Positions 1-64,000 of a stretch of DNA of 64,000 bases are shown one piece after another. This DNA comes from Leisingera sp. ANG1. GTDB lineage: Bacteria; Pseudomonadota; Alphaproteobacteria; Rhodobacterales; Rhodobacteraceae. Location: contig NZ_AFCF02000014.1 in NCBI RefSeq assembly GCF_000203975.2, positions 62,001 through 126,000 on the forward strand, written 5' to 3'. The translations under genes were made by a program, and so were the position numbers. Within the stretch, counting starts at the first letter, position 1. Every line of letters starts with the position of its first letter. The notes below the pieces were generated by a model, which made no database searches, was not told the DNA's origin, and saw only the letters and a list, made by a program, of their open reading frames with translations.

Positions 1-881
1 GCCAGGGTTGCGCCCTTGGCAACGCCGCAGGGGTTGGCGTGTTTGATGATCGCAACGGCCGGGCTTTCGGACGGGTCGAATTCCGCCACCAGCTCATACG
101 CTGCGTCCGTATCGTTGATATTGTTGTAGCTCAGCTCCTTGCCCTGCAGCTGCACGGCGGTGGCAACGCCCGGGCGGTTCGAGCCATCAGTATAGAAGGC
201 AGCTTCCTGATGGCTGTTTTCGCCATAGCGCAGGGTCTGCTTAAGCTCGCCGGCAAAGGCGCGGCGCTTGGGCGCTTGCAATTCCAGTTCACCCGCCAGC
301 CAGTTGGACACAGCCGCGTCATAGGCTGCAGTACGGGCATAGGCCTTTTGCGCCAGCTTGCGGCGGAAACGCGGGCAGGTCGCGCCGTCGTGCTGATCCA
401 TGTCGCCCAGCAGCTTTTCATAGTCCTCGACATCCACAACCACATTCACAAAGGCATGGTTCTTGGCTGCCGCGCGGATCATCGCCGGGCCGCCGATGTC
501 GATGTTCTCGATGCAGGTGTCATAGTCTGCGCCTTTAGCCACAGTGGCCTCGAACGGATAGAGGTTAACGACCAGCAGGTCGATGGCGCCGATGCCATGC
601 TCATTCATCGCGGCAACATGGGTGTCGTTGTCGCGCAGCGCCAGCAGGCCGCCATGCACCATCGGGTGCAGGGTCTTGACCCGGCCGTCCATCATTTCCG
701 GGAAGCCGGTCACTTCGGAGACATCCTTCACGGCGAGCCCTGCGTCACGCAGCGCCTTGGCGGAACCGCCGGTCGAAAGCAGCTCGACACCGCGCGCGGC
801 CAGCGCCTGGCCCAGCTCAATCAGGCCGGTCTTGTCGGATACGGAAAGCAACGCACGGCGTACGGGGTGAAGGTCGGTCAT
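1..881 (-). CDS. purH: Bifunctional AICAR transformylase / IMP cyclohydrolase (3' part outside window)
   Basis: Catalyses the last two steps of de novo IMP synthesis: formylation of AICAR by 10-formyl-THF, then cyclisation to IMP, in the cytosol. The visible part is the N-terminal IMP cyclohydrolase (MGS-like) domain and the start of the transformylase domain. It begins [20 protein letters not shown], followed by the family motifs [27 protein letters not shown] and [10 protein letters not shown], then [18 protein letters not shown]. An AGGA about 10 nt upstream supports this ATG. About 293 of the roughly 530 residues are present; the gene runs off the left edge. It lies 24 bp behind the heparinase-like gene in the same direction, probably co-transcribed with it. 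Confidence 0.96.
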
Positions 882-905
882 GGCAGGGCAGGTCCTTTTA
901 AAGGC

Positions 906-2648
906 TCAGTCAAACGTCTCGGGTTCGTCCCGGTTCAGGTCTCGCACGGCAATGGCAGTCTCCTGCGCTTTGCTGAGCGTCCACCGGACGCGGGTGGCAT
1001 ATCCCATCGCCCGCCCGGATAAAACGATCTGCTTTGCCGCACGCGGCTTCAAGCGGGTCTTTTCCAGGAAAACGCTTGGCTCCAGCCGCAGATGGCAGGC
1101 GCCGTCATGCCGGAACACCCAGATTTCCCCGCTCTTGAGCGCCATGGATACTGCTGCGCCGCCCAAGTCAAGGGTTGCATCGACTTCAGGGTGCAGATGC
1201 AGGCGGATATCAAAGCTGACACCACCATCCGGGTTGCTGCTGCTGGCCTTGTCAAAGCGGGCCTTGGCCGAATCTTCCAGCGCCAGCAGCATGTCCTCCC
1301 CGGCCAGGGCGCGGCCGTCAAAGGATAGATCCAAGGTGCGGGCATGGGTCAGGCCGAAATGCGCGGCATAGCCGTTGTGGCCGCCCTGGAACCGCAAGCC
1401 ATCGGTCAGTTCAGCAAGGTCAAGCGGCACATCATCAGGCGCCTCGATCAGTTCCTCATGGCCGGTGGTTTTATGCGGCGCGGCCAGCCTGGCGCTGGAG
1501 TGGCCTTCGATGCACAACGTGCTGTGCGAGGGCGTCGCCCGGCCGGCGCGGCGCCACTCCACCCCAAAGGACTCGCCCGACCCGCAGTTAACAACGAGCG
1601 GCCTCCGGCCAGAGGTCAGTTCAAACGCAAGAGTCGAGGCATGGCCATTATAGGAGGCCTTGCCCGTGGGCGGCGCCGAGGCATCCACGATTACAGAGGT
1701 CCGCCGCGCCGACAGCCGGGTAAAGCCCATTGCCAGCCCGTCTGCATGGCGCTCGGCCACATGGCTGGCTGCCAGCGCATGGTCCAGTCGCCCCTCCAGC
1801 CCGCGGCCGCCACCATGGAATCGCGCCAGCCCGCCGTCACTGTGGCGCAACGTGCGCAGGGTCGGCGCGATCCGTTCGATGGCGGCGATATGGGCAGGCG
1901 GCACCATCCGGCCGGCCTCATGCAGCGCCGCCGCCGCCCAGGTCAGGAGGGTGAACACCTCCAGCAGTTCTTCCGGGTTGCGGGTCGGCAAGCCGCCCTG
2001 CTCGTCGATCTGGGCCTCGCATTCCGCCGCCAGCGCCTTGACCGCCGGATCGGCCAACTCCTCGCGGCCTTGCAATGAAAGACCTGCATAGATCAGCCCG
2101 CACAGCGCCTCAAACCGCGGCAGCCCGGGCGCAGCCCCTTGCCAGCGTTGCGCCAGATACCATGTCTGCTGCGCCAGGGAGCCATAGAAGGCTTCGGTCT
2201 CGTCCTTATCCTTGCCGCTTAGCAGGAACAGCGCGTGGTTGATCCAGCGGATCACCCGCCGCCCGGTCAGGTCCGGCAGCCAGGCCAGCCCTCCGCCGCG
2301 ACCGTGCTGTTCGATCCAGCCCCAGACCCATTTCTGCGCCTTGAGCCGGGCCTTGAAATCGCCAACAGCCGCCAGATCGTCGAGCCAGGCAAACCCGTGC
2401 CGTTCCGCGTCAAAGGCCGTGTCCGGCGCGGCAACCTCCCACAGGCCAGTGTCTGGCGATTCGACCAGGTAGCCGGCAAACAGCAGATTGCCCGCAACTA
2501 GCTGCCGCCCGCGGGCAAAGCTGCCAATGGTACGTGGCTCCGGCTGCGAGACAAAACCGGTTGCCGCTGGCTGGCTGCGCGCGCGCCAAGCGAAATACCG
2601 GTTCAGCAGGCGGGTACCGCGGCCTGCCATTCTGTCATAAGTGGACAT
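906..2648 (-). CDS. Heparinase II/III family protein
   Basis: A protein of 580 residues related to the heparinase II/III polysaccharide lyase-like family, found between rsmB and purH in many alphaproteobacteria. The N-terminal half looks like the all-alpha toroid (repeated W and H residues, e.g. WVWGWIEQHGRGGGLAWLPD); the C-terminal half is the beta-sandwich heparinase_II_III_C domain (GHASTLAFELTSGRRPLVVN, SHSTLCIEGHSSARL). No signal peptide is seen, so it is probably not a secreted lyase and its substrate is unknown. I chose the ATG at 2648 (MSTYDRMAGRG) because a GAGG lies 9 nt upstream; an in-frame GTG 15 bp further upstream is the alternative. Same strand as rsmB and purH, so likely one operon. 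Confidence 0.85.
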   Translation of the reverse strand: MSTYDRMAGRGTRLLNRYFAWRARSQPAATGFVSQPEPRTIGSFARGRQLVAGNLLFAGYLVESPDTGLWEVAAPDTAFDAERHGFAWLDDLAAVGDFKARLKAQKWVWGWIEQHGRGGGLAWLPDLTGRRVIRWINHALFLLSGKDKDETEAFYGSLAQQTWYLAQRWQGAAPGLPRFEALCGLIYAGLSLQGREELADPAVKALAAECEAQIDEQGGLPTRNPEELLEVFTLLTWAAAALHEAGRMVPPAHIAAIERIAPTLRTLRHSDGGLARFHGGGRGLEGRLDHALAASHVAERHADGLAMGFTRLSARRTSVIVDASAPPTGKASYNGHASTLAFELTSGRRPLVVNCGSGESFGVEWRRAGRATPSHSTLCIEGHSSARLAAPHKTTGHEELIEAPDDVPLDLAELTDGLRFQGGHNGYAAHFGLTHARTLDLSFDGRALAGEDMLLALEDSAKARFDKASSSNPDGGVSFDIRLHLHPEVDATLDLGGAAVSMALKSGEIWVFRHDGACHLRLEPSVFLEKTRLKPRAAKQIVLSGRAMGYATRVRWTLSKAQETAIAVRDLNRDEPETFD

Positions 2649-2747
2649 GCTCTGTTGCCTCACGCCGGATTGTGCCAGGGCGTTTTGGCGGGAGCATAGC
2701 GCGGGCTTCGGGCCAAGTCACCGGCGAATGCCGGAGACGCCCCGGGG

Positions 2748-4010
2748 TCACGCGGATTTGCGCAAAAGGGCCATGTAGAAACCGTCCATGCCGCCACGCT
2801 CCGGCCAGTAATCCGGGCGCAGGCGCAGGCCGCCTTCCTCGGTGATCCAGTCCGCATTGACGCCAGGCACTGTCAGCGCCTCACGGTCTGCGGCCATTTC
2901 CGGGTACATGTCCAGCGCCTCCTCCACCTGGCATTCGCCTTCATCCGGCAGCAGCGAGCAGGTGCAGAACATCAGCCGCCCGCCGGGTTTCACCAAAGTC
3001 CAGGCATGGGCCAGCATTTGCGCCTGCAGCTCAATCAGCTCTCCGAATTCGCTGCCGTCTTTGGCCTGCGGCAGATCCGGGTGGCGGCGGATAGTGCCAG
3101 TCGCAGAGCAAGGCGCGTCCAGCAGCACGGCGTCATACTTGCCGGTCTGCGCCAGCGCGTCCCCCACGATCAGTTCCGCCTGCAGCCCGGTGCGTTCCAG
3201 GTTTTCCCTGAGCCGGGCAACCCGGCTCTCCGAAACATCAACAGCCGTCACCTGTGCTCCGGCAGCTGCCATTTGCATGGTCTTACCACCTGGCGCCGCG
3301 CATAGTTCCAGCACGCGTTCACCAGGCTGGACGTTCAGAATGCGGGCAGGCAGCGACGCGGCGGCGTCCTGGACCCACCAATCGCCAGCCTCATAACCCG
3401 GCAGGGCGGAAACCTGGCCTGCATTGGCGAGTCTGACAGAACCGGTTGGCAGCACCTCTCCGCCAAGCTCGACCAGATCAGCACCGGGTTTGCCGGTGAT
3501 ATCCAGCGGCGCGCCGGCAAAATGCGCGGCCTCGATGGCCAGCATTACCTCAGCGCCCCAGGCCTGCACCAGGGGTTTCCGGATCCAGTTCGGCAGGCGC
3601 GGCGTGCGCAGTTTGGCCCATTCCGCCGGACCTTCGTCAGCCACCTTGCGCAAAACAGCATTGACCAGCCCCTTGAGCTGCCCATGGCGGCGGTGCTTGG
3701 AGACAATCGCCACCATGGCATTGACCACCCCATGCGCGGCGGCGCCCGAGCACAGCTCCACCGTCCCCAGCCGCAAGGCATTCATGACAGTGAGCGGAGT
3801 TGATTTCTTCAGGTGTTTCTTGAGCACCCGGTCGGCACGTTCCAGGCTGCGCAGGGTTGCCGCTGCCAGCCGCTGTGCACGGGCTCGGTCTTCCGGTGCC
3901 AGCTTTTCCAGCGCCCCGGCGGCATAACACTCCGCCAGCAGCCGCCCCTCTCCCAGCACCTGATCCAGCAGGTAGACCGCAGTGCGGCGGGCGTGGTTGG
4001 CATCGGACAT
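2748..4010 (-). CDS. rsmB: 16S rRNA (cytosine-967-C5)-methyltransferase RsmB
   Basis: S-adenosylmethionine-dependent RNA m5C methyltransferase of 420 residues. The N-terminal part is a NusB-like RNA-binding domain (RTAVYLLDQVLGEGRLLAE onward). The C-terminal catalytic domain carries the SAM-binding motif LELCAAPGGKTMQ (about residue 236), motif IV with its cysteine, LLDAPCSATGTIRRHPD (about 296), and motif VI with the catalytic cysteine, FCTCSLLPDEG (about 350). The start MSDANHARRT has AAGGAG 8 nt upstream; the reading frame stays open 75 codons further, but that stretch crosses the divergent sdhAF4 promoter. It heads a likely rsmB, heparinase-like, purH unit. Confidence 0.95.
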   Translation of the reverse strand: MSDANHARRTAVYLLDQVLGEGRLLAECYAAGALEKLAPEDRARAQRLAAATLRSLERADRVLKKHLKKSTPLTVMNALRLGTVELCSGAAAHGVVNAMVAIVSKHRRHGQLKGLVNAVLRKVADEGPAEWAKLRTPRLPNWIRKPLVQAWGAEVMLAIEAAHFAGAPLDITGKPGADLVELGGEVLPTGSVRLANAGQVSALPGYEAGDWWVQDAAASLPARILNVQPGERVLELCAAPGGKTMQMAAAGAQVTAVDVSESRVARLRENLERTGLQAELIVGDALAQTGKYDAVLLDAPCSATGTIRRHPDLPQAKDGSEFGELIELQAQMLAHAWTLVKPGGRLMFCTCSLLPDEGECQVEEALDMYPEMAADREALTVPGVNADWITEEGGLRLRPDYWPERGGMDGFYMALLRKSA

Positions 4011-4087
4011 GGGGCAACTCCTTAGGGCGCGCCTTGTGCACGCGGGACAGGGGCGTATATCATGCGCAAAGAATAAAGGAACCCGCG

Positions 4088-4279
4088 ATGAGCGACGACA
4101 CTGCGCCTGTGAAGAAAGACCTGCCGCCCGCCGCACAACGCGCGCTGGCGGAGGCAGAGGAGCGCCGGAAAGCCGCCGAGGCTGAGGAACCGCGCCCCAA
4201 GGAACTAGGCGGGCGCGATGGCCCTGATCCGGCACGTTACGGCGACTGGGAGAAAAAGGGAATCGCTGTCGATTTCTGA
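4088..4279 (+). CDS. DUF1674 / succinate dehydrogenase assembly factor 4 family protein
   Basis: A 63-residue protein with the DUF1674 (SDHAF4) C-terminal signature: ELGGRDGPDPARYGDWEKKG then a terminal DF. In mitochondria and alphaproteobacteria this family binds flavinylated SdhA and helps its assembly into succinate dehydrogenase. The N-terminal 40 residues are charged and probably disordered (ALAEAEERRKAAEAEEPRPK). AAAGGA lies 8 nt before the ATG. It is divergent from rsmB, 77 bp apart, a pairing commonly seen in Rhodobacterales. Function is assigned by family only. Confidence 0.85.
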   Translation: MSDDTAPVKKDLPPAAQRALAEAEERRKAAEAEEPRPKELGGRDGPDPARYGDWEKKGIAVDF

Positions 4280-4317
4280 TAAATCGCGGGTGCCAGCTCT
4301 AACGCTCCCTAAGGGCA

Positions 4318-4335
4318 GCGGCCCATCAGGGCCGC
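4318..4335. terminator. GC-rich hairpin between the convergent sdhAF4 and dapB genes
   Basis: Perfect 7-bp stem (GCGGCCC / GGGCCGC) with a 4-nt ATCA loop, 38 nt past the sdhAF4 stop and 10 nt past the dapB stop. It has no T tract on either side, so termination is inferred from position only. Confidence 0.35.
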
Positions 4336-4345
4336 CGTTCAGACT

Positions 4346-5155
4346 TTAAAGCCCCAGCACATCCACCATGTCGTACTGGCCAGGGCCCTTGTCCTGGCCC
4401 CACAGCGCGGCTTTCAGCGCGCCGCGGGCAAAGATCGCACGGTCGGTGGCCAGGTGGCGCAGCACGATCCGCTCACCCGCTGCGGCAAACAGCACGTCAT
4501 GCTCACCCACGATGTCGCCGCCGCGGATGGCGGTGAAGCCGATGTCGCCCCGTTTGCGGGCACCAGTGATCCCGTCGCGGCCGGAGTCGCGTACATCCGC
4601 CAGTTTCACACCGCGGCCCTCGGCAGCGGCCTCGCCCAGCATCAGCGCGGTGCCGGAAGGCGCATCCACCTTGTGGTGGTGATGGGCCTCGATCACCTCA
4701 ATGTCGAAATCTTCGTCCAGCGCGGCGGCGACCTTTTTGGTCAACTGCACCAGCAGGTTCACCCCCAGGCTCATGTTGCCCGCGCGCACGATCACCGCGT
4801 GGCGCGATGCCGGTTCCAGCTGGGCGATCTGCTCATCCGTCATGCCGGTTGTGCCGATCACATGCACCGCGCGGGCCTGCGCCGCGAGCTTGGAAAACGC
4901 CAGCGTTGCCTCAGGCGCTGTGAAGTCGATCACCGCCTGCGCCTTGGAAAACGCCTCCAGCGCATCCGAGGTCACGGTAACTCCAACCGGCGCCCCGCCC
5001 ATGGCTTCGCCCACATCACGGCCAACCCAATCGTGACCCTCACGCTCCACGGCTCCGGCCAGCGTGGCCTTGTCGCTTTCCAGCACCGTCTTGATCAGCA
5101 TCTGCCCCATGCGGCCCGATGCGCCGGTAATCACGATCCCTGGTTTGTGAGTCAT
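4346..5155 (-). CDS. dapB: 4-hydroxy-tetrahydrodipicolinate reductase
   Basis: Cytosolic NAD(P)H-dependent reductase of the diaminopimelate/lysine pathway, 269 residues. The N-terminal Rossmann fold begins [15 protein letters not shown]; the active-site signature is [15 protein letters not shown] at about residue 155, with the catalytic histidine and lysine present. The start [14 protein letters not shown] was chosen over an in-frame extension of 25 codons because it places the GxxGxxG motif at the usual distance from the N terminus and has AAGGAA upstream. Divergent from rbfA. dapD and dapE are in this window too, in separate units. Confidence 0.96.
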
Positions 5156-5241
5156 TGGCCCATTTCCTTGTTCAAGCTGGTTTTGTCCTACATCGCCGGG
5201 CAGCGCTTGGCAAAGCCTGCGATCCGGCATAGATCGGAACT

Positions 5242-5637
5242 ATGGCAAAGAACAAATTCCACGATGGGCCCGGCCCCTCCCAGCGCCAGCTTCGCGTCGG
5301 CGAACTGATCCGCCGCTCGCTCTCTGAAGTGCTGGCGCGCGGCGATGTGCATGACCCGGACCTGAACCGCATGTCGATCACCGTGGGCGAGGTACGCACC
5401 TCACCCGATCTGAAAATCGCCACTGCCTTTGTGCTGCCCTTGGGCGGCAAAGGGCAGGAGGATGTATTGAAACTTCTGGCCCGCAACAAGAGCGAGCTGC
5501 GCCGCATGGTCGGCAAGAAGCTGGGCTTGAAATTCACCCCGGATCTGCGGTTCCGGCTGGATGAGACCTTCGACCAGATGGACGAAACCCGCCGGATGCT
5601 GAGTCAGGACGCGGTGCGCCGCGACGTGGAAGAGTGA
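5242..5637 (+). CDS. rbfA: 30S ribosome-binding factor RbfA
   Basis: Ribosome maturation factor with a single type II KH-like domain, needed for late 16S 5'-end processing and cold adaptation. 131 residues, the usual size in alphaproteobacteria. Typical segments are [17 protein letters not shown] near the N terminus, [20 protein letters not shown] in the middle and [18 protein letters not shown] near the end. The stop codon overlaps the GTG start of the next gene (GTGA), so the two are translationally coupled although functionally unrelated. Its promoter must lie in the 86-bp gap shared with dapB. Confidence 0.95.
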
Positions 5638-6383
5638 TCCGCAAGGCCGCATTTCTGCTGACGGCGCTATGGACCGCACCCGCGGCCGGCGCGGTCGAGT
5701 GCAGCGATGTGGCCTATGAGGGCAACCGGTACTCGATCTGCGAAGTCGACGCCGCACAGGAACAGCTTCAGCTGTTCCTGAAGGATGGCGAAAACCAGGT
5801 CTACGGACACTTCTCCTCGCTGGAGGATGCGCTGGCAAAGGACGGCAAGACGCTGGCCTTTGCGACAAACGCCGGCATGTATCACACGGACCGCTCCCCC
5901 GTCGGCCTGTATGTAGATGAAAACGGTGAGGCGATGCGGCTGGTGACCAATGCCGGTCCAGGCAACTTTGGCCTGCTGCCAAACGGGGTACTATGCATCG
6001 GTGAACGCCGTGCCGATGTGTTCGAAACCCTGGATTTCGAACACAGAGCGCCCGCCTGCACCTATGCTACCCAGTCCGGACCGATGCTGGTGATCGACGG
6101 GGAGCTGCATCCGCGCTTCCTGGCGGATTCAGACAGCTATTACATCCGCAACGGTGTAGGCACCTCGGCAGATGGCAGCCGTGCAGTCTTTGCGATCTCG
6201 CGCAATGCAGTGACGTTTCACCAGTTCGGCAGCCTGTTCCGCGACTATCTGAAGCTGCCCAATGCGCTTTACTTCGATGGAAATATCTCGCGCCTGCACG
6301 CGCCGGAACTTGGCCGCAGCGATGCTGGTTTCATGATGGGCCCGATTGTGGGTGTGATCGAGGACGCGCAGCCGTCCGATTGA
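5634..6383 (+). CDS. Phosphodiester glycosidase family (DUF2233/NAGPA-like) exported protein
   Basis: 249 residues with a GTG start that overlaps the rbfA stop. A signal peptide is evident: [20 protein letters not shown], cleavage probably before VEC. The rest matches the DUF2233/NAGPA domain: [71 protein letters not shown] and [15 protein letters not shown]. Mammalian members uncover mannose-6-phosphate; bacterial members are thought to act on phosphodiester-linked or anomeric sugars of envelope or exopolysaccharide, but the substrate here is not known. Two cysteines close to the mature N terminus (VECSD, YSICEVD) suggest periplasmic disulfide formation. Confidence 0.85.
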
Positions 6384-6388
6384 ACCCC

Positions 6389-7291
6389 TCAGCCTGTTCG
6401 CTTGCGCATCTGACGAATCATCGGCACTGAGTAGATCACCAACGCCGCCCAGATCATCGGAAAGGCGATCATCCGGGCGCTGCCGAATTCCTCGCCGAAC
6501 AGCAGCACCGCCGCCAGCATGATCATCGTCGGCGCAATGTACTGCAGGATTCCCATGGTTGAGAGCCTGACCAGCTTGGCGCCATTGGCATAGACGATCA
6601 GCGGCACGGCGGTCACCACACCGCAGCCCAGGAGCAGCCAAGTGTCCGTCAAAGAGGCACCAAAGCTGCCGCTGCCCGTGGCAGCCAGATATGCGAAATA
6701 CCCAAGTGCCGGCGCCAGCAGGATCAGCACCTCAAGCAGGAAGCCCTGGTTGGGGCCGATCGGCAGAGACTTCTTGAAGAAGGCATAAAACCCCCAGGAC
6801 AAGGTCAGGCCAACTGCCACCCAGGGCACCCTGCCCGCCTCCAATGTCAGCACCAGCACCGCCGCCGCGGCCAACGCCACGGCGGCCATTTGCGCCTTGC
6901 CAAGAGGCTCCCGCAGCAGCAGAGCGCCCAGCGCAATGCTGAACAACGGGTTGATATAATAGCCAAGCGCGGCATCCAGCGCCCGCCCTGCTGCGATGGA
7001 CCAGACATAGATCCCCCAGTTGACGGAAATCAGCGCCGCGGTGATGCAAGCCATGCCGAGCATGCGGGTATTTTTCAACGCAGCGCGCAGATCTTTGGTG
7101 CGGCGCAGGACTATCAGCAGTGCGCCGGCCACCGGCACCGACCAAATCACCCGGTGGGTAACAACCTCAGCCGCCGGAATATGCGACAGTGCCTTCATGT
7201 AGAGCGGCAGAAATCCCCACAGCAAGTAGGCGGTGACGGCGAAGGCCAGCCCGCGGGGCGTGTCCAAGTTCTGTGGCGTCTGATCAGTCAT
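6389..7291 (-). CDS. rarD: EamA family transporter RarD
   Basis: Inner-membrane drug/metabolite superfamily protein of 300 residues with about ten hydrophobic segments in two EamA repeats. The N terminus contains the RarD signature AVTAYLLWGFLPLYMKAL, and NWGIYVWSIAAGRALDAALG follows at about residue 90, both typical of RarD (chloramphenicol-sensitivity protein; true substrate unknown). I chose the ATG at 7291 (MTDQTPQNLD) because GAGGA sits 7 nt upstream; an in-frame ATG 48 bp earlier is the alternative. It ends only 5 bp from the convergent DUF2233 gene and is cut off from dnaA by a strong terminator. Confidence 0.93.
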   Translation of the reverse strand: MTDQTPQNLDTPRGLAFAVTAYLLWGFLPLYMKALSHIPAAEVVTHRVIWSVPVAGALLIVLRRTKDLRAALKNTRMLGMACITAALISVNWGIYVWSIAAGRALDAALGYYINPLFSIALGALLLREPLGKAQMAAVALAAAAVLVLTLEAGRVPWVAVGLTLSWGFYAFFKKSLPIGPNQGFLLEVLILLAPALGYFAYLAATGSGSFGASLTDTWLLLGCGVVTAVPLIVYANGAKLVRLSTMGILQYIAPTMIMLAAVLLFGEEFGSARMIAFPMIWAALVIYSVPMIRQMRKRTG

Positions 7292-7409
7292 GCCGCGCTC
7301 CTCATCCAGGGCGCTGTTATGACCGGTTTTCCGCGTCATGAAACTTCGTTTTCTGTGATACCGGGCATTCACCGCTGTTATGGGTCTTGGCGGCCGCCGT
7401 TGAGCCAAC

Positions 7410-7437
7410 AAAAAACGGCCCCGGAAACCGGGGCCGC
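7410..7437 (-). terminator. Rho-independent terminator of dnaA
   Basis: Read on the minus strand: a 9-bp perfect stem (CGGCCCCGG / CCGGGGCCG), a 3-nt TTT loop and a run of six T. It lies 40 nt past the dnaA stop. Confidence 0.92.
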
Positions 7438-7476
7438 AGTGCAATTTGGGGTTTGCAGTTCTAGCTTTTTTGCGCG

Positions 7477-8880
7477 TCAGGCTTCCAGCGAACGCCGCAG
7501 CATTTCGACGTCCTCGGCGATCTGGCCGTCGGTCAGCTTCAGCTCCTCGATGCGCTTCACACCGTGCATCACGGTGGTGTGGTCGCGCCCGCCAAAGCGG
7601 CGGCCGATCTCTGGCAGGGAGCGGCTGGTCAGCTGTTTGCACAGATACATCGCCACCTGACGCGGGCGCGCATAAGAGCGCAGGCGCTTGGGGCCGATGA
7701 TGTCCGACATGCGGATGTTGTAATACTCGGAGACCTTGCGCTGGATTTCCTCGACGGTGATCTTGCGCTCGGAGGCGCGCAGCACGTCTGCCAAACAGTC
7801 CTGGGTCAGGTCCATGTCGATCTCACGGCCGACCAGAGACGCAAATGCGAACAGACGGGTCAGGGCGCCTTCAAGCACGCGCACATTGGTCGAGATCCGG
7901 TGTGCCAGGAATTCCAGCACACCATCCGCGATGCGCAGGTCGGGGTAGGTCTCACGCTGCTGCTGCACCTTGGTCTGCAGGATGCCCAGACGCAGTTCAT
8001 AATCGGTCGGGTGCAGGTCCACGACAAGACCGCACTGCAGGCGTGACTTCACCCGGTCTTCCAGATCCTTGATCTCACCCGGGGCGCGGTCGGCCGAGAT
8101 GATGATCTGCTTGTTCTGATCCACCAGCGCGTTGAAGGTGTGGAAGAATTCTTCCTGGGTCGAATCCTTGCCGGCGATGAACTGAACATCATCCACCATC
8201 AGCACATCGACCGAGCGGAACAGGTGCTTGAAGTCCATCATCTTACGCTCACGCAGAGCTTGCACAAAGCGGTACATGAACTGTTCCGCCGACAGGTACA
8301 GCACGTTCAGCGACGGGTTCTTTTCCTTCAGCTCCCAAGCGATGGCGTGCATCAGGTGGGTCTTACCCAGACCCACTCCGCCATACAGAACCAGCGGGTT
8401 GAAAGTGACCGGACCGCCCTCTCCGACGCGGCGTGCGGCAGCGTGGGCCAGTTCGTTCGGCTTGCCGACAACAAAGCTGTCGAAGGTAAAGCGCGGATCA
8501 AGCGGTGCAGCTTGCAGCGCTTCCAACGTGTCCTTGCCAGCGGAAGAAGCCGCGGGCGCAGTCATGACGGCCACATCACCATCGGCGCTGCTGTAAGCCT
8601 CTGCTCCAGCTGCGGGCTCTGCCGGGCGGACCGGGCTGTTAGCAGCAACCCGGAAAGCCAGCCGCTGGACCTGTTCCCCGGACATCGTCAGCTCATGCAG
8701 AATCAGATCTGCAAAGTTTTGGCTGACATAGTTGCCCATGAAATTCGTCGGCACCTTGAAGACGGCAACCCCACCGTCCACGGCGTCAAATTCAAGCGGC
8801 TCGATCCAGGTCGTGAAATTGTTCTGGCCGACCGTTTTCAACAGCCGGTTTCTGAGCTGTCCCCATTTTTCTTCTGTCAT
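7477..8880 (-). CDS. dnaA: Chromosomal replication initiator protein DnaA
   Basis: AAA+ initiator that binds DnaA boxes and opens oriC; 467 residues. Domain I (MTEEKWGQLRNRLLK, TTWIEPLEF) is followed by a linker rich in alanine and glutamate (about 95-135). Domain III carries Walker A GGVGLGKTHLMHAI (about residue 165) and Walker B DVLMVDDVQFI (about 222). Domain IV ends with the DnaA signature GGRDHTTVMHGVKRIEEL (about 428). The ATG at 8880 has GAGG 8 nt upstream; a GTG 12 bp earlier is possible. The gene is followed by a terminator and rarD, not by dnaN and recF as in the classic cluster. rpsT lies upstream on the same strand. Confidence 0.97.
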   Translation of the reverse strand: MTEEKWGQLRNRLLKTVGQNNFTTWIEPLEFDAVDGGVAVFKVPTNFMGNYVSQNFADLILHELTMSGEQVQRLAFRVAANSPVRPAEPAAGAEAYSSADGDVAVMTAPAASSAGKDTLEALQAAPLDPRFTFDSFVVGKPNELAHAAARRVGEGGPVTFNPLVLYGGVGLGKTHLMHAIAWELKEKNPSLNVLYLSAEQFMYRFVQALRERKMMDFKHLFRSVDVLMVDDVQFIAGKDSTQEEFFHTFNALVDQNKQIIISADRAPGEIKDLEDRVKSRLQCGLVVDLHPTDYELRLGILQTKVQQQRETYPDLRIADGVLEFLAHRISTNVRVLEGALTRLFAFASLVGREIDMDLTQDCLADVLRASERKITVEEIQRKVSEYYNIRMSDIIGPKRLRSYARPRQVAMYLCKQLTSRSLPEIGRRFGGRDHTTVMHGVKRIEELKLTDGQIAEDVEMLRRSLEA

Positions 8881-9350
8881 GCTGCGCCTCACGCATCCCC
8901 AAAAAGCAGCGGCCCATTTGCCGGGCCAGTTCTATTCTTACCCCCAACCACCCGGGGGGCATCCACGCACAGGGTTATCGTGTGCGGGCCAGCAGTGGCC
9001 GCATTACCCGAAGGCTTGACGTTCGCCTTGAACAGCAAAAACGGCCGCAAAAAGCGGCGGATTTGCCGTCACGAACAGTATCGCACACAATTGAGACAAG
9101 GCTGCTGACCCTTAACGATACAGCAGTGGATCCCGGCAACTAGCGCGCATCAGATGCGCGTCGTGCCGAGCAACCTGGCAATCTTGATGCCCGTCAAGAT
9201 CGCCTCGAGCAGCCTGTCCCCCCAGCGAGTGAATCGCTGAAACAGTGGTAGCAATTTGAGGGGGGCAGCGGCAACGAAACTATGATGTTGACTCAGTCTT
9301 TGGCAGCAAAGAATCTCCTGCGCCCAGCGAGTCCCGGCAAGGGTTTTCCC
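8881..9350 (-). other. dnaA leader/promoter region with two inverted repeats, no gene
   Basis: This 470-bp stretch holds no convincing gene. It contains two compact inverted repeats: CGCGCAT/ATGCGCG around a 3-nt loop (9144-9160) and ATCTTGA/TCAAGAT around 6 nt (9181-9200). I find no TTATCCACA-type DnaA box cluster and no AT-rich unwinding element, so I do not call an origin here. A 69-codon open frame at 9150-9359 crosses the rpsT terminator and has no recognisable content. The dnaA promoter and autoregulatory sites presumably lie here but cannot be pinned. Confidence 0.5.
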
Positions 9351-9381
9351 AAAAAACAAGGCGCTGCAATCTGCAGCGCCC
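9351..9381 (-). terminator. Rho-independent terminator of rpsT
   Basis: Minus-strand hairpin with a 9-bp stem (GGCGCTGCA / TGCAGCGCC, loop of 3) followed by TTG and six T. It starts 46 nt past the rpsT stop. Confidence 0.9.
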
Positions 9382-9426
9382 TGACAACTTTTTGACGGCC
9401 CGTGAGCCTGCTCAGCGGAGCGAATC

Positions 9427-9690
9427 TCAGGCCAGTGCCTTCACGCGTGCGGACAGGCGCGAGATTTTCCGGGAAGCGGTGTTTTTGTGATACACACCCT
9501 TGGTGACGCCGCGCATCAGCTCGGGCTGAGCCGCGCGCAGAGCTGCGGTTGCAGCTTCTTTATCGCCGGAAGCGATGGCTTCTTCAACTTTACGCAGGAA
9601 GGTGCGGATGCGCGAACGACGGGCTTTGTTGACGGCAAAGCGCTTCTCGTTCTGACGTGCGCGCTTCTTGGCCTGGGGCGAATTTGCCAT
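9427..9690 (-). CDS. rpsT: 30S ribosomal protein S20
   Basis: Primary 16S rRNA-binding protein of the small subunit, 87 residues, the usual length. Sequence is strongly basic and helical: [60 protein letters not shown]. Monocistronic, ending at its own terminator. The rpsT-dnaA order is common in Rhodobacterales. The upstream gap to the enoyl-CoA hydratase gene also contains that gene's terminator. Confidence 0.98.
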
Positions 9691-9854
9691 GGTGTCTGAC
9701 CTTATCTTCGGGTTCTGTTTCTATCGGACGCAATGCCAGCCAGCCCCGGATCATTCACCGGTGTGATTCTAGCCAAAGCGGGCTGCACGCGCATGTATGA
9801 GGGCGGCATCTATCCAACTCTGCATGGAATTGCAAGGGCGCCGGCCCCAAATGC

Positions 9855-9881
9855 AAAAAGGCGGGCTGGGCGGCCCGCCTT
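9855..9881 (-). terminator. Rho-independent terminator of the enoyl-CoA hydratase gene
   Basis: Minus-strand hairpin AAGGCGGGC / GCCCGCCTT with a 6-nt loop, ending in five T. It lies 21 nt past the stop codon. Confidence 0.9.
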
Positions 9882-9901
9882 TCCGGTGTCTGATGTGCCG
9901 C

Positions 9902-10678
9902 TTACTTGTCGCGGAACTGCGCTTCGCGCTTTTCAAGAAAGGCGGCCATGCCCTCTTTCTGGTCTTCGGTCGCAAACATCGAATGAAACACGCGGCGTTC
10001 GAACAGAATGCCTTCGCTCAGCGGGAGCTCATAAGAGCGGTTCACCGCTTCCTTCACTGCCATTGCAGTCAGCTGCGATTTCTCGGCGATCTTCTGTGCT
10101 GCCGCTGTGGCTTCCTCGATCAGCTTCTTCGCGGGCACCACGCGCGACACCAAGCCTGCGCGTTCAGCCTCTTCGGCGTTCATAAAGCGGCCGGTCAGGT
10201 TCATGTCCATCGACTTGGACTTGCCCACGAACCGGGTCAGGCGCTGGGTGCCGCCGATGCCAGCTACTACACCCAAGTTGATTTCCGGCTGGCCGAACTT
10301 GGCGGTCTCGGCAGCGATGATGAAATCGCACAGCATCGCCAGCTCGCAGCCGCCGCCCAGCGCGTAGCCGGCCACCGCGGCGATCACCGGCTTGCGGATC
10401 GCCGAAATGCGGTCATTGGCGTCGGCAAACAGATTGGTGGAAAACACCTCGGTGAAACTCAGCTCCGACATCTCCTTGATGTCGGCACCGGCGGCAAAGG
10501 CCTTCTCCGAGCCGGTCAGGACAATGCAGCGCACCTTGTCGCTGGCATCGGCCTCTTCCAGAGCATCGCAAAGCTCGCCAATGAGCTCCTTGTTGAGAGC
10601 GTTCATCGCCTCAGGGCGGTTCAGCTTGATAAGGCAAACGTGGTCCTGCACATCGACGTTGATCGTCTCGTAGGCCAT
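9902..10678 (-). CDS. Enoyl-CoA hydratase
   Basis: Crotonase-fold enzyme of 258 residues that hydrates trans-2-enoyl-CoA in beta-oxidation. The oxyanion-hole segment [11 protein letters not shown] lies at about residue 60 and [15 protein letters not shown] at about 104. Both catalytic glutamates of classical hydratases are present, in GGCELAML and in [20 protein letters not shown]. The C terminus ends [14 protein letters not shown], as in short-chain hydratases of the FadB1x/EchA8 type. Monocistronic, between mutM and rpsT. Short-chain specificity is inferred. Confidence 0.93.
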
Positions 10679-10741
10679 GATTTCTCTTTCGGTTGTTCCG
10701 TTCAGTCCTGAGTCCTTACCAAAAGGGTCCCTCTGATCAAG

Positions 10742-11593
10742 CTATCTTTGGCACTTTACACAGTAGAAGGTGGAACGCCCCGACTGGGTGATTCTGGCAA
10801 TTGACCCGGCGCAGCCCTCTCGGCGGCAGGCCTCGCCCTCGCGGCCGTAGGCATCGAAACTATGCTGAAAATACCCAAGTTCTCCAGAGGCTTGCCTGAA
10901 ATCCTTGAGCGATGAACCGCCCGCTTGGATGGCATCCTGCAGCACCTTCCGGATGATCGGCACCAACGCCGCTACCCGATGCGCGGCAATCTGCCCGGCC
11001 CTGCGGCGTGGCGAAATTCCCGCACGGAACAGCGCTTCGCAGACGTAGATGTTACCGAGACCAGCAATGATTCCCTGATCCAGTAATGCGGATTTCACCG
11101 GCGTGTTACGCCCCTTGAAGGCAGCCACCAGGTGATCCTCGTGAAAGTCATTGCCCAGCGGCTCCGGCCCCAGCACCGCCAGCAACTTGTGGGAGTCGGC
11201 GGTAGCGGTCTCCAGCAGATCCATCGCCCCGAACCGGCGCGGATCGTTGAAGGTGATGCGCGCGCCATTGTCCATGTCCAGAACCACATGGTCGTGCTTC
11301 TCCGCCTGCGGGTGCTCATGCACGAACTGCCTCAAAGGGTCGCCCGACACCGTCATCCGCCCGGACATGCCGAGGTGAATGAGCAGCGTCTCACCTGTGT
11401 CGAGATCAGCCAGAATGTATTTCGACCGCCGCCTGAGGGCATTGACCCGCGCGCCTGTCAGCCGCTCGGCCATCCGCTCCGGAAACGGCCAGCGCAGATC
11501 CGGGCGGTTCACCTGCGCCTTCACGATCACTGCGCCCTCCATCGCAGGCGCCAAACCGCGTTTCACCGTCTCGACCTCGGGCAATTCTGGCAT
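10742..11593 (-). CDS. mutM: Formamidopyrimidine-DNA glycosylase (Fpg/MutM)
   Basis: Base-excision repair glycosylase/AP lyase that removes 8-oxoguanine and FapyG; 283 residues. The start [14 protein letters not shown] gives the catalytic Pro2 and Glu3 after Met removal, which fixes the start although the frame is open further upstream. The helix-two-turn-helix segment is [18 protein letters not shown] (about 165-185). The C-terminal zinc finger is of the C-x4-C type (ACRREGCAG ... FYCVKCQR) rather than the C-x2-C of E. coli, as seen in other alphaproteobacteria. Divergent from ubiE, 86 bp apart. Confidence 0.97.
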
Positions 11594-11679
11594 TACACCC
11601 CTCCTGAACCAACGGGCCGCATTGTGCCTGCCCCACAGCGCCTTATAACAAGGGCGAAACTCAGCAAACGGCAAGCCTG

Positions 11680-12432
11680 ATGAGCAACACGAGCGACAAC
11701 ACCACCCATTTCGGGTTCGAAACCGTCCGCGAGGCGGAGAAGGCAGGCCGCGTGCAGGGGGTCTTCAACTCGGTCGCCTCTAAATATGACATCATGAACG
11801 ACGTGATGAGCGTGGGCATCCACCGGGTCTGGAAGGACGCGATGATGGACTGGCTGGCGCCGCGTCCCGGTCAGCGGCTTCTGGATGTGGCGGGCGGCAC
11901 CGGCGACATTTCCTTCCGCTTCCTGAAACGCGCAGGCTCCGGCCACTCCACCGTGCTCGACCTCACCCGCCCGATGCTGGAGGAAGGCCGCAAGCGCGCC
12001 GAAGCCGAGCAGATGGCCGACAGCCTCGACTGGGTCACCGGCGACGCGATGAAGCTGCCGTTCAAGGACAACACTTTCGACGTCTATACCATCTCCTTTG
12101 GAATCCGGAATGTAACGCGGCCGCAGGAGGCACTGAACGAGGCTTACCGGGTGCTGCGCCCCGGCGGGCGGCTTATGGTGCTGGAATTCTCGCAACTGCC
12201 GAACGACGGGCTGCAAAAGCTTTACGACCTCTATTCCTTCAACGTGATCCCGCGGATGGGTCAGCTGATCGCCAATGATTACGACAGCTACCAGTATCTG
12301 GTGGAATCGATCCGCAACTTCCCGGATCAGGAAACCTTCCTGGGCATGGTGAAACAGGCGGGGTTCGAGAACGCCAAATACCGCAACCTGTCGCTGGGCA
12401 TCGCCTGCCTGCATTCCGGCTGGAAGATCTGA
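11680..12432 (+). CDS. ubiE: Ubiquinone/menaquinone biosynthesis C-methyltransferase UbiE
   Basis: SAM-dependent methyltransferase that adds the C-methyl group to the benzoquinol ring in ubiquinone synthesis; 250 residues. The N-terminal signature [20 protein letters not shown] is followed by the SAM motif [16 protein letters not shown] (about residue 65), [20 protein letters not shown] (about 122) and [14 protein letters not shown] (about 165). The family's C-terminal [13 protein letters not shown] is present. ubiB starts 3 nt after the stop, so the two form an operon; mutM-ubiE-ubiB is a common alphaproteobacterial arrangement. Confidence 0.97.
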
Positions 12433-12435
12433 CCC

Positions 12436-13965
12436 ATGCGCGGCCCCCATAATATCCTGCGCCTGATCCGAACAGGCGCCACATTCGAACGCACCGGCGC
12501 CATGCATTCCGTGCTGGAGGCGTTTGAGGCGCCAAAACCCCTGCGCATACTCGCCCGCACCTTGGGCTGGCCGTTCAAATGGCTGGGCTACAAGGGCGAT
12601 CCGGCAATGCCGCCCGAAACCCGCGCACTGAACGCGCTGGGGCCTGCCTATATCAAGTTCGGACAGGTGCTTTCGACCCGGCCGGACGTGGTGGGCAAGG
12701 ATCTGGCCAACCAGCTGCGCGTGCTGCAGGACAAGCTGCCGCCGTTTTCCCGCGCCCAGGCGCTGGCTGAGGTGGAAAAGGAGCTGGGCCGTCCGGTCTC
12801 CGAGATATTCTCGGACTTCAGCGACCCGATCGCCGCGGCCTCCATCGCCCAGGTACACCGCGCAACATTGGCGGAAACCGGCGAGGAAGTCGCGGTCAAG
12901 GTGCTGCGCCCCGGCATTGAGCGCGCCTTCAACAAGGATGTGGATGCCTTCTATTTCGCGGCCCGCATCGTGGACCTCTTCGCCCCCGGCGCCCGCCGCC
13001 TGAAGCCGATGGATGTGATTGAGCACTTCGACGGTGTGGTGCAGGGCGAACTGGACCTGCGGCTGGAAAGCGCCGCCGCCTCGGAGTTCGCCGCCAATAC
13101 CGCCAAGGACGAAGGTTTCCAGCTGCCGGAAATCCGCTGGGGCTATTCGGCGCGCCGGGTGATGACCATGGGCTGGGCCGATGGTATTCCACTGGGCGAC
13201 AATGAGGCGCTGGATGCAGCCGGCCACGACCGCAAGCTGCTGGCCAACCGGGTGCTGTCGCTGTTCCTGCGCCATGCGCTGCGCGACGGTTTCTTCCACG
13301 CCGACATGCACCAGGGCAACCTCAAGGTGGCAAGCAACGGCGATATAATCGCCTATGATTTCGGGATCATGGGCCACATCGACGAATATACCCGCCGGGT
13401 CTATGCCGAAATTCTCTACGGCTTCATCAAGCGCGACTACAAACGCGTGGCCGAGGTGCATTTCGAGGCCGGCTACGTGCCTGCCAACCGTGACGTCGAT
13501 GAATTCGCCCGCGCCCTGCGCGCGGTGGGTGAGCCGATCTTCGGCATGGACGCCTCGCAGATTTCAATGGGCCGGCTGCTGAACTACCTGTTCGAGGTGA
13601 CTGAACGCTTCGGCATGGAAACCCGCACTGAGCTGATCCTCTTGCAGCGCACCATGGTGGTGGTTGAGGGCGTTGCCCGCTCACTGGATCCGCGTATCAA
13701 CATCTGGGAAGCCGCCCGGCCGGTGGTCGAGGATTACATCAAGAAATCCATCGGGCCCCGCGCAGTCGTTACCGACCTGCTGGACACCGCCAAGGTGATG
13801 GCCCGCTTTGGCCCCCGTCTGCCTGCACTGGTGGAACAGGCGCTGATCGCGCAGGCCGCACAGAACGGTGCACGGCCACGCAGCAGCAGAAGCTGGGCGG
13901 TCCCCGCCGTTCTGGGTGCTGCCGGCGCCACCGGCCTCTTCGCTGTCATTGCCTTGCTGACTTGA
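12436..13965 (+). CDS. ubiB: Ubiquinone biosynthesis regulatory protein kinase UbiB
   Basis: Atypical ABC1/ADCK-family kinase/ATPase required for ubiquinone assembly; 509 residues. The KxGQ signature lies in AYIKFGQVLSTRPDVVG (about residue 70), the nucleotide-binding lysine in EEVAVKVLRPGIERAF (about 153), and the catalytic HADMHQGNL and YDFGIMG motifs at about 292-315. A hydrophobic C-terminal segment (VLGAAGATGLFAVIALL) fits the usual membrane anchor. Older names call it 2-polyprenylphenol 6-hydroxylase, but the kinase fold is clear. Follows ubiE by 3 nt. Confidence 0.96.
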   Translation: MRGPHNILRLIRTGATFERTGAMHSVLEAFEAPKPLRILARTLGWPFKWLGYKGDPAMPPETRALNALGPAYIKFGQVLSTRPDVVGKDLANQLRVLQDKLPPFSRAQALAEVEKELGRPVSEIFSDFSDPIAAASIAQVHRATLAETGEEVAVKVLRPGIERAFNKDVDAFYFAARIVDLFAPGARRLKPMDVIEHFDGVVQGELDLRLESAAASEFAANTAKDEGFQLPEIRWGYSARRVMTMGWADGIPLGDNEALDAAGHDRKLLANRVLSLFLRHALRDGFFHADMHQGNLKVASNGDIIAYDFGIMGHIDEYTRRVYAEILYGFIKRDYKRVAEVHFEAGYVPANRDVDEFARALRAVGEPIFGMDASQISMGRLLNYLFEVTERFGMETRTELILLQRTMVVVEGVARSLDPRINIWEAARPVVEDYIKKSIGPRAVVTDLLDTAKVMARFGPRLPALVEQALIAQAAQNGARPRSSRSWAVPAVLGAAGATGLFAVIALLT

Positions 13966-14237
13966 TAAAGGCCGCGGATTGAAGGTGTTACCACGTCAGC
14001 AACGCAAGACGTGTGTCTCAAACTAAAAAACTCGCAAAAGAAGATTATCAGCCAGCTCGGACACGTTGACCGGAGGTTGAAAGAGTCCCATGATGCCAAA
14101 GGGACCCAAATCCGGCCACCCCGCTGAAATACCTGACTTTGCGGAACCGATTAGGAGCCGGCTTGGTCACCCTCGAGACAATGCCGTGACCGGATCCCTG
14201 TTTCTGATCGCAGCCGCAGCACAGACGGAATCAGCTG

Positions 14238-14627
14238 ATGAACAACCCGCGGAAAGTCCTGCTCGTCGAAAATGACGAATTCACGCGATACATGATGCGA
14301 GAGATCATTGTGGCGCTTGGGGTTGACGTTGAGATTGCCGAAGACGGTCAGGCCAGCATCGACATGCTCAGCAGCGCGCCGAACGAGTATGGCCTGGTGC
14401 TGATGGATCTGCACATGCCGCGGCTGTCGGGGATTGAGGCGACACAGCAAATCCGGGAAGCTCCGATGGATCCTCCCAGCAGCGTGCCTATCATCGCCGT
14501 GACTGCTGATGCTGCCTATCACGATGATACGATCGTCAAGGACTTGGGCATGAACGGGTTTGCACCAAAGCCAGTGACACCCGGCCAGATTCTGAACCTA
14601 ATCGACAAATTTTGCGCTGCTGCATAG
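14238..14627 (+). CDS. Single-domain response regulator (CheY-like receiver)
   Basis: A stand-alone receiver domain of 129 residues with no output domain. The phosphoacceptor aspartate is in GLVLMDLHMPRLSGIEATQQ (about residue 55), the acidic pocket is KVLLVENDEF, the conserved threonine is in PIIAVTADA and the lysine in GFAPKPVTPGQI. Receivers of this LVLMDLHMP type usually take phosphate from hybrid or PAS-type kinases. It precedes the CheB/CheR hybrid and the histidine kinase by 79 bp and about 3.5 kb, and probably serves them. No chemoreceptor, CheA or CheW gene is nearby. Confidence 0.9.
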   Translation: MNNPRKVLLVENDEFTRYMMREIIVALGVDVEIAEDGQASIDMLSSAPNEYGLVLMDLHMPRLSGIEATQQIREAPMDPPSSVPIIAVTADAAYHDDTIVKDLGMNGFAPKPVTPGQILNLIDKFCAAA

Positions 14628-14706
14628 GCCGCAAGCGCCGCCTTTCAGGCACAACGAGTGCAGGAAGATTTTTTGCACCGCTACTTTGCATTACGGTTGA
14701 ATATTC

Positions 14707-15258
14707 ATGGAAGACTTAGAAAAGCGCATGTCCACCGAAACGTCAGCAGCCTCACCGGAAAATGATAGCGCGGATGCCTCAGCTGAAGACAGCGGCCTTC
14801 ACGTGGTCGGTGTGGCCGCTTCGGCGGGCGGGCTGGAAGCGCTTTCGCAACTGGTGCAGCACCTCCCGCAATCCGCCAACGCAATCTACGTGATTGCGCA
14901 GCATATGTCGCCAACCCATAAAAGCGTGCTGACATCTTTGCTCGCCCGCGAAACCTCCCTGCCAGTAGAAGAGCTGGGCCGGGAAACCGACCCCGTGCCG
15001 GGAACCATCTACATTACCCCGCCAGATACTGATGTGATGCTTGAGGGTGGAAAGCTGCGCTTGCGCAACCCTGCAGGGCACCCGGCATCCCCGAAGCCGT
15101 CCGCTGACCGGCTGTTCAAGAGCATTGCTCAAGAGTGCGGAGAAAACTGTGTAGGTATCGTGCTGTCGGGCACTGGAAGCGACGGCAGCTATGGCGTGCA
15201 AGCGATCCGTGAATGCGGCGGAATCACCATCGCCCAGGATCCCAGCTCCGCGAAATAG
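14707..15258 (+). CDS. CheB-type methylesterase domain, 5' fragment of a CheB/CheR hybrid cut by an in-frame amber codon
   Basis: 183 residues: a short acidic leader, then a CheB methylesterase domain. The full catalytic triad is visible: serine in GVAASAGGLEAL (about 38), histidine in VIAQHMSPTHKS (about 64) and aspartate in LSGTGSDGSYGVQ (about 158). Translation stops at TAG (15256-15258) exactly where CheB proteins have the conserved (A/E)Y-DGMP-SA segment: the frame reads QDPSSAK-stop-DGMPASAIETG without any shift. So a TAT/TAC tyrosine codon appears to have become TAG. The missing tail is the last strand and helix of CheB. Either a pseudogene fragment, a truncated but partly active domain, or a read-through product. 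Confidence 0.85.
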   Translation: MEDLEKRMSTETSAASPENDSADASAEDSGLHVVGVAASAGGLEALSQLVQHLPQSANAIYVIAQHMSPTHKSVLTSLLARETSLPVEELGRETDPVPGTIYITPPDTDVMLEGGKLRLRNPAGHPASPKPSADRLFKSIAQECGENCVGIVLSGTGSDGSYGVQAIRECGGITIAQDPSSAK

Positions 15259-15264
15259 GATGGC

Positions 15265-18003
15265 ATGCCAGCTTCGGCGATTGAAACCGGTTGTATCGAT
15301 CTGACCCTGACACCGGGGCAAATCGGCGACCATTTCGAGAAAATTCTGACCCGGCCGCGCGATCTGGCATTGCTGCGCCCCGAAACGGATGAACCCAGCA
15401 AGCTCAGCGAACTGTTCGGCATCCTTCTAGCCCGCACCCAGGTCGACTTTGCCAACTATAAGGAAAACACACTGAACCGCCGCATTGCCCGGCGGATGAC
15501 GGCACTGGGTATCGAAGACTACGACGGCTATGTCGATTATTGCAGGTCAAACGTGGACGAAGTCGACGCGCTGCACCGCGATTTGCTGATTTCGGTGACC
15601 CGGTTCTTCCGCGATCCTGAACAGTTCCGGAAATTGAATGAACAGCTGGAAAAACAGCTGGCAAACAGCGGCCCGGGCCCCGTTCGGGTGTGGGTCGCGG
15701 GATGTGCGACCGGCGAAGAGGCTTATTCCATCGCGATCCTTATCGCCGAACTGCTCGGCGGGCTCCACGCGCTGACCAAGACCAATGTTCAGATCTTCGC
15801 CACGGATATCGACCAGAATGCCATCGAAGTTGCGCGAAAGGGGATTTACCCCATTTCAGCAGCGCAGGACATTCCGCCCCAATATCTGAAGGAATACTTC
15901 ACCGTCGGCGAAAACGACATCTCGGTCCGCCAGGAGCTTCGAAATGTGACACTGTTTTCGCAGCACAATGTGTTCCAGGACCCGCCCTTCATCAATCTCA
16001 ACCTGGTCACCATCCGTAACGTCCTGATCTATTTTAACCTGGCACTGCAGGAACGTGTGCTGACCCGCCTGCACTATTCCCTGGCCTCGGGCGGGCTGCT
16101 GTTTCTGGGCACTTCGGAAACAGTGGGCGAAATGGGCATCTACTTCGAAGCCCGCCAGGGGGCCGACAAGATTTTTGGCAAACGCCGCGGCATTTCCAGG
16201 GAACTGACCGTATTACCCAGCACGCCGGGCAGCTCCTATCTGCGGTCGCAGAGCATGCGGCGGTCAGCGGCGCAAACGGCGGCCGATCAGGCTGCGCAGG
16301 CCGACCTTTCGCTTGCCCGGGCAGTTGCGCCGAATGGCGTTATTTGCACCCGTAACGGCGACATTATCGAAATCCTCGGGGATATCAGCGTCTACAGCGA
16401 AATCCGGGCCGGCATGTCGACATCGCTGAACGTCAGGATGCTGATCGACCCGCTGCGCACCGAGGCCGCCAGCCTGATTGCGGTGGCCACCCGCACCGAA
16501 GAACGGCGGGACGGGCGCTGGCATAAAGCCTCCTTGCCCAATGGCAACCGCGTCCAGCTGCAGGCCTTCCCCTTTATCAACCACAAGGGCGGCGAACTGC
16601 ATTGCCTGCTGGCGATCAATTCCAAGTTCGAGGAGGAAAAGGAGCTGAACTTCAGCGAAATTTCCGACCGGGAACAGCGGGACTATGTCGAGCGGATGGA
16701 GCTGGAAATCCGCTCCACCCAGGAGGCGCTGCAGCAGACGATCGAGGAACTTCAGACCGCCAACGAGGAGCTGCAATCCTCAAACGAGGAGCTGCAGTCC
16801 ACCAACGAGGAGTTCCAGGCCACAAATGAAGAACTGGAAACCTCCAACGAGGAGCTGCAATCCACCAATGAAGAGCTGCTGACCGTCAACGAGGAATTGC
16901 AGATCAGCTCAGCAGAGCGCCAGGCGCTGGCCTCCGAGCTGGAAGCGATGCTGGTCTCTTCGCCTTATGCCATTGCGCTGGCGGATCAGGCGCTGATCAT
17001 CCGGCGGCTGTCGCGCGTCGCGCAGGAGGTTTTTGGCATTGGCGAGCTTCCTCCGACCGGCCTGCACCTCAGCCATTGCAACCTGCCCAATGGCTTCCCG
17101 GCACTCGCGCCGATTGCCAACACTGTGCTGCGGCTGCAGGAAACGCGCCGCATTCCCGTCCTGTCAGGCAGCGACTACTACACCCTGATCCTGTCACCCG
17201 TTCTGGACATGCACCAAAGGCTCATCGGCATCTCTATTACTGTGTCCCGGTTCGACAACGAACCTTTCAATGATGTCCTCCGGCAGATCAGCAAAGTAAC
17301 CAGGGTCGGGTTCTGGACGCAGAACCTGCAATCCAACGATACCTACGTCTCGCCAGAGGTGCATGCCATTCTGGGGATGGATGACACCGCAGCCGGCCTG
17401 AGCCTTGACACGATTCTGGCGCGCGCCCACCCCGAAGACCGTGCAAGCTTGCAGTTGCAGCTTGACCCTCTGTTCAAGGACGGCGGCTCCTTCGAATTTG
17501 ATGCACGCTTCTTCGATGACAGCGGAAACACCCTGAACATCGGGGGCAGCCTGATGGTTTTCCAGGATTCCCATGGCGAAAACATCCAGTTGATCGGCGT
17601 GTGCTGGGACAAGGCAAAGTTTGACGAGCGCGACCTGATGCTGGGCTGCAGCGCAGCGGTGCAGAATCATTTCGCCGTTGGCATTTTCTCCTTTGATGTG
17701 GTCAACAACGTGCCGTCCTGGAACCCACCGATGTACGATCTTCTGGGGTATGCTCAGGGAAAGCACGTCCCGTCGGTGGAAATGATGCTGGAGCGCATCC
17801 ACCCTGAGGACCGGGATTTTGCGAAGGACGGGCTGCAGGATGTACTGACGATGGGACAGCCGTTCCACTACCCGCTGCGCCTGCAGACCAGCGATGGCAG
17901 CTACGCCGCAGCAGAACTGTTTGCACAAGCCCGGAGCGGCGATGCAGACCGCATAACCCATGTCTTTGGCGGCCTGCAGCTTTACCGGCGTGAACCGGAG
18001 TAA
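15265..18003 (+). CDS. CheR methyltransferase / coiled coil / PAS protein, 3' part of the interrupted CheB/CheR hybrid
   Basis: 912 residues from the first ATG after the amber codon, in the same frame as the CheB fragment. The first 25 residues are the stranded CheB tail. Then a CheR methyltransferase domain: SVTRFFRDPEQF (about 110), SAM motif VWVAGCATGEEAYSIA (about 142), IFATDIDQNAIEVARKGIYP, and TIRNVLIYFN. A coiled coil of eight near-identical heptads (NEELQST type) covers about residues 493-548. Two or three PAS/PAC-like domains fill the rest (e.g. ISKVTRVGFWTQNLQ, ILARAHPEDRASL, MLERIHPEDRDFAKDG). No kinase domain follows. AGGA lies 4 nt before the ATG, so independent re-initiation is possible. 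Non-chemotactic CheB/R hybrids of this design are signalling proteins of unclear substrate. Confidence 0.88.
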   Translation: MPASAIETGCIDLTLTPGQIGDHFEKILTRPRDLALLRPETDEPSKLSELFGILLARTQVDFANYKENTLNRRIARRMTALGIEDYDGYVDYCRSNVDEVDALHRDLLISVTRFFRDPEQFRKLNEQLEKQLANSGPGPVRVWVAGCATGEEAYSIAILIAELLGGLHALTKTNVQIFATDIDQNAIEVARKGIYPISAAQDIPPQYLKEYFTVGENDISVRQELRNVTLFSQHNVFQDPPFINLNLVTIRNVLIYFNLALQERVLTRLHYSLASGGLLFLGTSETVGEMGIYFEARQGADKIFGKRRGISRELTVLPSTPGSSYLRSQSMRRSAAQTAADQAAQADLSLARAVAPNGVICTRNGDIIEILGDISVYSEIRAGMSTSLNVRMLIDPLRTEAASLIAVATRTEERRDGRWHKASLPNGNRVQLQAFPFINHKGGELHCLLAINSKFEEEKELNFSEISDREQRDYVERMELEIRSTQEALQQTIEELQTANEELQSSNEELQSTNEEFQATNEELETSNEELQSTNEELLTVNEELQISSAERQALASELEAMLVSSPYAIALADQALIIRRLSRVAQEVFGIGELPPTGLHLSHCNLPNGFPALAPIANTVLRLQETRRIPVLSGSDYYTLILSPVLDMHQRLIGISITVSRFDNEPFNDVLRQISKVTRVGFWTQNLQSNDTYVSPEVHAILGMDDTAAGLSLDTILARAHPEDRASLQLQLDPLFKDGGSFEFDARFFDDSGNTLNIGGSLMVFQDSHGENIQLIGVCWDKAKFDERDLMLGCSAAVQNHFAVGIFSFDVVNNVPSWNPPMYDLLGYAQGKHVPSVEMMLERIHPEDRDFAKDGLQDVLTMGQPFHYPLRLQTSDGSYAAAELFAQARSGDADRITHVFGGLQLYRREPE
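16741..16908 (+). repeat. Eight 21-nt tandem repeats encoding a heptad coiled coil
   Basis: Each 21-nt unit encodes a heptad of the form (N/I)EELQxx; NEELQSS and NEELQST are typical. The array joins the CheR and PAS parts and probably forms a long dimeric signalling helix. Such NEELQ arrays are known from CheB/CheR hybrid proteins. Confidence 0.9.
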
Positions 18004-18117
18004 AACGCACGTGTTGTGTTGCACTGAACCTTTCAAGGTCATGCAGGCGGACCAGGCTCATCCCTCGTCCGCCCGCATTTTGCAGCCTGCACCCGCGGAC
18101 AAACCGGCCCCTAGGCG

Positions 18118-19266
18118 GTGACTGCATTGATGCCGGATGGGAACAACCTGGACGCTGAGGTCTTGGGAAACGCCTTTTTCTGGTCTCCCTATGCGTCCTT
18201 TGTCCTCGATTGGAATGGCCGCATTCTTGCGTGCAACCGCAGGGCCGAACGCAGTTTCGCACCGGGTTGCGAACCCGGCAGCGGTGCGCTTCAAGGCACA
18301 TGCATCAGCAGCCTGACCCTGCTGGATCCGGACCGGGTGATTGCAAGGCTCAGGCAAGGTACAGCGCATGGCGCAACGACTTTGCCCATGAATGCGAACA
18401 TCCGCCCGTCCACGGCGCCAGAAACGGATTTCCGCGTTTCGCTGTTAAAGTCTGACGCCAAGGGTGAGCGGCTGATCATGCTGACCCATGATCAGCTGCG
18501 AGTCACCGCTGAGTCGTTCCGGCAAATGAATGACCTGCGCAGCAAGCTCAACGATGAGCTGCGCAGCGCCAAGGAAGCCAACCTGAAACTGCAAGAAACC
18601 TTGCTGTCGATGGAGGCCTTTGCCCACGCCGCCTCTCATGATCTGCGAACACCGATCAGCACCCTGAATGGCGCCTTGCACTACTTCTCGCAGCACTATG
18701 CCGCCGGTCTGCCGGAGACAGCCCAGGAATTCCTGAAGCACATGAGCCGGGCCACCAGCCAGATGGACCGGCTGACAACGGAGCTTTTGGAACATTCGGT
18801 TTCAACGTCCGCCCGGATCAACATTCAGGACATTTCAATTCAGGACGCAGTATCAGAGGCCTGCGCAGGCCTTGCCCAGGAGCTGCAAGCCTGCGGTGGC
18901 CAAATCAGCGTGTCAGGCAGCGGTTTCCGGCTGCATGCCGACCCTACCCTGCTGCACCTCGTCCTCACCAACCTGTTGACCAACGCAATCAAGTACCGGC
19001 ACCCTGGGCGCCCTCTGGAAATCAAAATCAGTCAATCTTCCGCAGGGCGGGACAATTGGGAACTGTCAGTTTCGGACAATGGAACCGGCTTTGACCCCAA
19101 AGACAAATTCTTGATCCTCCAGCCGTTTCATCGCGCACACCGTGAAATCGAAGGCAGCGGCATCGGACTGTCGACTTGTGCAGAGATTTGCCGCCGCCAC
19201 AACTGGCAGTTCACAGCCGATGCAGACCAAGGCAAAGGCGCCATCTTTACAATTGCCTGCAGCTAG
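18118..19266 (+). CDS. PAS-domain sensor histidine kinase
   Basis: A soluble kinase of about 382 residues. The N-terminal PAS-like part (SPYASFVLDWNGRILACNRR) is followed by a short helical linker, a HisKA domain with the phospho-accepting histidine in AFAHAASHDLRTPISTLNGA (about residue 176), and a HATPase domain with N box VLTNLLTNAIKYRHPGR (about 283), G1 box SDNGTGFDP (about 319) and G2 box GSGIGLSTC (about 347). No membrane segment. GTG at 18118 and ATG at 18130 are both possible starts; an AGGCGG precedes the ATG. Similar kinases are often fused to the C terminus of CheB/CheR/PAS hybrids; here the kinase is a separate gene 114 bp downstream. Confidence 0.9.
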   Translation: MTALMPDGNNLDAEVLGNAFFWSPYASFVLDWNGRILACNRRAERSFAPGCEPGSGALQGTCISSLTLLDPDRVIARLRQGTAHGATTLPMNANIRPSTAPETDFRVSLLKSDAKGERLIMLTHDQLRVTAESFRQMNDLRSKLNDELRSAKEANLKLQETLLSMEAFAHAASHDLRTPISTLNGALHYFSQHYAAGLPETAQEFLKHMSRATSQMDRLTTELLEHSVSTSARINIQDISIQDAVSEACAGLAQELQACGGQISVSGSGFRLHADPTLLHLVLTNLLTNAIKYRHPGRPLEIKISQSSAGRDNWELSVSDNGTGFDPKDKFLILQPFHRAHREIEGSGIGLSTCAEICRRHNWQFTADADQGKGAIFTIACS

Positions 19267-19280
19267 GTCCCGGAACCTGC

Positions 19281-19667
19281 TCAGCTTGCTTCTGCGGTAA
19301 CACTCTGGCCGGTTACATAGTCGACCATGCTTACAAGGTCCGGCAGGTTAACCGGCTTGTGCAGCACCCACCGGATATTGCGGCTCAGCCCAAACAGTTC
19401 GCCGCCGGTGAACAGCCGGCTGCCGGTGATGTAGACCACCGGAATATCGGGGCGCATGAGCGCGGCATAATCCGCCACTGGCAAGGACATTTCCTCCCCG
19501 ATCTTCAGATCAAGGATCAAAATACCGGTTTCGATGCCGGAAAGAGCTGAGATGGCTTCGGAACAACTGGCAACGGCGGTGACATCATATCCGGCGTCCC
19601 GCAAAGCCATCTCGAACGTGAACCGGACACCCTTGTCGTCTTCCAGAAGCAGGACCTTGGCTGTCAT
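19281..19667 (-). CDS. Single-domain response regulator
   Basis: A 128-residue receiver with no output domain. The acidic pocket is VLLLEDDKGVRFTFEMAL, the phosphoacceptor aspartate is in GILILDLKIGEEM (about residue 53), the threonine in VVYITGSRLF and the lysine in VLHKPVNLPDL. It resembles the C-terminal receivers found on hybrid kinases. It is convergent with the histidine kinase, 14 bp apart, so the two receivers of this island lie on opposite strands and are expressed separately. Confidence 0.9.
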   Translation of the reverse strand: MTAKVLLLEDDKGVRFTFEMALRDAGYDVTAVASCSEAISALSGIETGILILDLKIGEEMSLPVADYAALMRPDIPVVYITGSRLFTGGELFGLSRNIRWVLHKPVNLPDLVSMVDYVTGQSVTAEAS

Positions 19668-19932
19668 TTTACCCCCTTACCATCCAGCAGGCTGCCCTGG
19701 CAGCGCGCGAGCCTTGTGCCGGATCGCTGGTCAACTATCCCGTAGAAGTTATTCCAGCGAAGCTTCGGTAAGAAGTTGTTAATATTCTTTGATTCCTACC
19801 GTTTCTTTATTTCTACTTTGAATTGCATCTCCTGTATATGAAAGAAGCGTAATATGCCCGTTAAACAAAGAGCTCCCAATGGTGAAGGCCAGACATGGGA
19901 CCCCGTCATTCGCAATCCCATGCCGTTTGCAA

Positions 19933-21108
19933 TCAAATGTGCTCAACCGCCAGTGCGATACCCTGACCGCCGCCAATGCACATGGTGATCAGCCCTTTGG
20001 AACCGCCGGTTCGCTCCAGTTCATACAGTGTTTTCAAGGTGATAATGGCACCTGTGGCCCCCACCGGGTGGCCCAGCGCAATGGCGCCGCCGTTGGGGTT
20101 CACCTTGGCCGGATCCAGCCCCAGCTCCTTGTTCACCGCCAACGCCTGCGAGGCAAAGGCCTCGTTCGACTCGATCACGTCGAAATCGCCGGCTGACAGT
20201 CCGGTTTTCTCCAGAAGGTTGCGCACCGCGGGCACCGGGCCGATGCCCATCACTTCGGGGCGCACACCGGCATGGGCATAGCCCAGAATCCGCGCCTTGG
20301 GTTTCAGCCCGGCCCGCTCTGCAGCGGTGGCAGTGGCCAGTACCATGGCCGCGGCGCCGTCGTTGATTCCGCTGGCATTTCCGGCAGTTACCCGGCCGTC
20401 CTTCTGGAACACAGCGCGCAGGCCCGCCAGTGCCTCGGGGGTGGTGGGCTTGGGGTGCTCGTCCACTTCGAAGGGCACCATGTCGCGCTTCACCTTGACC
20501 TCCACGGGCGTGATCTGGGACTTGAAATGGCCCGCCTCGATCGCCGCCGCGGCGCGGGTCTGGCTGGTGAGGGCAAACTCGTCCATCTGCGCGCGGGTGA
20601 TGCCGTGCTCATCGGCGACGTTCTCAGCCGTCACCCCCATATGGCCGGTGCCGAAGGGGCAGTTCAGCGCGCCCAGCATCATGTCGAGCGATTTCACATC
20701 ACCCATCTTGGCGCCCCAGCGGCTTTGCTGGAGGATATAGGGGCTGCGCGACATATTCTCGGCGCCGCCGGCCAGGGCAAACTCCGCATCCCCTAGGGCA
20801 AGCGATTGAAAGGCTGAGACAATTGCCTGCACGCCGGAGCCGCAGAGGCGGTTCACATTCATTGCAGGTACCACGTCCGGGACGCCTGCCTGCATCGCCG
20901 CAACCCGGCTCAAGTACATGTCGCGGGGTTCGGTGTTGATGATGTGGCCGAACACCACATGGCCGATCTGGCCGCCCTCCACCCCGGAGCGTTCAAGTGC
21001 TGCCTTGGAAACGGTGGCAGCCAGGTCGATCGGCGCGGTGTTTGCCAGCGCGCCGCCGAAGGTACCGATGGCGGTGCGGGCGCCGTCCAGGATCACGATC
21101 TCTGTCAT
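19933..21108 (-). CDS. Acetyl-CoA C-acetyltransferase (beta-ketothiolase)
   Basis: Thiolase of 391 residues that condenses two acetyl-CoA or cleaves 3-ketoacyl-CoA. The nucleophilic cysteine is in NVNRLCGSGVQAI (about residue 89), the active-site histidine in GGAIALGHPVGATGA (about 348) and the second cysteine in MCIGGGQGIALA (about 378). The thiolase loop ENMSRSPYIL is also present. It may serve PHB synthesis, ketone or fatty-acid metabolism; no phaB or phaC neighbour allows a choice. It is divergent from an XRE-cupin regulator, with an 11-bp tandem repeat in the shared promoter region. Confidence 0.95.
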   Translation of the reverse strand: MTEIVILDGARTAIGTFGGALANTAPIDLAATVSKAALERSGVEGGQIGHVVFGHIINTEPRDMYLSRVAAMQAGVPDVVPAMNVNRLCGSGVQAIVSAFQSLALGDAEFALAGGAENMSRSPYILQQSRWGAKMGDVKSLDMMLGALNCPFGTGHMGVTAENVADEHGITRAQMDEFALTSQTRAAAAIEAGHFKSQITPVEVKVKRDMVPFEVDEHPKPTTPEALAGLRAVFQKDGRVTAGNASGINDGAAAMVLATATAAERAGLKPKARILGYAHAGVRPEVMGIGPVPAVRNLLEKTGLSAGDFDVIESNEAFASQALAVNKELGLDPAKVNPNGGAIALGHPVGATGAIITLKTLYELERTGGSKGLITMCIGGGQGIALAVEHI

Positions 21109-21197
21109 TGGTCTTACTCCTCAACTCCTGCGTTGGCGCCAGTATGCGCCCGCAGCATCGACCTGTCTGCCGGGACGTGCCGTCATGGGAACGCGGC

Positions 21198-21240
21198 GTC
21201 ACCCCCCGTGCACCCCCTGTACACCCCCTGTGCACCGCCG
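21198..21240. repeat. 11-bp tandem repeat with short palindromes in the thiolase/XRE promoter region
   Basis: Three in-phase units, GTGCACCCCCT, GTACACCCCCT and GTGCACCGCCG, at 21208, 21219 and 21230, preceded by a weaker GTCACCCCCC at 21198. Each unit opens with a GTRCAC (palindromic in two of three), so the motifs recur once per helical turn on the same DNA face, 67 bp before the XRE start. A cooperative regulator-binding site is inferred. Confidence 0.5.
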
Positions 21241-21306
21241 CGGCGCAGCATCTGCAGTTTGCCGGATCAATTGACAAATGCAGCCCATCGGCGCAGAGAA
21301 TCCGTC

Positions 21307-21873
21307 ATGACGGAAAACACAGACGATATCCTGACCCTGCTGCCCGCCCGCCTGAAAGAGGCGCGCCGCGCCCAAGGGCTGAGCCTGGAGGCGGTGGCGA
21401 ACCTGTCGGGCGTCAGCCGCTCGATGGTGAGCCAGATCGAGCGCGGCGAAAGCTCCCCCACCATTGCGACGCTGTGGAACCTGACACGCGCGCTGCAGGT
21501 GGATTTTGCCGGACTGCTGGAAGCGGGCGACATGCAGGACCGGATCGAGGTGCTGCGCGCGTCGGATGTGCCCAAGATCGAGAACATGGGCCAGGGTTGC
21601 CGCATCCGCATCCTGTCACCGCCGGAGGAGGCCGGCGGACATGAGGTCTATGACATCCGGTTTGACCACGGCGGCGCGCTGGTCAGCCAACCGCACACCC
21701 GCGGCGCGGTGGAGCAGCTGACGGTGCTGGAAGGCGAGATTGCAGTCAGCTCCGGCAATGCCAGGGACCAGCTGCAGGCCGGCGACACCGCGCGCTATGC
21801 CGCCGATGTGGCCCATTCGATCACCGCGCCCGAGGGGCCTGCGCGGGTGTTTCTGATTGTGAAGAATGCGTAG
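21307..21873 (+). CDS. XRE family transcriptional regulator with C-terminal cupin domain
   Basis: 188 residues. The N-terminal helix-turn-helix (LPARLKEARRAQGLSLEAVA, NLSGVSRSMVSQIERGESSP, TIATLWNLTRALQ) spans about residues 10-70. The C-terminal cupin (about 110-185) contains HTRGAVEQLTVLEGEIAVSS and LQAGDTARYAADVAHSI. Proteins of this plan (PuuR/SutR-like) sense a small metabolite in the cupin and control adjacent amine, amino-acid or acyl-CoA genes. It is divergent from the thiolase gene, the likely target, but the ligand cannot be read from the sequence. Confidence 0.92.
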   Translation: MTENTDDILTLLPARLKEARRAQGLSLEAVANLSGVSRSMVSQIERGESSPTIATLWNLTRALQVDFAGLLEAGDMQDRIEVLRASDVPKIENMGQGCRIRILSPPEEAGGHEVYDIRFDHGGALVSQPHTRGAVEQLTVLEGEIAVSSGNARDQLQAGDTARYAADVAHSITAPEGPARVFLIVKNA

Positions 21874-22117
21874 TCCAACCCCGTTCCAGCCGTACTGGTA
21901 AGTTTTGCCTGCACTTTTCGGCAGGAAATCCCCACCTTGTGCCTTTTATGCACATTCCCCTTGAACGACTCGGGGGACCGGCCCATATGTGGTCCGCTAA
22001 CGTTATTCTTGTCGATCCACTGTCTCCCGTTTACCGGCGCTTTCAGTCTCTCGATCCAGACCGACTACGCCAGGCTGCCGCACTTCCGCGGGCAGCATCA
22101 AAAAGGAGACTACGGAT

Positions 22118-22324
22118 ATGGCCACCGGCACCGTAAAATGGTTCAACACCACCAAAGGCTACGGCTTCATCGCGCCCGAGGGCGGCAGCAAAGATGTGTT
22201 CGTGCACATTTCCGCTGTAGAGCGTTCCGGCCTGACCGGCCTGGCGGACAACCAGAAAGTTACCTTCGACATCGAGCCCGGCCGTGACGGCCGCGAGTCG
22301 GCGGTGAACCTGCAGCTGGCATAA
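22118..22324 (+). CDS. Cold-shock protein (CspA family)
   Basis: A 68-residue OB-fold single-strand nucleic-acid chaperone. RNP1 (KGYGFIAPE) and RNP2 (VFVHISAVE) are intact; it opens MATGTVKWFNTTKGYGFIAP. AAGGAG lies 9 nt before the ATG. The upstream region of about 240 bp without a gene fits the long structured leader usual for cspA genes; it holds a GGACC/GGTCC inverted repeat at about 21975-21995. A strong terminator follows. Confidence 0.96.
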   Translation: MATGTVKWFNTTKGYGFIAPEGGSKDVFVHISAVERSGLTGLADNQKVTFDIEPGRDGRESAVNLQLA

Positions 22325-22349
22325 GCCTCGCAGCAGTACTGATCAGAAG

Positions 22350-22382
22350 CGCGGTCCCTGAAAAGGGGCCGCGTTTTCTTTT
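22350..22382 (+). terminator. Rho-independent terminator of the cold-shock gene
   Basis: 9-bp stem CGCGGTCCC / GGGGCCGCG (one G-T pair), 6-nt loop TGAAAA, then TTTTCTTTT. It starts 26 nt past the stop. Confidence 0.92.
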
Positions 22383-22391
22383 GTGCGGGTG

Positions 22392-22793
22392 TCAGCCTTT
22401 GTTCTTCTCATCCCAGAGCTTGGGTTCCCACAGTTCAACCTTGTTGCCTTCAGGATCCATGATCCAGGCGAAGCGGCCGTTTTCATGGGCATCCGGCCCT
22501 TTCAGCACCGGGATGCCTGCGTCCGTTAGCTGTGCGATCATCCCGTCCATATCGTCGATCCGGTAGTTGATCATGAAACCGGCGGTGCTGGGGTCAAACC
22601 AGGTGCCGTCCGCATCTGCGGTGCCCCAGACGGTCAGACCGCCATCCTCTGCGGTGTCGTCCTGCCAGTTCAGGACCGCACCGCCGAATTCCTGCAGGTC
22701 CAGTCCCAGATGGTCGCTGTACCACTTGGCCAGTGCTCTGGCGTCGCCGCGTGCCTTGATGAATACCCCGCCGATTCCTGTGACCTTTGCCAT
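22392..22793 (-). CDS. VOC (glyoxalase/bleomycin-resistance) family protein
   Basis: 133 residues with one vicinal-oxygen-chelate fold of two beta-alpha-beta-beta-beta halves. Visible motifs: GIGGVFIKARGDARALAKWY at the N terminus, HLGLDLQEFGGAV, YRIDDMDGMIAQLTDAGIPV and the C-terminal IMDPEGNKVELWEPK with a conserved metal-type glutamate. Substrate unknown. The start MAKVTGIGGVF has GGAGG about 10 nt upstream, which decides against the in-frame ATG 54 bp earlier. Convergent with the cold-shock gene and divergent from kbl. Confidence 0.88.
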   Translation of the reverse strand: MAKVTGIGGVFIKARGDARALAKWYSDHLGLDLQEFGGAVLNWQDDTAEDGGLTVWGTADADGTWFDPSTAGFMINYRIDDMDGMIAQLTDAGIPVLKGPDAHENGRFAWIMDPEGNKVELWEPKLWDEKNKG

Positions 22794-22864
22794 GGACGCA
22801 CGCCTCCCTGTTTCAGTGGCAGATAGTCCGGTTTGGCGGATTTCCACTCACGCATTCCAGTTTC

Positions 22865-22905
22865 ACGGATTTTTTTCCGTAATCCTGAAATCCTGTATTC
22901 CGGAA
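22865..22905. promoter_or_regulatory. Inverted repeats in the kbl promoter region
   Basis: ACGGA-6T-TCCGT (22865-22880) is followed by ATCCTGAA and the palindrome TTCCGGAA (22898-22905). They lie 52-92 bp before the kbl start and may be regulator sites for threonine degradation or for the divergent VOC gene. Inference from symmetry only. Confidence 0.3.
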
Positions 22906-22956
22906 ACGCATCCGCTATGATAGACACGCGACTCGAGACACCAAGGGAGTTTGCGC

Positions 22957-24144
22957 ATGTCCACTGCTTTTCTGACCGACATCTCCAACACGCTGGCCCA
23001 GATCGAGGGCGAGGGGCTGTACAAGCGCGAGCGAATGATCACCTCCCCGCAGGGGGGCGAGATCACGGTTGGCGGGCGCGAAGTGATCAACCTGTGCGCC
23101 AACAACTATCTGGGCCTGGCCGACCACCCCGCCCTGATCAAGGCTGCAAAGGACGCGATGGAGCCGAAGGGCTTTGGCATGGCGTCGGTGCGGTTCATCT
23201 GCGGCACCCAGGACATTCACCGGGAGCTGGAGCAGCGGCTGGCGAAGTTCCTCGGAAAGGATGATGCGATCCTGTTTGCCGCCTGTTTCGACGCTAATGG
23301 CGGGCTGTTCGAGCCGCTGTTGGGGCCGGAGGATGCGATCATCTCCGACAGCCTGAACCATGCGTCGATCATCGACGGGATCCGGCTGTGCAAGGCCAAG
23401 CGCTACCGCTACCTGAATAGCGACATGAACGATCTGGAGGCCTGGCTGAAGCAGGCCCGCGAGGACGGTGCACGGCATATCATGATTGCAACCGACGGCG
23501 TGTTCTCGATGGACGGTTATCTGGCCAAGCTGCCGGAGATCCGGGCGCTGGCGGACAAATACGATGCGGTGGTGATGGTGGATGACTGCCACGCCACCGG
23601 TTTCATGGGTGCGACAGGCGCCGGCACGCCGGAGCATTTCGGGGTGGAGGTGGACATCCTGACGGGAACTTTGGGCAAAGCACTTGGGGGGGCCATCGGC
23701 GGTTATATCGCCGGGCCGCAGCCAGTGATCGACCTGCTGCGGCAGCGGGCGCGGCCCTATTTGTTCTCCAATTCGCTGCCGCCATCGATTGTTGCTGCCG
23801 GGCTGGAGGCGATCCGGCTGGTGGAGGAAGGGGACGGGCTGCGGGCGCAGCTGTTCGAGAATGCCAAGTACTGGCGCGCGGGGCTGGAAAAGCTAGGTTT
23901 TGACCTGCTGCCGGGTGAGCATCCGATCATCCCGGTGATGCTGGGCGAGGCGCAGCTGGCGCAGGACATGGCGGCCAAGCTGTTTGATGAGGGCGTCTAT
24001 GTCTCCGGCTTCTTCTTCCCGGTGGTGCCGCGCGGCCAGGCGCGCATCCGCACCCAGATGAATGCGGCTCTAACCAAGGAAGAGCTGGACCGGGCATTGG
24101 CCGCCTTTGGCAAGGTGGGCAAGGAATTGGGAATTGTATCATGA
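22957..24144 (+). CDS. kbl: Glycine C-acetyltransferase (2-amino-3-ketobutyrate CoA ligase)
   Basis: PLP-dependent alpha-oxoamine synthase of 395 residues that splits 2-amino-3-ketobutyrate with CoA into glycine and acetyl-CoA. Motifs: [13 protein letters not shown] near residue 50, [20 protein letters not shown] (about 72), [20 protein letters not shown] with the cofactor aspartate (about 210) and the PLP lysine in [15 protein letters not shown] (about 241). The ATG at 22957 ([10 protein letters not shown]) follows AAGGGAG. tdh overlaps its stop codon (ATGA), so kbl-tdh is a translationally coupled threonine-degradation pair. Confidence 0.97.
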
Positions 24145-25187
24145 GCCGTCCGAACACGATGAAGGCGCTGGAGAAGAGCCATCCGCAGGAGGGTCTGTGG
24201 ATGGTGCAGGCGCCGGTGCCGGAGATCGGCCCCGACGAGGTGCTGATCAAGGTGAAGAAGACCGGCATCTGCGGCACCGATATCCACATCTGGAACTGGG
24301 ATGAATGGGCATCGCATACCGTGCCGGTGCCGATGATCACCGGCCATGAGTTTGCCGGCGAAATTGTCGAGATCGGGCGCAATGTCACCGATCTGGCGGT
24401 GGGGCAGCGCTGTTCCGGCGAGGGGCATCTGATCAAGACCGACTCGCGCCAGAGCCGGGCCGGGAAGTTCCACCTGGACCCGGGCACCCGCGGCATCGGG
24501 GTGAATGAGCAGGGTGCCTTTGCCCAGTATCTGAAGCTGCCGGCCTTCAACGTGGTGCCGCTGCCGGAGGATATCCCGGATGAGATCGGCGCCATTCTCG
24601 ATCCGCTCGGGAATGCGGTGCATACCGCGCTGAGCTTTGACCTGTTGGGCGAGGACGTGCTGATCACCGGCGCGGGCCCCATCGGCATCATGGCGGCGGC
24701 GGTGGCGAAACATGCCGGCGCGCGGCATGTGGTGATCACCGACATCAACCCGGACCGGCTGACACTGGCAGAACATGTGGTGCCGGCGGTGCGTGCGGTG
24801 AACGTGGCGCAGGAGGACCTGCAGGATGTGGTGCGCGAGTTGGGTCTGAAACAGGGCTTCGACGTCGGGTTGGAGATGTCCGGGTCGCAGGCGGCCCTCG
24901 ACCAGATGGTGGAGGCGCTGGTGATGGGCGGCAAGATTGCCCTGTTGGGCATTCCGCCGGGCAAATCGCCGGTCGACTGGTCGCGCATTGTGTTCAAAGC
25001 GATCACCATCAAGGGCGTCTACGGGCGCGAGATGTTCGAGACCTGGTACAAGATGATCGCGATGCTGCAGAACGGGCTGGATGTGAGCCGGGTGATCACC
25101 CACCGGTTCGGCGTCGATGATTTCGCCGAAGGCTTTGCGGCGATGAAATCAGGCTCCAGCGGCAAGGTGGTGCTGGACTGGACGTGA
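24141..25187 (+). CDS. tdh: L-threonine 3-dehydrogenase, variant without structural-zinc cysteines
   Basis: Medium-chain alcohol-dehydrogenase family enzyme of 348 residues that oxidises threonine to 2-amino-3-ketobutyrate with NAD+; the product goes to Kbl. Catalytic zinc and substrate motifs are present: [18 protein letters not shown] (about residue 38) and [14 protein letters not shown] (about 62). The Rossmann motif is [17 protein letters not shown] (about 174). The structural-zinc lobe is unusual: where E. coli Tdh has four cysteines, this protein reads [19 protein letters not shown] with none. It overlaps kbl by 4 nt. Confidence 0.95.
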
Positions 25188-25196
25188 TGTCCGGTT

Positions 25197-25307
25197 GAGG
25201 GGGCTTTGCCCCCTCGCGCCTTTGGCTGGGCTTCGCCCGTTCGGGTCTGAAATGATCCCCCGGATCATTTCCGGGACGACCCTCACCCCCAGAGTATTTC
25301 CAGAAAG
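25197..25307 (-). repeat. Dispersed intergenic repeat, copy A
   Basis: Read on the minus strand, the element has TTTCTGG-AAATACTCTGGGGGTGAGG at one end (25281-25307) and a perfect 8-bp hairpin GAGGGGGC/GCCCCCTC (25197-25215) at the other. The same order of parts occurs at 41551-41605. It sits in the gap after tdh and the convergent phosphatase gene. The tdh-side hairpin may also terminate transcription, though no T tract follows. Confidence 0.6.
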
Positions 25308-25320
25308 ATGAACAGACGGA

Positions 25321-26049
25321 TCAGGGTTCTAGCGGCACCCTGCCAGCATCTGTCAGCAGCCAGCATTCCCGGCCCTCAAACACTGCGGCAGTAAGCGGGC
25401 GGCCGTAACCGGCGCCGCTGTCGAGGTTGATGCGGTTTATCCGGTGCTCTGCCTGTTTCGCCGGGGTGTGGCCATGCACCACCAGCCAGGGGTGGGCGCG
25501 TTCGTCGGTCAGGAACTCCTGCCGGATCCAGATCAGGTCGTCCTCGCTTTGGCTCTCCAGCGGAAGGCCGGGGCGGATGCCTGCGTGGACGAACAGCAGT
25601 TCGCCCTCCTGATGGAAGGGTTTGAGGCCTGCCAGGAAATCCAGATGCGCCTGCGGGATTGCGACTCGGGCGCGGGCGTGGGTCTGGTAGATGCGGTCGC
25701 CCTCTTCGACCTCCACCCCATAGGATTGCAGGGTCTCGATGCCCCCGATGCGTTCGTGCAGCCAGTGGTAGCCGACCAGCAGCCGGGCGTCGTTGCGCGG
25801 GTAGTCCTCGAGGAACATTGAGAACATCCGGTCGTGGTTGCCCTTGAGGCAGATCCAGTCGCGGCCCGCGGCCTGCCCCTGCATCAGCCGTTCGATTACG
25901 CCGCGGCTGTCCGGGCCGCGGTCGGTGTAATCGCCGAGGAACACAATGCGGGCATCCGCGCCGCCGTCGGCCCCAATCAGCGCCAGCGCCTGCTCCAGCA
26001 TCTCAAGCTGGCCGTGAATGTCGCCAATGGCGTAGATCGGGGAAGTCAT
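25321..26049 (-). CDS. Metallophosphoesterase (bacterial serine/threonine-type phosphatase family)
   Basis: 242 residues with the calcineurin-like signature: IYAIGDIHGQLEMLEQAL at the N terminus, VFLGDYTDRGPDSRGVI (about 40), LKGNHDRMFSMFL (about 74) and histidines in LLFVHAGIRPGLPL and LVVHGHTP. These supply the two-metal site. Relatives act as protein phosphatases or as diadenosine tetraphosphate hydrolases; the substrate cannot be chosen here. The start MTSPIYAIGD has AAGGAC upstream; the longer in-frame N terminus runs into the neighbouring promoter region. Confidence 0.9.
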   Translation of the reverse strand: MTSPIYAIGDIHGQLEMLEQALALIGADGGADARIVFLGDYTDRGPDSRGVIERLMQGQAAGRDWICLKGNHDRMFSMFLEDYPRNDARLLVGYHWLHERIGGIETLQSYGVEVEEGDRIYQTHARARVAIPQAHLDFLAGLKPFHQEGELLFVHAGIRPGLPLESQSEDDLIWIRQEFLTDERAHPWLVVHGHTPAKQAEHRINRINLDSGAGYGRPLTAAVFEGRECWLLTDAGRVPLEP

Positions 26050-26229
26050 CACATGTCCTTTGCTGCTGATGTTTTGATGCCGGATCAAGCCTTGCACCTC
26101 AACCCCGCAGAAATGTCCCACCCCGCCGGTTTTCCCAAAAGATCAGTGAAGTATGCTAGGCTGGCGTTTCGAAATCCGCGGTGTTCCGATGATGGGAGAA
26201 ACGGAACAGCGACATGGGAGGGACAAGTG

Positions 26230-26622
26230 ATGAATGGAATTGCACGGCCGTTCATGCTGATTGCAGTGGTGTGTGCCCTGGGCGGCATGGTTTGGGGGAT
26301 CCAGATGTCGGCAAGCCAGGATCACCTGCTGTCGCCGGCGCACGGGCATCTGAACCTGCTGGGCTGGGTCAGCTGCGCGATCTATGCGTTTTATTATCAT
26401 CTGGTGCCAAGCGCCGGTGAAGGTAGGCTGCCGCGGCTGCATCTGACTGCCACAGTGCTGTCGCTGGGGCTGCTGGTTCCGGGTATCCCGCTGGCGATCC
26501 AGGAGCGCACAGAGGTGCTGGCCCAGGCCGGATCACTGGCGGCGCTGGTGTCGATGCTGGTTTTCGGCGTTATTGTTCTGCGCAGCCGGCCGGAGAAGGC
26601 AACGATCGCGCACCAGAGGTGA
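26230..26622 (+). CDS. Small four-helix membrane protein with a heme-copper-oxidase-like HxH motif
   Basis: 130 residues with four predicted membrane segments: FMLIAVVCALGGMVWGIQM, LLGWVSCAIYAFYYHLV, TATVLSLGLLVPGIPLAI and SLAALVSMLVFGVIVLRS. The short segment SPAHGHLNLLGWVS between segments 1 and 2 resembles the HAHLNLLGW stretch of heme-copper oxidase and NorB-like proteins, and another histidine follows in YYHLVPS. At this size it cannot be an oxidase on its own. GGAGG lies about 9 nt before the ATG. It ends at a hairpin shared with serA. Function unknown. Confidence 0.75.
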   Translation: MNGIARPFMLIAVVCALGGMVWGIQMSASQDHLLSPAHGHLNLLGWVSCAIYAFYYHLVPSAGEGRLPRLHLTATVLSLGLLVPGIPLAIQERTEVLAQAGSLAALVSMLVFGVIVLRSRPEKATIAHQR

Positions 26623-26628
26623 CAACGG

Positions 26629-26660
26629 AAAAGCCCCCGCAGCAATGGCGGGGGCTTTTG
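26629..26660. terminator. Bidirectional terminator between the small membrane protein and serA
   Basis: Stem of about 11 bp, AAAAGCCCCCGC facing GCGGGGGCTTTT, with a short loop. It has an A run on the left and a T run on the right, so it can stop transcription from both convergent genes. Confidence 0.9.
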
Positions 26661-26679
26661 CAAGATTATGCCAGACGGG

Positions 26680-28275
26680 TCAGACGACGTCGAACTGCAG
26701 CGGCTTGATCTGGTTGAATAGACCGGTTTCCGCCAGTTTGGCGCGCACCTCTGCCGGGACTTCATTATCCACATAGAGAAGCGCAATGGCTTCGCCGCCG
26801 GCCTCGGAGCGGCCCAGGGTGAAGTTGGCGATGTTGACGCCGTGGTCGCCAAGGGTATGGCCCAGTGTGCCGATGATGCCGGGCACGTCCTCGTTTGTGG
26901 TGTAGAGCATATGCGCGCCGACGTCGGCGTCGATGTTGATGCCCTTGATCTGGATGAACCGCGGCTTGCCGTCGGAGAACACGGTGCCGGCCACCGAGCG
27001 TTCGCGCTTGGAGGTCACCGCGGTCACCTTGACATAGCCGTCAAAGGAGCCGGATTTGTCCTGGCTGGTGGTGGAAATCTGCACGCCGCGCTCCTTGGCA
27101 ACAACGGGCGCGGAGACCAGGTTCACCTCCGGATTGGCGCGTTTCATGATGCCGGCAACCACCGCGCAGTTCAGCGCATCCAGGTTCATGCCGGCGGCGA
27201 CACCGTCATAGAGGATGTTGATCGCCTTGATCGGCTCATCTGTCATCTGGCCGACGAAGCTGCCCAGATGATCGGCCAGCTTGATCCAGGGGCCCATGAC
27301 CTTGGCTTCCTCAGCGGTGACGCTGGGCATGTTGAGCGCGTTTTCAACCGCGCCGGTCAGCAGGTAGTTGGACATCTGCTCTGCCACCTGCAGGGCGACG
27401 TTTTCCTGCGCCTCGGTGGTGGCGGCGCCCAGGTGCGGGGTGCAGACCACGTTGGGCAGGCCGAACAGGGCGTTTTCCTTGGCCGGCTCCACCGAGAACA
27501 CGTCGAAGGCGGCGCCGGCCACATGGCCGGAGGTCAGCAGTTCCGCCAGCGCGCCCTCGTCCACCAGGCCGCCGCGGGCGCAGTTGATAATGCGCACGCC
27601 CTTCTTGGTCTTCTCAAGGTTCTCCTTGGACAGGATGTTGCGGGTCTGGTCGGTCAGCGGCACGTGCAGGGTGATGAAATCGGCACGGGCCAGCAGCTCA
27701 TCCAGCTCCACCTTCTCGACGCCCATCTTGTCGGCTTTCTCGGTGCTCAGGTAGGGGTCATAGGCCACCACCTTCATCTTGAGGCCGCGGGCGCGGTCGC
27801 AGACGATGCCACCGATGTTACCGGCGCCGATAACGCCCAGGGTCTTGGCGGTCAGTTCGGTGCCCATGAACTTGGACTTTTCCCATTTGCCGGCATGGGT
27901 GGAGGCCGAGGCCTCCGGCAGCTGGCGGGCGACTGCGAACATCATTGCAATCGCGTGTTCGGCGGTGGTGATCATGTTGCCGAACGGAGTGTTCATCACA
28001 ATGACGCCGCGCTTGGAGGCGGCCTCCTTGTCGATGTTGTCGGTGCCGATGCCGGCGCGGCCGATCACCTTGAGGTTCTCGGCGTTCTCAAGGATCTTGT
28101 CGGTCACCTTGGTGGCGGAGCGGATCGCGAGGCCGTCGTACTGGCCGATGATTTCCGCCAGTTTATCTTTGTCCTTGCCCACGTCGGGCAGGAAGTCGAC
28201 GTCAATGCCGCGGTCGCGGAAGATCTGAACGGCGGCCTCGGACAGCTTGTCGGAGATGAGTACTTTGGGAGCCAT
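26680..28275 (-). CDS. serA: D-3-phosphoglycerate dehydrogenase
   Basis: First enzyme of serine synthesis, oxidising 3-phosphoglycerate with NAD+; 531 residues, the long form with an intervening domain and C-terminal ACT domain. Motifs: KVLISDKLSEAAVQIF at the N terminus, GRAGIGTDNIDKEAASKRG (about 75), the Rossmann motif TLGVIGAGNIGGIVCDRA (about 145), the catalytic histidine in CTPHLGAATTEAQ (about 282), and the ACT domain (DVPGIIGTLGHTLGDHGVNI, about 465). serC lies 63 bp upstream on the same strand; a 7-bp hairpin (28308-28327) between them may tune the ratio of the two products. Confidence 0.97.
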   Translation of the reverse strand: MAPKVLISDKLSEAAVQIFRDRGIDVDFLPDVGKDKDKLAEIIGQYDGLAIRSATKVTDKILENAENLKVIGRAGIGTDNIDKEAASKRGVIVMNTPFGNMITTAEHAIAMMFAVARQLPEASASTHAGKWEKSKFMGTELTAKTLGVIGAGNIGGIVCDRARGLKMKVVAYDPYLSTEKADKMGVEKVELDELLARADFITLHVPLTDQTRNILSKENLEKTKKGVRIINCARGGLVDEGALAELLTSGHVAGAAFDVFSVEPAKENALFGLPNVVCTPHLGAATTEAQENVALQVAEQMSNYLLTGAVENALNMPSVTAEEAKVMGPWIKLADHLGSFVGQMTDEPIKAINILYDGVAAGMNLDALNCAVVAGIMKRANPEVNLVSAPVVAKERGVQISTTSQDKSGSFDGYVKVTAVTSKRERSVAGTVFSDGKPRFIQIKGINIDADVGAHMLYTTNEDVPGIIGTLGHTLGDHGVNIANFTLGRSEAGGEAIALLYVDNEVPAEVRAKLAETGLFNQIKPLQFDVV

Positions 28276-28338
28276 GTCTGTGGTCCTTAGAATGTCTGTG
28301 CTGGGACGGCGGGCGTAGCCGCCCGCCTTTGAGGTTGC

Positions 28339-29493
28339 TCAGGCCGCTTCGGTCTGCGCGGCGATCTCGGCCTCGAAGGCCCATTTGATCCAGGGCATCA
28401 GGGTTGCCACGTCAGAGGCTTCCACCGTGCCGCCGCACCAGATGCGCAGGCCCGGAGGCGCGTCGCGGTAGGCGCCGATGTCGTAGGCGACGCCTTCAGC
28501 TTCCAGACGTTTGGCCACGGCCTTGGCAAAGGCAGCGCCGTCCTGGATGCGCTCGTCGGTGAACTTGAGGCAAACAGACGTGTTGGAGCGGTATTCCGGC
28601 TGCTCGGCCAGGAAGGCGATCCAGGGGTTGTCCTGCACGAAGCTTTGCACTGCGGCGAGGTTCGCGTAGGCGCGCTCGCGCAGGCCTTCCATGCCGCCTA
28701 CCGAGCGGGCCCAGTCGAGCGCCAGCAGGTAGTCCTCCACCGCCAGCATCGAGGGGGTGTTGATGGTCGCGCCCTGGAAGATGCCGTCGATCAGCTTGCC
28801 ACCCTTGGTCAGGCGGAAGATTTTGGGCAGCGGCCAGGCGGGGGTGTAGCTCTCCAGACGCTCCACTGCGCGGGGGCTGAGGATGATCATGCCGTGCGCA
28901 GCTTCGCCGCCCAGCACCTTCTGCCAGGAGAAGGTGGTCACATCCAGCTTGTCCCACGGCAGATACTGCGCAAAGGCGGCGGAGGTGGCGTCGCAGATGG
29001 TCAGACCTTCGCGGTCCGCCGGGATCCAGTCGCCGTTGGGGACGCGCACGCCGGAAGTGGTGCCGTTCCAGGTGAAGACGACGTCGTTGGTGAAATCGAC
29101 GGTGCCGAGGTCCACGATCTGGCCATAGTCGGCGGTTTTGACGGTGGCGTCGAGCTTCAGCTGTTTAACCGCGTCGGTGACCCAGCCGGAGCCGAAACTT
29201 TCCCAGGCCAGCATCTCAACTCCGCGGGCGCCGAGCAGGTTCCACATCGCCATTTCCACCGCGCCGGTGTCGGAGGCAGGCACGATGCCGATCTTGTAAC
29301 CGGCGGGGATGTTCAGGATTTCCCGGGTGCCTTCGATCGCTGCTTTCAGCTTGTCCTTGCCCACCGCGGCGCGGTGTGAGCGGCCCAGCGGCGCGCCTGC
29401 AAGTTTGCTCAGATCAAAGACGGGGGGTTTGGCGCAAGGGCCGGACGAAAAACGCGGATTGGCCGGCCGCGCGGCAGGTTGTTCAATAGCCAT
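28339..29493 (-). CDS. serC: Phosphoserine aminotransferase
   Basis: PLP enzyme of 384 residues that converts 3-phosphohydroxypyruvate and glutamate to phosphoserine. It is of the alphaproteobacterial type: [19 protein letters not shown] at the N terminus, [20 protein letters not shown] (about 39), [20 protein letters not shown] (about 74), the PLP aspartate in [12 protein letters not shown] (about 163) and the PLP lysine in [16 protein letters not shown] (about 190). The start [10 protein letters not shown] is the first ATG after a probable serC leader RNA; the frame stays open another 160 codons, but that part crosses the leader and the serB promoter. Likely transcribed together with serA. 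Confidence 0.97.
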
Positions 29494-29496
29494 AAA

Positions 29497-29550
29497 TGCT
29501 ACCCTTCCAGATAAGCGCCCCTCGTTGGGGAGGGGTGTCCCGTGATCAGA
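29497..29550 (-). ncRNA. Candidate serC leader RNA
   Basis: Immediately upstream of serC on the minus strand is a hairpin with arms CCCCTC/GAGGGG (29518-29535), preceded by GATCACGGGACA and followed by GCGCTTATCTGGAAGGG close to the start codon. A conserved serC leader motif is known upstream of alphaproteobacterial serC genes. Position and hairpin fit, but I cannot run a covariance search, so this is a candidate. Confidence 0.5.
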
Positions 29551-29730
29551 GCTAGTGTGCTGCAGCGCGGCACGCAACAGAAATTTCAGAAAAATGCGGC
29601 TGTTCATCTGTTTTTTGCGACACGATTTTCCACCATCGGAAACAGCCGCGCTGAAATGGCGCAAAGGGCTACTCCTTATGATGCCTCCGGATTTCCGCAG
29701 TTTTTTGCTGTCTGGCTGTTCCCGCGGCAG

Positions 29731-29757
29731 GGCGCTATGACATAGGCAGATAGCGCC
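29731..29757. promoter_or_regulatory. 8-bp inverted repeat just upstream of serB
   Basis: Perfect arms GGCGCTAT (29731-29738) and ATAGCGCC (29750-29757), separated by 11 nt, ending 16 nt before the serB ATG. It could be an operator or an RNA hairpin next to the ribosome-binding site. No regulator is identified. Confidence 0.5.
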
Positions 29758-29773
29758 GGAACGGAGCCTGCCG

Positions 29774-30649
29774 ATGTACACCGCCACCCTGCTTTGCAAC
29801 CCTGCCCGACCGGTGCTGGAGCCCGCGCTGATCGAATCGCTGCGTAATGCCTGGGGCGGTGATGAAGCGGTGTGGCTGGCGCTGGGGGCGGCGGCAGAAT
29901 TTCCGCTGAAGCAGATGCCCGACAACCGATGGGACGTCTGGGCGGACCTGCAGGGCATGGGCGTGGATCTGGTCATTCAGCCCAGCGCCGGGCGCAGGAA
30001 AAAGATGCTGCTGGCCGACATGGATTCGACCATGATCCAGCAGGAATGCATTGATGAGCTGGCCGAGGAGGCAGGCGTCGGCGCGCGGGTGAAGGACATC
30101 ACCGCGCGGGCGATGAACGGCGAACTGGATTTCGAAGGCGCGCTAACAGAGCGGGTCGGGCTGCTGAAGGGGCTGCCGGAGACGGTAATCGCCAAGGTTC
30201 TGGAAGAGCGCATTACCCTGATGCCCGGCGGCAAGCAGCTGCTGGCGACGATGAAGGCGGAGGGCGCCTATGCGGCGCTTGTTTCTGGCGGCTTCACGGC
30301 GTTCACGGCGCGGGTCGCAGAAGTACTGGGATTTGACGAGAACCGCGCAAACACGCTGCTGACCGAGGACGGCAAGCTGACCGGCGAGGCGGGCCGGCCG
30401 ATCCTGGGGCGGGAGGCCAAGGTGGAGGCGCTGGAGCAGATCTCCACCCGGCTTGGTATCGCGGAGGCGGATGTGATTGCAGTTGGTGACGGCGCCAATG
30501 ACCTGGGGATGCTAAAGCGCGCGGGCGCAGGTGTGGCGCTGCATGCCAAGCCCTCGGTCGCGGCGGAATGCGATATCCGCATTAACCACGGCGACCTGAC
30601 GGCGCTGCTTTACATCCAGGGCTACGCCCAGGACGAATTCAAAGGCTGA
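29774..30649 (+). CDS. serB: Phosphoserine phosphatase
   Basis: HAD-superfamily phosphatase of 291 residues that completes serine synthesis. An N-terminal region of about 70 residues precedes the HAD core: nucleophile motif [20 protein letters not shown] (DxDxT, about residue 80), motif [22 protein letters not shown] (about 173), lysine in [11 protein letters not shown], and motif [22 protein letters not shown] (about 235). Divergent from serC, so all three serine-pathway genes lie together at 26.7-30.6 kb. Confidence 0.97.
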
Positions 30650-30657
30650 TCAATTAG

Positions 30658-31416
30658 ATGCTGGAAGTGGGTTTCGAGACCCTGCTGCTGTTGCTGGCGG
30701 CGGGGTTTGCTGCCGGGTTCATTGACGCAATTGCAGGCGGCGGCGGGCTGATCACGGTGCCGGTTCTGCTGCTGGCCGGGGCCAATCCGGTGACGGCGCT
30801 GTCGACCAACAAAATCCAGGGGCTGTTCGGCTCAGCGACCGCCGCCTTCACCTATGCGCGCGCCGGGCATGTAGACCTGAAGGCCCAGGTCGGGCCTGCG
30901 CTGATTGCCTTTGCGGCGGCAGTTGCGGGTGCGTTTCTGGTGGCCTACTTGCCCACCGAATGGATCCGGCTGATCCTGCCGGTGCTGCTGATCGGGATCG
31001 CCATTTTCTTTGCGTTGAAGAAGGGGCTGGATGATCTCGACCGGCACCGCCGCCTGTCCCCCGCCCTGTTCACCGCCCTCATCGTTCCGCTGTGCGGGGC
31101 CTATGACGGGCTGCTGGGGCCTGGCGCAGGCAGCTTCTACATGCTCGCCTTTGTGTCGCTGGCGGGCTACGGCATCCTGCGTGCAACCGCCCATACCAAG
31201 CTGCTGAATTTCGCCTCCAATGCAGGCGGTCTGCTGGCGTTTTCCTTCTTTGCGACGCCCTGGTGGATCACCGGCCTGCTGATGGGCTGCGCCCAGATTG
31301 CCGGTGCGCGGGCGGGAGCGGGGCTGGCCAAGAAGCAGGGGGCAAAGGTGATCAAGCCGCTGCTGGTGGTGACCTCTGTCTCGCTCGCGGCCAAGCTGCT
31401 GTGGGATATGATGTAA
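30658..31416 (+). CDS. TauE/SafE (TSUP) family sulfite/sulfonate exporter-like membrane protein
   Basis: 252 residues, seven or eight hydrophobic helices. The two TSUP repeats are clear: AGFAAGFIDAIAGGGGLITVPVLL near the N terminus (described here in two parts, AGFIDAIAGGGG and LITVPVLLLAG) with NPVTALSTNKIQGLFGSATA, and CGAYDGLLGPGAGSFYMLAF in the second half, followed by HTKLLNFASNAGGLLAF. Family members export sulfite, sulfoacetate or related anions; substrate not deducible. It starts 8 nt after serB and is probably co-transcribed with it without functional link. Confidence 0.9.
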   Translation: MLEVGFETLLLLLAAGFAAGFIDAIAGGGGLITVPVLLLAGANPVTALSTNKIQGLFGSATAAFTYARAGHVDLKAQVGPALIAFAAAVAGAFLVAYLPTEWIRLILPVLLIGIAIFFALKKGLDDLDRHRRLSPALFTALIVPLCGAYDGLLGPGAGSFYMLAFVSLAGYGILRATAHTKLLNFASNAGGLLAFSFFATPWWITGLLMGCAQIAGARAGAGLAKKQGAKVIKPLLVVTSVSLAAKLLWDMM

Positions 31417-31465
31417 GGTCGGCTCTGGCTTTGCCCCATATTTAACATTTCCATTAATTAACAAA

Positions 31466-31484
31466 CATGCTAATAAATAGCATG
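31466..31484. promoter_or_regulatory. Inverted repeat bracketing the two possible arsR-type starts
   Basis: CATGCTA (31466-31472) and TAGCATG (31478-31484) with a 5-nt ATAAA spacer. Each arm contains a candidate ATG. If translation begins at the second ATG, the repeat is a leader operator for autoregulation. Confidence 0.45.
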
Positions 31485-31802
31485 GTACCGATTCTGAAAT
31501 CCTTTGCCGCGCTGTCAGACGAAACCCGGCTGATGATCGTGGATCAGTTAATTACTGAGGGCGAACTGCCCGCCGGTGATCTGGCCCCCGGAGCAGGCAT
31601 TTCGGCTCCGGCGATCTCGCGCCATCTAAAAGTCCTGCGCGAGGCCGGGCTGATAACCCAACGGGCCAAGGGCACTAAGCGGCTCTATTCTGCCCGGCCT
31701 GAAGGGCTGCGGATGATCGCCGAATGGACGCAATCGCGGCGCGCCTTCTGGGAAGGGAGCCTGGACAGGCTGGAAGCGGCCCTGATGGAGGACGAGGCAT
31801 GA
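31467..31802 (+). CDS. ArsR family winged-helix transcriptional regulator
   Basis: 111 residues. Typical ArsR fold: ILKSFAALSDETRLMIVDQL, then SAPAISRHLKVLREAGLITQ as the recognition helix, and RAKGTKRLYSARPEGLRMI as the wing. No metal-binding cysteine pair is seen, so it is of the SRPBCC-associated (SdpR/AHSA1-linked) type rather than a metal sensor. Two starts are possible, ATG 31467 and ATG 31482 (MVPILKSFAALSD), neither with a good ribosome-binding site; an inverted repeat spans both. It overlaps the SRPBCC gene (ATGA). Confidence 0.9.
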   Translation: MLINSMVPILKSFAALSDETRLMIVDQLITEGELPAGDLAPGAGISAPAISRHLKVLREAGLITQRAKGTKRLYSARPEGLRMIAEWTQSRRAFWEGSLDRLEAALMEDEA

Positions 31803-32236
31803 GCGACCTGCAGCTGAAGCGGACATTTCCGGTCAGCCCGGAGAAACTGTTTGCCTGGGTGACAACGCCGGACAAGCTGCTGCAATGGTGGGGGCCGGAA
31901 GGGGTTACCATTCCGGAACATGACCTGAACCTGAGCCGCACCGGCCCCTGGTACTCGGTCATGCAGAACAGCGACGGCCAGCGGTTTCATGTTTCCGGCC
32001 AGGTGACCCATGTGGATGCGCCGAAATCGGTTGGCTTCACCTGGGCCTGGCACGGCGACGACGGCAGCCGCGGCGATGAGAGCCATGTCACTCTGACCGT
32101 TGCAGCCACTGGGGATGGCGCCATGCTGGTGGTCGACCACCGGGATCTGGGCGATGACGAGTTTGCCGCGCGCCACGAAGACGGCTGGACCTCAACCCTG
32201 CGAAAGCTGGAGGCGCTGCTGTCCGCAGAAGACTGA
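31799..32236 (+). CDS. SRPBCC (AHSA1-like) domain protein
   Basis: 145 residues of the START/Bet v1-like SRPBCC fold. Signature: KRTFPVSPEKLFAWVTTPDK, LLQWWGPEGVTIPEHDLNL, GPWYSVMQNSDGQRFHVSGQ and the C-terminal HEDGWTSTLRKLEALL. Genes of this kind commonly follow an ArsR-type regulator and their products probably bind a hydrophobic ligand; none is known here. Coupled to the regulator by a 4-nt overlap. Confidence 0.9.
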   Translation: MSDLQLKRTFPVSPEKLFAWVTTPDKLLQWWGPEGVTIPEHDLNLSRTGPWYSVMQNSDGQRFHVSGQVTHVDAPKSVGFTWAWHGDDGSRGDESHVTLTVAATGDGAMLVVDHRDLGDDEFAARHEDGWTSTLRKLEALLSAED

Positions 32237-32265
32237 ACCATCAACAAAACCAAGGGAGTAGACCA

Positions 32266-32586
32266 ATGCCACAGTTCATTTTTGCCTATCATGGCGGCAA
32301 GACCCCGGAGAGTGAGGAAGAGGGCGCCAGGGTCATGCAGGCCTGGAAAGACTGGATGGGAGGTCTGGGCGATGCCCTGAAGATGCCAGGTGCACCGGTT
32401 GGGATGTCCAAGACCGTCAGCGCTGGCGGGGTAGTGGACAATGGCGGCGCCAATCCACTGTCAGGCTATTCCGTGGTGGAAGCCGCTGATCAGGACGCGG
32501 CCTGCGAGATGGCCAAGGGCTGCCCGATGGTGGCAGACGGCAGCGGCTCGGTAGAAGTCGCTGAAATCATCGACATGGAGATGTAA
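32266..32586 (+). CDS. YciI-like (YCII-related) domain protein
   Basis: 106 residues with a ferredoxin-like YCII-related pattern: MPQFIFAYHGGKTPESEEEG, MQAWKDWMGGLGDALKM, and the C-terminal SGYSVVEAADQDAACEMAKG followed by CPMVADGSGSVEVAEI. AAGGGAG lies before the ATG. It is the third gene of the ArsR-SRPBCC-YciI unit. The family has suggested roles in ligand or dehalogenase-like chemistry, unproven. Confidence 0.82.
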   Translation: MPQFIFAYHGGKTPESEEEGARVMQAWKDWMGGLGDALKMPGAPVGMSKTVSAGGVVDNGGANPLSGYSVVEAADQDAACEMAKGCPMVADGSGSVEVAEIIDMEM

Positions 32587-32591
32587 GAAAA

Positions 32592-32614
32592 TGCCCCGGT
32601 CCTGAACCGGGGCA
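32592..32614. terminator. Hairpin between the YciI-like gene and asparaginase
   Basis: 9-bp stem TGCCCCGGT / ACCGGGGCA with a 5-nt loop, lying between two convergent stop codons. T content after the stem is modest, so efficiency is uncertain. Confidence 0.65.
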
Positions 32615-32621
32615 CTTGCAT

Positions 32622-33620
32622 TTAGAACCGCAGTTCGGCAGCGGGGCGGATGGATCCGCATTCCAGCCCGCGGCGGCTGTAGAGCATCTTGTTCATGTAC
32701 TTACTGGTTTCCGGGTGATCTGCGTCCAGCACGCCGAGGCTGACCATCAGCGCCGCAATCGCGCATTCGCTGGCGCGGGTGCTGCCATCAGAGATCTTCA
32801 GCGCGACACCCAGCTTCTGTTCCGGCAGGATGGCGATGAACACCGCCTCAGCCCCGGTTTTGATCGCCACCTTGCCGCCCATCGCCCGCATCAGGTTGGT
32901 GCAGCAGCGGGTCTCGCCCGCAACCAGCTCGGGATGCGCTGTCATGGCGGCAACCAGCTGCTGCGCCGCCTCAGACGCGCGATCGGAGCGGTCCGCGGCG
33001 CTGGCAAACCAGGCCATTGAGCGCGCCAGCCCGGTGACGGTGGTTGCAAAGTTCGGCGCTGAGCAGCCGTCGATGCCATAGCCGGGGCTGTCCTGGCCGG
33101 TGGTTTCCTCAAACGCAGCAAGGCAGGCCTGCTGCACCGGGTGGTCCACCTCGATGTATTCGGCGTTGCCGCCCAGGTACTGGTTCAGGGTCAAAAAGCC
33201 CGCGTGCTTGCCGGAGCAGTTGTTGTGCACCTGGCAGGGGCTGTTGTCGGTTTTGATCAGCTCATTTCGGGCGGGGATGTCGTCCGGCAGCTGCGGGCCG
33301 CAGCGGAAGTCGTCATCAGTCATACCCAGCTGACCAAGCCAAGCGTTAACCCGGTCGGTATGGATATGCGCGCCGTTGTGCGAGGCGCAGGCCAGCGCCA
33401 GCTGTTCCGAATTCAGACCATAACGCGCGGCGGCGCCGGAGGTGATCAGCGGCAGCGCCTGGATCATCTTGGCAGAGCTGCGCGGATAGATCACTGCGTC
33501 CGGATCGCCCCAGCTGCGCACCACCTGACCGCTGTCGTCACAGATGACGGCATGGCCCAGATGCAGGCTTTCCAGCAGCGGACCGCGCCAGACTTCGGCC
33601 ATGGGCACTGGATTCGGCAT
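32622..33620 (-). CDS. Asparaginase (Rhizobium etli AnsA / type III-like)
   Basis: 332 residues of the asparaginase II family found in rhizobia, unrelated to E. coli AnsA/AnsB and with a beta-lactamase-like fold. Motifs: IYPRSSAKMIQALPLITSGA with the SxxK-type serine and lysine (about residue 50), LACASHNGAHIHTDRV (about 80), NNCSGKHAGFLTLNQY (about 134) and GYGIDGCSAPNFATT (about 180). The start MPNPVPMAEVWRG has GGGGAG 8 nt upstream. Releases ammonia and aspartate in the cytosol. Confidence 0.9.
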   Translation of the reverse strand: MPNPVPMAEVWRGPLLESLHLGHAVICDDSGQVVRSWGDPDAVIYPRSSAKMIQALPLITSGAAARYGLNSEQLALACASHNGAHIHTDRVNAWLGQLGMTDDDFRCGPQLPDDIPARNELIKTDNSPCQVHNNCSGKHAGFLTLNQYLGGNAEYIEVDHPVQQACLAAFEETTGQDSPGYGIDGCSAPNFATTVTGLARSMAWFASAADRSDRASEAAQQLVAAMTAHPELVAGETRCCTNLMRAMGGKVAIKTGAEAVFIAILPEQKLGVALKISDGSTRASECAIAALMVSLGVLDADHPETSKYMNKMLYSRRGLECGSIRPAAELRF

Positions 33621-33801
33621 GATGTCTCCCCTCATGTTTTCTGGGCGAATTCCTGCCAAAACGCACTTTCGCCCGTGGTGCTAGTTACGTTAGTGTGCTT
33701 GTGTAGCGCAAGCGAAGGGATCGGGACCAGACAGCGGAAGAACGCTGCGGGCCCTTTGCTTGGTTTTGAGGTATGAAAGAACAGTCTTGGAGTCGGGACA
33801 A

Positions 33802-34332
33802 ATGGCATTGAAACTCGCCCGCGTGGCTGCGGGCCTGTGTCTGGCAGCATTGGCAACCGCAGCAACTGCACAGGAAACGTCGAACAACCGGGTTGCGGCC
33901 AAGGTCGATTGGAGCGTTTTCGAGGGCAATGACCCCAACGAGTGCTGGGGGGTTTCCGCACCGAAGGAGACCGTGAACACCCGTGACGGCCGTGTCGTGG
34001 CGGTGCGCCGCAGCGAGATCCAGCTGTTTGTCACCTTCCGCAGCAGCGATGCGCCCAAGGGCGAGGTGAGCTTTACCGGCGGCTATCCGTTTGCGCCGGG
34101 GTCCACCGTGAACATGGCAATCGGCGAGTCCGAGTTTGAGCTGTTCACCGAAGGCGAATGGGCCTGGCCGGCAACGCCAGCGGACGATTCTAAGATCGTC
34201 ACCGCCATGAAACGCGGCGCCAGTGCGGTGCTGACTGCGCGGTCGGCGCGGGGCACCCAGACCAAGGATACTTTCTCGCTGCTGGGCTTCACCGCGGCGA
34301 TTGAAGATGCGGAAAAGCGCTGCAGCAAGTAA
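33802..34332 (+). CDS. Invasion-associated locus B (IalB) family exported protein
   Basis: 176 residues. A signal peptide is evident: MALKLARVAAGLCLAALATA, cleavage near ATAQ-ET. The mature part follows the IalB family: DPNECWGVSAPKETVNTRDG, LFVTFRSSDAPKGEVSFTGG, YPFAPGSTVNMAIGESEFEL, KRGASAVLTARSARGTQTKD, FSLLGFTAAIEDAEKRC. Named from Bartonella, but widespread in free-living alphaproteobacteria, where it is a periplasmic or envelope protein of unknown role. A terminator follows. Confidence 0.88.
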   Translation: MALKLARVAAGLCLAALATAATAQETSNNRVAAKVDWSVFEGNDPNECWGVSAPKETVNTRDGRVVAVRRSEIQLFVTFRSSDAPKGEVSFTGGYPFAPGSTVNMAIGESEFELFTEGEWAWPATPADDSKIVTAMKRGASAVLTARSARGTQTKDTFSLLGFTAAIEDAEKRCSK

Positions 34333-34357
34333 CCCTCTGCATGTGCGGAAACACACG

Positions 34358-34386
34358 AAACCCCGGCCTGCGCCGGGGTTTTCTTG
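34358..34386 (+). terminator. Rho-independent terminator after the IalB gene
   Basis: 8-bp stem ACCCCGGC / GCCGGGGT with loop CTGC, then TTTTCTTG. It starts 26 nt after the stop. Confidence 0.9.
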
Positions 34387-34432
34387 TTTGGAAGGCGCAG
34401 GGGGCGTAGCATAGGGGCAGGAGGTGTCTGCC

Positions 34433-34828
34433 ATGCTGAACTCTGCCTTTCTTCCGGTCCCTATCCTTGCGGTTGCGCTGTTAGCCCTGCCCGCCAATGC
34501 CAATCCGGCGCTGGAATGCGGCACCGGCAGCCAGGAGGAGGTTGGCTCTTGCGTGGCTGATGACGAGGAAGGTGTGGAAGCGGCCCTGTTCAACGCACTG
34601 GAGGCGGCCATGATTGCCGCCGCGGAGCGGGACAACGACACTGGCGGGACAAACACAGAGGCCGCGCTCATGGCGAGCCAAACAGCCTGGGAAGCGTTTC
34701 GCGCCGCGCATTGCAGTTTTATCGGGACGGCGCATCCGGTGCCGGAAGACGCCGGGATTGCTACCCGGGCCTGCTGGACAACCTTGGGGCGGGCGCGAGT
34801 TGACGAGCTGGTGCGTCTGGGCCAGTGA
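34433..34828 (+). CDS. LprI-like (DUF1311) lysozyme-inhibitor-family exported protein
   Basis: 131 residues. Signal peptide LNSAFLPVPILAVALLALPA, cleavage after NANA-type NAN. The mature part has four cysteines (LECGTG, VGSCVADDE, AAHCSF, TRACW) and the DUF1311 core LMASQTAWEAFRAAHCSF near the C terminus. LprI in mycobacteria inhibits lysozyme; the role in marine bacteria is untested. The ATG at 34433 is set by AGGAGG 8 nt upstream. Confidence 0.8.
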   Translation: MLNSAFLPVPILAVALLALPANANPALECGTGSQEEVGSCVADDEEGVEAALFNALEAAMIAAAERDNDTGGTNTEAALMASQTAWEAFRAAHCSFIGTAHPVPEDAGIATRACWTTLGRARVDELVRLGQ

Positions 34829-34934
34829 CCGCCTGAAACCCGATGTGAAAGCAGATTTCCGCGGATTCCTTTTGATCTCTGTTCGAAATCCTATATAGAG
34901 CCGCATCCGCTCACCATGACCCGAGGCTTTTGCC

Positions 34935-36122
34935 ATGACCGCCAGCGCGCCGATCACTCAGGATGTAATGACCCTGCCCCGCAAGGAGCCCGAGGGCGGC
35001 AAGATCAATCTTGTGGGCCTGACCCGCGAGCGCATGCGCGAAGTGCTGATTGAGCACGGCACACCGGAGAAGCAGGCCAAGATGCGGGTCGGCCAGATCT
35101 GGCAGTGGATCTACCAATGGGGCAAGCGTGACTTTGGTGACATGACCAACCTGGCCAAGGCCTACCGCGCGCAGCTGGCGGAGACCTTTGAGATCCGCAT
35201 CCCCGAGGTGGTGAGCAAGCAGGTGTCGATCGACGGCACCCGCAAGTATCTGGTGCGGATCAACGGCGGCCACGAGGTCGAGGTGGTCTATATCCCCGAG
35301 GATGACCGCGGCACCCTATGCATCTCCAGCCAGGTGGGCTGCACCCTGACCTGCTCCTTCTGCCATACCGGCACCCAGAAGCTGGTGCGTAACCTGACCC
35401 CGGCGGAAATCGTCGGCCAGGTGATGATGGCGCGCGACGACCTGGAGGAATGGCCGGTGCCGGGCGCGCCAAAGGAAGAAACCCGGCTGCTCTCCAACAT
35501 CGTGCTTATGGGCATGGGCGAGCCGCTTTATAACTTCGACAACGTGCGCGACGCGATGAAGATTGCGATGGACCCGGAAGGCATTTCCCTCAGCCGCCGC
35601 CGTATCACCCTGTCGACCTCCGGCGTGGTGCCGGAGATTGCACGGACAGCCGAGGAAATCGGCTGCCTTCTGGCGATTTCCTTCCATGCCACCACCAACG
35701 AAACCCGTGATGTGCTGGTGCCGATCAACAAGCGTTGGAATATCGACGAGCTGCTGCAGGCGCTGGCGGATTATCCCAAGGCGTCGAACTCGGAACGGAT
35801 CACCTTTGAATATGTGATGCTGGACGGGGTGAATGACAGCGATGAGGACGCGCACCGGCTGATCGACCACATCAAGCGCTACCACATCCCGGCGAAGATC
35901 AACCTGATCCCGTTCAACGAATGGCCGGGGGCACCCTACAAGCGCAGCTCCAACAACCGGATCCGGGCGTTTGCCAATATCATCTATCAGGCCGGCTATG
36001 CGTCGCCGATCCGCAAGACCCGCGGCGAGGACATCATGGCGGCCTGCGGCCAGCTGAAATCAGCCACCGAACGCGCCCGCAAGAGCCGCAAACAGATTGA
36101 GGCCGAAGCCGGGATGAAGTGA
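34935..36122 (+). CDS. rlmN: Dual-specificity RNA methyltransferase RlmN
   Basis: Radical-SAM enzyme of 395 residues that makes m2A at 23S rRNA position 2503 and in some tRNAs. The 4Fe-4S motif C-x3-C-x2-C lies in [16 protein letters not shown] (about residue 137). Other motifs: [20 protein letters not shown] (about 98), [17 protein letters not shown] (about 189), [15 protein letters not shown] (about 216) and the second catalytic cysteine near the C terminus in [13 protein letters not shown]. An N-terminal helical domain precedes the core. Monocistronic. Confidence 0.97.
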
Positions 36123-36160
36123 CCCGGCTCCGGCCCCGCTGCGGCAGGTCCCCGGCTGCC

Positions 36161-37402
36161 TTAACTGAAAAGGAAATCGTCTGCGGACAGCCCGCCGGTG
36201 TAGCCGGTGAGCTCGACGTTGTGATTGCCGTAGTAGCTAATATGCGTATCGCCGCCTTGCTGGGTGATGGTCAGGTCACTGAAACTGTCAGGGCTGGTTC
36301 CGGAGAACCGGATCCTGTCATTGCCATTGCCGAAGTCGGTGATTGTGTTCGAATCCCAATAGTCAGCGGAAACAAAAACAAAGACATCGTCGCCTGTTCC
36401 GCCCGTCAGGACATCAGAGCCGTCACCGCCGGAGAGGCGGTCCCGGCCGCTGCCGCCATGCAGTGTGTCGTTGCCGCGGCCGCCATACAGCTTGTCATTT
36501 CCGGAATTGCCGCGCAGGTCATCGTGTTCACCGCTGGCGCCTGAATATTTCGACGTGTTGATCCCGCCAATCAGGATATCGGCACCGCCGCCGCCCTTCA
36601 GCGTATCATTGCCATAGCCGCCAAAAAGCTTGTCTGCTCCTTTGCATCCGGCAAGCATGTCATCAGCCTCGCGGCCTTTGACCGTGTCATTGCCGCCATG
36701 CGCGAAAATCCTGGTGTCCTCTCCGGTTGCCAGAATGACTTCGGACCGGCCGCTGGTCTTGATCACTACGATATCGTCAGAGTTTTTGTACGCGTTCCAG
36801 CCTTCGGTCTTTGACGAGTTTCCATAGATATGCTGCAGCGCCTGAACATCCAAAGTGCCAAGTTCCGTGGCATTGTAGCCGGCATAATTGTAGGTCATCA
36901 CGGTGTGCGCCTGATCGTCCAGATGATCGGCCAGCGTATGATCGCCATCATGCGGATGTTCCAAACCTACTGCGTGGCCGATCTCATGCAGGATCGTTTC
37001 ATAGCCATAGGTGCCCGGCGCCATGCTGCTGCCCTGGATTGCCAGATCCCCCTTGCCGGTAGAAGTGGCGCTGGCCCAGGAGTAATTTGCCCAGCCGGCC
37101 GCTGAGCCGCCGTTGTAGCCGAATACATCAATCATCGCCGGACCGTCGGTTTCGACGAAGAGCAGCCCGGAGACTTCCTCGAACTCTTCCAGTGCCTGCC
37201 TGAAGTAGCTGCGCTGGGTGCTGTTGAATGACCAGTAGCTGGTTGCGCCGTAAGGGTCATCGGACGCGTTTCCCAATTCACCACTGCCGAGAAAACTGTA
37301 TGTCACAACAGATTGGGTGCCGAGCTTGACCTGGCTGTTCCAGCGGTAGTTGCTGTTCGAGGTATAGGCCAAAAGCGCCGTGTAGTCTGTTACTTCGGAC
37401 AT
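36161..37402 (-). CDS. Serralysin-like M10 metalloprotease with RTX repeats
   Basis: 413 residues, no signal peptide. The metzincin zinc site ILHEIGHAVGLEHPHDGDHT (HExxHxxGxxH, about residue 136) and the Met-turn region HTVMTYNYAGYNATELGTLD (about 166) are intact. From about residue 225 to 350 come Ca2+-binding RTX nonapeptides (HGGNDTVKG, FGGYGNDTLKGGGGADIL, YGGRGNDTLHGGSGRDRL, SGGDGSDVLTGGTGDDVF), then a C-terminal DFGNGNDRIRF and hydrophobic end, the usual type I secretion signal. Secreted protease, activated by Ca2+ outside the cell. No type I transporter gene or inhibitor is adjacent. Start MSEVTDYTALL chosen over a 38-codon extension. Confidence 0.93.
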   Translation of the reverse strand: MSEVTDYTALLAYTSNSNYRWNSQVKLGTQSVVTYSFLGSGELGNASDDPYGATSYWSFNSTQRSYFRQALEEFEEVSGLLFVETDGPAMIDVFGYNGGSAAGWANYSWASATSTGKGDLAIQGSSMAPGTYGYETILHEIGHAVGLEHPHDGDHTLADHLDDQAHTVMTYNYAGYNATELGTLDVQALQHIYGNSSKTEGWNAYKNSDDIVVIKTSGRSEVILATGEDTRIFAHGGNDTVKGREADDMLAGCKGADKLFGGYGNDTLKGGGGADILIGGINTSKYSGASGEHDDLRGNSGNDKLYGGRGNDTLHGGSGRDRLSGGDGSDVLTGGTGDDVFVFVSADYWDSNTITDFGNGNDRIRFSGTSPDSFSDLTITQQGGDTHISYYGNHNVELTGYTGGLSADDFLFS

Positions 37403-37733
37403 CGGAAATCTCCACTGCTCCACCGCCGATAAGTTTTTGTTTGCAAATGTGGCCAAGTTTGGCCGGTTTCCTGGCGCAGAAGGTGCAAACACCGAAGAGT
37501 TTTCTGCAAAAGGCAAATACCAGCGTGTTCACGCTCTGGCGGACCGCGGCTTCCCGCCTAATTTCCAGGGCGACAGCCTTCAGACCGCTTATAAGCCCGA
37601 CTGTTGCCTGACGGGCACAGCGGCAACCGCAGCACGTGCTGCCGCATTCTTTCCCCAATCCAGCTTCAATTCCGCCGCTTGGCACAAACAGTTTCCAGAT
37701 TACGGACAATCCAATTTTCAGAAGGAATCACCG
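37403..37733. other. Promoter region between the RTX protease and a small protein, no gene
   Basis: 331 bp without a convincing gene; base composition is more AT-rich than the surroundings. It contains one compact inverted repeat, GGCCAA-GT-TTGGCC at 37451-37464, 49 bp before the protease start, a candidate operator. Confidence 0.5.
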
Positions 37734-37943
37734 ATGGCTCCGATGGAACGAAAGACCGCCCCGATTGACCCCAGTGTTCTGGACCTGATCCGCAGCGAAC
37801 GCCAAAAGGCGCTGAGCCCGCGGGAATGGCAATTCCGCCTGCGCGGATACGGTTATGCCGTGAAAACCGTGGGAGGCGCCCAGATCCTCACCCGGCTCAC
37901 GACCGGCGATGAAGTCGGCAAGCTGCCGCCGGAATTCGCCTGA
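37734..37943 (+). CDS. Small conserved-looking hypothetical protein
   Basis: 69 residues: a short basic N terminus, then SVLDLIRSERQKALSPREWQ and FRLRGYGYAVKTVGGAQILT and LTTGDEVGKLPPEF. No signal peptide or membrane segment. AAGGAA lies 8 nt before the ATG (37734), which makes this start better than any in the longer open frame. The sequence has a regular codon pattern and a plausible folded core, but I do not recognise the family. Convergent with the LOG gene, 27 bp apart. Confidence 0.7.
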   Translation: MAPMERKTAPIDPSVLDLIRSERQKALSPREWQFRLRGYGYAVKTVGGAQILTRLTTGDEVGKLPPEFA

Positions 37944-37970
37944 TCCCGGCAGCAGCGGTTCTTGCGGCGT

Positions 37971-38819
37971 TCAGCGCTCGCGGCCTGGCAGGCTGTCGCG
38001 CGGCGGCGCGGGCTCCCAGTTGTCGATGATCTGAACCGCTTCCTGCGCGGTATCGACCACACGGAACAGGTCCAGGTCCTGATCGGAGATGGTGCCGGCA
38101 TCGGCCAGCGCCTCCCAGTTGACGATCTTATTCCAGAATTCCTTTCCGAACAGCAGGAACGGCACCCGTTCCATGCGCCCGGTCTGGATCAGGGTCAGGC
38201 TCTCAAACAGCTCATCCAGGGTGCCGAAGCCGCCCGGGAACACCGTGATCGCCCTAGCCCGCATCAGGAAATGCATCTTGCGGATCGCGAAATAGTGGAA
38301 GTTGAAGCTGAGATCCGGCGTCACATAGCCGTTGGGCGCCTGCTCATGCGGCAGCACGATAGACAGGCCGATGGAATGGCCGCCCGCATCCAGCGCGCCG
38401 CGGTTGCCTGCCTCCATCACACCAGGCCCGCCGCCGGTCACCACGACGTTATGGCGGCCGCCGCTCTCCTTTGACTTTTCTGTCATCAGCCGGGCGAACT
38501 CGCGCGCCTCATCATAGAAATGCGACAGATCCGCCAGCGTCTGGGTGCGTGCCTTGTCCTTATGCGCAGGATCCGGAATGCGGGCGCCGCCGAACATCAC
38601 GATGGTGCTTTCTATGCCATGCTCGTTCAGCATCAGCTCCGGCTTCAACAGCTCCAGCTGCAAGCGCACCGGGCGCAGTTCCTCGCGGCACAGGAATTCC
38701 TCATCGGCAAAGGCCAGCCGGTAGGCCGGCGCCTGGGTCTGCGGCGTGGCGGGCACATGTTCGGCCCGGTCCCGGTCTGAGTGTGCGTCGCGGAAACGGC
38801 TGTGGCGGTCTTCGGTCAT
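37971..38819 (-). CDS. LOG family protein (TIGR00730 Rossmann fold)
   Basis: 282 residues. The LOG signature PGGFGTLDELFESLTLIQTG is at about residue 198, with the phosphoribosyl-binding region VTGGGPGVMEAGNRGALDAG (about 135) and an arginine in MRARAITVFPGGFGT. Small LOG enzymes release cytokinin-type bases from nucleoside 5'-monophosphates; this longer bacterial type (with an N-terminal extension of about 90 residues) has been linked to nucleotide salvage. Start MTEDRHSRFRD (ATG) preferred to a TTG 6 bp earlier. Confidence 0.88.
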   Translation of the reverse strand: MTEDRHSRFRDAHSDRDRAEHVPATPQTQAPAYRLAFADEEFLCREELRPVRLQLELLKPELMLNEHGIESTIVMFGGARIPDPAHKDKARTQTLADLSHFYDEAREFARLMTEKSKESGGRHNVVVTGGGPGVMEAGNRGALDAGGHSIGLSIVLPHEQAPNGYVTPDLSFNFHYFAIRKMHFLMRARAITVFPGGFGTLDELFESLTLIQTGRMERVPFLLFGKEFWNKIVNWEALADAGTISDQDLDLFRVVDTAQEAVQIIDNWEPAPPRDSLPGRER

Positions 38820-38967
38820 AAGCAATCCAAGTAAAAATAACAGGACCTCCTTTGTAACCGTCCTTGGCCGTTAGCGCCAATCAAGAATGCATCAGAACGC
38901 GCCGTTCCGCTTGCACGGCGGCCCGGTGCGGATAAGGTTCCGGCCAAGCAGGCAAGGAGGACCGCGC

Positions 38968-39888
38968 ATGAACTGGCAGGATGAAATCAAGGCAGCGGCA
39001 GAACGCATCCGCCCCCATGTGCAGCAAACGCCCGTAATGCAGACCCGCGGGTTCGGCCTGGACTACCCGGTGGAACTGAAGCTGGAGCACATGCAGCACA
39101 CCGGCAGTTTCAAGGCGCGCGGCGCCTTCAACACGCTGCTGAGCCAGGAAGTGCCTGCCGGCGGCCTGGTCGCGGCCTCTGGCGGCAATCACGGGGCGGC
39201 GGTTGCCCATGCTGCGCATCAACTGGGCCACAGGGCGCGTATCTACGTTCCGGAAATGGCAGGCCCCGCCAAAATCTCGCTGATCGAACGCACCGGTGCC
39301 GATCTGCAGGTGGTGCCCGGCGCCTATGCCAATGCGTTGGAGCAAGCGCAGGCCTATGAGGCTGAAACCGGTGCCATGCAGGTCCATGCCTATGACGCGC
39401 CTGCCACCGTCGCAGGGCAAGGCACCTGCTTCGCCGAATGGCAGGCACAGGGGCTGCAAGCCGACACCCTGCTGATTGCAGTAGGCGGCGGCGGGCTGAT
39501 TGCCGGCGCGCTGGCTTGGTTTCAGGGCGCCCGTAAGATCATCGCCGTGGAGCCGGAAACCTCCTGCGCTTTGAACGCGGCGCTGGCAGCCGGGCAGCCG
39601 GTAGATGTAGAGGTTTCAGGCGTTGCCGCCAACGCGCTGGGTGCCAAGCAGATTGGCAATATCTGCTTTGAGCTGGCCGCTGCGCAGGGTGTCACATCCC
39701 TCACCGTGCCGGACAGTGCGATCACCCAGGCCCAGACGGCGCTCTGGCGCGAACGCCGGATCCTGGTAGAGCCTGCGGGCGCTACCGCGCTGGCGTCGCT
39801 GATGTGCGGTGCCTACCGGCCGGAGCCAGGCGAACGCGTGGCGGTACTGGTCTGCGGCGGCAACATTGCCCCGGATCCGCTGGGATAA
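38968..39888 (+). CDS. Threonine/serine dehydratase-like PLP enzyme
   Basis: 306 residues of the fold-type II PLP family. The PLP lysine is in HTGSFKARGAFNTLLS (about residue 52), the cofactor phosphate loop in AVGGGGLIAGALAWF (about 175) and ASGGNHGAAVAHAAHQLG (about 73). It lacks the C-terminal ACT regulatory domain of IlvA, so it is a catabolic-type threonine dehydratase or a serine/hydroxyaspartate dehydratase. AAGGAGG lies 7 nt before the ATG. It is followed by a GntR regulator 38 bp downstream that may control it. Confidence 0.88.
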   Translation: MNWQDEIKAAAERIRPHVQQTPVMQTRGFGLDYPVELKLEHMQHTGSFKARGAFNTLLSQEVPAGGLVAASGGNHGAAVAHAAHQLGHRARIYVPEMAGPAKISLIERTGADLQVVPGAYANALEQAQAYEAETGAMQVHAYDAPATVAGQGTCFAEWQAQGLQADTLLIAVGGGGLIAGALAWFQGARKIIAVEPETSCALNAALAAGQPVDVEVSGVAANALGAKQIGNICFELAAAQGVTSLTVPDSAITQAQTALWRERRILVEPAGATALASLMCGAYRPEPGERVAVLVCGGNIAPDPLG

Positions 39889-39926
39889 CCCTTGCAGCAA
39901 TCCCCAGGCAGCCCTATCGGAATAGC

Positions 39927-40526
39927 ATGTCCGCAACCATCGCCGATACAATCTATCTGAGCCTGAGCGAACGCATCATTACCGGTGCGCTTCCGGCTGG
40001 CGAAAAGTTGCGCCAGGACCATATCGCGCGGGAGTTTGCGGCCAGCCATGTGCCGGTGCGCGAGGCGCTGCTGCGGCTGGAGGCGCACGGGCTGGCGGTG
40101 TCCGAACCGCGGCGCGGCACACGGGTCAGCGCCCTGAACCCTGCTGAGATCCGCGAAGTGATCGAAATGCGGGTGGCGCTGGAAGTGCTGGCTTTGACGC
40201 ACGCCTTTGGCCGGCTAACCGCCGAGGACATCGAAGACGCCAACGCTGCCCGTTTAGCCTGCGATGCAGCTGAGGACATGGCCAGCTGGGAACGGCTGAA
40301 CCGCGCCTTTCACCGGGTGATCCTGGCACCCTGCGCAATGCCGCGGCTGCTGGCCTCGATCGACGATCTGCATATTGCCGCTGCCCGGCATCTGTTCGCC
40401 AATTGGCAGCATCAATGGAGCCGCCGGGTGGACGCCGATCACGCCGCCATTGTCCAGGCGATGACCCGGCGCGATGCTGCAGGAGCCTGTGAGATCCTGC
40501 GCCGCCACTTGCGCCGGGTGCGCTGA
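39927..40526 (+). CDS. GntR family transcriptional regulator (FCD type)
   Basis: 199 residues. The winged-helix DNA-binding domain covers about residues 5-70 ([52 protein letters not shown]). The C-terminal all-helical FCD domain contains [38 protein letters not shown] and the metal-type histidines in [11 protein letters not shown]. Ligand unknown. It follows the dehydratase gene on the same strand and precedes dapD by 118 bp. Confidence 0.9.
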
Positions 40527-40644
40527 CCGGCTGGAACCCGGCAAAACGCCGTCAGGGGCGGCAATTTGGACGCAATCCGGACATGACCTGCGGGCAGTTT
40601 GCCGGTATGAAGCTCCGAATCTAACCGATGCCGGAGGAACATCC

Positions 40645-41472
40645 ATGTCCAACGCCCAGCTGGAAGCAGCAATCGAAGCCGCCTGGGAGGCGCGCGACAC
40701 CATCACCCCCGCCACCACCGGCGAACAGCGAGAAGCGATCGAAGACACCCTGAACGCGCTTGACTCAGGCAGGCTGCGGGTGGCCGAGAAACTGGACAGC
40801 GGCGACTGGCATGTGAACCAGTGGGCCAAGAAGGCCGTGCTGCTGGGCTTCCGCATCAAGGACATGGAAATCCACGAAGGCGGCCCGCAGGCCGGCGGCT
40901 GGTGGGACAAGGTCGACAGCAAGTTCAACGGCTGGGGCGAGGCCGACTGGAAATCCGCAGGCTTCCGCGCGGTGCCGAACTGCGTGGTCCGCAAATCCGC
41001 CTATATCGCGCCGGGCGCGGTGCTGATGCCCTCCTTCGTGAACCTTGGCGCCTATGTCGACGAAGGCACCATGGTCGACACCTGGGCCACCGTCGGCTCC
41101 TGCGCCCAGATCGGCAAGAACGTGCACCTGTCGGGCGGCGTCGGCATCGGCGGTGTGCTGGAGCCGATGCAGGCCGGCCCCACAATCATTGAAGACAACT
41201 GCTTCATCGGCGCCCGTTCCGAGGTGGTCGAAGGCTGCATCGTGCGCGAAGGCTCTGTCCTGGGCATGGGTGTCTTCATCGGCAAGTCGACCAAGATCGT
41301 CGACCGCGAAACCGGCGAAGTGATGTACGGCGAAGTGCCGCCCTACTCGGTTGTTGTCGCAGGCTCGATGCCGTCCAAGAACAACATCAGCCTTTACTGC
41401 GCGGTGATCGTGAAGCGCGTGGATGAGAAGACCCGTTCCAAGACCGGCATCAACGAGCTGCTGCGCGACTGA
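40645..41472 (+). CDS. dapD: 2,3,4,5-tetrahydropyridine-2,6-dicarboxylate N-succinyltransferase
   Basis: Left-handed beta-helix acyltransferase of 275 residues in the succinylase DAP pathway; transfers succinyl from succinyl-CoA. Motifs: [20 protein letters not shown] near the N terminus, [20 protein letters not shown] (about 114), [20 protein letters not shown] (about 135) with hexapeptide repeats, and [30 protein letters not shown] precedes the ATG at 40645. Ends at a strong terminator. Uses the product line fed by DapB; DapE in this window acts two steps later. Confidence 0.97.
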
Positions 41473-41498
41473 TCCACGCCGCGCAGTCTAAGACCAGA

Positions 41499-41526
41499 AA
41501 CGCGCCCCGGCCGGGCGCGTTTTTTT
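41499..41526 (+). terminator. Rho-independent terminator of dapD
   Basis: 7-bp stem CGCGCCC / GGGCGCG with loop CGGCC, then seven T. It starts 27 nt past the stop. Confidence 0.95.
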
Positions 41527-41550
41527 CGTTTATGCAGAAGCGCCTGCTTC

Positions 41551-41605
41551 TTTCTGGTCCCAAATACTCCGGGGTGAGGCCGCCAGGCCGAGGGGCAGCG
41601 CCCCT
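41551..41605 (+). repeat. Dispersed intergenic repeat, copy B
   Basis: TTTCTGG-TCCC-AAATACTCCGGGGTGAGG (41551-41579) followed by the hairpin AGGGGC/GCCCCT (41591-41605). The parts and their order match copy A at 25197-25307 on the opposite strand. It lies between the dapD terminator and hutF. Confidence 0.6.
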
Positions 41606-41675
41606 TCTGCTCAAAACTCTTGCAGTGCAATAAACGTGGCGCTAATGGTATTATATCTACACATAAGAGAGTCAG

Positions 41676-43043
41676 ATGCAGACCATTTTCGCCCAGCGCG
41701 CCCGCCTGCCCCAGGGATGGGCTGAGAACCTCCGGCTGACAGTTGATAACGGCCGGATTGCCTCAGTGGAAACCGGTGCCGGGCCGCAACCCGGGGACGC
41801 GCGGGCGGATGTGCTGCTGCCATCTCTGGGCAACCTGCACTCGCACAGCTTCCAGCGCGCGATGGCGGGCATGACGGAGTACCGCGCGGCCGGCAAGGAC
41901 AGCTTCTGGACTTGGCGCGAGCTGATGTACCGCTTCATGGACTGCATCACGCCTGAGCAGTACGAGGCTATTGCAGCGCTGGTGTTCATGGAAATGCTGG
42001 AGGCCGGCTACGCATCTGTCGGCGAGTTCCATTACGTTCACCACCAGCCGGGCGGCGCGCATTTTGCCTCGATGACAGAGCTGAGCGAGCGGGTGTTTGC
42101 GGCGGCCAGCCAGACAGGCATCGGCCTGACGCACCTGCCGGTGCTTTACACCTATGGCGGTGCCGGCAAGCAGGAGCTGAGCGGCGGTCAGCAGAGGTTT
42201 GGCAACTCCGTGGCGGACTTTTCTGATCTCGTCAGCCGCGCCCGCGGGATTGCAGCGCGCGATCTGCCCGCGGATACCTGTGTCGGCATTGCGCCGCATT
42301 CGCTGCGTGCCACCTGCCCCGAGGATCTGGCGGAGGTGCTGCGGATCCAGGACCGGCTGCCGGTGCATATCCATATCGCAGAGCAGCCCAAGGAAGTGGC
42401 GGATATCAGCGATTGGCTGGGTGCGCGTCCCGTTGAATGGCTGCTGGAAAACGCGCCCGTGGATGGCAAATGGTGCCTGATCCACGCCACCCACATGACC
42501 AGCACCGAAACTATCGCCATGGCGCGGTCCGGTGCCGTTGCAGGTCTCTGTCCGATCACAGAGGCGAACCTGGGCGACGGGCCGTTCAACGGGGTGGAAT
42601 ACCTGGCGCATAACGGGGCATTTGGGGTTGGTTCAGACTCTAACGTGCGGATATCGCTGCCAGAGGAACTGCGAACGCTGGAATATTCCCAGCGGCTGAG
42701 GGACCTGGCGCGCAATGTGCTGGTGCCGGGCGAAGGCTCGGTGGGCGAGACTTTGTACTTGGGTGCAGCCAAGGGCGGCGCGCAGGCTTTGGGACGCGAT
42801 GCCGGGCGGATCGAGGAAGGCGCGCTGGCAGATCTGGTGGCGATAGACAGCACAGTGCCCGCCCTCTGCGCGCTGAAGCCGGAGCAGTTGCTGGACGGTC
42901 TGTGTTTTGCCGCGGGCGATGACACCGTAACAGACGTCTGGAGCGCAGGCCGCCACGTAGTGCAGCAGGGCCGCCACATTGCCCGCGACACTGTGGTTGC
43001 GGGATATCAGACAGCCATCAAAGAGCTGCTGAATAGTCTCTAA
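41676..43043 (+). CDS. hutF: Formimidoylglutamate deiminase
   Basis: Amidohydrolase of 455 residues that converts N-formimino-L-glutamate to N-formyl-L-glutamate and ammonia in histidine degradation. Metal ligands: LHSHSFQRAMAGMTEYRA (HxH, about residue 55), VHIHIAEQPKEVADIS (about 229), WCLIHATHMTSTET (about 265) and the aspartate in FGVGSDSNVRISLPEE (about 316). The HutF-type sequence FWTWRELMYRFMDCITPEQY is also present. Its 3' end overlaps that of the convergent hutD by 4 bp. hutU, hutH and hutI/G are not in the window. Confidence 0.95.
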   Translation: MQTIFAQRARLPQGWAENLRLTVDNGRIASVETGAGPQPGDARADVLLPSLGNLHSHSFQRAMAGMTEYRAAGKDSFWTWRELMYRFMDCITPEQYEAIAALVFMEMLEAGYASVGEFHYVHHQPGGAHFASMTELSERVFAAASQTGIGLTHLPVLYTYGGAGKQELSGGQQRFGNSVADFSDLVSRARGIAARDLPADTCVGIAPHSLRATCPEDLAEVLRIQDRLPVHIHIAEQPKEVADISDWLGARPVEWLLENAPVDGKWCLIHATHMTSTETIAMARSGAVAGLCPITEANLGDGPFNGVEYLAHNGAFGVGSDSNVRISLPEELRTLEYSQRLRDLARNVLVPGEGSVGETLYLGAAKGGAQALGRDAGRIEEGALADLVAIDSTVPALCALKPEQLLDGLCFAAGDDTVTDVWSAGRHVVQQGRHIARDTVVAGYQTAIKELLNSL

Positions 43044-43573
43044 ACCGGCGAAAACTGCACATGGATAACCGCGCCGCCATCGGAAACCTCTCCGGTGGCG
43101 GCACCTTTTGCTGTAACACCCTCGCTTGGGAGAAAACATCCCTGGCCGTGCATCTCCAGACTGCCGGAAACCACAAAGAAGGCTTGGATGCCCTCACAGT
43201 CACGCAACGTACCTCCACTTAGAATTTCCGCCTTTGCCGTGACACGGTTCGGATCATAAATCACATTGAGCGCCTTGCAGACGCCATCGCGCAGCCGGCA
43301 ATCCAAAGCCAGGCCGCCGTCAAAGAACACCGGCGTCAGCGGCCGGGCTTCCAGCCGGATGTTTCTATCCGACAGGGTGTGGCCGGCGCCTTCGACGATG
43401 CAATGAATGCGGGCGTATCCTGAAAAGGCTGAAAACGGGCCGCTTCGCTCAATTTCTGCCAGGCTGAGACGCCAGACAATTTGGCCGTTTTCTTTGTGCA
43501 CGGCCAGTTCGCGGGTTATGCCGCCGCCGTTCTTCCAGGGCACCGGCTGGGCAGTCAGGGCGGAAAAACGCAT
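43040..43573 (-). CDS. hutD: HutD family protein
   Basis: 177 residues, a double-barrel cupin-like protein linked to histidine utilisation in many proteobacteria; proposed to limit hut expression by binding formimino-glutamate or urocanate, not firmly shown. Signature QPVPWKNGGGITRELAVHKE at the N terminus, WRLSLAEIERSGPFSAFSGY, CIVEGAGHTL and LNVIYDPNRV. The start MRFSALTAQ has GAGGA 6 nt upstream, preferred to an in-frame ATG 39 bp earlier. Convergent with hutF. Confidence 0.9.
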   Translation of the reverse strand: MRFSALTAQPVPWKNGGGITRELAVHKENGQIVWRLSLAEIERSGPFSAFSGYARIHCIVEGAGHTLSDRNIRLEARPLTPVFFDGGLALDCRLRDGVCKALNVIYDPNRVTAKAEILSGGTLRDCEGIQAFFVVSGSLEMHGQGCFLPSEGVTAKGAATGEVSDGGAVIHVQFSPV

Positions 43574-43720
43574 CGGGTATCCTCGGGGGCCATTATTAAT
43601 AAGCTTAGACATAGAGCCCGGCTGCAAACCGCCGCAAGCCTTCAGTTGATTGCGCATCACCCCGGTACAGGTGTGTCAAATGGATTGACCATCCCCCTGC
43701 CCCGGCGCTATGGCGGCGGC

Positions 43721-44068
43721 ATGGAAAAGAAGAAACCCTCCCGCCAGCAAGTCTATACCCTGCTTGTCCAGATCGGACGCAAGGAGGGAGACGGCCTGCC
43801 CGACGGCGCCACCGGCGCTGCGCTGATGATCTATGCATCCGGTATTGATGAAGCCGAGGCGGTGCGGGAAACAGTGGCGATCCTAAAGCAAGCCGATACT
43901 GCACCGCTGGACGTGACCGGATACGGCACCCTGGAAGAGCGCGAGGCCGAAGGCCATGAAATCGGCGATGAGGAACGCGATCTGATGCAGCGGGCCCTGG
44001 AGGAAAACGCGGTGATTGTCGCTCAGATGACCCCGTTCTTTGACGGCGAAGAGCCTGTTTTTCACTAA
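43721..44068 (+). CDS. Hypothetical cytosolic protein
   Basis: 115 residues: a lysine-rich start (MEKKKPSRQQVYTLLVQIGR), a middle with GLPDGATGAALMIYASGIDE and AEAVRETVAILKQADTAPLD, and an acidic C terminus (EERDLMQRALEENAVIVAQM, DGEEPVFH). No signal peptide or membrane helix. GGCGG precedes the ATG. Acidic, helical and probably globular. I do not recognise a family. It ends 2 bp from the convergent channel gene. Confidence 0.75.
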   Translation: MEKKKPSRQQVYTLLVQIGRKEGDGLPDGATGAALMIYASGIDEAEAVRETVAILKQADTAPLDVTGYGTLEEREAEGHEIGDEERDLMQRALEENAVIVAQMTPFFDGEEPVFH

Positions 44069-44070
44069 CT

Positions 44071-45126
44071 TCAGTTCTGGCTGCCGAACCATTTGCGGTA
44101 GAGGGCGTCATAGCTGCCGTCCTCCTGCATCGTCAAAAGCGCCTGGTTGACCTCTTCCACCAGCGGCGAGCCGGCCGGGAACACTAGCCCGTAGTTTTCC
44201 CGCAGGAACGGCTGGCCGATGGTGTGGCCGTATTGATGGCCGCCTTGCTGCACGTAGAAATTCAGTACCGGCGCATCAAAGACTATGGCCTTGATCTCCC
44301 CCGCTTCAAAGGCAGCCAGCATCTCCTCCAATCCGGAGAAGGCAGCATAGTCGATCTCGCGCCGGTCCAGGAAACCGGCGGCTGTGGAGCCGCCGATGGT
44401 GCCGACGGATCTGCCATAGAGGTCATTCACCGAGTTCACTGAGCCGGTGATTGCCTCCACTGTCATAACCGCTGTGATCTTGGCGACGAAGATTGAGACG
44501 ATGAACAGCGAAGATACCACCAGCACCACGCCGAACATCCGGCCAATGGGTGTGCGCGGCACCCGTTCCTCGAAGCCGCCATTCACCACAAGGTTCAGCG
44601 CCCACCAGAAAGAGGGGAACCATGCCTCTTTCAGAGGGCGGTCGAAATAGGGCTGTGCGCGGCGTTCGAACGTCCACATCATCATGCCGCCGCCAAACAG
44701 CAGCAGAAAGGCGATCCCGATCGCCGCTGCCAGGTCCCAGGACATGATCGCCCGCAGCAGCGATGGCTCGCGGACGTCATCAGCCTGCACCATGATCTGC
44801 AAACCGCTTTCAAAAATCGGGTGGCTGAAATCCATTTCGATCTCCCGCGAGGCGGTGATCGAGATATTGGCGGCTGCCAGATCGGCCTCTCCGCTCCGCA
44901 CGCCTTCCAGCATGTCCGAAAAGCTGTCAGCGCGGCTGACGCGGTAGTCCAAATCCAGCCGCTCTGCCAAGATTTTGAACAATTCCAGTGAGAAGCCGGT
45001 GTCGCGCCCCTCTTCCACCATTGAAAAGGGCGGCCGGGTGACGGTATTGACCGTCAGCACCTGCGCGGAAAGCAATTGCCCCCATAGCATGAACAGGACG
45101 GCTGGGATCAGGCGGAGATACGGCAC
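44071..45126 (-). CDS. Glutamate-receptor-like ion channel protein (periplasmic binding domain with inserted pore) with altered filter
   Basis: About 351 residues from a GTG that gives a clean signal peptide ([20 protein letters not shown]); a TTG at 45192 would add 22 residues. Layout is that of GluR0: first binding lobe ([40 protein letters not shown]), membrane helix 1 ([19 protein letters not shown], about 127-148), re-entrant pore loop ([20 protein letters not shown], about 169-189), helix 2 ([20 protein letters not shown]), then the second lobe ([34 protein letters not shown]). The potassium-filter TVGYGD is replaced by VVNGGFE. Probably a ligand-gated channel or sensor; selectivity is unknown. 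Confidence 0.82.
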
Positions 45127-45233
45127 GGAAACGCTCGGATTGGCCTCTGAAAGGGTTTCAACGTCCTTAGGCGGATCGCGGTTTTCACGCAAGCATCAAG
45201 GATGCAGAGGCAGAAATTGCGTCAAAGACTGTG

Positions 45234-46307
45234 TCAGGCCGTCCGCCTGTCAGCCAGAACCGCAGCGTCAAAGGCACGCAGAACCGGGAATTTCGGCTGC
45301 CGGTGTTCCGGAAGAGCAGCGGCACCGTGCGGCGCCACAAGACTGGCCGCCAGGCGCTGCGGGTCGCGGCGCAAGCGGCCCAGGTACAGGCTTTCAGTCA
45401 TCGACCCGGCGGCAATCAGCGGTTCATGGTCCGGCAGGACCGCCTGGCAATAGGTTATCAGAGGCGCGCCAGCCTGGCCCGGCTGCGCGGTGCCGGTGCC
45501 CAGCAGATTGCCGGCTGGCACCAGAACCGCGGGCTTGCCAAACAGGTATTCGACCTCTGAGCCGGTCAATACCAGCCGTTGAAACGGCGCGACCTGAATG
45601 TCTTGCAGCAATCCAAAGTACGGTGCTCTGAGACGCACTGGAGCGAAGGTGCCCAGCGCAGGCACCTGGCGCTCCACCACCTGCAGCACGGGTACTGCCG
45701 CACCGCCGCTGGTCAGCACCAAGTCCCCCCGATTCAGGCAGCCCAGTGCGCGGTAGCCTTGCGGTACGGCAATTGGCGTGGCTGGCAGCAGCCCGGGGGC
45801 TGGACCAGCTGGCTCAACCTTGGCGGACAGGGCCAAGTATTCCACTGAAGTCCCCCTGTATCCCAGCGGCCCCGCCAGCGCCTGCAGATCACGCAACCGC
45901 CAAGGTTTTGGATCCGCCAGCGCGGCAATCTGCATCTGCCCGCCATCCGGCTGTTCCAATGTCAGCTGCCCTGTTCTTGCAGGGGCATCCCAGGCGTAGC
46001 TCAGCCGCAACCGTCCGGCGCGTCCAGAACTGGTCGGATTCAGTGTCTGATGCAGAACGGCCCCGCACTGCTCCAGAACGAAACTCAGACCGCCGCCCGG
46101 AACCGCCTGAATTGCCAGCCGCAGAGGCCAGTCTCCGCCCTGGGAATAAAGGAGCAATGGCTCAGGACGGGTGATTTCCGGCAAGTGGCATTCAAGCATG
46201 ATTGTGCCGCACACAAGCAAACTGTCTCCGTCGGCTGTCCCGCCAGAGCGCAGCGCCTGCGTATTGCACCAATCGAGCCCGCTGCCAGAGGCCGAAAACC
46301 AGGACAC
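45234..46307 (-). CDS. Hint-domain-like protein with degenerate catalytic motifs
   Basis: 357 residues from a GTG 5 nt after the preceding Hint gene's stop. The N-terminal half is a lectin/LamG-like beta-sandwich (MLECHLPEITRPEPLLLYSQ, LSYAWDAPARTGQLTLEQPD). The C-terminal half resembles the Hint domain of its neighbour but has lost key residues: ALGCLNRGDLVLTSGGAAVP (about 184) lacks the CFVAGT nucleophile block, and APFQRLVLTGSEVEYLFG (about 237) replaces the SPQHRVLV histidine block with FQR. Self-cleavage is therefore unlikely. No signal peptide. Probably translated together with the upstream gene. Confidence 0.8.
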   Translation of the reverse strand: MSWFSASGSGLDWCNTQALRSGGTADGDSLLVCGTIMLECHLPEITRPEPLLLYSQGGDWPLRLAIQAVPGGGLSFVLEQCGAVLHQTLNPTSSGRAGRLRLSYAWDAPARTGQLTLEQPDGGQMQIAALADPKPWRLRDLQALAGPLGYRGTSVEYLALSAKVEPAGPAPGLLPATPIAVPQGYRALGCLNRGDLVLTSGGAAVPVLQVVERQVPALGTFAPVRLRAPYFGLLQDIQVAPFQRLVLTGSEVEYLFGKPAVLVPAGNLLGTGTAQPGQAGAPLITYCQAVLPDHEPLIAAGSMTESLYLGRLRRDPQRLAASLVAPHGAAALPEHRQPKFPVLRAFDAAVLADRRTA

Positions 46308-46312
46308 CTTCC

Positions 46313-47908
46313 TCAGGCCGCCTGCGTTGCGGCCAGAAGCTGGCCCTCATAAGACTTAAGCGCAGGCCGGGCAGCAGCGCTGTAGCCCGCGCCGGTTTCC
46401 GGGTCCAATTCGGGAAACAGCGCGCAAATCTCCTCAGCCACCGCCTGTTCGAAAAGATTAACGATCTGCGGTCCCGGCAGGAAACTTTCCGTCTCCAATC
46501 CTTCCGAGTAGATCACTTGGTGGCTATCGAACATAAGGTGCACATAGGTGACCTCACCGCCCGGACAGCAGGTAACGCTGCGGCCGTTCACCAGATCCTT
46601 GGCCGCTACCAGAACCTCTTCTTCACCGAAGAACAGCTCAGCATGGGCCCCGCGCACAAGCACCCGGTGCTGCGGCGAGACCAGCAGCGCGCCATGCCGC
46701 CCAAAGGTATCCGCAGCAATACGAATTGGCGCAAAATCCCCTTCAGCTGCAACCGAGCGGCCACCGGTCCAGCTTAGCGGCTGGGCCCCCTCGTCGCGGG
46801 TTTCAACCAGGTCACCTGGCATCAGATCCTCAACCGGCACTTCTCCGAGCGGAGTGCGGATAAGAGTTCCGGCCACAAAACAGGGGATTGAGCTTGCGTT
46901 GACAAAGCCGGTGTCGCTGATGGTGCCGTTGCTGACTGTATAAGTGAAATTGAAATGCTCGGTATCACCGTCACCCGCCAGGGTGATTGTGCCATCTTCG
47001 TTCAGCGTCACCTGCTGGCCTGAGGGCAGCGTGACTACGGACCCTGCGGTGACTGCAACCCCGTTGATGTGTGTCACGGTCAGAGTGCTGCCGTCAGCTC
47101 CATCCGTGCCGCCGTCCCATATGTTGATATCGTTTTCCAGAATATCGATGGTCTTGCTGCCATCCGGCGTTACAAACACTTTGTCTGTAATGGCAATCAG
47201 ATTGGTCTGTCCCGACTTGCCTGCAATCAGGAGATTGCTGTCATAGCTGCTGTCGCCAACGTCGGCTATGCCGATCCGGATGTTGTTCACCTGATCCGGG
47301 TTCACCCGCATCGTCAGGGTCATGGTGACCGTCAGGCCGTCCATCTCCGTGTTGAAATCATCGCTGGTGTTGTCGAGATATAGGTTCTCATTAATTGAGG
47401 CACTTACATTTGCCGGGTTCGCGGCACCGCCTGCAATTTCCAATTGGGCCGGTTCGCCATTCACCCAAACCGCAACCATGTCCTGGTAAACGGAGTTCTG
47501 AAATTCGGGAAACTCCTCAGAAGAGAATACAAACTGCAGCGTCATCACCTGCGAATCCGGAATAAAGCTCACATCCAGATAGGAGGCGTCATAGGTTCTG
47601 GTGCCGGCGATTTCATTGAAATCGGCTTGGTTGCTTGGCCCCCAGGTGTTGGTGGATTGGTTGGTGTCCTGATTGGCTTGGCCGCGCGAATTGGTGAACT
47701 GATCGGCGCGCCCCGTCGACAGTATTACGCCTGTGTCACTGGGTGTCGCACCGGGTGCCAGCGCATCGCCGTTGGAATAAATCGCTGAAGAACGGCTGTC
47801 ACCGGTATAGCTGGCATCTAGAACGGTAATCCCGTCACCAAAGATGGTGTCTGCCATCTCCAATGCGGATGCATTGGTATCGTAATTAAGCTCTCGTGCC
47901 CTGACCAT
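46313..47908 (-). CDS. Choice-of-anchor L / Hint-domain protein
   Basis: About 531 residues. The N-terminal region is a choice-of-anchor L domain (LNYDTNASALEMADTIFGDG, VMTLQFVFSSEEFPEFQNSV, YQDMVAVWVNGEPAQLEIAG), followed by a short cadherin-like strand region (GSKTIDILENDINIWDGG). The C-terminal Hint domain is intact: cysteine block SIPCFVAGTLIRTPLGEVPV (about 343) and SPQHRVLVRGAHAELFFGEE (about 408). No signal peptide; Rhodobacteraceae Hint proteins of this type are presumed to leave by type I secretion. The start MVRARELNYDTN is taken for its similarity to related proteins; an ATG 21 bp earlier is possible. Confidence 0.87.
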   Translation of the reverse strand: MVRARELNYDTNASALEMADTIFGDGITVLDASYTGDSRSSAIYSNGDALAPGATPSDTGVILSTGRADQFTNSRGQANQDTNQSTNTWGPSNQADFNEIAGTRTYDASYLDVSFIPDSQVMTLQFVFSSEEFPEFQNSVYQDMVAVWVNGEPAQLEIAGGAANPANVSASINENLYLDNTSDDFNTEMDGLTVTMTLTMRVNPDQVNNIRIGIADVGDSSYDSNLLIAGKSGQTNLIAITDKVFVTPDGSKTIDILENDINIWDGGTDGADGSTLTVTHINGVAVTAGSVVTLPSGQQVTLNEDGTITLAGDGDTEHFNFTYTVSNGTISDTGFVNASSIPCFVAGTLIRTPLGEVPVEDLMPGDLVETRDEGAQPLSWTGGRSVAAEGDFAPIRIAADTFGRHGALLVSPQHRVLVRGAHAELFFGEEEVLVAAKDLVNGRSVTCCPGGEVTYVHLMFDSHQVIYSEGLETESFLPGPQIVNLFEQAVAEEICALFPELDPETGAGYSAAARPALKSYEGQLLAATQAA

Positions 47909-48047
47909 TGCGCCGCCTGCTCCCGCCATCCGGACAAGCGTCCCGCGCAGACAGCTGCCACTGCCGCGTCGCCAGCGGACCCGCCGCCAGTCAGTTCTGC
48001 GCGCCCCGCTGTTACGGTGGTGCTGCTCTCGGGATACCCTGCCTCGG

Positions 48048-48074
48048 GTTAATTATGATTAACAAATCATTAAC
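48048..48074. promoter_or_regulatory. CtrA-like binding site in the 310-bp gap between the Hint genes and dapE
   Basis: TTAA-N7-TTAAC (48059-48074) matches the CtrA consensus. A further GTTAAT overlaps upstream, forming GTTAAT-TATG-ATTAAC (48048-48063). The gap 47909-48218 holds no gene. The site lies about 140 bp before each of the divergent genes and may control either. CtrA binding is inferred from the consensus only. Confidence 0.5.
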
Positions 48075-48218
48075 ATGATTCCCGGATACTGGGCAGGCTC
48101 TCCTTTGCAGGGCCGTGAAACCGCTGCTTTTGCGCCACATTTACGGGCCTCCCTGCGAATTGCACAGCGCTCCGTTCCGCGCTAGGCCTGTGGCAACCGG
48201 AACCTGAGGAGCCCGCCA

Positions 48219-49364
48219 ATGCCGCAAACCGATCCCGCCCGCCTGACTGCCGACCTGATCCGCTGCCCGTCGGTCACGCCTGAGGAAGGCGGCGCATTGG
48301 TGCTGCTGGAAAAACTGCTGAGCGAGGCCGGATTCACCTGCACCCGCACCGACCGTGGCGAGGTCAGCAACCTGTTTGCCCGCTGGGGCGCCAAGGGCCA
48401 TGCCAGGACCTTTGGCTTCAACGGGCATACCGATGTGGTGCCGTTGGGGGACGAGGCCGCCTGGACCATGCCGCCGTTCGGGGCAGAGGAAAAGGACGGG
48501 TTCATGTACGGGCGCGGCGCGACCGACATGAAATCCGGGGTTGCGGCCTTTGCGGCGGCGGCCGTGGACTTTGTGCGGGACACACCGCCAGACGGGTCCA
48601 TCATCCTGACCATCACCGGCGACGAGGAAGGCCCTGCCGTGGACGGCACCACTGCGCTGCTGGATTACATGGACCGCGAAGGTGAACAGATGTCGGTCTG
48701 CCTTGTGGGCGAACCGACCTGCCCCAATGAGATGGGCGAGATGATCAAGATCGGCCGCCGCGGGTCGATGACGGCCTGGTTCACGGTGACCGGTGTGCAG
48801 GGCCATTCGGCCTACCCACACCGGGCCAACAATCCGCTGAACGCAATGGCGCGGCTGATGGACCGGCTGGCGAGCCATGAGCTTGATCAAGGCACTGAAC
48901 ACTTTGACGCCTCCACCCTGGCTATTGTCACTATCGACACCGGAAATACCGCGACCAACGTGATCCCGGCTCAGGCCACTTCAGCCGTGAATATCCGTTT
49001 CAACGACGCCCACACAGGTGCCGGCCTAACGGACTGGCTCCAAAGCGAGGCGGACAAGGCAGCAGCGGAGTTCGGCGTTGATATCGGGATGAAGGTGAAG
49101 ATCTCAGGTGAGAGCTTCATAACCCCGCCGGGCGCGCTCTCGGATCTGGTTTCAAAAGCGGTCGAGGCGGAGACCGGCCGCAAGCCGGAACTGTCGACCA
49201 CTGGCGGCACCTCGGATGCGCGGTTCGTCAAGAGCCACTGCCCGGTGGTGGAGTTCGGGCTGGTTGGCAAGACCATGCACCAGGTGGATGAGCGCGTGGA
49301 GGTCGCACAGATCAACCAGCTGAAAGCCATCTATACCCGCATCCTGCAGGACTATTTCGCATGA
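48219..49364 (+). CDS. dapE: Succinyl-diaminopimelate desuccinylase
   Basis: Zinc M20 peptidase-family enzyme of 381 residues that removes succinate from N-succinyl-LL-DAP. Motifs: [18 protein letters not shown] with zinc histidine and catalytic aspartate (about residue 66), [20 protein letters not shown] (about 98), [20 protein letters not shown] with the catalytic glutamate (about 131), and the C-terminal [11 protein letters not shown] with a zinc histidine. TGAGGAG lies 8 nt before the ATG. Overlaps the GNAT gene by 4 nt, first of a three-gene coupled run. Confidence 0.97.
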
Positions 49365-49786
49365 GTCTGAGCATTTCAGTCACCGAGGATCTAGAGACAT
49401 GCTTTGCCTTGCGCCACCAAGTGTTCGTGGAAGAGCAAGGGGTGCCGGTGGAGGAGGAGCAGGACGCGCTGGACGGCTCTGCCACCCATCTTCTGGCGCT
49501 GCAGGACGGTGTCCCGGTTGGGACGGCGCGGATTGTGTTCAATGGGAACACCGCCAAGATCGGCCGGGTTTGCGTGCTGTCCTCGACCCGCGGCACCGGG
49601 CTTGGCGCCAAATTGATTGAGGCTGCAGTGGATGCCGCCCGGGCGCGTCCCGGGGTAACCAAGGCCAAACTTGGTGCGCAGATCCATGCGCTCGGGTTCT
49701 ATGAGAAGCTTGGCTTCACCGCCTTTGGCCCAGTCTATGACGATGCCGGTATCGATCACCGGGACATGGTGCGTGATTTCACGTGA
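49361..49786 (+). CDS. GNAT family N-acetyltransferase
   Basis: 141 residues with the GNAT fold: [39 protein letters not shown], and the acetyl-CoA loop [20 protein letters not shown] (Q/RxxGxG/A, about residue 68), then [20 protein letters not shown]. Resembles ElaA-like acetyltransferases. Substrate unknown. Translationally coupled at both ends (ATGA with dapE, GTGA with the next gene). Confidence 0.88.
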
Positions 49787-50355
49787 AACGCACCCTGATC
49801 ATCATGATCAAGGAACCGCGCCCCGGACGGGTCAAGACACGTCTGGGCCGCGATATCGGCGTGCTTCCTGCCACCTGGTGGTTCCGTCATCAGTCCGCCC
49901 GGCTGATCCGGTCCCTGCGGGATCCGCGCTGGCAGATTGTGCTGGCGGTAGCGCCGGACCTGGCAGTGCGCTCCAAGGTCTGGCCTGCTGATTTGCCGCG
50001 CTGGCCGCAAGGGCAAGGCGATCTGGGCGCACGCATGAAGAGGATGCTTAAATCCGCGACAGGCCCTGTCTGCCTGATCGGTGCCGACATTCCCGGCATC
50101 ACCCGCAACCATATCTCTCGTGCTTTCTCGGCCCTCGGCAATCACGACGCAGTCTTCGGCCCGGCAGCGGATGGGGGTTACTGGCTAGCGGGCGCTAAAC
50201 ATCCGTCCCGCCTGCCGCAAGACATGTTCGAGGATGTTCGCTGGTCCAGTGAACATGCGCTAGCCGACACGCTAAACACTCTGCCCGGCTGGCGCATCGC
50301 GCTGACCGATACCCTGCAGGATGTTGACACCGCCACGGATCTGCCACGGCGCTGA
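49783..50355 (+). CDS. TIGR04282 / DUF2064 family glycosyltransferase-like protein
   Basis: 190 residues with a GTG start overlapping the GNAT stop. GT-A-like nucleotidyl/glycosyl-transferase fold: LIIMIKEPRPGRVKTRLGRD at the N terminus, PQGQGDLGARMKRMLKSAT, VCLIGADIPGITRNHISRAF and FGPAADGGYWLAGAKHP. Family members occur with arsenosugar and cofactor biosynthesis genes; no such context exists here, so the function is open. Confidence 0.85.
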   Translation: MKRTLIIMIKEPRPGRVKTRLGRDIGVLPATWWFRHQSARLIRSLRDPRWQIVLAVAPDLAVRSKVWPADLPRWPQGQGDLGARMKRMLKSATGPVCLIGADIPGITRNHISRAFSALGNHDAVFGPAADGGYWLAGAKHPSRLPQDMFEDVRWSSEHALADTLNTLPGWRIALTDTLQDVDTATDLPRR

Positions 50356-50406
50356 CGCTTCGCTTTTCACCATGACGCCGCCCCCGCGCCATGCTAGGCG
50401 GGAGGT

Positions 50407-52680
50407 ATGAGCCGCATTCCCTCCAAGGCCGAAATCCTCGACTGGATCTCCGCCAACCCGACCCATACCTCCAAGCGCGACATTGCCAAGGCCTTTGGCA
50501 TCAAGGGCGCCGACCGCATCGACCTCAAGCGCATCCTGAAGGAGCTGGAGGCCGAAGGGCATTTGCAGAAGCGCAAGAAGACCTACCGCGACCCGGACCA
50601 GTTGCCGCCAGTAACGGTCCTGCAGGTAAAGGCGCCGAATGAGGATGGCGACCTGTACGGACGTCCATTGGAATGGCACGGCGAGGGTGTGGAGCCCATT
50701 ATTCTGATCCTGACCAAACCGTCGGACCCGGCACTGGGCGAGGGCGATAAGATCCTGGCCAAGCTGCAGATGGTCCCGGATCAGGACCACAATTACGAGG
50801 CGCGGCTGATCCGCCGGATCGGCACCAACCCCAAGCGGGTTCTGGGCATCTTCCGCAAAGGCTCCGAGGGCGGGCGGATTGTTCCAATCGACAAGGCCGC
50901 GTCGAATGAGTGGATGGTGGCGCCGGACGCGGTCAATGGCGCCAAGGACGGCGAACTGGTCGAGGCTGAGCAGGCAGGCCCCAAGGGCCGCATGGGCCTG
51001 CCGCGCGCGCGTATCGTGGAACGGCTGGGCGACCCGACCGCCCCCAAGGCAGTGTCGCTCATCGCCATTCACCAGCATGGCATTCCCGACCATTTCCCCG
51101 ATCCGGTGATGGCAGAGGCTGATGCCGCAAAACCCGCGGGCCTGAAGGGCCGCAAGGATCTGCGGGAACTGCCGCTGGTCACCATCGACCCGGCGGATGC
51201 GCGCGATCATGACGACGCGTGTTATGCCCACGCCGATGACGATCCCAAAAACCCGGGCGGCCATGTGATCTGGGTGGCGATTGCCGATGTGGCCGCCTAT
51301 GTGCGCCCCGGCTCGGCGCTGGACCGCGAGGCGAAGAAGCGCGGCAATTCCAGCTATTTCCCCGACCGCGTGGTGCCGATGCTGCCGGACCGGTTGTCGG
51401 GCGACCTGTGCAGTTTGCACGAAGGCGTGCCGCGCGCCTGTATCGCGGTGCGGATGCAGGTGGACGCCGAGGGCAACAAGATTGCCCACACATTCGTGCG
51501 CGGGCTGATGCAGTCTGTAGCCTCACTCAATTACGCCGAAGTGCAGGAGGCGCAGGACGGCAATGCGAACGACAAGACAGCACCCCTGCTCGATGATGTT
51601 ATCCAGCCGCTGTTTGCCGCATATAAGGCTCTAACAAAGGCCCGGGCTGAGCGCGAGCCGCTGGATCTGGACCTGCCGGAACGCAAGATCGTGCTGGATG
51701 AGGATGGCAACGTGACCTCGGTTGCCTTCCGCGACCGGCTGGATGCGCACAAGCTGATCGAGGAATTCATGATCCTCGCCAATGTGGCCGCAGCTGAAAC
51801 GCTGATCAAGAAACGCTCGCCCTTGCTGTTCCGGGTGCACGAGGAGCCGGCACAGGAGAAACTGGAAAGTTTGCGCGAGACCGCGCAGGCGGCGGGCCTC
51901 AGCCTGGCCAAAGGGCAGGTGCTGCAGACCCGGCATTTGAATGCGCTTTTGAACCAGGCGGCAGGAACGGACGATGCGGAACTGATCAATATCTCCACCC
52001 TGAGATCGATGCAGCAGGCCTATTACAACCCGGAGAACTTCGGGCACTTTGGCCTAGCGCTTAGGAACTACGCGCATTTCACCTCGCCGATCCGCCGTTA
52101 TGCCGACCTGATCGTGCACCGCTCGCTGGTCTCCTCGCACGGCTGGGGCGACGACGGGCTGGATGAGACCCAGATCGAGCGGCTGGAAGATACTGCAACC
52201 CATATCTCGGATACCGAGCGGCGCTCAATGATTGCGGAGCGGGACACCACGGACCGTTATTTGGCCTCTTACCTCAGCGAGCGTGTGGGCAACGAGTTCG
52301 AAGGCCGGATCAGCGGCATTGCCCGATTTGGTGCCTTTGTGAAGCTGGACGAGACCGGCGCTGACGGTCTGGTGCCGGTGCGCTCCATCGGACGGGAGTT
52401 CTTCCACTTTGACGCCCAGTCCGGCACGCTGACAGGGGCGGACACCGGCATGACCCTGACTATCGGCCAGCGCGTGACGGTGCGGCTGACTCAGGCGGCA
52501 CCTGTCACTGGCGGGCTGGAGCTGGAACTGCTGGCGCTGGAAGAGGTCCCGATACCCGCAGGCGGAGGCCAGCGCGGCCGCCGCAGCCCGGCAGGCCGCA
52601 CGGTGAAGCGCAAGGCGGCCAAGTCCAAACACAAGGCTGCCAAGGTGAAACGCAAAGTGGAACGCAAGCGGCGCAAATGA
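50407..52680 (+). CDS. rnr: Ribonuclease R
   Basis: Processive 3'-to-5' exoribonuclease of 757 residues for structured RNA and rRNA/tmRNA quality control. An N-terminal winged helix (ILDWISANPTHTSKRDIAKA) and cold-shock domains lead to the RNB catalytic domain with the metal-binding aspartates in TIDPADARDHDDACYAHADD (about residue 260) and SLHEGVPRACIAVRM (about 337). The motif HFTSPIRRYADLIVHRSLV follows at about 558. An S1 domain (EFEGRISGIARFGAFVKLDE, about 634) and a lysine/arginine-rich tail end the protein. Monocistronic, AGGCGGGAGG upstream. Confidence 0.97.
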   Translation: MSRIPSKAEILDWISANPTHTSKRDIAKAFGIKGADRIDLKRILKELEAEGHLQKRKKTYRDPDQLPPVTVLQVKAPNEDGDLYGRPLEWHGEGVEPIILILTKPSDPALGEGDKILAKLQMVPDQDHNYEARLIRRIGTNPKRVLGIFRKGSEGGRIVPIDKAASNEWMVAPDAVNGAKDGELVEAEQAGPKGRMGLPRARIVERLGDPTAPKAVSLIAIHQHGIPDHFPDPVMAEADAAKPAGLKGRKDLRELPLVTIDPADARDHDDACYAHADDDPKNPGGHVIWVAIADVAAYVRPGSALDREAKKRGNSSYFPDRVVPMLPDRLSGDLCSLHEGVPRACIAVRMQVDAEGNKIAHTFVRGLMQSVASLNYAEVQEAQDGNANDKTAPLLDDVIQPLFAAYKALTKARAEREPLDLDLPERKIVLDEDGNVTSVAFRDRLDAHKLIEEFMILANVAAAETLIKKRSPLLFRVHEEPAQEKLESLRETAQAAGLSLAKGQVLQTRHLNALLNQAAGTDDAELINISTLRSMQQAYYNPENFGHFGLALRNYAHFTSPIRRYADLIVHRSLVSSHGWGDDGLDETQIERLEDTATHISDTERRSMIAERDTTDRYLASYLSERVGNEFEGRISGIARFGAFVKLDETGADGLVPVRSIGREFFHFDAQSGTLTGADTGMTLTIGQRVTVRLTQAAPVTGGLELELLALEEVPIPAGGGQRGRRSPAGRTVKRKAAKSKHKAAKVKRKVERKRRK

Positions 52681-52712
52681 AGTCTGCCCCGATAGGGCAG
52701 ACCTGATCGGCT

Positions 52713-53135
52713 CTATGCCGGAATATCCAGCGGCGCGCGGATCTTGTAGGTCAGCGCCCGCTTGATCAGCCAGCCGTGACGCAGCGGCTCCACATTCTGC
52801 GGGTCGTCAAACAGGACGGCGCGGGTCCCCTCAAACCTGTCCCAGGCAGGGAATGCCAAGGCGAACTCCGAGATCAGGCGGCTTTTGCAATGCACAAAGA
52901 GCGCAAAGCGTGCACCCTTCGGCACCCCCAACCGGATGGTGGACCCCGTTCTGGTTTCTGGCGTGACGTAAGAAGGCTGGCCCCAGCGCAGCACTTCCTC
53001 CACCCGGCCCGCTTCCGGCGTTTCGGCGGCGGTTTCAAAGATCAGCTGCCGGAGCCTAAGCAACCCCTCCCGCGCCAGCGGGTCGGAGACCGCAAAGGCG
53101 GCCTCGATCTCCGGGTTGGCAAAGGCAGGTTTCAT
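52713..53135 (-). CDS. DUF1801 domain-containing protein
   Basis: 140 residues. The DUF1801 (YdhG-like) pattern is visible: LRQLIFETAAETPEAGRVEE, VLRWGQPSYVTPETRTGSTI, RLGVPKGARFALFVHCKSRL. The family resembles part of frataxin-fold and iron-sulfur associated proteins, but no function is established. The start MKPAFANPEIEAAF overlaps the 3' end of the GST gene by 4 nt, so it is the second gene of a coupled pair. Confidence 0.85.
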   Translation of the reverse strand: MKPAFANPEIEAAFAVSDPLAREGLLRLRQLIFETAAETPEAGRVEEVLRWGQPSYVTPETRTGSTIRLGVPKGARFALFVHCKSRLISEFALAFPAWDRFEGTRAVLFDDPQNVEPLRHGWLIKRALTYKIRAPLDIPA

Positions 53136-53830
53136 GGCAAGGGCACCGTTTCGGTTACACGGCTTAGATAGGCGCACAGAACCGCATCATCGCGCAAGCG
53201 TTTGCTGATCTGTGACGCCTCAGACGTCTGCAGCATGGAGATCAGGAACGGCGCCACGCTCAAGTCAGCCGAGGTGATGCGGTCCCCCATCAAGTACGGA
53301 CGTTCACTGGTAAGTGCTTTTATGGGTTTCAGATCCTGTTCCAGCCGGTGCATCCGCTCCGCATCGGTGAAACGTGCGAGGCCCTGCCACTGAAGCCCGT
53401 TCTGGATTTCCTTCCTGACCGGGGCGCTGATCTCTTCGCGCATGGGTTCGGGAACCGGCTGGAAGATCTGATCCCGCACCTCAGGCCAGACCGCATCGTC
53501 ATTCCAGCGCATTTGCAGCAGGTGCAGGCCCAGGTGGTATTCCGCCAGCCGGACCCAGGCACGAGTGTGGGCGCGATCTGCAGTGGTCAGACCTTCGTCG
53601 AAGTCGGCCCCCTGCCCCTCAAGCCAGTCGCGGATGCCGTCGCTGTCAGCAATCTGCCCGTCAGGCGTCGCAAGAACCGGCAGCTTCCGGTGCGGCATTT
53701 CGGTCGGGTCCAGCATGTCGCTGCGCTGCCAGGGCTGGCCGGACAGCTCCAGCATCAGAGCAGATTTTATGCAGAAGGGGCTCATGCTGAACAAGCCGAA
53801 GCCTTTAGGGAAGGTGAGGAGGGAAAGCAT
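53132..53830 (-). CDS. Glutathione S-transferase family protein
   Basis: 232 residues. An N-terminal thioredoxin-like part (FSMSPFCIKSALMLELSGQP, MPHRKLPVLATPDGQIADSD, with the cis-proline before VLA and the SD glutathione contact) is followed by an all-helical C-terminal domain (YLMGDRITSADLSVAPFLIS). The SPFC motif puts a serine/cysteine in the catalytic position. Substrate unknown. Divergent from the WYL regulator (88 bp apart), which may control this pair. Confidence 0.87.
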   Translation of the reverse strand: MLSLLTFPKGFGLFSMSPFCIKSALMLELSGQPWQRSDMLDPTEMPHRKLPVLATPDGQIADSDGIRDWLEGQGADFDEGLTTADRAHTRAWVRLAEYHLGLHLLQMRWNDDAVWPEVRDQIFQPVPEPMREEISAPVRKEIQNGLQWQGLARFTDAERMHRLEQDLKPIKALTSERPYLMGDRITSADLSVAPFLISMLQTSEASQISKRLRDDAVLCAYLSRVTETVPLP

Positions 53831-53918
53831 TTGTCAAATCCTGTTCGTTGCGTTTACTCGCCTTTCTCTAAACCCGCCTGATGACAGATAGTGTCATCAG
53901 GGCATAGGATGATCAGGC

Positions 53919-54611
53919 ATGTCCCGAACTCACCGCCTCTTTCAGCTGATGCAGGCCCTGCGCCTGGGGCCCGGCCCGCATACCGCGGCGCGGCTGGGGG
54001 AGGAACTGGGCGTGTCAGCCCGCAGCATCCACCGCGACATCGCGACTCTGCGCGAGATGGGGGCGGTGATTGATGGCGAGGCGGGGTACGGCTTTACCCT
54101 GATTGAGGACAATGCGCTGCCGCCGATGGGTTTCCGGGACACGGAACTGGAGGCACTGGTGCTTGGCCTGCGCGAGGTTGAGCTGATCGGCGACCCGGAG
54201 CTGGCCACCGCAGCCTCTGAAGCATTACGCAAGCTGCAGGCGCGACTGCCTCCAAGGCAGGCACACCGGCTGCGCCACGCGGTGCTGGCACCTTACCGGT
54301 TTGAGCGCCCGATCCCGCCAGCAATCTCGGCGCAGGACCTGCGCCAGGCTGCCTGGGACGAGGTCGAGGTGCGTTTCGGCTATACAGACGGGTATGGCGC
54401 GGTGACCGAGCGGCAGGTGAAACCGCTGAGCGTGGTGTACTTCGACCGCTCGACCGTGCTGATCGCCTGGTGCTGCCTGCGTCAGGCGGTGCGGGTGTTC
54501 CGGCTGGACCGGATGCGCGGCCTGCAAGTGACGGATCAAAGCTTTCGTCCGCACCGGGTGCCCATGCTGCGCGACGCCCTGGACCAGCTGCGCCAGGAGC
54601 ACCGGCAGTAG
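53919..54611 (+). CDS. HTH/WYL domain transcriptional regulator
   Basis: 230 residues. The N-terminal HTH_11 domain (FQLMQALRLGPGPHTAARLG, EELGVSARSIHRDIATLREM, GAVIDGEAGYGFTL) covers about residues 5-60. A central helical part and the C-terminal WYL-type domain follow (EVRFGYTDGYGAVTERQVKP, LSVVYFDRSTVLIAWCCLRQ, VFRLDRMRGLQVTDQSF); the WYL triad itself reads IAW. YafY-like repressor or activator with unknown ligand, divergent from the GST-DUF1801 pair. Confidence 0.9.
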   Translation: MSRTHRLFQLMQALRLGPGPHTAARLGEELGVSARSIHRDIATLREMGAVIDGEAGYGFTLIEDNALPPMGFRDTELEALVLGLREVELIGDPELATAASEALRKLQARLPPRQAHRLRHAVLAPYRFERPIPPAISAQDLRQAAWDEVEVRFGYTDGYGAVTERQVKPLSVVYFDRSTVLIAWCCLRQAVRVFRLDRMRGLQVTDQSFRPHRVPMLRDALDQLRQEHRQ

Positions 54612-54709
54612 CGATGGCAGGCGGCGCCCCGCACACGCCGGGACTGACCTCTTTACCCGGTTCGCGCTGCCGCTAAACTGGAGCTGGGCAGTGAATAACG
54701 AGGTGCATC

Positions 54710-56038
54710 ATGCGCAAATGGATGGCTGTATCGCTGGTAGCAGGCAGCGCAATGGCGGCAGAGGCCGCGACGGACAACTCCTTGAGGCCCGCCGAGCGGC
54801 CCGGGGCCGCGAAACAGGAGGGGCAAGGTGAAAGCTATTTGCTGGCGTCTGCCACAACTTTGAGACCGGTCGCTAGGCCAGCCGCGCTCCAGCAGGCCGC
54901 GGTGGAACAGGCTGCAGCTGAAGTCAGTTTCAAAGACTGGATCATGGAATTCAAAGACCGCGCAGGGGCACAAGGGATCAGCGTGCCGGTGCTGGACAGT
55001 GCCTTTGACGGTGTGAGCTATGACCCCGAAGTGATCCGCCGCGACCGCAACCAGTCGGAGTTCACCAAGACGATCTGGGACTACCTGGACAGCGCGGCGT
55101 CGGACCTGCGGGTGAAGAACGGCAAGGCAGCGCTGCGCGACCAGCAGGCGCGGCTGGATCAGATCGAAGGCAAATACGGCGTCGAGAAAGAGATCGTGGT
55201 GGCGATCTGGGGGCTGGAAAGCAGCTATGGCACCTTCCGCGGAAAGATGGATGTGGTCCGCTCGCTTGCGACCCTCGCCTTTGACGGACGGCGCGGAGAG
55301 TTCTTTGAGGGTCAGCTGGTTGCGGCGCTGAAGATCCTGCAGGCAGGCGATGTTGCCGCCCGCAAGATGACCGGCAGCTGGGCCGGGGCGATGGGACATA
55401 CCCAATTCATCCCTACGTCCTATCTGGACTATGCGGTGGATTTCACCGGTGACGGCAAGCGGGACATCTGGTCGGACAACCCGGCTGATGCGCTGGCCTC
55501 AACCGCCGCGTATCTGAAGCAGTTTGGCTGGGTGAAAGGGCAGCCTTGGGGGGTGGAGGTGACCCTGCCCAAGGGGTTTGATTACACCCTGGCTGATCGC
55601 GACATTGAGAAATCGCCCGCCGACTGGGCGGCTTTAGGCATCAAGGGGCTGGATGGGCGTGCGGTGAAGGATCACGGGCCCGCCTCAATCCTGCTGCCTG
55701 CGGGCAGCGAGGGCGCGGCCTTCATGATCTTCCAAAACTTCGCTGTACTGGAACGCTATAACACGGCAGATGCCTATGTGATCGGCGTCGGGCATTTGGC
55801 GGACCGGATCAAGGGCGGCTCGCCGATCAAGGCGAATTGGCCGCGCGGAGACCGGGCGCTGTCGCTGTCAGAACGGGAAGAGATGCAGGAGAGGCTGACA
55901 AGCGCCGGTTTCGACACAGACGGTATCGACGGCAAGATCGGGCCCAAGACCATCGGGGCAGTGCGCGCCTATCAGGTGGCAAACGGGCTGACGCCGGATG
56001 GCTATGCCTCGCTGCATCTGTTGCAGCGGCTGCGGTAG
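54710..56038 (+). CDS. Lytic murein transglycosylase (MltB-like) with peptidoglycan-binding domain
   Basis: 442 residues. Signal peptide MRKWMAVSLVAGSAMAAEAA without a lipobox, so a soluble periplasmic enzyme. The SLT_2 catalytic domain has the general-acid glutamate in VAIWGLESSYGTFRGKMDVV (about residue 170) and the family motifs RKMTGSWAGAMGHTQFIPTS and YLDYAVDFTGDGKRDIW. The C-terminal peptidoglycan-binding domain reads LTSAGFDTDGIDGKIGPKTI. It cleaves the MurNAc-GlcNAc bond to make 1,6-anhydro ends during wall turnover. Ends at a hairpin shared with potC. Confidence 0.94.
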   Translation: MRKWMAVSLVAGSAMAAEAATDNSLRPAERPGAAKQEGQGESYLLASATTLRPVARPAALQQAAVEQAAAEVSFKDWIMEFKDRAGAQGISVPVLDSAFDGVSYDPEVIRRDRNQSEFTKTIWDYLDSAASDLRVKNGKAALRDQQARLDQIEGKYGVEKEIVVAIWGLESSYGTFRGKMDVVRSLATLAFDGRRGEFFEGQLVAALKILQAGDVAARKMTGSWAGAMGHTQFIPTSYLDYAVDFTGDGKRDIWSDNPADALASTAAYLKQFGWVKGQPWGVEVTLPKGFDYTLADRDIEKSPADWAALGIKGLDGRAVKDHGPASILLPAGSEGAAFMIFQNFAVLERYNTADAYVIGVGHLADRIKGGSPIKANWPRGDRALSLSEREEMQERLTSAGFDTDGIDGKIGPKTIGAVRAYQVANGLTPDGYASLHLLQRLR

Positions 56039-56084
56039 AACCAAGGGAGCGAGCCGTCTCCCTTTTGACCCGGCTTCAAGCAAA

Positions 56085-56109
56085 AGGCCCCGCAACGCGG
56101 GGCCTCTTT
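56085..56109. terminator. Bidirectional terminator between the transglycosylase and the polyamine operon
   Basis: 9-bp stem AGGCCCCGC / GCGGGGCCT with loop AAC, an A run on the left and CTTTG on the right. It lies 46 nt past the mltB-like stop and 24 nt past the potC stop. Confidence 0.85.
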
Positions 56110-56132
56110 GTGTCTGGCAAAGCGGGTACTGT

Positions 56133-56987
56133 TTAGCCAGGAGACATCCCGCGCAGGCGCTCGGAGCGGCGGCGCAGCATTTCCACCGTCGCCAGCAGCA
56201 TGATGGAGATCGCTACCAGGATTGTCGCCACCGCCAGGATGGTCGGCGAGATCTGCTCGCGCAGGCCGATGAACATCTGCCAAGGCAGCGTCTTTTGCCC
56301 GGCCGAGCCGACGAACAGCACCACAACCACTTCGTCGAAGGAAGTGATGAAGGCGAACAGGCCGCCCGAGATCACCCCCGGCAGGATCAGCGGCATCTGC
56401 ACCCGGAAGAAGGTGGTGACCGGGTCTGCCCCCATGTTGGCCGCGGCGCGGGTCAGCGAGCGGTCAAAGCCCACCAGCGTCGCCGTCACCGTGATGATCA
56501 CGAAGGGAATGCCCAGCGCGGCATGCGCCAGAACCACGCCAATGTAGGTCCCCTGCAGGCCGATGCGGCTGTAAAAGAAGTACATGCCCGCCGCGGAGAT
56601 GATGAGCGGCACGATCATCGGCGAAATCAGGATCGCCATGATCGCACGGCGGAACGGCACATGCGGCTGGCTGAGGCCGATGGCGGCCAGCGTGCCGAAG
56701 GTGACCGAGACGATGGTGGCCATCGGCGCGATCTTGAGCGAGTTCCACATCGCAGACTGCCAGGAGTCATTGTTGAAGAAATCGCGGTAGTGCTTCAGCG
56801 AGTAGCCTTCCGGGTCCAGCCGCAGCATTTCCGGCGTAAAGGTGAAGAAGTCCTGCGCGTTGAAGCTGAGCGGGATAATCACCACGATCGGTGCGATCAG
56901 GAAGAAGAAGACCAGACCGCAGATCACCCGGAAGGTATAGTGCCAGGTGCGCTGGCCAACGGTCGCATAAGGAGGAAGTGCGCTCAT
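56133..56987 (-). CDS. Polyamine ABC transporter permease (PotC-like)
   Basis: 284 residues, six membrane helices; second permease of the operon. The EAA loop that contacts the ATPase reads AAANMGADPVTTFFRVQMPL (about residue 185). Other hydrophobic segments include FRVICGLVFFFLIAPIVVII near the start and LPWQMFIGLREQISPTILAV near the end. PotC/PotI family, importing spermidine, putrescine or related amines. It starts 5 nt after the stop of the first permease gene and ends the four-gene operon. Confidence 0.93.
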   Translation of the reverse strand: MSALPPYATVGQRTWHYTFRVICGLVFFFLIAPIVVIIPLSFNAQDFFTFTPEMLRLDPEGYSLKHYRDFFNNDSWQSAMWNSLKIAPMATIVSVTFGTLAAIGLSQPHVPFRRAIMAILISPMIVPLIISAAGMYFFYSRIGLQGTYIGVVLAHAALGIPFVIITVTATLVGFDRSLTRAAANMGADPVTTFFRVQMPLILPGVISGGLFAFITSFDEVVVVLFVGSAGQKTLPWQMFIGLREQISPTILAVATILVAISIMLLATVEMLRRRSERLRGMSPG

Positions 56988-56992
56988 ATCGG

Positions 56993-58264
56993 TTATCCCA
57001 GCTTAACGTTGTCGATGCCGACGACCTTGTCGTAGACCCAGTAGAGGAGCAGGACGACCGCCAGAAGGATTGCGCCCAGCGCCGCACCCAGGCCCCAGTT
57101 GCCCGACGTCGAGATGTGGTAGGCAATCAGGTTGGAGATGAAGGTGCCTTTGGTGCCGCCGACAAGGGCCGGAGTGATGTAGTAACCAACGGCCAGTATG
57201 AAGACGAGGATCGAGCCAGCGCCGATGCCCGGCACGGTCTGCGGGAAGTAGACCCGCCAGAAGGCGGTCCAGTCGGTGGCGCCCAGTGACTTGGCGGCGC
57301 GCAGATAGGACGGGTTGATGGTCTGCATCACCGAGTACATCGGCAGGATCATGAACGGCAGCAGGATGTGCGTCATCGCGATGATGGTGCCCAGCTCGTT
57401 GTTGATCAGAACCAATCGGTTGGCATCATCCACAAGGCCGATCCAGACAAGGGTGTCGTTGATCACGCCCTGCTGCTGCAGCAGGATTTTCCAGGCTGAT
57501 GTCCGCACCAGCAGAGAGGTCCAGAAGGGCAGCAGCACCAGGATCAGCAGCAGGTTCGCCTTGCGTGCCGGCAGGTTGGCCAGAATCCACGCCACCGGAT
57601 AGCCCAGCAGAATGCAGCTGAAGGTGATGATCAAGGACATCCGCATCGTGCGGACAAGCATGGTGTTGTAGATCCGCTCATTCTCGGGCCGGATCTCCGG
57701 GCCTTCCGCGCCCAGCTGCATGTCAACGGCGTTCAGGAAGTAACCGGACGTGAAGGACCCGGAGTAAGTCTTGATGGTGCGCCACAGTTCAACGTCGCCC
57801 CAGCCATCGTCAATTTCGATTAGTTTTTCCCGGAACGGACCGTCGGTCGCGAGGTCCCATTTGCCGACTTTGCGGCCCGATTTACGGAACACAGAGGACA
57901 CGCCCGGGTTTTCATAGTTCAGGCGCTTGGCGACTCTAGTGTGTGTCTTTTCTTTGGCGGCAATCTGGAGGTCCGCGGCCATCGCGGCAAACACGGCCTC
58001 TTCGGGCAGTTGCCCCGAAGCGGGATCCCAATCCGCCAGCGCTTCAACCGTTCGGGGCAGCGTGTCCTGGACAATCCGGTTCTCCACCGAGCGGAACAGC
58101 ATGTCCGCCACCGGCAAGATGAAGGTCACAAGGATGAACAGCAGAAGCGGCGCAATCAGCATCAGCGCGCGCAATTTCTGCATCCGCAATGCCCGCGACA
58201 GGCTCCGCTTCAGCGGTGTGCCGTCCGCGGCCAGCACAGGGCCGGATTGGCTAATGTCAGTCAT
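56993..58264 (-). CDS. Polyamine ABC transporter permease (PotB-like) with long periplasmic insert
   Basis: 423 residues, clearly longer than E. coli PotB (about 285). Six membrane helices: the first is LMLIAPLLLFILVTFILPVA. Before the second helix there is a hydrophilic insert of about 135 residues (RTVEALADWDPASGQLPEEA ... LLFRKS-type) that faces the periplasm. The EAA loop is AAKSLGATDWTAFWRVYFPQ (about residue 320). A very similar insert occurs in some alphaproteobacterial amine permeases. Second-last gene of the potA-SBP-potB-potC operon. Confidence 0.92.
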   Translation of the reverse strand: MTDISQSGPVLAADGTPLKRSLSRALRMQKLRALMLIAPLLLFILVTFILPVADMLFRSVENRIVQDTLPRTVEALADWDPASGQLPEEAVFAAMAADLQIAAKEKTHTRVAKRLNYENPGVSSVFRKSGRKVGKWDLATDGPFREKLIEIDDGWGDVELWRTIKTYSGSFTSGYFLNAVDMQLGAEGPEIRPENERIYNTMLVRTMRMSLIITFSCILLGYPVAWILANLPARKANLLLILVLLPFWTSLLVRTSAWKILLQQQGVINDTLVWIGLVDDANRLVLINNELGTIIAMTHILLPFMILPMYSVMQTINPSYLRAAKSLGATDWTAFWRVYFPQTVPGIGAGSILVFILAVGYYITPALVGGTKGTFISNLIAYHISTSGNWGLGAALGAILLAVVLLLYWVYDKVVGIDNVKLG

Positions 58265-58344
58265 AGGGTTCCCCGTCGGGTCTTTATATTTTTGGGCAGG
58301 GGGCCTGGACGCAGCAGGCCCCCTGCAATCTTGGAAGGGTCAGA

Positions 58345-59445
58345 TTAGTTTGCCAGCCATGCCTGGAACTTGGCGTCCAGATCATCGCGGTTGTCTGCCC
58401 ACCATTCGTAGTCATAGACATGCACGTTGCCGGCGTTGGCCGGATCGGTCGGCATGTGCGGGGCCATGTCGATGCCCAGTTCGGCGTGCTTGCCAACCAG
58501 CGGTGCCGAGGAGGCACGGGCAGGGCCATAGGAGATATAGGCAGCTTGGTCAGCCAGACGCTGGGTGTCGGTGGCGAACTTCAGGAAGTCCATCACGCGC
58601 GCCTTGCGGTCCGCGGGCAGGCCTGCCGGAACAACCCAGCCGTCGAGGTCAAAGGACTGCATGTCCCAGAGCATGCCGATCGGCTGGCCCTGTTCGGCAA
58701 TTGCAGAGAACAGGCGGCCGTTGAAGGTAGAGCCCATAACCACTTCGCCGTCAGCCAGCAACTGCGGAGTTTCCGCGCCAGCAGTCCACCAGACCACCTG
58801 GTCCTTGATGGTGTCGAGCTTGGCCAGAGCTTGCGCCACACCTTCGTCGGTGCCCAGAACGTCGTAGATCTCATCCTTTGCCACGCCGTCGCAGTAGAGG
58901 GCCCACTCCATGTTGTCGATCGGACGTTTCTGCAGCGAGCGCTTGCCCGGGTACTTCTCGGTGTCGAAGATCGCGCAAACCGAATCCGGCTGGTCGATCA
59001 GGTCGGTGCGGTAGCCGAAGGTGGTCGAGTAAACGATCTGCGGCACGAAGCAGTCGCTGACGATCAGGTCGCCGAAGTCTTCGGTGGCCGCAGTGCCATC
59101 CGGTGCCGCTGCCAGGTCCTCGTCATGGTTGATTTCTTCCGCCAGACCTTCGTCGCAAAGACGCATGGAGTCGGAGGCCACAACGTCAACCAGGTCCCAG
59201 GTGACATTGCCGGCTTCGTTCATGGCGCGGATCTTAGCCACGGCTTCTGCCGAGCTTTCATCCCAAACCACTTTCACATCAGGGTTGGCCGCAATATAGG
59301 GCTCAACATAAGCCTTGTGCTGGCTGGTCTGATAGGCACCGCCCCAGGACACCAGAGTCAGCTCATTGGCCATTTCTTCGGCAAAGGCCGAAGGGGCGCA
59401 AAGGGCGGTGGTCATCGCCAGTGCAGACAGTTTGCTGAGTTTCAT
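58345..59445 (-). CDS. Polyamine ABC transporter substrate-binding protein (PotD-like)
   Basis: 366 residues. Signal peptide MKLSKLSALAMTTALCAPSA, cleavage after AFA-E. The binding fold is that of PotD/PotF: LTLVSWGGAYQTSQHKAYVE, NPDVKVVWDESSAEAVAKIR, YSTTFGYRTDLIDQPDSVCA, and IKDQVVWWTAGAETPQLLAD. AAGGAG lies 9 nt before the ATG, which rules out the in-frame ATG 27 bp earlier. The exact amine bound cannot be read. Lies between the ATPase and permease genes of the operon. Confidence 0.93.
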   Translation of the reverse strand: MKLSKLSALAMTTALCAPSAFAEEMANELTLVSWGGAYQTSQHKAYVEPYIAANPDVKVVWDESSAEAVAKIRAMNEAGNVTWDLVDVVASDSMRLCDEGLAEEINHDEDLAAAPDGTAATEDFGDLIVSDCFVPQIVYSTTFGYRTDLIDQPDSVCAIFDTEKYPGKRSLQKRPIDNMEWALYCDGVAKDEIYDVLGTDEGVAQALAKLDTIKDQVVWWTAGAETPQLLADGEVVMGSTFNGRLFSAIAEQGQPIGMLWDMQSFDLDGWVVPAGLPADRKARVMDFLKFATDTQRLADQAAYISYGPARASSAPLVGKHAELGIDMAPHMPTDPANAGNVHVYDYEWWADNRDDLDAKFQAWLAN

Positions 59446-59525
59446 AGAGAGTCTCTCCTTGTTGAAATTCACAGATGTGAGATTCCCCCCGGTCGTTCTT
59501 CTGCCGGGGGTTCGGCGCGCGCGGA

Positions 59526-60626
59526 TCAGGCGTCCAGCGCGCGGCAGTCTTCCGGCAGCCAGCCGATTTCGATCTGCTGACCGGGCTGAAGACGGACTTG
59601 GTCCGGGGCATTCCGGGTCTTGATGATGAATTCATCATTGCCGGCCACCCGCAGACGGGTGCGGAAGATGTCGCCCATGTAGATGAACTCCAGAACTTCC
59701 GCCTTGAGCGTATGGACGCCTGCTTGCAGGCGGTCCTTGTTGTATTCCACCCGTTCGGGGCGGATTGAAACGCGGGTGCGCTCGCCGGGTTGCGAGACAT
59801 TGACCGGTTTGCAGTCAATCAGCTCGCCATCGTCCAACTGCACCAGCGCGATACCGTTGTTGATTTCCTTGACGGTGCCTTCGAGCGTGTTGTTTTCGCC
59901 GATGAACTGGGCCACGAAGCTGTTTTCCGGGCTTTCATACAGCTGGTCCGGCGGCGCGATCTGCTGGATGCGGCCGTCGTCAAAGACCGCAACACGGTCG
60001 GACATGGTGAGCGCTTCGGTCTGGTCGTGGGTCACATAAACCACGGTGATCCCCAGACGGTGTGCCAGATGGGTGATCTCGAACTGCATCTTCTCGCGCA
60101 GCTGCTTGTCGAGCGCGCCCAGCGGTTCGTCCATCAGAACCAGCTCGGGCTCGAACACCAGCGCGCGGGCCAGCGCGATCCGCTGCTGCTGACCGCCCGA
60201 AAGCTGCGCCGGGCGGCGGCCGCCGAAGGCGCCCATTTCCACCATGTCCAGCGCCCGTTTCACTTTTTCCTCGCGCTCGGATTTGCCCATCTTGCGGACT
60301 TCCAGCGGGAAAGAGAGGTTTTCCGCAATCGTCATATGCGGAAACAGCGCGTAGTTCTGAAACACCATGCCGATGCCGCGCTTGTGCGGCGGGATGTTGT
60401 TGATCGACGTCCCGTCCAGACGGATATCGCCATGGGTCGCGGTCTCGAAACCAGCCAGCATCATCAGGCAGGTTGTCTTCCCGGACCCGGACGGGCCAAG
60501 CATTGTCAGGAATTCACCTTTGGGCATGGTGAGGTTGAGGTCTTTGACAACGAGATTTTCGCCATCATAGCTCTTTTGGACACGTTCGAATTCAACGAAC
60601 GCATCAACGTTTGACGCATCAGCCAA
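59526..60626 (-). CDS. Polyamine ABC transporter ATP-binding protein (PotA-like)
   Basis: 366 residues. Walker A LGPSGSGKTTCLMMLAGFE (about residue 42), signature LSGGQQQRIALARALVFEPE (about 142), Walker B LVLMDEPLGALDK (about 162), H-loop VTHDQTEALTMSDRVAVF. The C-terminal TOBE/OB domain (RTRVSIRPERVEYNKDRLQA, VLEFIYMGDIFRTRLRVAGN) is typical of PotA. First gene of the operon potA, binding protein, potB, potC. Confidence 0.94.
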   Translation of the reverse strand: MADASNVDAFVEFERVQKSYDGENLVVKDLNLTMPKGEFLTMLGPSGSGKTTCLMMLAGFETATHGDIRLDGTSINNIPPHKRGIGMVFQNYALFPHMTIAENLSFPLEVRKMGKSEREEKVKRALDMVEMGAFGGRRPAQLSGGQQQRIALARALVFEPELVLMDEPLGALDKQLREKMQFEITHLAHRLGITVVYVTHDQTEALTMSDRVAVFDDGRIQQIAPPDQLYESPENSFVAQFIGENNTLEGTVKEINNGIALVQLDDGELIDCKPVNVSQPGERTRVSIRPERVEYNKDRLQAGVHTLKAEVLEFIYMGDIFRTRLRVAGNDEFIIKTRNAPDQVRLQPGQQIEIGWLPEDCRALDA

Positions 60627-60913
60627 AGCAGGCTCCCCGTAGTTTTGTCATTCCGGCAGATTTGCTCTGCACTTGTTTGAAGTTAATCACACCAACGCTA
60701 TCCTGCGCTAGATATGAAAAAAATATTCTTTCACCGGTGAACGTACGAAATTCATACTTCGAACCACTTCAAGCGGACAAAGAATACCTTGATTGAACCC
60801 TAGTCATGTTCCGCGTCCTTTGATCGGACTTTTTGCGACGCCTCTATGACATTTTGCGCCGCAGAGTTTGTATTCCCAGCCAAAAACCGACTCTTTCACC
60901 TCCGGAAACGAAG
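60627..60913 (-). promoter_or_regulatory. AT-rich promoter region of the polyamine operon
   Basis: No gene in this stretch, which is clearly more AT-rich than its surroundings. It contains the perfect 12-bp palindrome TTCACCGGTGAA at 60730-60741, about 105 bp before potA, and a TTTGATCGGA at 60819-60828 that partly resembles the TGATCAAAT core near the aminotransferase gene. Regulatory roles are inferred. Confidence 0.45.
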
Positions 60914-60944
60914 AAAAGGCCCGGCAATATTATTGCCGGACCTT
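60914..60944 (-). terminator. Rho-independent terminator of the aminotransferase gene
   Basis: Long minus-strand stem, AAGGTCCGGCAATA facing TATTGCCGGGCCTT (one G-T pair), with a tiny loop and a TTTTC end. It lies 36 nt past the stop. Confidence 0.9.
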
Positions 60945-60979
60945 GGTGAGTCGCCCCATGCCGGGGTGGGAAAATGGAA

Positions 60980-62374
60980 TCAGGCGCTGTGCAGCAGATC
61001 CTTTTCTTTCAGTTCAGCGTAGCACTCATCCAGCGACTTCACGGCGCGCTCGATCAGCACGTCGATCTGTTCCGGCGTGATCACCAGCGGTGGTGAGATG
61101 ATCATCCGGTCGCCGACATGGCGCATCACCAGATTGTTGGCAAAGCACCGCTCGCGGCAGATGTAGCCGACGGTGCCTGCATCGGAGGCAAAAGCAGCGC
61201 GAGTTTCCTTGTTGGGAGTCAGCGCAATCGATCCCATCATGCCGACGATCTTGGCTTCGCCGACCAGCGGGTGGTCGGTCAGTGCTTCCCATTTCTGTTT
61301 CAGATAGGGGGCCGCCACGTCGCGCACATGGCCAAGGATGTTTTCCTCTTCCAGAATGCGCAGGTTTTCCAAGGCAACCGCCGCTGCGACCGGGTGGCCG
61401 GAATAGGTGTAACCGTGGTTGAACTCATCACTTGCGATAACCGAAGCGACCTCATCACTCACAATCGACCCGCCGATCGGCGCATAGCCGGAGCTGAGGC
61501 CCTTGGCGATAGTCATGATGTCAGGGCGGATGTTCAGGGTTTCGCTGCCGAACCAGTTGCCGGTGCGACCGAAGCCGCAAATGACTTCGTCCGCGATCAG
61601 CAGGATTTCATACTTGTCGCAGATGCGCTGGATTTCCGGCCAGTAGCTATCCGGCGGCACGATTACCCCGCCTGCTCCCTGCACCGGCTCAGCGATGAAA
61701 GCCGCAACCCGGTCTTCGCCCAGCTCCAGGATTGCCTCTTCCAGCTCACGCGCGCGCTGCAGACCGAATTCCTCCGGCGGCATGTCGCCGCCTTCGGCCC
61801 ACCAGTTCGGCTGGTTGATATGGTGAATGTCGGGGATCGGCATTCCGCCCTGGGCATGCATACCGCTCATGCCGCCCAGGGAACCGCTGCCGACTGACGA
61901 GCCATGATACGCGTTCTTGCGGCTGATGATGACGGATTTGGTCGGCTTGCCTTTCAGCGCCCAATAGTGGCGCACCATACGGATGTTGGTATCGTTGGCC
62001 TCTGAGCCGGAGCCCGCAAAGAACACATTGTTCAGGTCGCCCGGCGCCAGTTCAGCAATCTTGGCGGCCAGCGCGATGGCCGGCACATGGGTGGTCTGGA
62101 AAAAGGTGTTGTAATAGGGCAGCTCACGCATCTGGCGGGCGGCGACTTCCGCCAGCTCCTCGCGGCCGTAACCGATGTTGACGCACCAGAGGCCCGCCAT
62201 CGCGTCGAGAATCTGGTGACCTTCGCTGTCGGTCAGGTGCACGCCATCTGCGCGGGTGATGATGCGTGCGCCTTTCTGCGACAACTCACCATTTGCGGTG
62301 AACGGATGCATGTGGTGGGCGGCGTCCAGCGCCTGCAACTCGGCCGTCGGCATGTGATTGGTGATAACGGTCAT
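60980..62374 (-). CDS. Class III aminotransferase, putrescine:pyruvate (SpuC) type
   Basis: PLP-dependent omega-aminotransferase of 464 residues. Motifs: LDAMAGLWCVNIGYGREELA near residue 60, FAGSGSEANDTNIRMVRHYW (about 118), LIADEVICGFGRTGNWFGSE with the PLP aspartate (about 255) and the PLP lysine in TIAKGLSSGYAPIGGSIVSD (about 289). The family converts putrescine, cadaverine or spermidine to aminoaldehydes with pyruvate as acceptor; related enzymes use beta-alanine or other omega-amines. Position between two polyamine uptake systems supports putrescine. A candidate GntR operator lies 34 bp upstream. Confidence 0.9.
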   Translation of the reverse strand: MTVITNHMPTAELQALDAAHHMHPFTANGELSQKGARIITRADGVHLTDSEGHQILDAMAGLWCVNIGYGREELAEVAARQMRELPYYNTFFQTTHVPAIALAAKIAELAPGDLNNVFFAGSGSEANDTNIRMVRHYWALKGKPTKSVIISRKNAYHGSSVGSGSLGGMSGMHAQGGMPIPDIHHINQPNWWAEGGDMPPEEFGLQRARELEEAILELGEDRVAAFIAEPVQGAGGVIVPPDSYWPEIQRICDKYEILLIADEVICGFGRTGNWFGSETLNIRPDIMTIAKGLSSGYAPIGGSIVSDEVASVIASDEFNHGYTYSGHPVAAAVALENLRILEEENILGHVRDVAAPYLKQKWEALTDHPLVGEAKIVGMMGSIALTPNKETRAAFASDAGTVGYICRERCFANNLVMRHVGDRMIISPPLVITPEQIDVLIERAVKSLDECYAELKEKDLLHSA

Positions 62375-62407
62375 GAGACTCGCTCCTGAGAATGACTGAT
62401 TGGCACC

Positions 62408-62425
62408 AGAATATGATCAAATTCT
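62408..62425. promoter_or_regulatory. Candidate GntR operator before the aminotransferase
   Basis: Near-perfect 18-bp palindrome AGAAT-ATGATCAA-ATTCT, 34-51 bp upstream of the aminotransferase ATG. The core TGATCAAAT recurs upstream of the PotF-like gene. Binding by the adjacent GntR protein is inferred. Confidence 0.55.
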
Positions 62426-62440
62426 CAGGTGTCAATCGAA

Positions 62441-63166
62441 TCAGTTAGCGGCCTTCAATCCCTGAACCACATGCTCCATGCCCTCAAAAACGTCACGCTC
62501 CATCGCCAAAGCAGCCATTTCCGGGTCCTGCCGCCGCAGCGCATCAAGGATGTCCTTGTGGCGGTCCGGAAAGCTTTGAGTGCCAAGACGACCGCTAACC
62601 ACCCTCAGCGAAGGTCCGAAACGCAGCCACAGACGGTCGGCAATGTCGCTGAGAATCGGCGCGTTTGCGTGCGCGTACAGCGCTGTGTGAAAGCTGTAAT
62701 TCTGCACCAGATACCCTGCGACATCGCCGGTCGAGATCGCTTTGTCCAGCGCGTTATCGATAGTCACAAGCTCCTCGATATCTGTTGCACAGATCTGCAA
62801 AGTTGCCCGGCGTGCAAGCTCGCATTCTATTGTTTTTCTTGCGAAAATCAACTCTTCAAGTTCCTGCGGGCCAAGCAGAGGCACCGACACACGGCGGTTG
62901 CCCTGGAACATCAGAGCTCCGTCCGAGATCAGCCGCCGGATCGCCTCTCGTACCGGTGTCATGCCGGCCTCCAGCGCCTCGACCAAGCCTTGGATCGTTA
63001 CCGCCTGCCCGGGCACCAGCTCGCCGAACAGAACCTGTGCCCTCAGCTTCTGGTAAACGATCTCATGCGCAGGCAATTTTGCGGGGTTTTCCTGCGCCGC
63101 TGCGGGGGGCGAAGTGGTCTCTGTCACCTGGGGTTTTCCTCCTCGATTTTGGCCAGCTTGCACCAT
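62441..63166 (-). CDS. GntR family transcriptional regulator (FCD type), likely polyamine regulator
   Basis: 241 residues from ATG 63166; a GTG at 63127 with AGGAGG about 10 nt upstream is an alternative start. The N-terminal winged helix (IVYQKLRAQVLFGELVPGQA, EAGMTPVREAIRRLISDGAL, FQGNRRVSVPLLGPQ) covers about residues 35-105. The FCD ligand domain follows, with metal-type histidine residues in QNYSFHTALYAHAN and PDRHKDILDALRR. Lies between the aminotransferase and the divergent PotF-like gene, so it is the obvious candidate to control both. Confidence 0.9.
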   Translation of the reverse strand: MVQAGQNRGGKPQVTETTSPPAAAQENPAKLPAHEIVYQKLRAQVLFGELVPGQAVTIQGLVEALEAGMTPVREAIRRLISDGALMFQGNRRVSVPLLGPQELEELIFARKTIECELARRATLQICATDIEELVTIDNALDKAISTGDVAGYLVQNYSFHTALYAHANAPILSDIADRLWLRFGPSLRVVSGRLGTQSFPDRHKDILDALRRQDPEMAALAMERDVFEGMEHVVQGLKAAN

Positions 63167-63188
63167 CCTGAGCCAAGTGAAAACATAA

Positions 63189-64000
<812 letters not shown>

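Follow-up and report, generated by a model that had tools for sequence, protein, structure and literature searches.

A gene for a CheB-CheR-PAS hybrid in the marine Leisingera sp. ANG1 is interrupted by an in-frame TAG codon, and the cause is probably a real and recent nonsense mutation that cut the protein near the end of CheB, with the CheR-PAS part possibly still made and CheB activity presumably lost. The gene lies in a stretch of 64,000 nucleotides of contig NZ_AFCF02000014.1, here called the window, and coordinates are those of the window. The ANG1 genome comprises 4.59 Mb in 20 contigs and is rated 100% complete. The first-pass annotation had described the frame from 14707 to 18003 as open except for this codon, and the open reading frame (ORF) list and translation bear this out, as TAG (15256–15258) is the sole in-frame stop between the ATG at 14707 and the TAA at 18001–18003 and divides the frame into ORFs of 183 and 912 codons. 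The residues past the TAG keep the CheB pattern (DGMPASAIETGC...). ANG1 thus has no single-chain CheB-CheR-PAS frame.

The 183 aa CheB methylesterase fragment (14707–15258, forward strand) ends at the TAG and matches Pfam PF01339 with an E value of 1.3e-45 and 155.6 bits (curated cut-off 24). Only model positions 1–146 of 174 are covered, compared with 1–173 of 174 in the intact hybrid L005, so that the stop removes 28 model positions and the cut falls inside the domain. The Ser (alignment column 7), the His (column 34) and the GSD motif with the Asp (columns counted from 0), which we take to be the catalytic residues, are all present before the TAG, in agreement with the earlier statement that the triad is complete in the first part. 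A predicted structure of the intact CheB domain has a mean pLDDT of 65 and falls below 50 over residues 150–191, a region that includes the cut site (residue 178); it was useless for placing the cut, and Pfam and PDB alignments were therefore used instead. Without the last 28 of its 174 profile positions, the fragment is presumably inactive or unstable.

The CheR and PAS domains downstream of the TAG are all present. The CheR-PAS part (15265–18003, forward strand, 912 aa from the ATG at 15265) is defined by its ORF and Pfam profile matches, and includes the all-alpha N-terminal domain of CheR (PF03705, residues 49–96, 15409–15552, E 4.7e-13), the SAM-binding methyltransferase domain of CheR (PF01739, residues 111–298, 15595–16158, E 1.3e-49) and, as the better of two stretches, a C-terminal PAS fold (PF08447, residues 818–896, 17716–17952, E 2e-20). 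In L005 the CheB profile match ends at residue 203 and the methionine matching the ATG at 15265 is residue 181, so the 912 aa part begins with approximately 22 residues that belong to the end of the CheB domain. Upstream and in the same orientation is a gene for a stand-alone response-regulator receiver protein of 129 aa (14238–14627, forward strand, PF00072, E 2.1e-20). Downstream are a histidine kinase of 382 aa counted from its first start codon, a GTG (18118–19266, forward strand, HisKA and HATPase_c), and a further receiver protein of 128 aa (19281–19667, reverse strand, PF00072, E 4.3e-08), a candidate member of the unit. A promoter and terminator scan gave no more sites than were found in shuffled sequences, and a search of the plasmid collection gave no match.

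The orthologue set consisted of 28 distinct sequences, namely 24 named loci (L064–L087) plus G018, G020, G005 and ANG1; eight of the named loci duplicate genomes that were searched, and 30 more distant loci (L088–L117, ≤45% identity) were left out. The named relatives at 75–86% identity are Leisingera records, with two exceptions, a bin from a metagenome labelled Rhodobacteraceae and an oddly titled record. The last, JAHVJD010000003.1 (L067), is titled Nocardioides marinus and bears a Leisingera-type gene; the title looks wrong. Alignment of orthologous hybrids, a check suggested with the first description of the gene, gave a CheB-to-CheR frame that is continuous in 25 of the 28 and a tyrosine codon (TAC or TAT) at the stop column in 26. 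The exceptions are ANG1 itself, G002 (strain DP2N28-1), which keeps the tyrosine and has a TAA upstream, and G019 (strain SS27), in which the column is deleted and a TAA is also found upstream. The uninterrupted frame and the tyrosine are not due to chance, and a single base change from TAT or TAC to TAG, with no frameshift, accounts for the stop as had been proposed. The earlier view that a tyrosine normally stands here holds for the orthologues but not for CheB generally, as the column aligns with Val in enteric CheB (1chd); the residue is constant in the aligned members of this CheB-CheR-PAS subfamily rather than across the family. The TAG is absent from the orthologues, as expected if the ANG1 gene were a pseudogene. 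A wider survey of 394 genomes (E ≤ 1e-60) matched 92 genomes in 108 rows, of which three have an internal stop, the ANG1 gene, G207 (at the C-terminal end) and G242 (inside CheR). No further stop in a CheB half was listed outside Leisingera in these 108 rows, excepting the CheB halves of G374, G282 and G263, whose rows begin past query residue 100.

To date the stop, changes were counted in a 15-row alignment at those columns where all other intact orthologues agree, with G002, G019 and ANG1 kept out of the reference set and the CheR-PAS columns counted only up to the frameshift of G019. ANG1 differs at none of the 91 CheB columns that precede the stop, at none of the 20 in the remaining CheB tail and at 2 of 360 in CheR-PAS. 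The corresponding CheB counts are 0–2 of 91–93 in nine intact Leisingera and 0–4 of 91–95 in three outgroups. In a codon branch model the ANG1-branch CheB omega is 0.052 against a background of 0.064 (p 0.6) and omega = 1 is rejected (p 8e-6), so the relaxed constraint expected of a pseudogene is not seen in this half. These omega values are rough because synonymous sites are near saturation (pS 0.44–0.72 in CheB pairs), and the column counts agree with them. An undamaged CheB half indicates that the stop is either recent or not real, and the recent nonsense mutation that had been raised among several options is favoured by it. The CheR-PAS omega values of ANG1 (0.060), G002 (0.071) and G019 (0.086) do not differ from the background of 0.066, and neutrality is rejected in each. 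If the stop is recent, the low value in ANG1 reflects mostly the time before the stop, and not present selection or synthesis.

The ATG at 15265 lies 6 nt past the TAG, and an AGGA resembling a Shine-Dalgarno motif (15257–15260, forward strand) overlaps the stop codon and ends 4 nt before this ATG, the spacing originally reported. Its predicted pairing of -6.4 kcal/mol is the strongest of 27, with -0.5 to -4.1 kcal/mol in the 26 other orthologues; as approximately 15% of sampled positions within the gene pair as well as this, the value is suggestive only. In PMC10666635, a stop-start distance of -8 to +10 nt is given as predictive of termination-reinitiation and a distance of about 20 nt as almost abolishing it, and the +6 nt of ANG1 falls within the predictive range. 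In PMC12548453, a Shine-Dalgarno motif is described as aiding coupling to a varying degree. Ribosomes terminating at the TAG would then restart at the ATG at 15265, aided by the AGGA, and the CheR-PAS part is possibly still made from this start. An out-of-frame ATG 1 nt past the stop, which opens an ORF of 14 codons (15260–15304, forward strand), could compete for re-initiation. Under this mechanism an evolutionarily recent nonsense mutation would truncate CheB near the domain end. The methylesterase would be lost, but the methyltransferase-sensor part would keep its place next to the response regulator and the histidine kinase.

Two other Leisingera, G002 and G019, have broken CheB halves. 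In G002, a TAA stands where the Tyr of the GSDGSY motif is normally encoded, upstream of the TAG column of ANG1. In G019, a TAA is likewise found five codons past the shared SGT, the five codons differ from those of G002 and a deletion follows; this register was placed by hand, and the program alignment puts the TAA in a different column. The catalytic His is replaced by Gln in both. Changed invariant columns number 20/90 in CheB, 1/20 in the tail and 3/360 in CheR-PAS for G002, and 25/70, 7/20 (six of them in a badly aligned junction) and 4/360 for G019. The GSDGSY tyrosine codon is TAT in ANG1 and G002 has TAC at the codon that is TAG in ANG1, and as each keeps a tyrosine codon at the stop site of the other, these two breaks are separate. 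The next in-frame start (ATG, GTG or TTG considered) follows the TAA by 72 nt in G002 and by 99 nt, as a TTG, in G019. Judged by the part of PMC10666635 cited above, these distances are too great for re-initiation, and CheR-PAS of G002 and G019 would need independent initiation.

A shared origin of the TAA in G002 and G019 has mixed support. All CheB positions, and positions 1 and 2 alone, group G002 with G019 (support 99), and the two share 13 of 70 changed columns (hypergeometric p 3e-5), 6 of these with an identical residue. However, third codon positions of CheB do not group them, and the TAA could be convergent. A single origin was not adopted, given the ungrouped third positions and the hand-placed register in G019, and at least two CheB breaks, not three, are therefore counted in the genus. 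The CheR-PAS part of G019, unlike its CheB, groups with G010 (support 100), a sign of recombination close to the boundary between the two. The G019 orthologue (L014, G019:C4:95701-98411) also has a frameshift near the CheR-PAS end, within the C-terminal PAS stretch, so that this half might be decaying as well and the precedent is a weak one. By its sequence G002 is the clean precedent, with a changed CheB and a full-length conserved CheR-PAS.

Plain decay is not the whole story of these CheB remnants. The joint CheB omega of G002, G019 and their stem is 0.24, which is above background (p 3e-7) and also below 1 (p 1e-11), so they are not simply neutral. A branch model with separate classes gave 0.066 for G002, 0.36 for G019 and an unstable 12 for the tiny stem, and rejected omega = 1 for G002 (p 9e-7) and G019 (p 0.003). 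Taken at face value this model would imply continuing constraint on the broken CheB, against simple decay, and the argument is not rested on it. Pairwise dN/dS of the G002 CheB against ANG1 and three intact relatives is 0.16–0.18. The G002 CheB (L004, G002:C2:513059-513664) is either in late decay or a remnant partly still under constraint.

A close CheR-PAS orthologue was found in 12 of 21 Leisingera genomes (ANG1 and 11 others at 75–86% identity). None was found in 8 of the 21, and G004 has only a relic with several stops (L015, G004:C7:1138560-1139158) and is also missing the histidine kinase. The kinase is present in exactly the same 12 genomes and missing in the same nine, indicating that the unit is often missing in its entirety. 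A separate CheB homologue, assigned as CheB by homology, was found in all 21 genomes (open frames of 300–446 aa, 31–32% identity). The CheB half appears, from the patterns of conservation, to be dispensable in this protein within the group, which together with the separate homologue could explain why its loss is tolerated.

The ANG1 gene might instead be a fresh pseudogene, with CheB abolished, little or no CheR-PAS made and the gene heading for loss, the state of those Leisingera that are without it. The eight genomes with no close orthologue, the relic in G004 and the matching absences of the kinase are consistent with such a course, which is possible but not likely given that in G002 the CheR-PAS frame has stayed conserved and full-length although CheB is broken and that a plausible start with Shine-Dalgarno-like pairing lies just past the ANG1 stop. 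A sequencing or assembly error in a gene that is intact in the cell would account for an ANG1 CheB that is otherwise perfectly conserved at the counted columns and under normal constraint; a single base suffices, and the comparison set contains one genome per species. Single-base substitution errors are rare in draft consensus, and the change here is a substitution rather than an indel in a genome of 20 contigs rated 100% complete. An error is accordingly judged improbable, and we infer that the stop is real.

Two further alternatives would preserve CheB activity. The 183 aa and 912 aa products could reassemble as a split but working enzyme, as the three catalytic positions are all in the fragment and the 912 aa part opens with the missing end of CheB, none of whose 20 invariant columns is changed; closely spaced gene pairs are also enriched for complex subunits according to PMC10666635. 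Set against this, the domain itself is cut, with 28 profile positions still to come, a split combined with an otherwise intact CheB is seen only in ANG1 among the 28 orthologues, and recency explains the conservation equally well. This makes reassembly very improbable. G002 and G019 show that a state like the stable split gene put forward in the first-pass annotation can occur, but it is not shown for ANG1, as its CheB has not diverged. Amber read-through or suppression, also put forward, would yield a full-length protein and fits the continuing constraint on the ANG1-branch CheB, but is not supported by the tRNAs found and unlikely in the extreme. A covariance search (E ≤ 0.001) found 49 tRNA genes in the ANG1 genome, and ARAGORN assigned a CTA anticodon to none of the 49. 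In an ARAGORN run over 2.0 of the 4.59 Mb (approximately 43%), one tRNA-Tyr was found with anticodon GTA; by whole-genome BLAST it is single-copy, and it is identical in the two congeners searched. With this coverage, and with one weak covariance match below the cut-off, a divergent suppressor keeps a slight probability. TAG also ends 7 of the 45 ORFs of the window, the CheB fragment and six others, in a greedy list that includes some spurious ORFs. The tRNA-Tyr (L235:8924-9007, G000:C19:207924-208007) was itself missed by the Rfam covariance search in both ANG1 and G018, and by two anticodon-arm patterns.

The preferred reading is an ordinary event in a little-studied hybrid, namely a nonsense mutation that is most likely both real and recent. 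From the sequence, CheB function would be lost in ANG1 and CheR-PAS synthesis would continue. CheB and CheR act oppositely on receptor methylation, and these hybrids hold the two opposing activities on one chain with PAS sensors, beside a histidine kinase. That CheB has been broken at least twice in the genus while CheR-PAS and the kinase persist is a hint as to which of the halves is the functional one, and the genus offers natural mutants in which this could be tested. The breaks in two congeners and the start site close behind the stop add interest, and ANG1 may show a gene at the moment of fission in a single step, with the translational coupling supplied by the same change. A more speculative extension is that Leisingera repeatedly make a methylesterase-less CheR-PAS sensor by nonsense mutation at CheB tyrosine codons, with selection keeping the product. 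The ANG1 mutation would then have ended CheB and strengthened the ribosome-binding site of CheR-PAS at once, a one-step fission at its start, and G002 would be a later stage, its CheB remnant changed, without the catalytic His and perhaps newly constrained. We consider this doubtful.

The intact CheB-CheR-PAS hybrids of Leisingera, Tateyamaria and Epibacterium share the domain order of the ANG1 gene (PF01339, PF03705, PF01739, PAS) and are encoded by one continuous frame, whereas that of ANG1 is split by the TAG. L005 (also L064, Leisingera sp. ANG-M7, 1092 aa) is 85% identical over CheR-PAS and 84% over the whole frame. G002 and G019 resemble ANG1 in having an in-frame stop in the CheB half and a conserved CheR-PAS, but differ in that the stop is a TAA further upstream, the catalytic His is lost and CheB is much changed. 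The enteric CheB structures (PDB 1chd, 1a2o and 6ymz) contain the homologous domain and align over most of the ANG1 CheB part, the match to 1a2o beginning at residue 156. In enteric CheB, a separate protein that ends after this domain, a receiver domain precedes it, and the catalytic positions are those of the ANG1 CheB part. The cheBR fusion of Geobacter bremensis, like the ANG1 relatives, has CheB and CheR on one chain, and a split is not mentioned in the part of PMC8396549 available. ANG1 is similar to translationally coupled gene pairs as described in PMC10666635 and PMC12548453, with a stop-start distance of 6 nt and a Shine-Dalgarno-like motif over the stop, but is unlike them in that the arrangement arose inside a single gene and that the coupling is predicted. 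The best 10–20 literature matches on CheB/CheR fusions, gene fission and translational coupling, as far as their accessible text goes, contained no split of this hybrid, and those listed on CheB/CheR fusions, kinases and PAS, within the same limits, gave no account of its function; CheB or CheR with Leisingera gave no literature match. Two of the Leisingera genomes, G001 and G005 (L024 and L025), hold a second, distant CheB-CheR-PAS paralogue with approximately 32% identity and an open frame of 1150 codons.
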